From positions 407,780-439,905 of the forward strand of contig NZ_UEXK01000004.1 in assembly GCF_900491935.1 (NCBI RefSeq): a stretch of DNA of 32,126 bases, written 5' to 3'. This document shows, in pieces, positions 1 through 32,126 of this stretch. The notes beneath the pieces are model-generated. The model was not told where the DNA came from. It did no database searches and saw only the letters and a program-made list of their open reading frames with translations. The first letter of the stretch is position 1. Every line of letters starts with the position of its first letter. Source of the DNA: Klenkia terrae. Its GTDB lineage: Bacteria > Actinomycetota > Actinomycetes > Mycobacteriales > Geodermatophilaceae. The translations under genes and the position numbers were made by a program.

Positions 1-25
1 GGCGCACCCGCCGTGGAGGCCTCCC

Positions 26-988
26 GTGCCTGACCCCGTGCTCGCCGAGCTCGCCGTCGTCGTCCGCTCCGGCCTCGTGGAGAGCCGCCACCTCGGCTCC
101 CTGGTGGCGCTGGCCGCCGACGGGTCGACCGTGCTCGAGCTGGGCGACCCGGACGCCGTCGTCCTGCCGCGGTCGACGACCAAGCCGCTGCAGGCCCTGG
201 CCTGCCTGGAGGCCGGCGCCCCGCTGAGCGGACCCGCGCTGGCCATCGCCGCCGGGTCGCACACCGGGGAGGACCGGCACGTGGACGTCGTCCGGGCGAT
301 CCTCGCGCAGGCCGGGCTGGACGAGTCCGCGCTGCGCTGCCCGCCGGACCTGCCCGAGGACGAGGAGACCCGGCTGCGGCTGCTGCGCGCCGGCGAGAGC
401 GCCTCCCGGGTGCGGATGAACTGCTCGGGCAAGCACGCCGCGATGCTGCTGGCCTGCACCACGAACGGCTGGCCCACCGAGGGGCACCTGCACCCCGACC
501 ACCCGCTGCAGCGCCTGGTGCGCGACGTCGTCGCCCGGGAGACCGGGACGCCGGTCGGGCACACCGCCGTCGACGGCTGCGGCGCGGCCCTCTTCGGGAC
601 GACGGTGCGCGGCCTGGCCACCGCCTTCCGATCGCTCGCGCTGGCCACCGACGGCCCCGCCGCGCAGGTCGCCGCCGCGATGCGGGCGCACCCGGAGTTC
701 GTCGGCGGCCGCGGGCACGTGAACACCCGGCTGATGGCCGACCTGCGCGGCGTCGTCGCCAAGGGCGGGGCCGAGGGCGTGATCGGCGTGGCCGGGCCGG
801 GCGGCCAGGCGGTCGCCATGAAGGTGGTCGACGGCAGCCCGCGGGCCACCACCGTCGTGGCGCTGGCCGTGCTCCGCGGCCTGGGCGTGGACACCACCGC
901 CGTCGCCGACCTGACCACCGTGCCCGTGCTCGGCGGCGGCGTGCCGGTCGGCGAGGTCCGGCCCGGCGCGGCCCTGGCCGCCTGGTGA
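26..988 (+). CDS. L-asparaginase type II (PF06089-like, Rhizobium AnsA class)
   Basis: Predicted to hydrolyse L-asparagine to aspartate and ammonia in the cytoplasm. The 320-residue protein fits the Asparaginase II family typified by the inducible Rhizobium etli enzyme, not the E. coli AnsA/AnsB fold. Visible family features are the PRSTTK segment (Ser50, Lys53), GSHTGE (Ser78), the MNCSGKH block (Cys133, Ser134, Lys136) and VDGCG (Cys185). The Ser/Lys pairs and two cysteines match the catalytic and zinc-site residues known for the Rhizobium enzyme. No signal peptide is seen. The GTG start has a GGAGG ribosome site at 15-19, six bases upstream. The stop overlaps the next start by 4 nt (GTGA), so it is translationally coupled to cutC. 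Family call is firm; substrate is inferred. Confidence 0.88.
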   Translation: MPDPVLAELAVVVRSGLVESRHLGSLVALAADGSTVLELGDPDAVVLPRSTTKPLQALACLEAGAPLSGPALAIAAGSHTGEDRHVDVVRAILAQAGLDESALRCPPDLPEDEETRLRLLRAGESASRVRMNCSGKHAAMLLACTTNGWPTEGHLHPDHPLQRLVRDVVARETGTPVGHTAVDGCGAALFGTTVRGLATAFRSLALATDGPAAQVAAAMRAHPEFVGGRGHVNTRLMADLRGVVAKGGAEGVIGVAGPGGQAVAMKVVDGSPRATTVVALAVLRGLGVDTTAVADLTTVPVLGGGVPVGEVRPGAALAAW

Positions 989-1725
989 CCGCCGTCGAGA
1001 TCTGCGTCGACGACGTCGAGGGCGCCCTGGCCGCCGGGTCGGCCGGCGCCGACCGGGTCGAGCTGTGCGCCGCGCTGTCCGAGGGCGGGGTCACCCCGAG
1101 CGCGGGCACGCTCGCCGCGGTCGGGTCCCGCGCGCCGGCGCTGTCGGTGACCGTGCTGGTCCGCCCGCGCGGCGGGGACTTCGTGCACTCGCCGATCGAG
1201 GTGTCCGTGGTCTGCGCCGACATCTCCGCCGCCCGCAGCATCCTGCCGGTCCTCGGGGTCACCGTCGGCCCGCTGTCCCCGCGCGGCCGGGTCGACCGGC
1301 GCGCCCTGGACGCGATGGTCGCCGCCGCCGGCAGCGCCCCGGTCACCTTCCACCGGGCCTTCGACACCCTGGCCGACCAGCCCGGCGCGCTCGAGGAGCT
1401 GGTCGACGCCGGGGTCACCCGCGTGCTCACCTCCGGCGGCGCGGCCACCGCGCTGGCCGGCGCCCCCGCCCTGCGGGCCCTCGTCGATCAGGCCGGCGAC
1501 CGGATCGAGGTGATGGCCGGCGGCGGGGTCCGCGCCGACCACGTCGCCGAGCTCGTGGCCGCCACCGGGGTGCCCGCGGTGCACCTGCGCGCGCCCCGGA
1601 CGGTGCCCTCGCTCGGCCACCGCAGCGCGACCGCCGTCGGCTACGACACCGGCACCCGGACGATCACCTCGACCGAGCAGGTGGCCGCCGTGGTGGCCGC
1701 GCTGGCGACCGGGCGGCCCGGGTGA
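985..1725 (+). CDS. cutC: CutC family protein (copper homeostasis-type TIM barrel)
   Basis: A 246-residue protein of normal CutC length. The opening EICVDDVEGALAAGSAGADR, the RVELCAALSEGGVTPS stretch, VLVRPRGGDF and the HRAFD motif are hallmarks of the CutC barrel. CutC was linked to copper tolerance in E. coli, but its enzymatic role is unsettled. Nothing else nearby concerns copper: it sits between an asparaginase and a ROK sugar kinase, with 4-nt GTGA overlaps on both sides. That context hints at a role in amino-sugar or glycan salvage instead, which is inference. The GTG start at 985 is fixed by the overlap with the upstream stop. Family call is firm; function is open. Confidence 0.87.
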   Translation: MTAVEICVDDVEGALAAGSAGADRVELCAALSEGGVTPSAGTLAAVGSRAPALSVTVLVRPRGGDFVHSPIEVSVVCADISAARSILPVLGVTVGPLSPRGRVDRRALDAMVAAAGSAPVTFHRAFDTLADQPGALEELVDAGVTRVLTSGGAATALAGAPALRALVDQAGDRIEVMAGGGVRADHVAELVAATGVPAVHLRAPRTVPSLGHRSATAVGYDTGTRTITSTEQVAAVVAALATGRPG

Positions 1726-2678
1726 ACGCCGTCCTGGGGCTGGACGTCGGGGGGACGACGACCAAGGCGCTGGTGGTCGCCACCGACGGCACCGTGCTGC
1801 ACGAGGAGCGCCGACCCACCGCGCACGCGACCGACCCGCTCCCCGGGCTGGCCGCCGAGCTCGACCGGCTGACCGCGCTGGCCGCCGACCGCGGTGCCGC
1901 CGTCGTCGGCGCCGGGGTCGTCACCCCCGGGCTGATCGAGGAGTCCACCGGCACGGTGCGGTACGCCTCCAACCTGGGCTGGCGGGACCTGCCGCTGCGC
2001 GCGGGGCTGCAGGAGCGAGTCGCCGTCCCGGTCACCACCGGCCACGACGTCCGGGCCGCCGGACTGGCCGAGCAGCTGCTGGGCGCCGCCACCGGGGTGG
2101 CCGACGTGCTGCTGCTGACCATCGGCACCGGCATCGCCTCCGCCCTGGTCAGCGGCGGGCGGGCGCTGACCGGCGGGACCGGGGCCGCCGGCGAGGTCGG
2201 GCACGCCCCGGTCCGCCCGGGCGGCGAGCTGTGCCCCTGCGGGCAGCGCGGCTGCCTGGAGGTCTACGCCTCCGGCGCCGGGGTGGCCCGCCGGTACGGC
2301 GCCCGGACCGGGACGGCGTTCTCGGCTGCCGAGGTGGTCGGCCGGCTGGGGTCCGACGCCGTGGCGCGCGAGGTGTGGGCCGACGCCACGTCCGCCCTGG
2401 CCGACGCGCTGGTCACCGCCACCCTGTTGCTGGACCCGTCGGTCGTGGTGCTCGGCGGCGGGCTGACCGCGGCCGGGGCGGACCTGTTGGACCCGGTCCG
2501 CGCCGGGCTGGCCGCCGGTCTCACCTGGCGCCCGCCGCCGCCGGTGCACCTGACCGGGCTCGGCCCGCTGGCCGGGTGCCTGGGCGCGGCGGCCCTGGCG
2601 ATGACCCACGCCGGGCTCGGCGACCACCTAGCCGGGTGGGCCCGCGGCCGGCGGCCGGTCCCGACCGGCACCGGCTGA
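1722..2678 (+). CDS. ROK family sugar kinase
   Basis: Predicted ATP-dependent sugar kinase of the ROK family (glucokinase, N-acetylglucosamine or N-acetylmannosamine kinase type), 318 residues. The N-terminal phosphate-binding loop LDVGGTTTK is at about 7-15, the catalytic Asp is likely Asp109 in GHDVRAAG, and the zinc-binding signature is EVGHAP followed by CPCGQRGCLE (His161, Cys171, Cys173, Cys178). There is no N-terminal winged helix, so it is a kinase and not a ROK repressor. The GTG start at 1722 overlaps the cutC stop (GTGA), making it the third gene of a coupled operon. The exact sugar cannot be read from the sequence. It ends 7 bp before the convergent Balon-like gene. Confidence 0.88.
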   Translation: MNAVLGLDVGGTTTKALVVATDGTVLHEERRPTAHATDPLPGLAAELDRLTALAADRGAAVVGAGVVTPGLIEESTGTVRYASNLGWRDLPLRAGLQERVAVPVTTGHDVRAAGLAEQLLGAATGVADVLLLTIGTGIASALVSGGRALTGGTGAAGEVGHAPVRPGGELCPCGQRGCLEVYASGAGVARRYGARTGTAFSAAEVVGRLGSDAVAREVWADATSALADALVTATLLLDPSVVVLGGGLTAAGADLLDPVRAGLAAGLTWRPPPPVHLTGLGPLAGCLGAAALAMTHAGLGDHLAGWARGRRPVPTGTG

Positions 2679-2685
2679 GCGGCGG

Positions 2686-3798
2686 TCAGTCCCCGGTCGT
2701 CGAGGTGTAAGCGTAGCGGAGCACGGCGCCGACCGTCTGGCCCGGAGGCATCGCGTCGGCCGGCAGGAGACGACGTCGACGTCGGTGGCCAGTGCGGCCC
2801 GCACCAGCACCCGGTCCGCCGGTGCCAGCACCCCGTCGCCGACGCCCAGGCCGGCCAGCTCTTCGGCGGTGGCCCCGATGGCGACGGGGTCCGCGCCGGT
2901 GGTCAGCTGCTCGTCGGTCGGCTGGTCGCCGAGGACGAGGGTCTCCACCTGCCCCTTGCGCAGGGCGTCGAGGACCGGGCCGACGCCCTGCACCGCCAGC
3001 CCGTGCGCCCCGGCGGCGTCCAGCTGCTCGCGCAGCTCGGCGGCCCGGCGGGCCTCGGGCTCGGCGACCACCTCGTCGGCCCGCAGGGCCACGCCGGACA
3101 GGTCGGCGCCGTCGCCGCGGCCGCCCGCGTCGGTGGTGACCACCAGCGGGCCGACGTCGGTCGGCAGCTGGTCCAGCACCAGCCGGCGCGCCCGTTCGTC
3201 CCCGGCCACCAGCACGAACGCGGCGCCGGTCTGCCGGGCCCGCCGGCCGACCCGGTCCGCCACGGCCTGCGCGTTGGACCGCCACACGTCCTCGGTGCTG
3301 TGCTGCACCGACAGGTCGCCGATGCCGCCGACCTTCACCTTGTGCAGGAACAGCGTCTGGCCCTCGATGCTCTCCTCGCGCTCCAGGCCGGGCGCGCCGG
3401 GCGACCGTGACGTCGGCCCCGAGGCGGTCGACCACGACCACCACGTACGGCACCCGGCCGGGCAGCTGGCGCAGCAGCGGCAGCAGGTCGGGCAGCGGGG
3501 CGAGGTCGACCACCTCGCGGACCGGCGGGCCCACCAGTGCGGTGTCGGTGACCACGGAGCCGTCGCCGGCCACGACCAGTGCCCGCCCGGTGCGCGAGCC
3601 GTCGTCGTCCAGCAGCCGGGTGCGGACGGCGTCCACCACCGCGTCGGCGGCACCCAGCTCGGCCAGCCGCTCGGTCGCGGCCCGGACCCGCAGCTCGAGC
3701 TCGGTCTGCGCGGACTCGCCGGTGTGCGTGACGTCCAGGGCCACGGTGGCGAAGGGGCCGGGGGCGGCCAGGACGGGCTGCAGCATCGACACGTTCAC
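2686..3798 (-). pseudogene. Rv2629/Balon-like ribosome hibernation factor, frame-disrupted
   Basis: The homologous protein is a Pelota/eRF1-like factor; Mycobacterium Rv2629 and Psychrobacter Balon bind idle ribosomes. Reading from the GTG at 3798 (GGAGG at 3805-3809, six-base spacer), the family N-terminus runs to GADVTVA near position 3403. The family-like sequence then continues in another frame (LEREESIEG, LHKVKVGGIGD, LVAGDERARR, ETLVLGDQ) until about 2770. The original frame then resumes with LLPADAMPPGQTVGAVLRYA to the stop at 2686. The starting frame has no stop codon throughout, but its middle third reads as Arg/Gly-rich nonsense. This is either two compensating indels in the genome or two sequence errors. 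Length without the shifts, about 370 residues, suits the family. Family call is good; whether the gene is truly broken is undecided. Confidence 0.75.
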
Positions 3799-3924
3799 GG
3801 GGGACCTCCAGGGAGGGTTCGTCGGTCGTGCCGGGCTACCCGACGCCTCCGGGCCGGTACACCTGGACCCGGCGGCACCGTCACGATCGGGCATCGATGC
3901 TGGTCCGGGCGCTGCGCCCGGTCC

Positions 3925-3930
3925 TACGGT
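3925..3930 (+). promoter_or_regulatory. -10 box of a probable leaderless promoter (DUF4349 gene)
   Basis: TACGGT fits the actinobacterial TANNNT -10 consensus and ends six bases before the ATG at 3937, so transcription would begin at or next to the start codon. No Shine-Dalgarno sequence precedes that ATG. A 7-bp inverted repeat (CCGGGCG-CTG-CGCCCGG, 3905-3921) lies just upstream and could be an operator or mere GC-rich symmetry. No clear -35 is seen. Confidence 0.5.
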
Positions 3931-3936
3931 CGGCCG

Positions 3937-4806
3937 ATGCGACGCACCTGGTGCCTGCTGCCCCTGACCGCCGTCCTGCTCGCCGGCTGCTCGGGCAGCG
4001 GTTCGACCAGCGACTCCGGCAGCTACTCCGCGGCCGCCCCGGGCGCGGAGCTCGCCACCCCGGACGACGCGGCCGAACCCCGGCAGGTGGTCACGACCGC
4101 CTCGGCCTCGCTCGTGGTGGACGACCCGCGCGCCGGTGCCCAGCAGGTCAGCGAGCTGGTCGAGGACGCCGGCGGCCGGGTCGACCAGCGGTCGGAGCAG
4201 GCGGGCGCGGCCGGCGGGCCCGGGGACCTGCCCGGGGAGAGGCCCGGGGACGTCGCGGACCTGGTCGTCCGGGTGCCCGCCGACGAGCTCACCGACCTGC
4301 TGCGCGACCTGGAGGACCTCGGCGAGGTCGGCAGCGTCTCGATCACCCGGGACGACGTCACCGGCACCGCGCTGGACCTGGACGCCCGGATCTCCGCCCT
4401 GCAGACCCCGGCCGACCGCCTCGAGTCACTCATGGCCGGGGCCACCACCACCGAGGCCCTGCTCGACGCCGAGCAGGCGCTGTCGGAGCGGCAGCAGGAG
4501 CTGGAGTCGCTGCAGTCCCAGCGCACCGCGCTGGCCGACCAGGTCGAGCTGTCCACGCTCGCGGTGCACCTGGCCCAGACCGAGGCGGCCGCCGACCCGG
4601 GGCGCAGCGGCTTCCTCGGCGGGCTGGACACCGGCTGGCAGGCGCTCACCACCGCAGTGGGCGGGGCGGTCGTCGTCCTGGGGGTGCTGCTGCCCTGGCT
4701 GGTCGTCGCCGGGCTGGTCGGCCTGGTCGCGCTGGTGGTGCACCGCCGACGCCGCCGGCCGGCCGGTGCCCCGGTCGGGGACGAGCTGCCGGCTCAGCCC
4801 CAGTAG
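3937..4806 (+). CDS. DUF4349 domain lipoprotein
   Basis: A 289-residue surface lipoprotein of unknown function. It starts with a lipoprotein signal peptide (MRRTW, hydrophobic core, LLAGC lipobox with Cys18) and a Ser/Gly-rich linker. The DUF4349 region follows at about 45-240: VTTASASLVVDDP, VVRVPADELTDLLRDL, GSVSITRDDVT and DLDARISALQ. A coiled-coil stretch rich in Glu, Gln and Leu lies around 160-205, then a hydrophobic membrane segment at 241-268 and an Arg-rich cytoplasmic tail. Such proteins are thought to be anchored at both ends of the envelope. The ATG has no Shine-Dalgarno, but a -10 box lies six bases upstream, so the mRNA is probably leaderless. The 3' end overlaps the convergent deacetylase gene by 13 bp. 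Confidence 0.82.
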   Translation: MRRTWCLLPLTAVLLAGCSGSGSTSDSGSYSAAAPGAELATPDDAAEPRQVVTTASASLVVDDPRAGAQQVSELVEDAGGRVDQRSEQAGAAGGPGDLPGERPGDVADLVVRVPADELTDLLRDLEDLGEVGSVSITRDDVTGTALDLDARISALQTPADRLESLMAGATTTEALLDAEQALSERQQELESLQSQRTALADQVELSTLAVHLAQTEAAADPGRSGFLGGLDTGWQALTTAVGGAVVVLGVLLPWLVVAGLVGLVALVVHRRRRRPAGAPVGDELPAQPQ

Positions 4807-5513
4807 AGCCGGAAGCCGACCCGCCGTCCGCCGTCCTCGGTGAGCGTGGCCTGGTCCACCACCTGGCGGGCCTGCTCCTCGACCGGGACGTCGGGGCTCA
4901 GCACCTCCAGGTAGCGCCGGTGCTCGGTGAGCGAGGCGACCGCCGCCTCGACGCCGGAGGTCACGTCCACCGCGTGCGGCGGCTCACCGATCGTCTGCAC
5001 GGCCACGTACTGCGTCCCCGACCAGGGCTCGTCGACGAGGTCCGGGAAGATCCACTCGTTGCCGGCGTCGGCGACGGCGTCCAGCACCGACCGCGACAGC
5101 GCCCGGTGGTCGGCGGAGTTCCAGGCCGCGGGGGTCACGTCGGGCCCGGTCCAGGTGTCCCCGCCGTGCAGGGTGACGACCAGGTCGGGCCGGTGCCGGC
5201 GGATCGCGCCGGCCAGGTCGCGGCGCAGCTGCGGGCCCTCGACCACGGTGCCGTCGCGGTGGTCGAGGAACTCCACCTCGGTGACCCCGACGACGGCGGC
5301 CGACCGCCGCTCCTCCTCCTCGCGCAACGGGCCGGCCTGCGCCGGCGGCATCCCCGCGATGCCGGCCTCCCCCCGGGTGGCCAGCAGGTAGTGCACCTCC
5401 TTGCCGGCCGCCGTCCAGACCGCGACGGCGGCGGCCACGCCGTACTCGATGTCGTCGGGGTGCGCGGCGACGACGAGCGCGCGGGACCAGTCGGCGGGGA
5501 ACGGGGCAGGCAT
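4794..5513 (-). CDS. PIG-L/LmbE family zinc deacetylase
   Basis: A 239-residue predicted zinc-dependent N-deacetylase of the LmbE/PIG-L superfamily, which includes MshB and Mca of mycothiol metabolism and GlcNAc-PI deacetylase. The AHPDD motif (His18, Asp20, Asp21) supplies metal and catalytic residues, and NSADHRALS (His136) supplies the third ligand. TRGEAGIAG and REEEERRSAAVVGV are also typical. It is shorter than MshB (about 300 residues), so it is probably a generic family member. Its ATG lies 22 bp after the MFS stop, suggesting it ends a DoxX-MFS-deacetylase transcript. The substrate is not evident; deacetylation of an exported glycosylated or thiol-conjugated compound would suit the neighbour but is speculation. 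Confidence 0.85.
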   Translation of the reverse strand: MPAPFPADWSRALVVAAHPDDIEYGVAAAVAVWTAAGKEVHYLLATRGEAGIAGMPPAQAGPLREEEERRSAAVVGVTEVEFLDHRDGTVVEGPQLRRDLAGAIRRHRPDLVVTLHGGDTWTGPDVTPAAWNSADHRALSRSVLDAVADAGNEWIFPDLVDEPWSGTQYVAVQTIGEPPHAVDVTSGVEAAVASLTEHRRYLEVLSPDVPVEEQARQVVDQATLTEDGGRRVGFRLYWG

Positions 5514-5535
5514 GCCGCCGAGTGTGCCGCGCCGG

Positions 5536-7155
5536 TCAACGGACCGGCGCCGCGTCCCCCTCGGGCAGGTGGTCGGGGGTGTGCGGCGCCTCGTGCCGAC
5601 CGGCCCCGTGCTCGCCGTCGGCCCCGTGCTCGCCGTCGGCCTGGTGCCGGCCGCGGGCCGCGGCGCCGTCCTGCGGGCTCGGTCCGCGGACCATGAGGAC
5701 GACGAGCACCGCGCCCACCAGCCCGGCGGCACCGGCGACCAGCAGCACGTCGCGCAGGCCGTCGGCGTAGGCGGCGGCCAGCAGGTCCGAGAGCCCGGCC
5801 CGGCGGTCGGCCGGTGCCGAGGCCAGCAGCTGCTGGGCCTGGCCGCTGGACAGCGCGGACTCCGTCGCCGCCGGGTCGGGGGCACCGGCGTCGGTCAGCG
5901 CGCGGGTGGTGCCCGCGGCGAACACCGACCCCAGCACGGCGACCCCGACGGCGAAGCCGAGCTGCCGGGCGGTGTTCACCGCGCCCGAGGCCATCCCGCC
6001 GCGCTCGCGGGGCACCGAGGCCAGCGCGGCCGAGGTGACGACCGGGTTGCAGATGCCGACGCCCAGGCCGAGGACCGCGAGGCCGGGGACCAGGATGCCC
6101 CAGCTCGCGCCGCCGTCGACCCGGGCCATGAGCAGCGCGCCGCCGCCGATCAGCGCCAGGCCCACGGCCAGCACGATGCGCGGGGAGCGGTCGGTGAGCG
6201 TCTTGCCGACGACGGCCGCGGTCACGAAGCTGACCGCCGACAGCGGGATGAAGACCAGGCCGGCCTGCAGCGGGGTGAGGCCGAGGATCGACTGCAGCCA
6301 CAGCGACAGGTAGATGCTGTTGGCGAACGCGGCCAGGTTGAGCAGCAGCGAGCCGATCATGATGCCGCTGAACCGGCTGGTGCGGAACAGCCGCAGGTCC
6401 AGCATCGGGGCCTCGCGGTGCAGCTCGAGGAACACCCAGCCGACCAGGACGACGACGCCCGCGGCGATCGGCCCCCAGGACCCGACGGTGGACCAGCCGT
6501 TGGACGCCGCCTCGACCAGGCCGTAGACCACCGCGCCGGCGCCGAGGGTGAACGTGGCGATGCCCGGGACGTCGGGGTGCGGGGCACCGGACTGCCGGGA
6601 CTCCTCCACCACCGCGATGGTCAGCACGACGGCGAACAGGCAGATCGGCAGGTTGACCAGGAAGATCCAGCGCCAGGAGATCCCGGTCAGCAGCCCGCCC
6701 AGGATCGGCCCGGCCGCGGCGGCGGCGCCGACCACGGCGCCCCAGATGCCGAACGCGGTGCCGCGGTCGCGGCCCCGGTAGATGGCGTTGAGCAGCGCGA
6801 TGGTGGTGCTGAACATGGCGGCCGCGCCGATGCCCTGCACCGCGCGGGCGGTGATCAGCAGCTCGGCGTTCGGGGCCAGCCCGCAGGCCAGCGAGCTGAC
6901 CGCGAAGAGCACCAGCCCGCCCAGGTAGAGCCGCCGCCGGCCGTACAGGTCGGCCAGCGACCCGGCGCCCAGCACCAGCGCGGCCAGGCCGAGGGCGTAG
7001 ATGTCGACCACCCACTGCAGCTGGTCGAACGACGTCCCCAGGGACGTGGCGATGTCGGGCAGCGCGACGTTCACGATGGTGACGTCGATCAGGAGCATGA
7101 ACGTGCCGGCACAGACCGCTATCAACGGCCACCACTTGCGCATGACGCCCACCAT
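5536..7155 (-). CDS. MFS multidrug exporter, DHA2 (EmrB/QacA) type
   Basis: Predicted proton-coupled drug exporter of 539 residues with about 14 membrane helices. Visible family features are the helix 1 motif LIDVTIVNVALPDI, the loop 2-3 motif GSLADLYGRRR, the helix 4 region ITARAVQGIGAAAMF and the helix 5 antiporter-type motif GAAAAAGPILGGLLTGISWRWIF at about 143-165. The cytoplasmic tail (about 500-539) is rich in His, Asp, Glu and Gly and contains a duplicated ADGEHG unit from an 18-bp tandem repeat. The start may be ATG 7155 or ATG 7143; neither has a strong ribosome site. It lies 50 bp downstream of the DoxX-like gene on the same strand. The substrate is unknown and no regulator is adjacent. 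Confidence 0.9.
   Translation of the reverse strand: MVGVMRKWWPLIAVCAGTFMLLIDVTIVNVALPDIATSLGTSFDQLQWVVDIYALGLAALVLGAGSLADLYGRRRLYLGGLVLFAVSSLACGLAPNAELLITARAVQGIGAAAMFSTTIALLNAIYRGRDRGTAFGIWGAVVGAAAAAGPILGGLLTGISWRWIFLVNLPICLFAVVLTIAVVEESRQSGAPHPDVPGIATFTLGAGAVVYGLVEAASNGWSTVGSWGPIAAGVVVLVGWVFLELHREAPMLDLRLFRTSRFSGIMIGSLLLNLAAFANSIYLSLWLQSILGLTPLQAGLVFIPLSAVSFVTAAVVGKTLTDRSPRIVLAVGLALIGGGALLMARVDGGASWGILVPGLAVLGLGVGICNPVVTSAALASVPRERGGMASGAVNTARQLGFAVGVAVLGSVFAAGTTRALTDAGAPDPAATESALSSGQAQQLLASAPADRRAGLSDLLAAAYADGLRDVLLVAGAAGLVGAVLVVLMVRGPSPQDGAAARGRHQADGEHGADGEHGAGRHEAPHTPDHLPEGDAAPVR
5601..5636. repeat. Perfect 18-bp tandem duplication in the MFS gene 3' end
   Basis: Two identical adjacent copies of an 18-bp unit (5601-5618 and 5619-5636, CGGCCCCGTGCTCGCCGT on the + strand) add six residues to the His/Asp-rich tail of the exporter without disturbing the frame. 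This looks like a recent replication-slippage duplication. Confidence 0.85.
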
Positions 7156-7205
7156 GCCCGGTGGTTGCCCCCCTCAACCTCCCGGGCCTGCGGAAGCGCT
7201 GCTGG

Positions 7206-7559
7206 TCACACTCCGCGGGCGACCCGCAGGGCGACGGCGACCATCGGCACCTGGAACGGCAGCCGGGCCAGGGCGACCGCCCGCCGGCGTCCGTGCAGCA
7301 CCCGGACGGTGTGCAGGTGGGCCGGCACGAAGGCCGCCAGCAGCCCGGCCGCGGCCCAGCCACCCAGCGACCGGGTCGCCGGGACGGCGAGCAGGCCGGC
7401 GGTGGCCAGCTCGACCACCCCGCTGCCGGTCACCCACGGCCGCGCCGGGCCCAGCTCGGGCGGCACCATCCAGTCGAAGGTCGTCGGTCGGACCAGGTGC
7501 AGCACCCCCGACCCGCCCAGCGCCACGGCCAGTCCTGCTGCTCGCACGTCGATCCCCAT
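7206..7559 (-). CDS. DoxX-like small membrane protein
   Basis: A 117-residue integral membrane protein with about four hydrophobic segments: LAVALGGSGVLHLV, VTGSGVVELATAGLLAV, GGWAAAGLLAAFVPAHLH and PMVAVALRVA. The layout, the early GSGVLHLV..TTFDWMVPP segment, the GSGVVEL motif and the AHLHTV loop resemble the DoxX/DUF4870-like group often named DoxX family. The role is unknown; homologues are tied to thiol or redox stress in mycobacteria. ATG 7559 has no Shine-Dalgarno, but TACGGT ends six bases upstream, so the mRNA is probably leaderless. It is first of a probable three-gene transcript with the MFS exporter and deacetylase, and is divergent from the TauE gene across 24 bp. Confidence 0.72.
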   Translation of the reverse strand: MGIDVRAAGLAVALGGSGVLHLVRPTTFDWMVPPELGPARPWVTGSGVVELATAGLLAVPATRSLGGWAAAGLLAAFVPAHLHTVRVLHGRRRAVALARLPFQVPMVAVALRVARGV

Positions 7560-7565
7560 CCCGGA

Positions 7566-7575
7566 ACCGTAGGCT
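7566..7575. promoter_or_regulatory. Overlapping divergent -10 boxes (DoxX and TauE genes)
   Basis: The ten bases ACCGTAGGCT contain TAGGCT on the + strand (7570-7575, eight bases before GTG 7584) and TACGGT on the - strand (7571-7566, six bases before ATG 7559). Both fit TANNNT, they share the central TA, and both would give transcripts with little or no leader. The whole gap between the two start codons is only 24 bp, so any -35 region of each promoter lies inside the other gene. Confidence 0.55.
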
Positions 7576-7583
7576 CGCCGCTC

Positions 7584-8339
7584 GTGTCCGTCGTCGACCT
7601 GCTCATCGCCGCCGGGGTGGCCCTGCTCGCCGGGGGGATCAACTCCGTCGCCGGCGGTGGATCGCTGATCCTCTTCCCCACCCTGGTCGCCCTCGGCCTG
7701 CCCACCGTGGCGGCCAACGTGACCAACTCCGTGGCCCAGTGGCCCGGCTACCTGGGCGCGGTGGTCGGGTTCCGCGACCACTACCGCGGCCAGCGCACCC
7801 GGCTGATTGGCATGTCGGTGGTCGCCGTCCTCGGCGGGACGGCGGGCAGCATCCTGCTGCTGACCACGCCGTCCTCGGCCTTCGACACGATCGTGCCGGT
7901 GCTGGTGCTGCTGGCCAGCCTGCTCATCGGGTTCCAGCCGCTGCTGACCAAGCGGCTGAAGGCCAACGAGACCGACGGCGAGCGCCGGGACCCGGTGTGG
8001 CTCTACGTCGTGGTCTTCCTCGCCTGCGTCTACGGCGGCTACTTCGGCGGTGCGCTGGGCGTCATCCTCACCGCGGTGCTCGCGGTCGGGCTGGGCCGGC
8101 TCAAGCTGGCCAACGCCATCAAGAGCCTGCTGGCCCTGGTCACCGCCAGCACCACCGTGGTGGTGTTCGGCATCTTCGGCCCGGTCGACTGGCAGCTCGT
8201 CGCCGTCTGCGCCCCCGCGGCCCTGGTCGGCGGATACCTCGGCGCCAAGGTCGCCACGCGGATCCCGAGCACCCCGCTGCGGGTGTTCATCGTCGTCTTC
8301 GGCGTCGCGGTGGCGGTCTACCTGTTCCTCCGGTCGTGA
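7584..8339 (+). CDS. TauE/SafE family permease (probable sulfite or sulfur-anion exporter)
   Basis: A 251-residue membrane protein with about eight helices. The paired family motifs are visible: AGGINSVAGGGSLILFPTL near the N-terminus and VYGGYFGGALGVILTAVL in the second half. VAANVTNSVAQWPGYLGA and LKLANAIKSLLALVTA are also typical of TauE/SafE. Members export sulfite, sulfoacetate or other organosulfur anions; the substrate here is unknown. GTG 7584 is chosen because TAGGCT lies just upstream and no ribosome site is present, implying a leaderless mRNA. The stop overlaps the start of the next permease (GTGA at 8336-8339), so the two permeases are translated together. Confidence 0.9.
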   Translation: MSVVDLLIAAGVALLAGGINSVAGGGSLILFPTLVALGLPTVAANVTNSVAQWPGYLGAVVGFRDHYRGQRTRLIGMSVVAVLGGTAGSILLLTTPSSAFDTIVPVLVLLASLLIGFQPLLTKRLKANETDGERRDPVWLYVVVFLACVYGGYFGGALGVILTAVLAVGLGRLKLANAIKSLLALVTASTTVVVFGIFGPVDWQLVAVCAPAALVGGYLGAKVATRIPSTPLRVFIVVFGVAVAVYLFLRS

Positions 8340-9586
8340 CCGTCGACGCGGTCGCCCTGGTGGTGGCCGGGGTCATCCTGGTGGCCGCCCTGGCCGCCGC
8401 CGTCGTCGACTCCCCCCGGCTGCCCGCCGCGGCGGTCGCCGTCCCCGGGGCGTTGCTGCTGGCCGCGGTGGGCATCGTCGGATGGCCGGAGGCCGAGGAC
8501 ACCGTCCGGGAGGTCGCGCCCACCGTCGGCTTCCTGGTGGTCATCCTGCTGCTGAGCGACCTGGCCGACCGGGAGGGCCTGTTCACCTGGTCGGCCGCGG
8601 TCACCGCCCGCCGGGCCGGCCGCTCGTCGCAGGCGCTGCTGGTCCGGGTGGTCGCGCTGTCCGCGGTGGTCACCGCGGTGCTGTCCCTGGACGCGACGGT
8701 GGTGCTGCTGACCCCGGTCGTGCTGGCCACCGCGGCCCGGATGCGGGTCCCCGCCCGCCCGCACGCCTACGCCGCCGGGCACCTGTCCAACTCGGCGTCG
8801 CTGCTGATGCCGGTGTCCAACCTGACCAACCTGCTGGCCTTCGCCGCGACCGGGCTGACCTTCCTGCACTTCACCGCGCTGATGGCCGGGCCGTGGGTGG
8901 TCGCCGTGCTGGTCGAGTACGCGGTCCTGCGCCGGGTGTTCCGGTCCGACCTGGCGGTCCCGGTGGGCGAGCCGGTGGACGACGTCCCGCCGCCGCCGGT
9001 GCTGGCGCTGGTGGTCGTCGGGCTGACCGTCGTGGGCTTCGGGGTGGCGTCGCTGACCGACATCGCCCCGGTGTGGCCCGCGCTGCTCGGCGTCCTGGTG
9101 CTGGCCGGCAAGCAGCTCGTCCGCCGCCGCACCCGGCCGGCCGAGCTGGTGGTCGCCGCCAACCTGCCCTTCGCGCTGTTCGTGTTCGGGCTGGCGGTCG
9201 TCGTCCTGGCCCTGCAGGTCAACGGGCTGGAGCGGCTGCTCACCGCGGTGCTGCCGGCCGGGGACGACCTGCTGGCGCTGCTGGGCGTGGCGGCGGTCTC
9301 CGCGGTGCTGGCCAACGTGCTCAACAACCTGCCCGCCACCCTCGCCCTGCTGCCGGCGGCCGCGGTGGGCGGCCCGCCGACGCTGCTGGCGGTGCTGATC
9401 GGGGTCAACGTCGGCCCGAACCTGACCTACGTCGGGTCGCTGGCCAACCTGCTGTGGCGCCGGGTCTTCGCCGCGACCGGGGAGCAGTCCCCCAGCGCGG
9501 CCCGCTTCAGCCTCGTCGGCCTGGCGACGGTCCCGCTCACCCTGGTGCTGGCGACGGTCGCCCTGTGGGCGGCCCTCCAGGTCTAG
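8336..9586 (+). CDS. ArsB/SLC13-like ion transporter permease
   Basis: A 416-residue membrane protein with 10-12 hydrophobic segments, of the ion transporter superfamily that includes ArsB and SLC13 carriers. Typical elements are VLSLDATVVLLTPVVLATA (about 115-133), a first-repeat SNSASLLMPVSNLTNLL segment, and the second-repeat NVLNNLPATLALLPAA plus NVGPNLTYVGSLANLLW near the C-terminus. The last two closely resemble ArsB. No arsR, arsC or arsA lies beside it, so arsenite export is possible but unproven; a carboxylate or other anion is an alternative. It overlaps the TauE gene by 4 nt. Transcription runs towards the intergenic palindromes at 9610-9750 and the convergent nadA. Confidence 0.83.
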   Translation: MTVDAVALVVAGVILVAALAAAVVDSPRLPAAAVAVPGALLLAAVGIVGWPEAEDTVREVAPTVGFLVVILLLSDLADREGLFTWSAAVTARRAGRSSQALLVRVVALSAVVTAVLSLDATVVLLTPVVLATAARMRVPARPHAYAAGHLSNSASLLMPVSNLTNLLAFAATGLTFLHFTALMAGPWVVAVLVEYAVLRRVFRSDLAVPVGEPVDDVPPPPVLALVVVGLTVVGFGVASLTDIAPVWPALLGVLVLAGKQLVRRRTRPAELVVAANLPFALFVFGLAVVVLALQVNGLERLLTAVLPAGDDLLALLGVAAVSAVLANVLNNLPATLALLPAAAVGGPPTLLAVLIGVNVGPNLTYVGSLANLLWRRVFAATGEQSPSAARFSLVGLATVPLTLVLATVALWAALQV

Positions 9587-9609
9587 GCCTCCCGCCACCG
9601 GGCGCGGCA

Positions 9610-9670
9610 GGCATGGGAGCCCATGCACCCACCTCCAGACACCGTCCCCGGGTGCATGGGCTCCCATGCC
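9610..9670. repeat. Perfect 21-bp inverted repeat with nested palindromes
   Basis: Arms 9610-9630 and 9650-9670 are exact reverse complements across a 19-base loop. Each arm holds its own smaller palindrome: GCATGGG-AG-CCCATGC at 9611-9626, and its complement in the right arm. It can therefore fold as one long hairpin or two short ones. It lies between the convergent permease gene and nadA, so a two-way terminator role is possible, though no T-run follows. It resembles a REP/BIME-type repeat. Confidence 0.85.
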
Positions 9671-9689
9671 GGGGTGGGTCGGTGCGTGA

Positions 9690-9750
9690 GGCAAAGGAAC
9701 CTCTGCACCCCCTATCCGCGCGGATAGGGGGTGCAGAGGTTCCCTTTGCC
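9690..9750. repeat. About 60-bp near-perfect palindrome without a loop
   Basis: Arms 9690-9719 and 9720-9750 are reverse complements apart from one extra C in the right arm. The centre is CTATCCGC/GCGGATAG with no spacer, giving a potential 30-bp stem. It sits 20 bp after the previous inverted repeat and 26 bp before the nadA stop. It may end transcription from both sides or may be a dispersed repeat. No open frame of note lies in 9587-9776. Confidence 0.85.
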
Positions 9751-9776
9751 CGCCGTGGGCGAGGGTGTAGCGCCGG

Positions 9777-10808
9777 CTATTCGCCGCCGCGGCCGGGGTC
9801 GCCGATGGCGATCATCGCCTCGACGGCCTTGCGGGCGCGGGCGGCGATGTCGGCGGGCACCTCGATCGCGCCGGAGCCGGTCTGCAGGGTCCGCAGCAGC
9901 TTGGCCGGGGTGATCATCTTCATGTAGCGGCAGGCGGCGCGGGAGTTCATCGGCAGGAACTCGGTCGTGGAGTTCAGGTTCCGCAGCTGGTGCAGGATGC
10001 CGATCTCGGTGGCCACCAGCACCTGCTTGGCCGTGGTGGCCGCGGCGGCCTCGGCCATGCCGCCGGTGGACAGCACCCGGGTGCGGTCGGCGGGCAGGTC
10101 GCCGTTGCTCACCAGGTCGAGCACCGAGGTGGTGCACCCGCACTCGGGGTGCACCAGGATCTCGGCGTCGGGGTGGGCGGCGACCTGGGTGCGGACGTCC
10201 GACGGTGAGATGCCCGCGTGCACGTGGCACTCCCCCGCCCAGATCCGGATGTTGTCCCGGCCGGTGACCCGCTTGACGTGCGCACCGAGGAACTGGTCGG
10301 GGCAGAAGAGGATCTCGCGGTCGGCCGGGATGGACCGGACGACGTCGGCGGCGTTGGACGACGTGCAGCAGATGTCGGTCTCGGCCTTCACCGCGGCCGT
10401 GGTGTTGACGTAGCTGACGACGACCGCGCCGGGGTGCTCGGACTTCCACTCCCGCAGCTGCTCGGCGGTGATCGAGTCGGCCAGGGAGCAGCCGGCGTCC
10501 AGGTCGGGCAGCAGCACGGTCTTGTCCGGGGACAGGATCTTGGCGGTCTCGGCCATGAAGTGGACGCCGCAGAACACGATCTCCCGGGCATCGGTCTGCG
10601 CGGCCACGCGGGACAGGTAGAGCGAGTCGCCGGTGTGGTGGGCGACGTCCTGGATCTCGGGCACCTGGTAGTTGTGCGCCAGCACGACGGCGCCGCGCTC
10701 GTCGGCCAGCCGGCGGACCTCGGCGGCCCACTCCTCGTACTGCGCCGGGCTCAGGGTGCGCTCGTCCCCGGTCGGAGCTGCGGTCACGGGCGGGGCTGCG
10801 GTGGTCAC
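9777..10808 (-). CDS. nadA: Quinolinate synthase A
   Basis: Condenses iminoaspartate with dihydroxyacetone phosphate to quinolinate in de novo NAD synthesis. The 343-residue protein carries the three expected [4Fe-4S] ligands, Cys107 (DAGCSLAD), Cys194 (GECHVHAG) and Cys293 (RAACRYMK), plus family motifs [38 protein letters not shown] and STGGM. The GTG at 10808 is supported by GAGGAG at 10817-10822, eight bases upstream. No nadB or nadC is adjacent in this window, so it stands alone. It is divergent from the amino acid ABC operon across a 119-bp gap. No NAD-related riboswitch fold was recognised upstream. Confidence 0.96.
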
Positions 10809-10882
10809 GTCAGGTTCTCCTCGGTCGGCGACGGTGACGATGATCCCCCGTCGCCGCCACCCGCCGGTGCGCAGGTGGGCCT

Positions 10883-10888
10883 TACGAT
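10883..10888 (+). promoter_or_regulatory. Candidate -10 box of the amino acid ABC operon
   Basis: TACGAT fits TANNNT. It would start transcription near 10895, giving a leader of about 33 bases that contains the AAGGA ribosome site at 10916-10920, seven bases before GTG 10928. No convincing -35 is seen. Confidence 0.4.
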
Positions 10889-10927
10889 CTGCAGGTTCCC
10901 GTCGGTCAAACTCTCAAGGACCTCTCC

Positions 10928-11794
10928 GTGCGCCGTCGCCCCCTCGCCCTCGCCGTGCTCGCCACCGCTGCCCTCGCGGTGTCCGCGTGCGCGCCGCAGG
11001 AGTCCTCCTCCGACGCCTCCGGGTCCGGCTCGTCCGGTGGGTCGTGCACCCCGGAGGACCTGGGCACCGTCACCGCGGACACCCTGACGATCGCCACCGA
11101 CGAGCCCGCCTACGAGCCGTGGGTGGTCGACGACGACCCGACCTCGGGCGACGGCTACGAGTCCGCGGTGGCCTACGCGGTCGCCGAGCAGCTCGGCTAC
11201 TCGCAGGACCAGGTCGAGTGGACCCGGGTGCCGTTCAACACGGCCATCTCCCCGGGTGACAAGGACTTCGACTTCGACATCAACCAGTTCACGATCAACG
11301 ACGAGCGCCGCCAGGCCGTGGACTTCTCCTCGCCGTACTACACCGCGACGCAGGCCGTGATCACCACCGGCGGCTCGGCCGCCGACGGCGCCACCTCCCT
11401 GGAGGACCTGCGCGGGCTGCGGCTGGGTGCCCAGGTGGCCACCACCAGCCTGACCGTGCTGACCGACGTCATCGACCCGACCACCGACCCCCAGGTGTTC
11501 AACACCAACGACGACGCCAAGCTCGCGCTGCAGAACGGCCAGGTCGACGCCATCGTCGTGGACCTGCCGACCGCGTTCTACATCACCAGCGCCGAGCTGG
11601 ACGACGGCGTCATCGTCGGCCAGGTCGCGGACTCCGGTGAGTCCGGCGACCAGTTCGGCCTGCTGCTGGCCAAGGACTCGCCGCTGACCGACTGCGTCAG
11701 CCAGGCCGTGGACGCCCTGGACGAGGACGGCACGCTGGCCGACCTGCAGCAGCAGTGGCTCTCCGACGCCGCCGACGCGCCGGTCCTCAACTGA
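10928..11794 (+). CDS. Amino acid ABC transporter substrate-binding lipoprotein (SBP family 3)
   Basis: Extracytoplasmic binding protein of a polar amino acid importer, 288 residues. The N-terminus is a lipoprotein signal peptide (RRR, hydrophobic core, VSAC lipobox with Cys21) and a Ser/Gly linker. The bacterial solute-binding family 3 domain follows: TLTIATDEPAYEPW, GYESAVAYAVAEQLGY, FDFDINQFTINDERRQAVDFSSPYY, LRGLRLGAQVATTSL and VDAIVVDLPTAFYI. The GTG start is set by AAGGA upstream. It is first of three genes with the permease and ATPase. The ligand is not certain; an amino acid of the Glu/Gln/Arg/His group is the family expectation. Confidence 0.92.
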   Translation: MRRRPLALAVLATAALAVSACAPQESSSDASGSGSSGGSCTPEDLGTVTADTLTIATDEPAYEPWVVDDDPTSGDGYESAVAYAVAEQLGYSQDQVEWTRVPFNTAISPGDKDFDFDINQFTINDERRQAVDFSSPYYTATQAVITTGGSAADGATSLEDLRGLRLGAQVATTSLTVLTDVIDPTTDPQVFNTNDDAKLALQNGQVDAIVVDLPTAFYITSAELDDGVIVGQVADSGESGDQFGLLLAKDSPLTDCVSQAVDALDEDGTLADLQQQWLSDAADAPVLN

Positions 11795-12669
11795 CCGCCT
11801 CCCTGACCGGCGGCGCCCCGGGTCTCCCGGCGCCGTCGCAGCTCGAGCTGGACCGGCGGGCCTTCCGGACCCGCCGGTCCCGGCGCTCCACCGGCGTCGC
11901 CCTGCTGTCCACGCTGGTGTTCGCGGTGGTCGCCTACCTCGTCGTGACCCGCTCGCCGGGCTGGCCCCGGGTGCAGACGACGTTCTTCTCGCTGTCGGCC
12001 GCCCGCGACGCCTTCCCCGACATCCTGCGCGGGCTCTGGCTCAACGTGCAGGTGCTGGTCATCGGCGGGCTGCTCGTGCTCGTGCTGGGCCTGGGCATCG
12101 CGGTGCTGCGCACCCTGCGCGGCCCGGCCTTCGCACCGCTGCGGCTGCTGGCCACCGGGTACGTCGACCTGTTCCGCGGCATGCCGCTGATCATCACGCT
12201 GTACCTGGTCGGGTTCGGCCTGCCCGCGCTGCGGCTGCAGGGCGTGCCGAACTCGCCGTTCGTGCTGGGCACCCTGGCGATCGTGCTGACCTACTCGGCC
12301 TACGTCGCCGAGGTGTTCCGCGCGGGCATCGAGTCGGTGCACCCCAGCCAGCGGGCCGCCGCCCGGTCCCTCGGGCTCACCCACCGGCAGACCACCCGGA
12401 TCGTCGTGCTGCCCCAGGCGGTCCGGAACGTGACGCCGGCGCTGCTCAACGACTTCGTGGCGCTGCAGAAGGACGTCGGGCTGATCTCGGTGCTCGGCGC
12501 GGTCGACGCCGTCCGGGCCGCGCAGATCCAGGTCGGCCAGACCTTCAACTTCACCCCGTACGTGGTGGCCGGGCTGCTGTTCGTGCTGCTCGCCGTCCCC
12601 TCGGCCCGGATCGCCGACGGCGTCGCCGCCCGCGCCCGCCGCCGCCAGCAGACCGGGAGCGTGCTGTGA
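11755..12669 (+). CDS. Amino acid ABC transporter permease (HisM/GlnP type)
   Basis: Membrane subunit of the importer, up to 304 residues. A cytoplasmic N-terminus is followed by a membrane segment (VALLSTLVFAVVAYLVV), the binding-protein-dependent transport domain with LRGLWLNVQVLVIGGLLVLVLG, and the ATPase-contact EAA-type loop EVFRAGIESVHPSQRAAARSLGLT. Several more helices follow. The start is uncertain. GTG 11755 is the nearest standard initiator but overlaps the upstream gene by 40 nt and lacks a ribosome site. CTG 11791 would give the 4-nt NTGA overlap seen at other gene junctions here (CTGA), leaving 292 residues. The stop overlaps the ATPase start. Confidence 0.9.
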   Translation: MALRRRRRAGPQLTASLTGGAPGLPAPSQLELDRRAFRTRRSRRSTGVALLSTLVFAVVAYLVVTRSPGWPRVQTTFFSLSAARDAFPDILRGLWLNVQVLVIGGLLVLVLGLGIAVLRTLRGPAFAPLRLLATGYVDLFRGMPLIITLYLVGFGLPALRLQGVPNSPFVLGTLAIVLTYSAYVAEVFRAGIESVHPSQRAAARSLGLTHRQTTRIVVLPQAVRNVTPALLNDFVALQKDVGLISVLGAVDAVRAAQIQVGQTFNFTPYVVAGLLFVLLAVPSARIADGVAARARRRQQTGSVL

Positions 12670-13412
12670 GCGCCGTCCTCGACGTGCGGGGCGTGGTGAA
12701 GTCCTTCGGCGAGAACGTGGTGCTGCGCGGGGTGGACCTCTCCGTGGACGAGCACCAGGTCGTGGCCCTGATCGGCGGGTCCGGGTCGGGCAAGTCGACC
12801 CTGCTGCGCTGCGCCTCGCTGCTGGAGACCGTGGACGACGGCCAGGTGCTCCTGGACGGCGAGGACGTCACCGACCCCCGGGTGGACGCCGACGCCGTCC
12901 GTCGCCGGCTCGGGGTGGTCTTCCAGACCTACAACCTCTTCCCGCACATGACCGTGCTGGACAACGTCGTGCTGGCGCCCACCCGGGTGCACGGCCGGTC
13001 GCGGTCCGACGCCCGGGACGAGGCGCTGGCGCTGCTGGAGCGGATCGGGCTGGCCGACAAGGCCGGCGAGTACCCCGACCGGCTGTCGGGCGGTCAGCAG
13101 CAGCGGGTGGCCATCGTCCGGGCACTGGCGGTGCACCCCCGGGGGCTCCTGCTGGACGAGATCACCTCGGCGCTGGACCCCGAGCTGGTCGGCGAGGTGC
13201 TGCGGGTGGTCCGCGAGGGCGCGGCGCAGGGCATGACCATCGTGATGGCCACCCACGAGATGGGTTTCGCCAAGCAGGTCGCGGACACCGTGTGCTTCCT
13301 GGACCAGGGCGTCGTCCTGGAGTCCGGGCCGCCGGAGCAGGTGCTGGGCGACCCGGTCGAGGCCCGCACCCGGCAGTTCCTGTCCCGGATCATCGACGCC
13401 GGACGGTTGTAG
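12666..13412 (+). CDS. Amino acid ABC transporter ATP-binding protein (GlnQ/HisP type)
   Basis: ATPase subunit that powers the importer, 248 residues. It has Walker A GGSGSGKST (about 38-46), the Q-loop VFQTYNLFPHMTVLDNV typical of the polar amino acid subfamily, signature LSGGQQQR, Walker B GLLLDEITSALD with the catalytic Glu, and the switch His in MATHEMGFAKQVAD. The GTG start overlaps the permease stop (GTGA) and has GGGAG at 12655-12659, six bases upstream. It ends the operon, six bases before the convergent RNase H gene, with no room for a separate terminator. Confidence 0.95.
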   Translation: MSAVLDVRGVVKSFGENVVLRGVDLSVDEHQVVALIGGSGSGKSTLLRCASLLETVDDGQVLLDGEDVTDPRVDADAVRRRLGVVFQTYNLFPHMTVLDNVVLAPTRVHGRSRSDARDEALALLERIGLADKAGEYPDRLSGGQQQRVAIVRALAVHPRGLLLDEITSALDPELVGEVLRVVREGAAQGMTIVMATHEMGFAKQVADTVCFLDQGVVLESGPPEQVLGDPVEARTRQFLSRIIDAGRL

Positions 13413-13418
13413 GGCCTC

Positions 13419-14519
13419 TCAGGCCCGCAGGTGGCCGGTGTCGTTGACCAGCCGCACCGACGATGACCCGTCGCTGCCCCAGCTGACCGTAGACAGCGAC
13501 GCCGCCTCCAGGAACACCTTGTAGACGACCTCGTCGCCGACGCCGAGCCCGGCGGCGAGCATCAGCTTGATCGGCGTCACGTGGGTGACCAGCAGGACGG
13601 TCTTCCCGGCGTGCCGGTCGAGGATGCGGGTACGGGCGGCCGCGACGCGGGTGGAGACGTCGACGATCGACTCCCCGCCCGGCGGCCGGACGTCGGGGGC
13701 GGTGCGCCAGCGCCGGAAGGCCAGCGGGTTGGCCGCCAGCGCCTCGGCCGCGGTGAGGCCCTCCCACCCGCCGAAGTCCAGCTCGCGCAGGTCCCGGTCG
13801 ACCTCGATGTCCTGGTCGAGCACCTCGGCCACGGCCCCGGCGGTCTGCCGGCAGCGCTTGAGCGGGGAGGACACGATCACGTCGATCCCCAGCCCCGCGA
13901 CGGCCTGCGCGGCCGCCGCGGCGTCGGCCCGGCCCAGGTCGGACAGGTCCAGGTCGCTGCTCCCGGAGAACCGGCGCTCCGGGGTGTGCGCCGTCCGGCC
14001 GTGCCGGAGCAGGTGGGTCGTGGTGGTGACGACCGGCGCGGGCGGCTCTGTCGGGGCGTCCGGCTGGGGCTCCACCTCGACGGGCGCGACCCCCAGGTCG
14101 CGGTGCACCGGCTTGCCGTCCATGGCGGAGTTGGCCAGGGCGTCGGCGGCGGAGTTCTGCGCGCGGGGGATCCAGGTGTAGCGGACCGAGCCGATCAGGC
14201 GGGCGAGGTCGCGGGCCTGGACGGCGAGCTTCTTCATGTCCGGGTGCTTGATCTGCCAGCGGCCCGACATCTGCTCGACGACCAGCTTGGAGTCCATCCG
14301 CACCTCGACCGACGCGGTCGGGTCGATGGTGAGCACGGCCTGCAGTCCGGCGACCAGCCCGCCGTACTCGGCGACGTTGTTGGTGGCCCGGCCGACCGAC
14401 TCGGCCCGCTCGGCCAGCAGGGCGCCGGTGTCGGCGTCGCGGACCAGGGCGCCGTAGCCGGCCGGACCCGGGTTGCCCCGGGACCCGCCGTCGGCCTCCA
14501 CGACGAGGCGGCGGCTCAC
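13419..14519 (-). CDS. Bifunctional RNase H / acid phosphatase (Rv2228c-like)
   Basis: A two-domain protein of 366 residues. The N-terminal type I RNase H domain (about 1-135) has the DEDD residues Asp10, Glu51, Asp76 and Asp126 in EADGGSRGNPGPAGYG, NNVAEYGGL, RMDSKLV and NSAADALAN; it cuts RNA in RNA-DNA hybrids. A Pro-rich linker (about 145-165) joins a histidine phosphatase (CobC-like) domain starting LLRHGRT (Arg172, His173), with SSPLKRCRQTA and VTHVTPIK. In Mycobacterium tuberculosis Rv2228c has this fusion, combining RNase H with alpha-ribazole phosphatase activity for cobalamin synthesis. The GTG start overlaps the cdsZ stop by 4 nt, matching the mycobacterial order. Confidence 0.94.
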   Translation of the reverse strand: MSRRLVVEADGGSRGNPGPAGYGALVRDADTGALLAERAESVGRATNNVAEYGGLVAGLQAVLTIDPTASVEVRMDSKLVVEQMSGRWQIKHPDMKKLAVQARDLARLIGSVRYTWIPRAQNSAADALANSAMDGKPVHRDLGVAPVEVEPQPDAPTEPPAPVVTTTTHLLRHGRTAHTPERRFSGSSDLDLSDLGRADAAAAAQAVAGLGIDVIVSSPLKRCRQTAGAVAEVLDQDIEVDRDLRELDFGGWEGLTAAEALAANPLAFRRWRTAPDVRPPGGESIVDVSTRVAAARTRILDRHAGKTVLLVTHVTPIKLMLAAGLGVGDEVVYKVFLEAASLSTVSWGSDGSSSVRLVNDTGHLRA

Positions 14520-15256
14520 AGCCCGGACTCGGCGGTGCGGACCAGGATCCGGTTGCAGTTCTCGCAGCGCAGCACCGTGTGCGGGTCGGCGTTGCGGGCG
14601 GCGGCAAGCTCGGTGCCGTAGAGCTCGATCCGGCAGCCCTCGCAGCGGCGGGCGTGCAACGCGGCCGCGCCGGTGCTGCCGGTCTGCGTGGCGACCCGGT
14701 CGTACAGCGCCAGCAGCGGGGCGCTGATCGTGCCGGCGATCTCGGCCCGCTTCGCGGTGTGGGTCTGCTCGCCCTCGGCGATCTCGGCCAGCGCGACGTC
14801 GCGGCCCTCCTCGGCCCGCGCCTGGTCGGCCTTCGCCCCGTCCAGCCCGGCCTGCGCCGTCGCCAGGGTCGCGTCGGCGGTCTCCCGGCGCTCCATCAGC
14901 TCGAGCACCTGGTCCTCCAGGTCGCCCTGGCGGCGGGCCAGGGAGGCCATCTCCTGCTGCAGGCTGGTCATCTCCTTGGGCGTCGCCGCTCCTGAGTCCA
15001 GCCGCTGCTGGTCCTTGTCCGACCGGGCACGGACGGCGTCCACGTCGGTCTCCAGCCGCTTCTGCTCCCGGTCCAGGTCGCGGACCACGGTCTCGGCCCG
15101 GACGACGTCGGCGGTGAACTCCCGCTGGGCGTCCTCCGCGGCGGTGACCGCGGCGTTCTCGGGGAGGGTGCGCCGGCGGTGGGCGAGCTGCGCGAGCGCG
15201 ACGTCCTCCGCGGCCAGGGTCAGCAGCTTCTGCTGGTCGAAATGGTCTGCCTGCAC
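14516..15256 (-). CDS. cdsZ: C4-type zinc ribbon coiled-coil protein CdsZ (Rv2229c-like)
   Basis: A 246-residue protein with a long coiled coil (about 15-180, heptads rich in Leu, Ala, Glu, Arg) and a C-terminal zinc ribbon made of CEGC and CENC pairs (the zf-RING_7 domain). The helical hairpin plus ribbon is the architecture of CdsZ proteins that flank NIF3 and RNase H genes in actinobacteria; a nucleic acid or protein-binding role is proposed for the family. GTG 15256 begins MQADHFDQQKLL, the usual N-terminus. It is coupled to the downstream RNase H gene, and lies 9 bp after the symporter gene stop, so it now shares a transcript with a transporter. Confidence 0.9.
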   Translation of the reverse strand: MQADHFDQQKLLTLAAEDVALAQLAHRRRTLPENAAVTAAEDAQREFTADVVRAETVVRDLDREQKRLETDVDAVRARSDKDQQRLDSGAATPKEMTSLQQEMASLARRQGDLEDQVLELMERRETADATLATAQAGLDGAKADQARAEEGRDVALAEIAEGEQTHTAKRAEIAGTISAPLLALYDRVATQTGSTGAAALHARRCEGCRIELYGTELAAARNADPHTVLRCENCNRILVRTAESGL

Positions 15257-15265
15257 GCCGTCAAC

Positions 15266-16906
15266 CTACCCGCGCCCGGAGCCCTCCCCCGCCGTCGTCG
15301 GCGTCTCGCCGAGCGGATCGGGCAGGTCGCGCACCGACGGGTCCTCGCGCTCGGCCGTGTAGTCGGTGTCCGCGGTGCCGTCCACGCCGTCGTCCACCTT
15401 CATCGCGCGCAGCACGAACGTCACCAGGACGACGACGAGCAGGTTGGCCGCCACGGCCAGGAAGCCGGCGTAGACGGTGGTCGTGGTGTCGAAGCCGAGC
15501 TTGCTCAGGGAGAACGCCGACCCGGCGAAGTGCTCCTTGACCACCGTGCCGTCGGGCCCCACCCGCTGGACGCTGTAGAGCATCAGGAAGCCGGCGACCA
15601 TGCCGACCACCCAGCCGGCCACCAGCGCGCCGCGGTGGAACCACCGGGTGTAGAGCCCGATCCCGACCGAGGGCAGCGTCTGCAGGATGATCACGCCGCC
15701 GATGAGCTGCAGGTCGATGGAGAACTGCGGGTCGATGAAGATGATCGCGGCGACCGCGCCCAGCTTGACCACCAGCGAGGCCAGCTTGGCGACCTTGGCC
15801 TCCTGGGTCGGGGTGGCGTCCTTCTTCAGGTACTCCTTGTAGATGTTGCGGGTGAACAGGTTCGCCGCCGCGATGCTCATGATCGCCGCGGGCACCAGGG
15901 CGCCGATGCCCACCGCGGCGAACGCCACCCCGGCGAACCAGCTCGGGAACATCTGCTGGAACAGGGCCGGGACGATGGTGTTGTTGTCGGCCCCGATCGG
16001 CTCGGTGCCGGCGGCGATGGCCATGAAGCCCAGCAGCGCGATGAAGCCCAGCGCCAGGCTGTAGATCGGCAGCAGGGACATGTTCTTCTGCAGCGTGCCG
16101 CGGCTCTTGGCGGCCAGCACCCCGGTGATCGAGTGCGGGTAGAGGAACAGCGCCAGCGCCGACCCCAGCGCCAGGGTCGCGTACTGCACCTGGCCGGTGC
16201 CCGGCAGCAGCAGGCCGCCGGTGCCCGACAGGCTGAACTTCTCCTCCGCGGCGCCGAAGACGACGTCCCAGCCCCCGAGCTTGGTGGGGATGACGATGAC
16301 CGCGACGATGATCGTCAGGTAGATCAGGATGTCCTTGACGAACGCGATCAGCGCCGGGGCCCGCAGGCCCGAGCTGTAGGTGTAGACCGCCAGGATCACG
16401 AAGGCCACGATGATCGGCAGCTCACCGGTGACGCCCATCGTCTTCAGCACGGCCTCGATGCCGACCAGCTGCAGCGCGATGTAGGGCATCGTCGCGACGA
16501 TCCCGGTGATGGCCACCAGCAGCGCCATGGTCGGGCTGTCGAACCGGGACCGGACGAAGTCCGCCGGCGTCACGAAGCCGCGGACGTGGCTCACCGACCA
16601 CAGCCGGATGACCACCAGGAAGATCAGCGGGTAGACCACGACGGTGTAGGGCACCGCGAAGAACCCGGCCGCGCCGGCCCCGAACACCAGCGCCGGGACG
16701 GCGACGAACGTGTAGGCGGTGTAGATGTCCCCGCCGATGAGGAACCAGGTGATCCAGGTGCCGAAGCTGCGCCCGCCCAGGCCCCACTCGTCCAGGTGCA
16801 TGAGGTTCTCCGCCCGCCGCCAGCGGGCGGCGCCGAACCCCAGCGCGGTGACGACGACGAAGAACGCGATGAAGACCGCCAGCTCGACGGTGTTGATGCC
16901 CTCCAC
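15266..16906 (-). CDS. Sodium:solute symporter, MctP-like monocarboxylate carrier
   Basis: A 546-residue SSS-family symporter with about 13 membrane helices. Visible features include the early WGLGGRSFGTWITWFLIGGDIYTAYTFVAVPALVFGAG segment, VTPADFVRSRFDS, AIAAGTEP and NLFTRNIYKEYLKKDATPTQEAKVAKLASL. It ends in an acidic cytoplasmic tail. The pairing with a small DUF3311 protein directly upstream is typical of MctP-type carriers that take up lactate, pyruvate, acetate and similar acids. The substrate is inferred from that pairing. GTG 16906 follows the DUF3311 stop by three bases. The pair lies between nif3 and cdsZ, which are adjacent in mycobacteria. Confidence 0.9.
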   Translation of the reverse strand: MEGINTVELAVFIAFFVVVTALGFGAARWRRAENLMHLDEWGLGGRSFGTWITWFLIGGDIYTAYTFVAVPALVFGAGAAGFFAVPYTVVVYPLIFLVVIRLWSVSHVRGFVTPADFVRSRFDSPTMALLVAITGIVATMPYIALQLVGIEAVLKTMGVTGELPIIVAFVILAVYTYSSGLRAPALIAFVKDILIYLTIIVAVIVIPTKLGGWDVVFGAAEEKFSLSGTGGLLLPGTGQVQYATLALGSALALFLYPHSITGVLAAKSRGTLQKNMSLLPIYSLALGFIALLGFMAIAAGTEPIGADNNTIVPALFQQMFPSWFAGVAFAAVGIGALVPAAIMSIAAANLFTRNIYKEYLKKDATPTQEAKVAKLASLVVKLGAVAAIIFIDPQFSIDLQLIGGVIILQTLPSVGIGLYTRWFHRGALVAGWVVGMVAGFLMLYSVQRVGPDGTVVKEHFAGSAFSLSKLGFDTTTTVYAGFLAVAANLLVVVLVTFVLRAMKVDDGVDGTADTDYTAEREDPSVRDLPDPLGETPTTAGEGSGRG

Positions 16907-16909
16907 GCC

Positions 16910-17161
16910 TCAGCCCCGCTTCCCGCGCTGGTGGGCGCGGTGGACCAGGGAGGTGGTGACCACGCCGACGACGACGAAGGCCAGCTGGACCCAGTAGAAG
17001 AACGGCCAGCCGAAGAGCTCGGGCTCCGCGCGGTTGAACACCGGGACCAGCAGCGGCAGCACGATCGGCAGCAGCAGCAACCAGTTCCACGGGTTCTTGT
17101 CGCTGCGCCGGGGGGCCAGGTCGGCCGCCCTCCGGCTCGTGGTCGGTGGCTGGTCGGTCAC
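16910..17161 (-). CDS. DUF3311 small membrane protein (symporter partner)
   Basis: An 83-residue protein with a basic N-terminus, the family core KNPWNWLLLLPIVLPLLVPVFNRAEPELFGWPFFYWVQLAFVVVGVV (two helices, about 30-75) and a short basic tail. DUF3311 proteins are encoded beside MctP-like SSS symporters and are thought to assist them. The GTG at 17161 is preceded by a GGGGGAG ribosome site (17166 onwards on the - strand), and an in-frame extension upstream lacks family character. The gap to the symporter is three bases; the gap to the NIF3 stop is 32 bp, so one transcript is likely. Confidence 0.85.
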   Translation of the reverse strand: MTDQPPTTSRRAADLAPRRSDKNPWNWLLLLPIVLPLLVPVFNRAEPELFGWPFFYWVQLAFVVVGVVTTSLVHRAHQRGKRG

Positions 17162-17193
17162 GGTGCTCCCCCTCCGGCTGACCCGGAGGCGGG

Positions 17194-18453
17194 TCAGCCC
17201 TGCGTCGTCTCCGTCCGCTCCCCTGCTGCGCGGACGCTGCGTGCGGCCCCCGGGTCGGCGATGTCCTCCACGCGCTGGGGCACGTGCATCGTCCACGGAT
17301 CGGTGCTCAACCGCGAGACCGCGACGCCCACCCGCGCACGGAGGTCACGGTGCAGGACGTCGGCGGCCACCGACAGCCAGGGCCACTCGCTGGCGAAGTG
17401 TGCCACGTCACAGATGGCCGGTCCCGGCACCTCCCCGGCCTCCACGGCCGGGTGGTGCTTCACGTCGCTGGTGAGCAGGACGTCGGCGCCGGCCTCGGCT
17501 GCCCGGTCGTACAGCGAGCTGCCGCTGCCGCCGCACACGGCGACGGTGCGGACCATGCGGTCGGGGTCACCGGCCACCCGGACACCGCCGGCGGTGGCCG
17601 GCAGCACGGCGGCCGCCCGCTCGGCGAACTCGCGCAGCGTGATCGGGTGGGTGAGCTCGCCCAGCCGGCCGAGCCCGGCCCGGCTGGGGGTCGAGGAGTT
17701 CTCGAACACGGCGTAGCCGGGGTCCTCGTAGGGGTGCCACTCGTGCAGGGCGCGCAGCACCTCGGCCTGGGCCGCGCGCGGCACGACCATCTCCAACCGG
17801 GTCTCGGGCACCCGCTCGAGGCGGCCGTTCGACCCGATCGACGGGTTGGCCTCGTCGCCGGGGATGAACGTGCCGGTGCCGACGGTCTGCCAGGCGCAGC
17901 GGGTGTAGTCCCCGATCACCCCGGCCCCGGCCGCGCTGAGCGCGTCCACGAGCCGGTCGCTGTCCTCGACCGGGGAGAAGACCACCAGCGTGTTGGTCTG
18001 GGGTGCGCCGACGGACTCCAGCGGCACGGTGTTGCCCACGCCGAGCGCGGCGGCCAGGGCGTCGTTGACACCGTGGTCGGCGGCCCGGTCGGCGTTGGTG
18101 TGCGCCACGAACAGGCCGATGCCGGCGCGGATCAGCCGGTGGACCACCCGGCCCTTGGGGTCGTCGGCGGGCACTCCGTGCACCGGGGTGAGCAGCAGCG
18201 GGTGGTGGGTGACCACGAGGTCCACGCCGCGCTCGATGGCCTCGTCGACCACCGCGTCGGTGGGGTCGACGGCGAACAGCACGGAGTGCACGGCCTCGGT
18301 GGGGTCCCCGCACACCAGGCCGACGGCGTCCCAGTCCTCGGCGAGCGCCGGGTCGTACCGGGCCTCGAGGGCCGCGATGACCTCCGCCAGCGGCGCGCCG
18401 GGCAGGGGGAGGGCATGCACGTTCCCCTGCTGCTCGGGGAAGCCTTCGTCCAT
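17194..18453 (-). CDS. NIF3/DUF34 dinuclear metal protein (Rv2230c-like)
   Basis: A 419-residue protein from ATG 18453. The first NIF3 half has AEDWDAVGLVCGDP, VVTHHPLLL (metal His residues) and FVAHTNAD. A middle PII-like insert spans VVFSPVEDSDRLVDAL to WHPYEDPGYAVFE. The second half has CGGSGSSLYDRA, LLTSDVKHH and ICDVAHFASEW (His and Glu ligands). DUF34 proteins bind two metals; the old label GTP cyclohydrolase type 2 is doubtful and the function is unknown. Alternative starts are GTG 18465, which a TACAGT box eight bases upstream would make leaderless, and GTG 18420. It heads the locus leading through the transporter pair to cdsZ and RNase H. Confidence 0.92.
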   Translation of the reverse strand: MDEGFPEQQGNVHALPLPGAPLAEVIAALEARYDPALAEDWDAVGLVCGDPTEAVHSVLFAVDPTDAVVDEAIERGVDLVVTHHPLLLTPVHGVPADDPKGRVVHRLIRAGIGLFVAHTNADRAADHGVNDALAAALGVGNTVPLESVGAPQTNTLVVFSPVEDSDRLVDALSAAGAGVIGDYTRCAWQTVGTGTFIPGDEANPSIGSNGRLERVPETRLEMVVPRAAQAEVLRALHEWHPYEDPGYAVFENSSTPSRAGLGRLGELTHPITLREFAERAAAVLPATAGGVRVAGDPDRMVRTVAVCGGSGSSLYDRAAEAGADVLLTSDVKHHPAVEAGEVPGPAICDVAHFASEWPWLSVAADVLHRDLRARVGVAVSRLSTDPWTMHVPQRVEDIADPGAARSVRAAGERTETTQG

Positions 18454-18473
18454 CGGTAGAGCCACGATTTCGG

Positions 18474-18479
18474 ACTGTA
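18474..18479 (-). promoter_or_regulatory. -10 box upstream of the NIF3 gene
   Basis: TACAGT on the - strand fits TANNNT and lies eight bases before GTG 18465 and 20 bases before ATG 18453. If used, it gives either a leaderless GTG start or a 12-base leader without a Shine-Dalgarno sequence. Confidence 0.4.
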
Positions 18480-18513
18480 GGTGGGGTCGCTCCAGTCCGC
18501 CTGCCCAGCCGGC

Positions 18514-18545
18514 AGCACCTCCCCCCTCGGTCCTGGGGAGGTGCT
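18514..18545 (-). terminator. Hairpin after the ABC exporter gene
   Basis: AGCACCTCCCC (18514-18524) and GGGGAGGTGCT (18535-18545) form a perfect 11-bp stem with a 10-base loop. It lies about 110 bp beyond the ABC exporter stop and before the NIF3 promoter, the right place for a terminator on the - strand. No T-run follows, as is common in GC-rich actinobacteria. The rest of 18454-18651 shows no gene. Confidence 0.5.
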
Positions 18546-18651
18546 CAGCGGGCTCATGGGCAGCGGTGGTCATCGCCCGGTGTTCGTGGGCAGTGCACCT
18601 CCTGGACGGGTCTGCGCGGTCGCGACCGGCGTGGCGGACCTCACGGTCGGC

Positions 18652-21600
18652 TCAGTCCACCAGCGCATCGGCGGCGTAGGCCGCCCAGAGCACCGCGTAG
18701 GGGCCCTCGACCCCGATCAGCTCGTCGTGCGGACCGGCCTGCACCACGCGGCCGTGGTCGAGCACCACCACCCGGTCCGCCCGGGCGGCGGTGGTCAGCC
18801 GGTGGGCCACCACGACGGTGGTCCGCCGCCCGGCGACGGCGTCGGCCGCCCGGTTGACCGCGGCCTCCGACGCCAGGTCCAGGGACGCGGTCGCCTCGTC
18901 GAGCAGCAGCACGTCGGGGTCCACCAGCTCGGCCCGGGCGAGGGCCAGCAGCTGGCGCTGGCCGGCCGACAGCGACCGGCCGCGCTCGCCCACCCGGGTG
19001 CGGTAGCCCTCGGGCAGCGCCGCGACCATCTCGTGCGCGCCCACGGCCCGGGCCGCGCGCTCGACCTCGAGGTCGGAGGCACCGGGTCGGCCGTAGGCGA
19101 TCGCGTCGCGCACCGTGCCGTCGAACAGGTGCGCCTCCTGCGGCACGACCCCGAGCCGCGCCCGGTAGGCGGCCAGGTCCAGCCCCCGCAGGTCGTGGCC
19201 GTCGACGCGCACCGCGCCACCGGTCGGGTCGTAGAACCGGGCGATCAGCTTCACCACCGTGGACTTGCCGGCGCCGGTCTCCCCCACCAGCGCCACGGTC
19301 TCGCCGGGGGCGATGCGCAGGTCGACCTCGCGCAGCGCCGGCGTGGACGCGCCGCGGTAGGCGAACGTGACACCGTCGAGCACCACCTCCCCGCGCAGCT
19401 GGCCGACCGGCTGCGGGTCGGTCGCCGGCGGCGTCGAGGTCGGGGTCTGCAGCAGGTCGCGCAGCCGGCGCAGGCCCACCGCGGCCTGCTGGTAGCTGTC
19501 GAAGACCTGGGACAGGGACTGGACCGGGGAGAAGAACGTGCCCACGTAGAGCAGGAAGGCGACCAGCACGCCGGCGGTGATCGTGCCGGTGGTCAGCCGG
19601 GCGGCACCGACCACCAGCACGGCCGCGACGGCGAGCTCGGAGAGGAACTCGACGAACGGGAAGTAGGTGGCGATGTAGCGCTGGGCCCGCAGCCGGACGT
19701 CCCGGTAGGCGGTGGCCTTCTCCCGGAAGACCTCCAGCGAGCGCTCGGTGCGGACGGCGGCCTGGGTGACCCGCACGCCGGCGACGTCCTCCTGCAGCCG
19801 GGCGTTGACCGCGCTGACCCGCTCCCGGGCCTCGGTGTAGGCCGGCACCGAGCGCCGCCGGAACCACCAGGTGGCCACGGCCAGAACCGGCAGGAAGGCC
19901 ACCATCACCAGCGCGAGCTCGACGTCGAGCAGGGTCAGCGCGACCAGCACGCCGACCAGGGTGAGCAGGCTGACCACGGCCGTGGTGAGCCCGGTCTGCA
20001 GGAACGCCGACAACGCGTCGACGTCGGTGGTCATCCGGGTCATGATCCGGCCGCCGAGCTCGCGCTCGTAGTAGTCCAGCCCCAGCCGCTGCAGCTGGGC
20101 GAAGGTCTTGACCCGCAGCGTGTAGAGCAGCCGCTCGCCGGTGCTCCCGGTCAGCCGGGTGGACCCGATGGTGACCGCCCAGTCGACGAGGACCACCAGC
20201 AGCGCCAGCCCGCTGATCGCCATCAGCACCGCGGTGGACCCGGCCGACACCCCGCGGTCGATGCCGCTGCGGACCAGCGCGGGCACCGCGATCTGGGCGG
20301 CCGCGTCGGCCGCGGTGAGCAGCAGGGCCAGCGCCAGCACCCAGCGGAAGGGGCGCAGCAGCCCGGCCAGGGTGAACCCGGGGTCGGCGGCCCGGGCGCG
20401 CTCCTCGGGCACCCGCGGGTCGTCGTCCGACGGCGGCAGGGCAGCGACCAACGCCCGCAGCTTGGGCGTGGGCGCCGCGTCGGCGGTGGCGGACCCGCGG
20501 CCGCCGATCGCGGTGGACACCCCGCGCAGCGGCTGGTCCTCGGTCTCGGCGGTGGCCACGACCGGCCACGCGGCCGGGTCGGTCCGCTGCCCCGACCAGG
20601 TCTCCTCCGCGGGCACCGGCAGGCCGTCGGCGGCGGGCTCGGTGATGCCAGAGACCAGCAGCCGGAACTCCGCGCTGCGCTCGGTGAGCTCGTCCACGGT
20701 GCCCACGTCGACCACCCGGCCGGCGTGCAGCACGGCCACCCGGTCGGCCAGGGCGAGGGTGGAGGCCCGGTGGGCGACCAGCAGCGTGGTGCGGTCGGCC
20801 CGGCCGTCCTCGCGCAGGCCCTGCTGGATGCGGGCCTCGACGGTGGCGTCGACGGCCGAGGTGGCGTCGTCGAGCACCAGCACGCGGGGGTCGGTGAGCA
20901 GCGCCCGGGCCAGGGCGACCCGCTGGCGCTGGCCACCGGACAGGGTCAGGCCCTGCTCGCCGACCACGGTGCCGTAGCCCTCGGGCAGGTCGGCGATGAA
21001 GCCGTCGGCCTGCGCGGTGCGCGCGGCGGCCGCGACCTCGGCGTCGGTGGCGTCGGGCCGGCCGAAGGCGATGTTCGCCCGCACGGTGTCGGAGAACAGG
21101 AAGCTGTCCTCGAAAACCACGCCCAGCGCGCCGCGCAGCTGGTCGGTGTCCAGCTCCCGGACGTCGGTGCCGCCGATCCGGACGGCGCCGGACCCCACGT
21201 CGTAGAACCGGGGCAGCAGGCCGACCACCGCGGACTTGCCCGAGCCCGCGGTGCCCACCAGCGCCAGGGTCTCCCCCGGCGCGACGGACAGCGAGACGCC
21301 CTGCAGCGCCGGGGCCCCGCCGGCGAAGGCGAAGGTGACGTCGTCCAGCTCGACGGACAGCGGGCCGGCGGGCACCGGCGTGCTGCCCGACCGGAGCACC
21401 GGCTCGGTGTCGACGATCTCCAGCACCCGCTCGACGCCGGCGCGGGCCTGCTGCCCGATGACCAGCACCGCGGCGAGCTGGCGGACCGGGGAGACCAGGG
21501 CGGCCAGGTAGGTGGCGAAGGCCAGGAAGGTGCCCAGCGTGATGCTGCCCTGCAGGGCCAGCCAGCCACCGAGGGCGAGCACACCGACCTGGCCCAGCGC

Positions 21601-22377
21601 CGGCACCGCCTGCAGGGCCGGGTTGTACCGGGCGGTGAAGGCGACCACCCGCATCCGGGCACCGAACAGCCGGCGGGCGCCGGCGTCGAGGCGGTCGAGC
21701 TCGCGGCCCTCCTGGCCGAAGCCCTTCACCACCCGGACCCCGGTGACGGCGGCCTCCACGTCGCCGACCACCGCACCGGCCTGCTGCTGGGCGGCCCAGT
21801 TGGCCGGGAACAGGTCGCGGCGGGAGCGCAGCGCCAGCCACCACAGCGCCGGGCCCACGGCCAGCGCGACCACGGTGAGCACCGGGGACAGCCAGGCCAT
21901 CACGGCCAGGGAGACGACGAACAGCAGGGCGTTGCCGGCCAGGTTGGGCAGGAAGGCCAGCAGGCCTTGCACCAGGGTGATGTCGGAGATCGACCGGCTG
22001 ACCACCTGGCCGGTCTGCAGCCGGTCCTGGGCCGGGCCGTCCAGGCGGGACAGCGCCCCCGCGACGTCGTTGCGCAGGTCGTACTGGACGTCCAGGCTCA
22101 GCCGGCCGGCCAGGTAGCGCCGCACGAACCCGGCGCCGAACCGGACGACGCCGGCCACCACCAGCAGCCAGACGTAGGGCGCCACCGAGCTCGTGCCCCC
22201 GGCGACGACGTCGTCGACGACGGCGCGCACGACCAGCGGGACGCCGGCGGCGATCACCGAGCCGATCAGCGCCGCGGCGAACGCACCGACCAGGTCGGCG
22301 CGGTGGCGCAGGCAGTAGCCGACCAGGCGGCGCAACCACCCGCCGCGGTCGGGATCGGGGGTGGAGGGGCGCGGCAC
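18652..22377 (-). CDS. Fused heterodimer-type ABC exporter (TMD-NBD-TMD-NBD)
   Basis: A 1241-residue full-length multidrug or lipid exporter in one chain; in mycobacteria the halves resemble the separate proteins Rv1273c and Rv1272c. TMD1 (about 15-325) and NBD1 (340-575) are joined by a linker (575-665) to TMD2 (670-980) and NBD2 (995-1241). NBD1 has Walker A GTAGSGKS (375-382), Glu423 in place of the Q-loop Gln, LSGGQ (479-483) and Asp504 in place of the catalytic Glu. NBD2 has GETGAGKS (1032-1039), Gln1080, LSAGQ (1136-1140) and Glu1161. One ATP site is thus degenerate and one canonical. GTG 22377 is chosen; an in-frame extension to 22455 would run into the divergent FUSC gene. Substrate unknown. 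Confidence 0.92.
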   Translation of the reverse strand: MPRPSTPDPDRGGWLRRLVGYCLRHRADLVGAFAAALIGSVIAAGVPLVVRAVVDDVVAGGTSSVAPYVWLLVVAGVVRFGAGFVRRYLAGRLSLDVQYDLRNDVAGALSRLDGPAQDRLQTGQVVSRSISDITLVQGLLAFLPNLAGNALLFVVSLAVMAWLSPVLTVVALAVGPALWWLALRSRRDLFPANWAAQQQAGAVVGDVEAAVTGVRVVKGFGQEGRELDRLDAGARRLFGARMRVVAFTARYNPALQAVPALGQVGVLALGGWLALQGSITLGTFLAFATYLAALVSPVRQLAAVLVIGQQARAGVERVLEIVDTEPVLRSGSTPVPAGPLSVELDDVTFAFAGGAPALQGVSLSVAPGETLALVGTAGSGKSAVVGLLPRFYDVGSGAVRIGGTDVRELDTDQLRGALGVVFEDSFLFSDTVRANIAFGRPDATDAEVAAAARTAQADGFIADLPEGYGTVVGEQGLTLSGGQRQRVALARALLTDPRVLVLDDATSAVDATVEARIQQGLREDGRADRTTLLVAHRASTLALADRVAVLHAGRVVDVGTVDELTERSAEFRLLVSGITEPAADGLPVPAEETWSGQRTDPAAWPVVATAETEDQPLRGVSTAIGGRGSATADAAPTPKLRALVAALPPSDDDPRVPEERARAADPGFTLAGLLRPFRWVLALALLLTAADAAAQIAVPALVRSGIDRGVSAGSTAVLMAISGLALLVVLVDWAVTIGSTRLTGSTGERLLYTLRVKTFAQLQRLGLDYYERELGGRIMTRMTTDVDALSAFLQTGLTTAVVSLLTLVGVLVALTLLDVELALVMVAFLPVLAVATWWFRRRSVPAYTEARERVSAVNARLQEDVAGVRVTQAAVRTERSLEVFREKATAYRDVRLRAQRYIATYFPFVEFLSELAVAAVLVVGAARLTTGTITAGVLVAFLLYVGTFFSPVQSLSQVFDSYQQAAVGLRRLRDLLQTPTSTPPATDPQPVGQLRGEVVLDGVTFAYRGASTPALREVDLRIAPGETVALVGETGAGKSTVVKLIARFYDPTGGAVRVDGHDLRGLDLAAYRARLGVVPQEAHLFDGTVRDAIAYGRPGASDLEVERAARAVGAHEMVAALPEGYRTRVGERGRSLSAGQRQLLALARAELVDPDVLLLDEATASLDLASEAAVNRAADAVAGRRTTVVVAHRLTTAARADRVVVLDHGRVVQAGPHDELIGVEGPYAVLWAAYAADALVD

Positions 22378-22430
22378 GCCCCCCAGTCTGCGCCGGGGGT
22401 CCGACAGCCCGGGGTGGGAAGCTCCTGCAC

Positions 22431-24368
22431 GTGGCGGACAGGGGGTTGCGGGCACCGGCCTGGCTGGAGGAGCTGGTCCGCACCGGTCGCCCCGCCGTCC
22501 CCTGGGCCGACGTCGTCCGGTTCGCCGTCGCGATCTCCGGTCCGCTGGTGCTGGTGGCCCTGCTGGGCCGCCTCGACGACCCCGCCGGGCTGGGTGCCGG
22601 CGTGTTCGGCACCACCGGCGCCCTGGCGGTCACCCTGGCGCCGCAGGGCGGGCCGCTGCGCACCCGGATGCGCCGGGTGGTGGCCGCCGGCGGGTTCGGC
22701 GCGCTGGGCCTGGTGGCCGGCGAGGCCGCGTCGGGCGAGGGCTGGGGGCCGGTCCTGGTGATCGGCCTGCTGTCCGCGGTGGCCGCGCTGGTCAGCTCGA
22801 TCGACGCCGCGCTGTCCCTCGGCGCCCTGCAGCTGCTGGTCTACACCGCCCTGTCGTCCGGGCTGCAGACCACGCTCCCGCTGCCGGCCGAGATCGGCTT
22901 CTTCGTCGCCGGCGGCCTGTGGGCCACCGTGCCCGTGCTGCTGCAGGCCCGCACCGAGGCCGCCGACCCGGACCGCACGTCGGTCGGTGCCGTGTTCACC
23001 GCGATCGGCGACCTGCTGGCCGCCGTCGGCACCCCGCGCACGGAGGACGCCCGCCGCGCGCTGACCCTGGCGCTGAACACCGGCTACGACCGGGTCATCC
23101 ACAGCCGCAGCACCTCGGCCGGGCGCAGCGCCGAGCTGGCAGAGCTCGCCGGGCTGCTCAACGCCGCGGCGCCGCTGGTGGAGGGTGCCGTGGCCACCGC
23201 CCGGGCCGGGGTCACCGCCGACCCGGTCGACGTCACCGCCGCGCACGCCCTGGGCGCCGCGGTGGTCGGCCGTCGTCCCCTGGTGGGCGACCGGCCGCCC
23301 GCGCTGGAGGACGGTCCGACGACCCGCCGCGCGGTGCGGCACGGCGTCCGGCTGGTCTGGAACGTGGTCGGCGACCCGGAGGAACGGGCCTCGGCGGCGG
23401 TCGTGCGCGAGACGCTGCCGTGGCGGTTGCGGGTGCGGGACCTGGTCGACCGGACGACGGGCAACGCCGACTCCCGCGCCTTCGTCGTCCGGCTGACGCT
23501 GTGCATGGTGGTCGCGGAGGTCGCCCGGCAGCGGCTGCCCATCGAGCGGCCGTACTGGGTGCTGCTGACCGTGGCCGTGGTGCTCAAGCCCGACTTCGGG
23601 TCGGTGTTCTCCCGGGCGGTGCAGCGCGGTGCCGGCACCCTGCTCGGGGTGCTGCTGGGCTCGGCGTTGCTGGCCGTGCTGCCCCGCGGGGCGCTGGTGG
23701 TGCTCGCGCTGGCGCTGTTCGCCGCCGTGCTGCCCTGGGCGCGCAACGCGAACTTCGGGCTGTTCTCGGTGTTCCAGACCCCGCTGGTGATCATGCTGCT
23801 CGACCTGGCCGCGCCCACCCCGTCGGACCTGGTGGGGCCGCGGCTGGTGGACACCCTGATCGGCTGCGCGATCGTGCTGGTGTTCGGCTACCTGCTGTGG
23901 CCGCAGACCTGGCGGGCGCCGCTGGACGACGCGCTGCACGGGGCCTCGGTGGCCCTGGACCGGTTCGTGGACGCCGCGTTCACCGGGACGCCGGAGGAGA
24001 CCCGCCGGGCGCGCCGGGGCAGCTACCGGGCACTCACCGAGCTGCAGACCCAGCTGCAGCGCCGGCTGGCCGAGCCGCCGCCGATCAGCACCCGGGCGGC
24101 GGCCTGGTACCCGGTGATCGTGCAGCTGGAGCGGACGTCGGACGCGGTCACCGAGGCGGTGATCGCCATGCGGGCCGGCGCGGAGATCCCGCTGCGCGGC
24201 CAGGTGCACGTGCTGCGCCGGGCCATCCGCGAGCTGGACGACGACCTGCGGCTGGACCGCTTCCCCGACGACACCGAGATCCACGCCGAGGGCGTGCTGG
24301 CGCCGGTGGCCCGCGAGGTGGACGCCGCCCGGCGGCTGGTCCGCGCGCAGGCACCGGGTCGGAGCTGA
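22431..24368 (+). CDS. FUSC family membrane protein (aromatic acid exporter-like)
   Basis: A 645-residue membrane protein of the fusaric acid resistance/YccS type. A first membrane block (about 25-185: FAVAISGPLVLVALLG, LGAGVFGTTGALAVTLAP, VLVIGLLSAVAALVSSI, IGFFVAGGLWATVPVLL) is followed by a soluble helical region (190-345). The second block (about 350-495) has RLPIERPYWVLLTVAVVLKPDFGSVFSRAVQRGAGTLLGVLLGS, the FUSC hallmark. A C-terminal soluble helical domain (500-645) ends in GRS. Such proteins are thought to export aromatic or other small acids. GTG 22431 has only a weak GGGAAG nine bases upstream. It is divergent from the ABC exporter across 53 bp and could share its regulation. Transcription runs towards tRNA-Val. 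Confidence 0.85.
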   Translation: MADRGLRAPAWLEELVRTGRPAVPWADVVRFAVAISGPLVLVALLGRLDDPAGLGAGVFGTTGALAVTLAPQGGPLRTRMRRVVAAGGFGALGLVAGEAASGEGWGPVLVIGLLSAVAALVSSIDAALSLGALQLLVYTALSSGLQTTLPLPAEIGFFVAGGLWATVPVLLQARTEAADPDRTSVGAVFTAIGDLLAAVGTPRTEDARRALTLALNTGYDRVIHSRSTSAGRSAELAELAGLLNAAAPLVEGAVATARAGVTADPVDVTAAHALGAAVVGRRPLVGDRPPALEDGPTTRRAVRHGVRLVWNVVGDPEERASAAVVRETLPWRLRVRDLVDRTTGNADSRAFVVRLTLCMVVAEVARQRLPIERPYWVLLTVAVVLKPDFGSVFSRAVQRGAGTLLGVLLGSALLAVLPRGALVVLALALFAAVLPWARNANFGLFSVFQTPLVIMLLDLAAPTPSDLVGPRLVDTLIGCAIVLVFGYLLWPQTWRAPLDDALHGASVALDRFVDAAFTGTPEETRRARRGSYRALTELQTQLQRRLAEPPPISTRAAAWYPVIVQLERTSDAVTEAVIAMRAGAEIPLRGQVHVLRRAIRELDDDLRLDRFPDDTEIHAEGVLAPVAREVDAARRLVRAQAPGRS

Positions 24369-24372
24369 CCGG

Positions 24373-24444
24373 TGGGCGCGACAGGGATCGAACCTGCGAC
24401 CGCTCGCTTGTAAGGCGAGAGCTCTACCGCTGAGCTACGCGCCC
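24373..24444 (-). tRNA. tRNA-Val(TAC)
   Basis: A complete 72-nt cloverleaf on the - strand. The acceptor stem is GGGCGCG/CGCGCCC with discriminator A, D arm GCTC-AGCGGTA-GAGC, anticodon stem CTCGC/GCGAG with loop CTTACAA (anticodon TAC, reading GUA), a five-base variable loop, and T arm GCAGG-TTCGATC-CCTGT. The CCA end is not encoded (ACCGG follows). It lies 4 bp from the convergent FUSC stop. GUA is a rare codon in such GC-rich DNA. Confidence 0.97.
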
Positions 24445-24450
24445 GGGAGC

Positions 24451-24470
24451 CGCCCCACCGTAGTGGGGCG
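24451..24470 (-). terminator. Hairpin between ahpE and tRNA-Val, with embedded -10-like box
   Basis: CGCCCCAC-CGTA-GTGGGGCG is a perfect 8-bp stem with a four-base loop, 9 bp after the ahpE stop on the - strand. It probably ends the DUF3052-ahpE transcript. The same stretch contains TACGGT on the - strand (24462-24457), which could be the -10 box of tRNA-Val, about 12 bases before its 5' end. Confidence 0.5.
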
Positions 24471-24479
24471 GGTCCGGGA

Positions 24480-24941
24480 TCAGGCGGCCAGCGCGGCGAC
24501 GGCGTCCTTCCAGCCGGTCTGCGCCCGGGCGTCGCCGGGGCCGTTGACCTCGGCGAAGGCGATCTTCCCCTCGGCGTCGACCAGGAAGGTGCCCCGGTTG
24601 GCCATGCCGGCGACGTCGAAGAACGCGTCGTAGGCCTTGGCCACCTCGCCGTGCGGCCAGAAGTCGCTGAGCAGCGGGAACTCGAAGCCCTGCTGGTCCT
24701 TCCACGCCTTCAGCGTCGGCGCCGGGTCGCAGGACACGGCGACGACCTTCACGCCGGCGTCGGTGTAGGTGGCCAGCTCGTCGCGCAGCTGGCACAGCTC
24801 ACCGGTGCAGATGCCGGAGAAGGCGAACGGGTAGAAGACCACGAGCACCGGCGTCCCCCGCTGCTCGGACAGCGTGAAGGGCTGGCGGTCGGAGTCGTTC
24901 AGCGTGAAGTCGGGGGCGGTGTCGCCGACGGAGAGGCTCAT
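24480..24941 (-). CDS. ahpE: AhpE-type peroxiredoxin
   Basis: A 153-residue thiol peroxidase that reduces hydrogen peroxide, peroxynitrite or fatty acid hydroperoxides. It closely follows mycobacterial AhpE: APDFTLND, FYPFAFSGIC with peroxidatic Cys45, FPLLSDFWPHGEVAKAYD, GMANRGTFLVDAEGKI and the closing WKDAVAALA. Unlike Mycobacterium AhpE, a second cysteine sits five residues on (Cys50 in CTGELCQL), the spacing seen in E. coli BCP, so an internal disulfide mechanism is possible; Cys71 is also present. It lies 22 bp downstream of DUF3052 on the same strand, the order of Rv2239c-Rv2238c. The ATG start is the normal family start. Confidence 0.94.
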   Translation of the reverse strand: MSLSVGDTAPDFTLNDSDRQPFTLSEQRGTPVLVVFYPFAFSGICTGELCQLRDELATYTDAGVKVVAVSCDPAPTLKAWKDQQGFEFPLLSDFWPHGEVAKAYDAFFDVAGMANRGTFLVDAEGKIAFAEVNGPGDARAQTGWKDAVAALAA

Positions 24942-24963
24942 GCCCGCGATCGTGCCGTACCCC

Positions 24964-25389
24964 TCAGCGCTTGGAGCGGGCGGCCTTCGGGGTGACCAGG
25001 CGGATCCCGGCCCACTCCTTGGCCGCGGAGATGCTGCTGGTCTGCTGCAGGCCCGCGGTCGGCGCGGCCTCGGTGACCTCGCCGGGCTCGACGTGGCCCG
25101 GGCGCCCGGACTTCGGCGTCAGCAGCCAGACGACCCCGTCGTCGGCCAGTGCGGCGAGGGAGTCGACGAGGGCGTCGATCAGGTCGCCGTCCTCCTCGCG
25201 CCACCACAGCAGGACGACATCGGCGACCTCGTCGGAGTCCTCGTCGACCATCTCGCCGCCGGAGAGCTCGACGACGGAGTCGCGGAGGTCCTCGTCGGCG
25301 TCCTCGTCCCAGCCGAGCTCCTGCACGACCATGCCCGGCTTGATCCCCAGCCGGGCCGCCATGCTGGCGCTGCCCGAGTCGACGCTCAT
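24964..25389 (-). CDS. DUF3052 family protein (Rv2239c-like)
   Basis: A 141-residue acidic cytoplasmic protein of unknown function, found beside ahpE and aceE in actinobacteria. The family core is AARLGIKPGMVVQELGWDEDADEDLRDSV, a helix of EDSDEVADVVLLWWREEDGDLIDALVDSLAAL, and VWLLTPKSGRPGHVEPGEV. It ends with SAAKEWAGIRLVTPKA and a basic tail. ATG 25389 begins MSVDSGSASMAARLG; GGAGGA lies upstream at a longer than ideal distance. It is divergent from aceE across 212 bp that must hold both promoters; no clear -10 box was recognised there. Together with ahpE it forms a two-gene unit on the - strand. Confidence 0.9.
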   Translation of the reverse strand: MSVDSGSASMAARLGIKPGMVVQELGWDEDADEDLRDSVVELSGGEMVDEDSDEVADVVLLWWREEDGDLIDALVDSLAALADDGVVWLLTPKSGRPGHVEPGEVTEAAPTAGLQQTSSISAAKEWAGIRLVTPKAARSKR

Positions 25390-25601
25390 CCCCGCTCGTC
25401 CTCCATGTGCTCGACGTACCCGGTGCCGGTGGCCGCCGTGGTGCGGCGCACCCGGGTCGGTGCGTCAGTGTGTCCGACGCACGCCCGGAGCGGTAGCCGA
25501 CGGGTCCGATCCGTGCCCGGAACGTGTCCCGACCGGCGAACTCCACGACCAGAACGTGAGGCGGCGTGACGTCGGCGGGGGCGGCAGGAGACGATGTCCC
25601 C

Positions 25602-28406
<2,805 letters not shown>

Positions 28407-28412
28407 CCCCTG

Positions 28413-28433
28413 GGCTTGGATCAGCTGGGTTCA
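28413..28433 (+). repeat. Left 21-bp terminal inverted repeat
   Basis: Exact inverted match to 29647-29667. It begins 7 bp after the aceE stop codon. Confidence 0.85.
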
Positions 28434-28442
28434 GCAGAGTTC

Positions 28443-28474
28443 GTCCTGGCTCACCGACGCCGGTGAGCCAGGAC
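28443..28474. repeat. Left 32-bp hairpin of the element
   Basis: GTCCTGGCTCACCGAC faces GCCGGTGAGCCAGGAC, a 16-bp stem with one mismatch and no loop; flanking AGAGT and ACTCT extend the symmetry. It differs from the right-hand copy at one base. It may also terminate aceE transcription. Confidence 0.85.
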
Positions 28475-28497
28475 GGACTCTTGCGTTCCGGGCCCGA

Positions 28498-28525
28498 TGA
28501 TCCACAGGCCGCGGCCCCATCCACA
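28498..28525 (+). promoter_or_regulatory. Two TCCACAG repeats (DnaA-box-like) upstream of the element gene
   Basis: TGATCCACA (28498-28506) and CCATCCACA (28517-28525) occur 19 bp apart in the leader of the element gene. They match the DnaA box TTATCCACA at 8 and 7 of 9 positions. They could be DnaA sites or operators for the gene's own winged-helix domain. Neither role is shown by the sequence. Confidence 0.3.
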
Positions 28526-28575
28526 GATCCGTCGCGGTCCTCCCCCCGGGGCCGGGCACAGGCCACAGTCGGCCC

Positions 28576-29649
28576 GTGGATCCCCTGCTCACCGCTGCCA
28601 TGGCCCGGCACGGCGACGTCTTCGCGACAGCGGACGCCCGCGCCGCCGGCCACGACCGGCACGCGATCGCGGCCGAGGTGCGGACCGGCGCCTGGCACCC
28701 CGTGCGCTACGGCGTCTACACCGACCACGACACCTGGTGGGCCTACGCCGCCAAGGGCGAGACGCACCACCTCGAGGCCGCCGCGGTCGTGCTCCGCCTC
28801 GGCCGCACGGGGTCGGTGCTGAGCCACTCCTCGGCCGCCCGGTTGCACGGGCTCGTGCTCCCGGCAGACGTGTCCACCGAGGTCGAGCTCACCGATGCCG
28901 AGCAGTTCCGCCGCGGCCGCGGCTACCGCGTCCGCCGGGCCTCACTGCCGCCGGAGGACGTCACCACCATCGGCGGGCTACCGGTGACCACCCTCGCCCG
29001 CACCCTGGCCGACGTCGGTCGGGAGTGGGATGTCGTGGACACGGTCGTCGCCGTGGACGACGTCCTGGCCGACGGTCGGTTGACCCCCGCCGACCTGACG
29101 GCGACGGCGCTGCGCCACCGGCACTGGCCCCGGGCCGGGCGGATGGCGCGCGCCTTCGGCTTGGCCCGGGTGGGCGCGCACTCCCCGCACGAGACCCGCA
29201 CGCGACTGGCCTTCGTCGCGGCCGGGCTGCCGGAGCCGGTGCTGCAGGTCGCGGTCTACCGGGGACGGCGACTGGTCGGCGTGCTGGACATGCTGTGGGT
29301 CGAGCCCGCCGCCTTCGCCGAGGGCGACGGCAGGGTCAAGGTCAGCGAGCCGTGGAACGGGCGTACGCCCGCCGAGGCGGTGTGGGCGGAGAAGTGCCGG
29401 CACGACGACCTCGTGGACCTCGACCTGCGCGGGGTGCGGGTCAAGCCGGCGGACCTGTTCGACCCGTTCCCGGCCAAGATCGCCCGACTGCGGCACCTCA
29501 TCGCCAACCCGCCGCCGGGACCCCGTCGGTACCGGGTCGAGCAGCGCAACGGCGGGCTCCGGCTCCGGCCCCGGGTCGGCGGGACCGCCGAGGGCACCAG
29601 CGTGCGTCCTGGCTCACCGGCGCCGGTGAGCCAGGACGCACGGTCGTGA
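28576..29649 (+). CDS. AbiEi-like winged-helix protein with a DUF559/Vsr-like C-terminal domain
   Basis: A 357-residue protein. The N-terminal region (about 5-50: HGDVFATADARAAGHDRHAIAAEVRTGAWHPVRYGVY) is the winged-helix domain of AbiEi-type antitoxins. A middle part has VLSHSSAARLHGL and GLPVTTLARTLADV, usual in actinobacterial AbiEi homologues. The C-terminal part (about 200-300) resembles DUF559/Vsr nucleases: SPHETRTRL (Glu206), VGVLDMLW (Asp238), FAEGDGRVK (Glu249, Asp251, Lys255), a candidate PD-(D/E)XK site. No AbiEii toxin gene is adjacent. The last 16 residues or so are encoded by the right hairpin. GTG 28576 lacks a ribosome site; CACAGT six bases upstream could be a weak leaderless -10. 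DNA binding is likely; nuclease activity is a hypothesis. Confidence 0.72.
   Translation: MDPLLTAAMARHGDVFATADARAAGHDRHAIAAEVRTGAWHPVRYGVYTDHDTWWAYAAKGETHHLEAAAVVLRLGRTGSVLSHSSAARLHGLVLPADVSTEVELTDAEQFRRGRGYRVRRASLPPEDVTTIGGLPVTTLARTLADVGREWDVVDTVVAVDDVLADGRLTPADLTATALRHRHWPRAGRMARAFGLARVGAHSPHETRTRLAFVAAGLPEPVLQVAVYRGRRLVGVLDMLWVEPAAFAEGDGRVKVSEPWNGRTPAEAVWAEKCRHDDLVDLDLRGVRVKPADLFDPFPAKIARLRHLIANPPPGPRRYRVEQRNGGLRLRPRVGGTAEGTSVRPGSPAPVSQDARS
29601..29642. repeat. Right hairpin of the element (perfect 42-bp palindrome)
   Basis: Positions 29601-29621 and 29622-29642 are perfect reverse complements with no loop, containing the same 32-bp core as the left hairpin (29606-29637). It overlaps the 3' end of the element gene, so it is both coding and structural. 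It could also stop transcription of that gene and of the convergent M20 gene. Confidence 0.85.
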
Positions 29650-29667
29650 ACCCAGCTGATCCAAGCC
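29647..29667 (-). repeat. Right 21-bp terminal inverted repeat
   Basis: Exact reverse complement of 28413-28433. It begins at the stop codon of the element gene (TGA 29647-29649) and ends 11 bp before the M20 gene stop. Confidence 0.85.
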
Positions 29668-29678
29668 GCGGCCGACGG

Positions 29679-30881
29679 CTAGGGGGTGAGGGCGGCGAGG
29701 GCCATCGCGGTGTACATCGCGACACCTGCCGGCAGGGCGGCCTCGTCGAAGACGACCAGGTTCGAGTGGTTGCCCGGGGACTGGTCGGGCACCAGGTCCG
29801 GCGGGCAGGCGCCGAGGAAGGCCATCGCGCCGGGCACCCGCTCCAGCACGTAGGAGAAGTCCTCGGCGCCCATCAGCGGGTCGACCATCGGCAGGCTCAT
29901 CGCCGGACCGAGCAGCCCGGCGGCGACGGACTCCACCTGGCCGGCGACGACGGCGTCGTTGACGGTCACCGGGTAGCCCTCGACCCGCTCGAACTCCGCC
30001 ACCAGCTCGTGCGCGGCCGCGACGTGCTCGGCGACCCGCTGCACCCGGGCGACCACGTCGGCCCGGCGCTCTGCGGACAGGGTCCGGATGGTGCCCTCGA
30101 GGAACGCGGTCGCCGGGATGATGTTGTTCGTCGTCCCGGCGCTGATGTGCCCGACGGTGACCACGGCGGGGTCGAAGACGTCGACCCGGCGGGTGACCAT
30201 CGACTGCAGCGCCAGCACGATCTCCGCGGCGACCGGGACCGGGTCGGCGGTCACGTGCGGGGTCGAGGCGTGCCCGCCGGCGCCGCGCATCGTGATCCGG
30301 AAGTGGTCGGCCGCGGCCATCATCGGGCCGGGCCGCACGTTGATCGTCCCGGTCGGGAACGACGTGCTGATGTGCAGCGCGAACGCCCCGCTCACCGGCG
30401 CCTCCGGGACGGCGTCCAGCAACCCCTCCTCGAGCATGAACCGCGCGCCGTGGTGGCCCTCCTCCCCCGGCTGCACCATGAACACGACCTGCCCGGCGAG
30501 CTCGTCGCGGCGGTCGGCCAGCAGCCGCGCGGCGCCCAGCAGCATGGCCACGTGGGTGTCGTGCCCGCAGGCGTGCATCGCGCCGGGGATCTCGGAGGCG
30601 AAGTCGAGACCGGTGTCCTCCTGCAGCGGCAGCGCGTCCATGTCCCCGCGCAGCAGGTAGGTCGGCCCCGGCCGGGCACCCCGCAGCACCCCGACCACCG
30701 AGGACGTCGACCGCCCGGTCGTCACCTCCACCGGCAGGTCGGCGAACGCCTCCAGCACCATCGCCTGGGTCTCGGGCAGCTGCAGCCCCACCTCGGGACG
30801 GCGGTGCAGCCGGCGACGCAGGTCGACGGTGCGGTCGGCATCGGCTCGGGCGGCGGCGAGCAGCGCGGTGTCGTCGGTCAT
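29679..30881 (-). CDS. M20 family amidohydrolase (N-acyl amino acid hydrolase type)
   Basis: A 400-residue metal-dependent hydrolase of the M20D group, which splits N-acyl or IAA-amino acid conjugates and similar amides. Visible features are RRRLHRRPEVGLQLPET, LLRGDMDALPLQE, the metal site HACGHDTHVAMLLGAA, QPGEEGHHGA with the catalytic Glu pair, the dimerisation domain around RGAGGHASTPHVTADPVPVA, and a closing MGAEDFSYVLERVPGAMAFLGA. There is no signal peptide. ATG 30881 has GGGAG about nine bases upstream; an in-frame extension further up crosses the ArsR promoter and is rejected. It is divergent from arsR, whose operator-like repeat could also affect it. The true substrate is unknown. Confidence 0.92.
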   Translation of the reverse strand: MTDDTALLAAARADADRTVDLRRRLHRRPEVGLQLPETQAMVLEAFADLPVEVTTGRSTSSVVGVLRGARPGPTYLLRGDMDALPLQEDTGLDFASEIPGAMHACGHDTHVAMLLGAARLLADRRDELAGQVVFMVQPGEEGHHGARFMLEEGLLDAVPEAPVSGAFALHISTSFPTGTINVRPGPMMAAADHFRITMRGAGGHASTPHVTADPVPVAAEIVLALQSMVTRRVDVFDPAVVTVGHISAGTTNNIIPATAFLEGTIRTLSAERRADVVARVQRVAEHVAAAHELVAEFERVEGYPVTVNDAVVAGQVESVAAGLLGPAMSLPMVDPLMGAEDFSYVLERVPGAMAFLGACPPDLVPDQSPGNHSNLVVFDEAALPAGVAMYTAMALAALTP

Positions 30882-30912
30882 CGGGTCAGTCTCCCCCACC
30901 TGCTCATCACCC

Positions 30913-30942
30913 TTGACGTATATGCACTGCCCCTCATATGGT
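30913..30942 (+). promoter_or_regulatory. Leaderless ArsR promoter with an internal inverted repeat
   Basis: TTGACG (30913-30918) and TATGGT (30937-30942) are separated by 18 bases. The -10 ends six bases before GTG 30949, which implies a leaderless mRNA. Between and overlapping the boxes, ATATG (30920-30924) and CATAT (30935-30939) form an inverted repeat with a 10-base gap, a plausible ArsR operator for autorepression. The stretch is AT-rich compared with its surroundings. Confidence 0.6.
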
Positions 30943-30948
30943 CGACGG

Positions 30949-31260
30949 GTGGACGTGTTCACCGTGCTGGCCGACCCGACCCGCCGCGCCGTCCTCGACC
31001 TGCTGGCCGGCGGTGAGCGGAGCGCCGGCGACCTGGGGCAGGCCGCCCCGGCCCTCACCCAGCCCGCCCTGTCCCGGCACCTGCGGGTGCTCCGCGAGGC
31101 CGGGCTGGTCCGGGTGCGGGTCGAGGGCCAGCGCCGGGTCTACCGGCTCGACGCCGCACCGCTCACCGAGGTCGACGCCTGGGTCGACCGCTACCGCAGC
31201 CACTGGACGGCGGCCCTCGACCGGCTGGCCGACCACCTCACCGAGGGAGACCCGACATGA
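30949..31260 (+). CDS. ArsR family transcriptional regulator
   Basis: A 103-residue winged-helix repressor. It begins with FTVLADPTRRAVLDLLAGGERSAGDLG, then the recognition helix region ALTQPALSRHLRVLREAGLV and the wing VRVEGQRRVYRLD. A C-terminal helix follows (VDAWVDRYRSHWTAALDRLADHL). No metal-binding cysteine motif (such as CVC) is present, so it belongs to the non-metal branch that is usually paired with SRPBCC proteins. GTG 30949 is chosen since the -10 box ends six bases before it. Its stop overlaps the ATG of the SRPBCC gene (ATGA). Autorepression through the ATATG/CATAT repeat is inferred. Confidence 0.92.
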   Translation: MDVFTVLADPTRRAVLDLLAGGERSAGDLGQAAPALTQPALSRHLRVLREAGLVRVRVEGQRRVYRLDAAPLTEVDAWVDRYRSHWTAALDRLADHLTEGDPT

Positions 31261-31736
31261 CCGGCACCTTCTCCGCGATCGCCGACGGCCGGCGCACCGT
31301 CACCTTCGTCCGGGTGCTCCCGGCCAGCCCGGAACGGGTGTGGGCAGCGCTCACCGAGTCCGCCGACCTGGCCGTCTGGCTCGCCCCGGCCACGATCGAG
31401 CCCCGGGTCGGCGGCGCCGTCCGCATCGAGTTCGACGGCGAGGACTCGCTGACCACCGGCACCGTGCTGACCTGGGACCCGCCGCGCACCCTGGAGCACG
31501 GCTGGCACTACCCGGGCGAGGACCGGTCCGTCGTCCGGTACGACCTGGTCGCGGTCGAGGGCGGCACCGAGCTCACGCTGGTCCACCGCCTGCTGCGCAC
31601 CGACCAGGCGCCCGGCTACGGCGCCGGCTGGCACGCCCACCTGGACGCCCTCGCCGCCCGGCTGGCCGGCGTCGGGCACGACTGGGACGCCGCGTTCGGC
31701 GAGCTGCTCCCCCGCTACCGCGCACTCGCGGGCTAG
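31257..31736 (+). CDS. SRPBCC (AHSA1-like) domain protein
   Basis: A 159-residue protein with the START-like ligand-binding fold of the AHSA1 group. It has RTVTFVRVLPASPERVWAALTESADLAVWLAP, GGAVRIEFDGEDSLTTGTVLTWDPPRTLEHGW and GGTELTLVHRLL, ending in GYGAGWHAHLDALAARL. In many bacteria such genes follow an ArsR regulator, as here with a 4-nt overlap. The pair may sense or bind a small hydrophobic ligand; the actual role is not known. Its TAG stop overlaps the TAG stop of the convergent pirin-like gene within the tetranucleotide CTAG (31733-31736). Confidence 0.9.
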   Translation: MTGTFSAIADGRRTVTFVRVLPASPERVWAALTESADLAVWLAPATIEPRVGGAVRIEFDGEDSLTTGTVLTWDPPRTLEHGWHYPGEDRSVVRYDLVAVEGGTELTLVHRLLRTDQAPGYGAGWHAHLDALAARLAGVGHDWDAAFGELLPRYRALAG

Positions 31737-32126
31737 TCGACCGCCCACAGCGGGCGGGCCCGGTCCAGCTGCCAGACGCACACCGTCGCCGGCCCGGTCA
31801 CCCGGCCCTCGCCCTGCGTGGGCAGCGGGCCGGCCCAGACCCGCTGCCGGGTGGCCACCACCCGCAGGCCCGGCGGCACCGCGACGGTGTCGTCGGCCTG
31901 CACCCGGGCCACCCAGAGCCGGGCGTCCGGGCGGCCGAGGTCGACCCAGCCGCGACCCAGCCCGGCTGCCCAGCGCACCGTCCGGTGTCCGGGTTCCTGG
32001 CCCGGCGACCGGGTGCGCAGGTAGGTCTGCAGCACGTGCGCGCCGTCGGCGCCGGCCACCTCGTCGTGCACCAGCCCCGTGCCCGCCCGCAACACGCCGA
32101 CGTCCCCGGCCCGCAGCGTCGCCCGC
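31733..32126 (-). CDS. Pirin-like cupin protein, 5' end beyond the window
   Basis: About 130 C-terminal residues are visible and the frame stays open to the right edge, so the start lies outside. The edge sequence ATLRAGDVGVLRAGTGLVHDE followed by HVLQTYLR matches the end of the pirin N-terminal cupin domain (compare the usual GDVQWMTAGRGIVHSE and a following LQLWVN segment). The rest, with WAAGLGRGWVDLG and VPPGLRVVATRQRVWAGPL, would be the linker and a short second domain. Pirins are metal-binding cupins, some with quercetinase activity; the role here is open. An internal GTG at 32095 is not a credible start because the motif continues upstream of it. Confidence 0.65.
   Translation of the reverse strand, partial: RATLRAGDVGVLRAGTGLVHDEVAGADGAHVLQTYLRTRSPGQEPGHRTVRWAAGLGRGWVDLGRPDARLWVARVQADDTVAVPPGLRVVATRQRVWAGPLPTQGEGRVTGPATVCVWQLDRARPLWAVD

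Follow-up and report, generated by a model that had tools for sequence, protein, structure and literature searches.

Matched hairpin ends around AbiEi-type nuclease-fusion genes in Klenkia: a candidate second enzyme class for REP-like repeats

REP repeats have so far been tied to a single enzyme class, the Y1 HUH RAYTs. According to the sections of a 2013 survey drawn on here, RAYT genes have GTAG repeats, or other TIRs, on both sides, and REPtrons are repeat-specific (PMC3733652). A second source, likewise used in part, describes RAYTs as single-copy, vertically inherited genes that were not observed on plasmids (PMC8049555). Another group of repeats carries the tag CGTC, and for these the same sections of the survey report that no dedicated transposase was found (PMC3733652).

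A gene of Klenkia terrae stands in a similar arrangement with a different kind of protein. It lies in a window of 32,126 nucleotides, which is the whole stretch of DNA that was analysed. Like the REPtrons and TIRtrons of REP/REPIN–RAYT systems, as outlined in those survey sections, the Klenkia units have a candidate enzyme gene between inverted palindromic repeats, copies of the same repeats are scattered between genes, for the most part after coding regions, and several families with repeat-specific genes occur per genome (PMC3733652). The gene is also kept by descent and was not seen on plasmids, as the excerpted account of RAYTs has it (PMC8049555). In contrast, a RAYT is a Y1 HUH tyrosine transposase, whereas the Klenkia gene is modelled as an AbiEi-type domain joined to a Vsr-like nuclease, and the GTAG tag is missing from the ends in the window. 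In other words, the Klenkia units work like a REP/RAYT system and are not a member of it, since the defining enzyme differs. No prior description of this pairing of gene and hairpins was found in the open-access literature searched, which covers few subscription articles and no bioRxiv preprints.

Each end of the unit consists of a 21-bp tag, an 8-bp gap and a 34-bp palindrome, and the two ends (28413–28475 and 29605–29667) are mutually inverted. The outer tag, GGCTTGGATCAGCTGGGTTCA, occupies 28413–28433 on the plus strand, and an identical copy stands at 29647–29667 on the minus strand. The inner palindrome, CGTCCTGGCTCACCG[A/G]CGCCGGTGAGCCAGGACG, is located at 28442–28475 on the left and at 29605–29638 on the right, the copies differing by one base. 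The original prediction had described these composite ends with the right coordinates, inverted layout, identical tag and one-base difference; its palindrome of 32 bp and gap of nine had to be revised to 34 and 8 bp. With up to three mismatches allowed, the 4.8-Mb genome of the same strain contains 19 copies of the tag and 17 distinct sites with the palindrome, whereas the reversed-pattern control gave none for either. This recurrence, set against the empty controls, places the window's ends beyond chance.

No GTAG was seen by eye within the two ends. The inner palindrome starts with CGTC, which recalls the CGTC-tagged REPs, also extragenic palindromes; in those, according to the survey sections used, CGTC is an unpaired tag on a stem of 8–9 bp and the repeats occur mostly in alpha-proteobacteria, whereas the Klenkia CGTC lies inside a 15-bp stem (PMC3733652). 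As a separate observation, the Caulobacter vibrioides genome among the controls has DUF559, and C. crescentus is listed in the same sections among the species with CGTC repeats and no known enzyme (PMC3733652). Elsewhere in the window, 25 bases at 19791–19815, within a long minus-strand ORF, match the hairpin end of the gene at L042 at 96%, which may be due to chance or to an intragenic repeat.

The enclosed gene (28576–29649, plus strand) encodes a protein of 357 residues, and its reading frame is regarded as real because congeners have the same ORF at the same place. The gene runs into the right hairpin: its stop codon, TGA, coincides with the initial three bases of the right tag, and its 3′ end overlaps the right inner palindrome. 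The hairpin sequence at 29604–29649 encodes the last residues, and residues 338–357 of the structural model have a pLDDT under 50.

PADLOC matches the protein to AbiEi at 4.4e-23. No Pfam or NCBIfam family matches it up to E = 1, and Pfam AbiEi_4 recognises 53 of 62 relatives, the window protein not being among them. A sequence search of solved structures with a profile of the 62 proteins found nothing. The assignment of an AbiEi-type winged-helix domain (residues 1–198) and a Vsr/homing-endonuclease-like domain (residues 201–314) comes solely from fold comparison of the modelled protein, in which the C-terminal domain has the Vsr fold. Across the 62 proteins, D238, D251 and G252 are invariant, and E206, K255, E272 and K273 are conserved at 90% or more; these residues would form a putative active site.

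The winged-helix domain, recognised by both PADLOC and fold, is shared with AbiE type IV toxin–antitoxin systems. Unlike them, the locus shows no AbiEii-like nucleotidyltransferase toxin, as the four proteins scanned around it are pyruvate dehydrogenase E1, peptidase M20, DUF3052 and an ArsR-type HTH protein, and the AbiEi-type protein carries an additional, modelled nuclease domain. Unlike Vsr and Vsr-like homing endonucleases such as I-Bth0305I, the Klenkia nuclease is fused to an AbiEi-type domain, and its gene is the only one enclosed by the hairpins, downstream of aceE. No match to the protein was found among 72,556 plasmid records or 50,697 phage records.

The 17 palindromes of the window's repeat family comprise the two ends in the window and 15 solo copies elsewhere in the genome. 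A solo is built as tag–palindrome–tag, spans about 92 bp and can be folded as one long hairpin, most of the 15 being tagged on both sides. Since the ends of the unit read tag–palindrome and palindrome–tag, the gene is enclosed by a split solo element.

The same arrangement recurs around all related genes found in this genome. The 11 AbiEi/DUF559 genes (the window gene, six from a protein search and four from a DUF559 search) all have matched inverted hairpin ends, with a separate palindrome for each. Matched ends were scored as the best local alignment of the 5′ flank with the reverse complement of the 3′ flank, with a cut of 20 and a stricter cut of 25. The weakest unit of this genome, L272, scores 20.5, and the control maximum is 21.5. 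Solos were found for 8 of the 11 families, namely the window family and seven of the ten others, for which the ends of the ten units served as queries. Beyond the arms of the units there are at least seven solos for L037, six for L038, seven for L039, two for L273 and one each for L272, L274 and L276, and none for L040, L041 and L275 among the candidates scored; because just 40 of 242 first-look candidates were scored, these counts are lower bounds. One solo of the L273 family lies in the window itself, at 9608–9674, directly after a stop codon. The original prediction had asked whether such ends flank AbiEi/DUF559-like genes or occur alone, and both situations are thus seen.

Such a picture could in principle arise if the repeats were MITEs or REPs moved by a RAYT or an insertion sequence, with the gene as a passenger. 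The outer tags do look like terminal inverted repeats, and solos without a gene exist. Nevertheless, this reading is highly improbable, given that eleven sets of ends in one genome each surround an AbiEi/DUF559 gene, and that a search for the Y1_Tnp class only gave no match in any of the nine Klenkia genomes, one of them 73% complete, whereas it was positive in 5 of 14 control genomes. Mobilisation by a RAYT was rejected on this ground.

The pairing extends beyond one genome. The sample of related loci (107 rows, less seven duplicates and two without testable flanks) contained 98 loci, of which 75 score at least 20, as against 3 of 336 window pairs shifted along the same loci; at the stricter cut of 25 the figures are 63/98 and 0/336. 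In the nine Klenkia genomes, 35 loci were examined from 56 matches, with the two pieces of a frameshifted gene counted once, and matched ends occur at 34 of them, the sole exception being a gene with a frameshift. Outside these genomes they occur at 41 of 63 loci. Loci without matched ends therefore number 23 of 98, that is, 22 of 63 outside Klenkia and 1 of 35 within. Cross-pairing of left and right flanks between different loci gave 48 of 1307 pairs, and the top scores included some from close relatives and from loci present more than once. One locus, G039_L115, scores through a C-rich low-complexity match. The AbiEi–nuclease genes at L041, G004 C9:90053-91028 and G018 C3:25070-26085 are apparently split by frameshifts, and the latter two have matched-end scores under 20.

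A class-wide set was drawn from 60 genomes as the best 30 matches to Pfam AbiEi_4, which is not a random draw; 26 were testable and four were short of flank. These genes fall into long forms (285 aa or more, counted from the start of the match) and short forms (188–237 aa), a division read from the output. Matched ends were found in 10 of 19 long genes, one of them from the Klenkia terrae genome itself, and 7 of 19 reach the stricter cut, while nine of the 19 have no matched ends. None of the seven short genes has them, and neither does any of 30 NUDIX control genes, whose highest score was 19. Because of this difference between long and short genes, the pairing follows the long AbiEi form, as judged by gene length rather than by the nuclease domain of each gene, in small numbers and not in every member.

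Whether each palindrome is specific to its protein was approached through protein identity and end similarity, in pairs of units with non-homologous flanks. End scores of at least 25 were reached, by rising identity class, in 0/213 (30–35%), 1/472, 7/417, 6/167, 9/83, 13/70 (55–60%) and 0/9 (60–70%) pairs. This line was dropped, as the score rises but most pairs are unmatched.

AbiEi antitoxins are DNA-binding proteins whose targets are inverted repeats in the promoter of their own gene, and the N-terminal domain is modelled with the AbiEi antitoxin fold. The ends might therefore serve AbiEi-type autoregulation as operators and have no part in spread. This is very unlikely, given that the right end sits at the 3′ terminus of the gene and takes in its stop codon, that solos stand mostly at the 3′ ends of other genes, and that the short AbiEi genes have no such ends.

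A simple coding call places 9 of the 15 window-family sites between convergent genes, five between tandem genes and one between divergent genes. Most solos are at gene ends: among sites with a callable stop, 9 of 11 begin 0–17 bp past the left stop and 11 of 12 finish 2–16 bp before the right stop. This placement could reflect tolerance rather than targeting. Standard base pairs form at 84.2% of mirrored positions in a set of 55 solos, compared with 26–43% when the solos are slid by one to three positions, and compensatory cells number 187 as opposed to 46–72 when slid. The unslid count is favoured here, since 40 of the 55 had been picked for their resemblance to one element and aligned on the centre of their best palindrome.

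For eight solo sites, the corresponding place was traced in as many as eight congeners, giving 57 places; s1717 was left out as not interpretable. At s1401, the two convergent neighbours are the same by eye in G000, G003, G007, G004, G001 and G002. A family-A solo is present in G000 and G003, where the stops are 110 and 112 bp apart. In G007 the site holds a solo of the L037 family, with 132 bp between the stops, and no element is present in G004, G001 and G002, where the distances are 22, −4 and −4 bp, −4 meaning overlapping stop codons. G005 has another right-hand gene there and an L276-like element with a score of 35 (the top of 500 shuffles was 16), while G006 and G008 have no element, and there too the neighbouring genes are others. 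No clear target-site duplication was seen by eye at s1401, where the boundaries are coarser than one base. Several different repeat families occur across species at s1896, and at s3100 a family-A solo is found in G000, G003, G004 and G007, with another family in G001 and G002. In G005 and G006 (L263 and L264), an unrelated terminator-like hairpin fills the s3100 junction. At one and the same gene junction, then, some species have a solo and others have none, through either gain or loss.

Comparison of solos with units, in plain counts, gave a mixed picture. Among 50 newly fetched orthologous places, 18 score at least 30 against some Klenkia unit, and in 11 of these 18 the best or tied unit is that of the same genome. 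For solos fetched by similarity to one element, the own-genome unit is best in 22 of 40 (G006 11/11, G003 8/9, G002 2/4, G007 1/5, G001 0/3 and G004 0/8). Of the 15 solos in the window's genome, seven fit its own units best and the other eight fit a K. marina unit slightly better. Solos therefore match their own unit clearly in certain genomes, while elsewhere no such match is seen.

The same observations bear on the possibility that the hairpins are chiefly bidirectional terminators between gene ends and that the AbiEi–nuclease gene merely lies between two of them. The closeness of solos to stop codons, the share of convergent sites, the strong predicted hairpins and the replacement of the element at s3100 by an unrelated hairpin in two species all agree with it. 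Terminators, however, need no sequence match, yet the two ends of a unit agree in sequence and vary among genes; such pairs are missing at NUDIX and short AbiEi genes; one sequence family recurs at 15 places; and a junction can lack any element. This explanation is accordingly quite improbable, and termination may also be a side effect and not an alternative.

The unit in the window behaves differently from the solos. Its gene stands after aceE in all nine Klenkia genomes (the window's own and eight others) and also in G010, from another genus. The original prediction had suggested that the gene unit may be mobile or self-maintaining, while naming conservation at this same place in relatives as evidence to the contrary. 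Mobility of the aceE unit itself was dropped because the gene is fixed beside aceE across Klenkia. In the comparison of aceE downstream regions that the prediction had suggested, the unit is absent from those of G009, G011, G013 and G014. By eye, the sequence past aceE in these four is of another kind, and they are not clean empty sites.

Although the gene is fixed, its palindrome varies between species, and the left and right ends of one unit stay alike. The left/right score within a unit has a median of 58.5 (n = 10). Between species, ends of the same side reach a median of 36 (n = 90), and 73 of these 90 scores fall short of the left/right scores of both units. Judged by these alignments, the pattern is one of concerted evolution. 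Counter to this, in 8 of 10 species the left end of the nearest relative outscores the unit's own right end, because close pairs (G001/G002 and G000/G003) still share their ends.

A nuclease gene with matched ends could also be a homing gene, the enzyme cutting alleles that lack the unit, which is then copied by recombination; the locus would be a hairpin-ended homing gene and not a spreader of repeats. Solos without a gene at unrelated places are not produced by allelic homing alone, and this reading is considered unlikely.

The gene is probably the dedicated enzyme gene of an extragenic palindromic repeat family, and we infer that its product is a nuclease acting on the hairpins. In such a mechanism, the AbiEi domain would bind or read the palindromes, and the Vsr-like nuclease would nick or cut them as hairpin, cruciform or duplex. 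Cutting would let replication or repair, starting from a hairpin intermediate, copy the repeat into new junctions, and recombination would convert diverged older copies, with allelic homing perhaps contributing to homogenisation. The gene itself is maintained by descent, as RAYTs are. The original prediction of REP-like hairpins associated with another enzyme class is well supported, given the solos, the matched ends at related loci and the lack of Y1 matches in the genus.

On a broader scale, AbiEi–Vsr fusions across Actinomycetes may well be the dedicated enzymes of another class of REP-like replicators, the second to be recognised and one that evolved independently, in which each nuclease would recognise its own palindrome, spread it into gene junctions and convert older copies. 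It also seems reasonably likely, under this second-class reading, that numerous repeat families live side by side in a single genome, as suggested by the eight with solos found here.

If this is true, the REP-type arrangement would have arisen more than once, the second enzyme class having palindromes of its own. The many genes that currently carry the label of antitoxin or orphan antitoxin would also gain a function, and one source of the short hairpins at actinobacterial gene ends would be explained.
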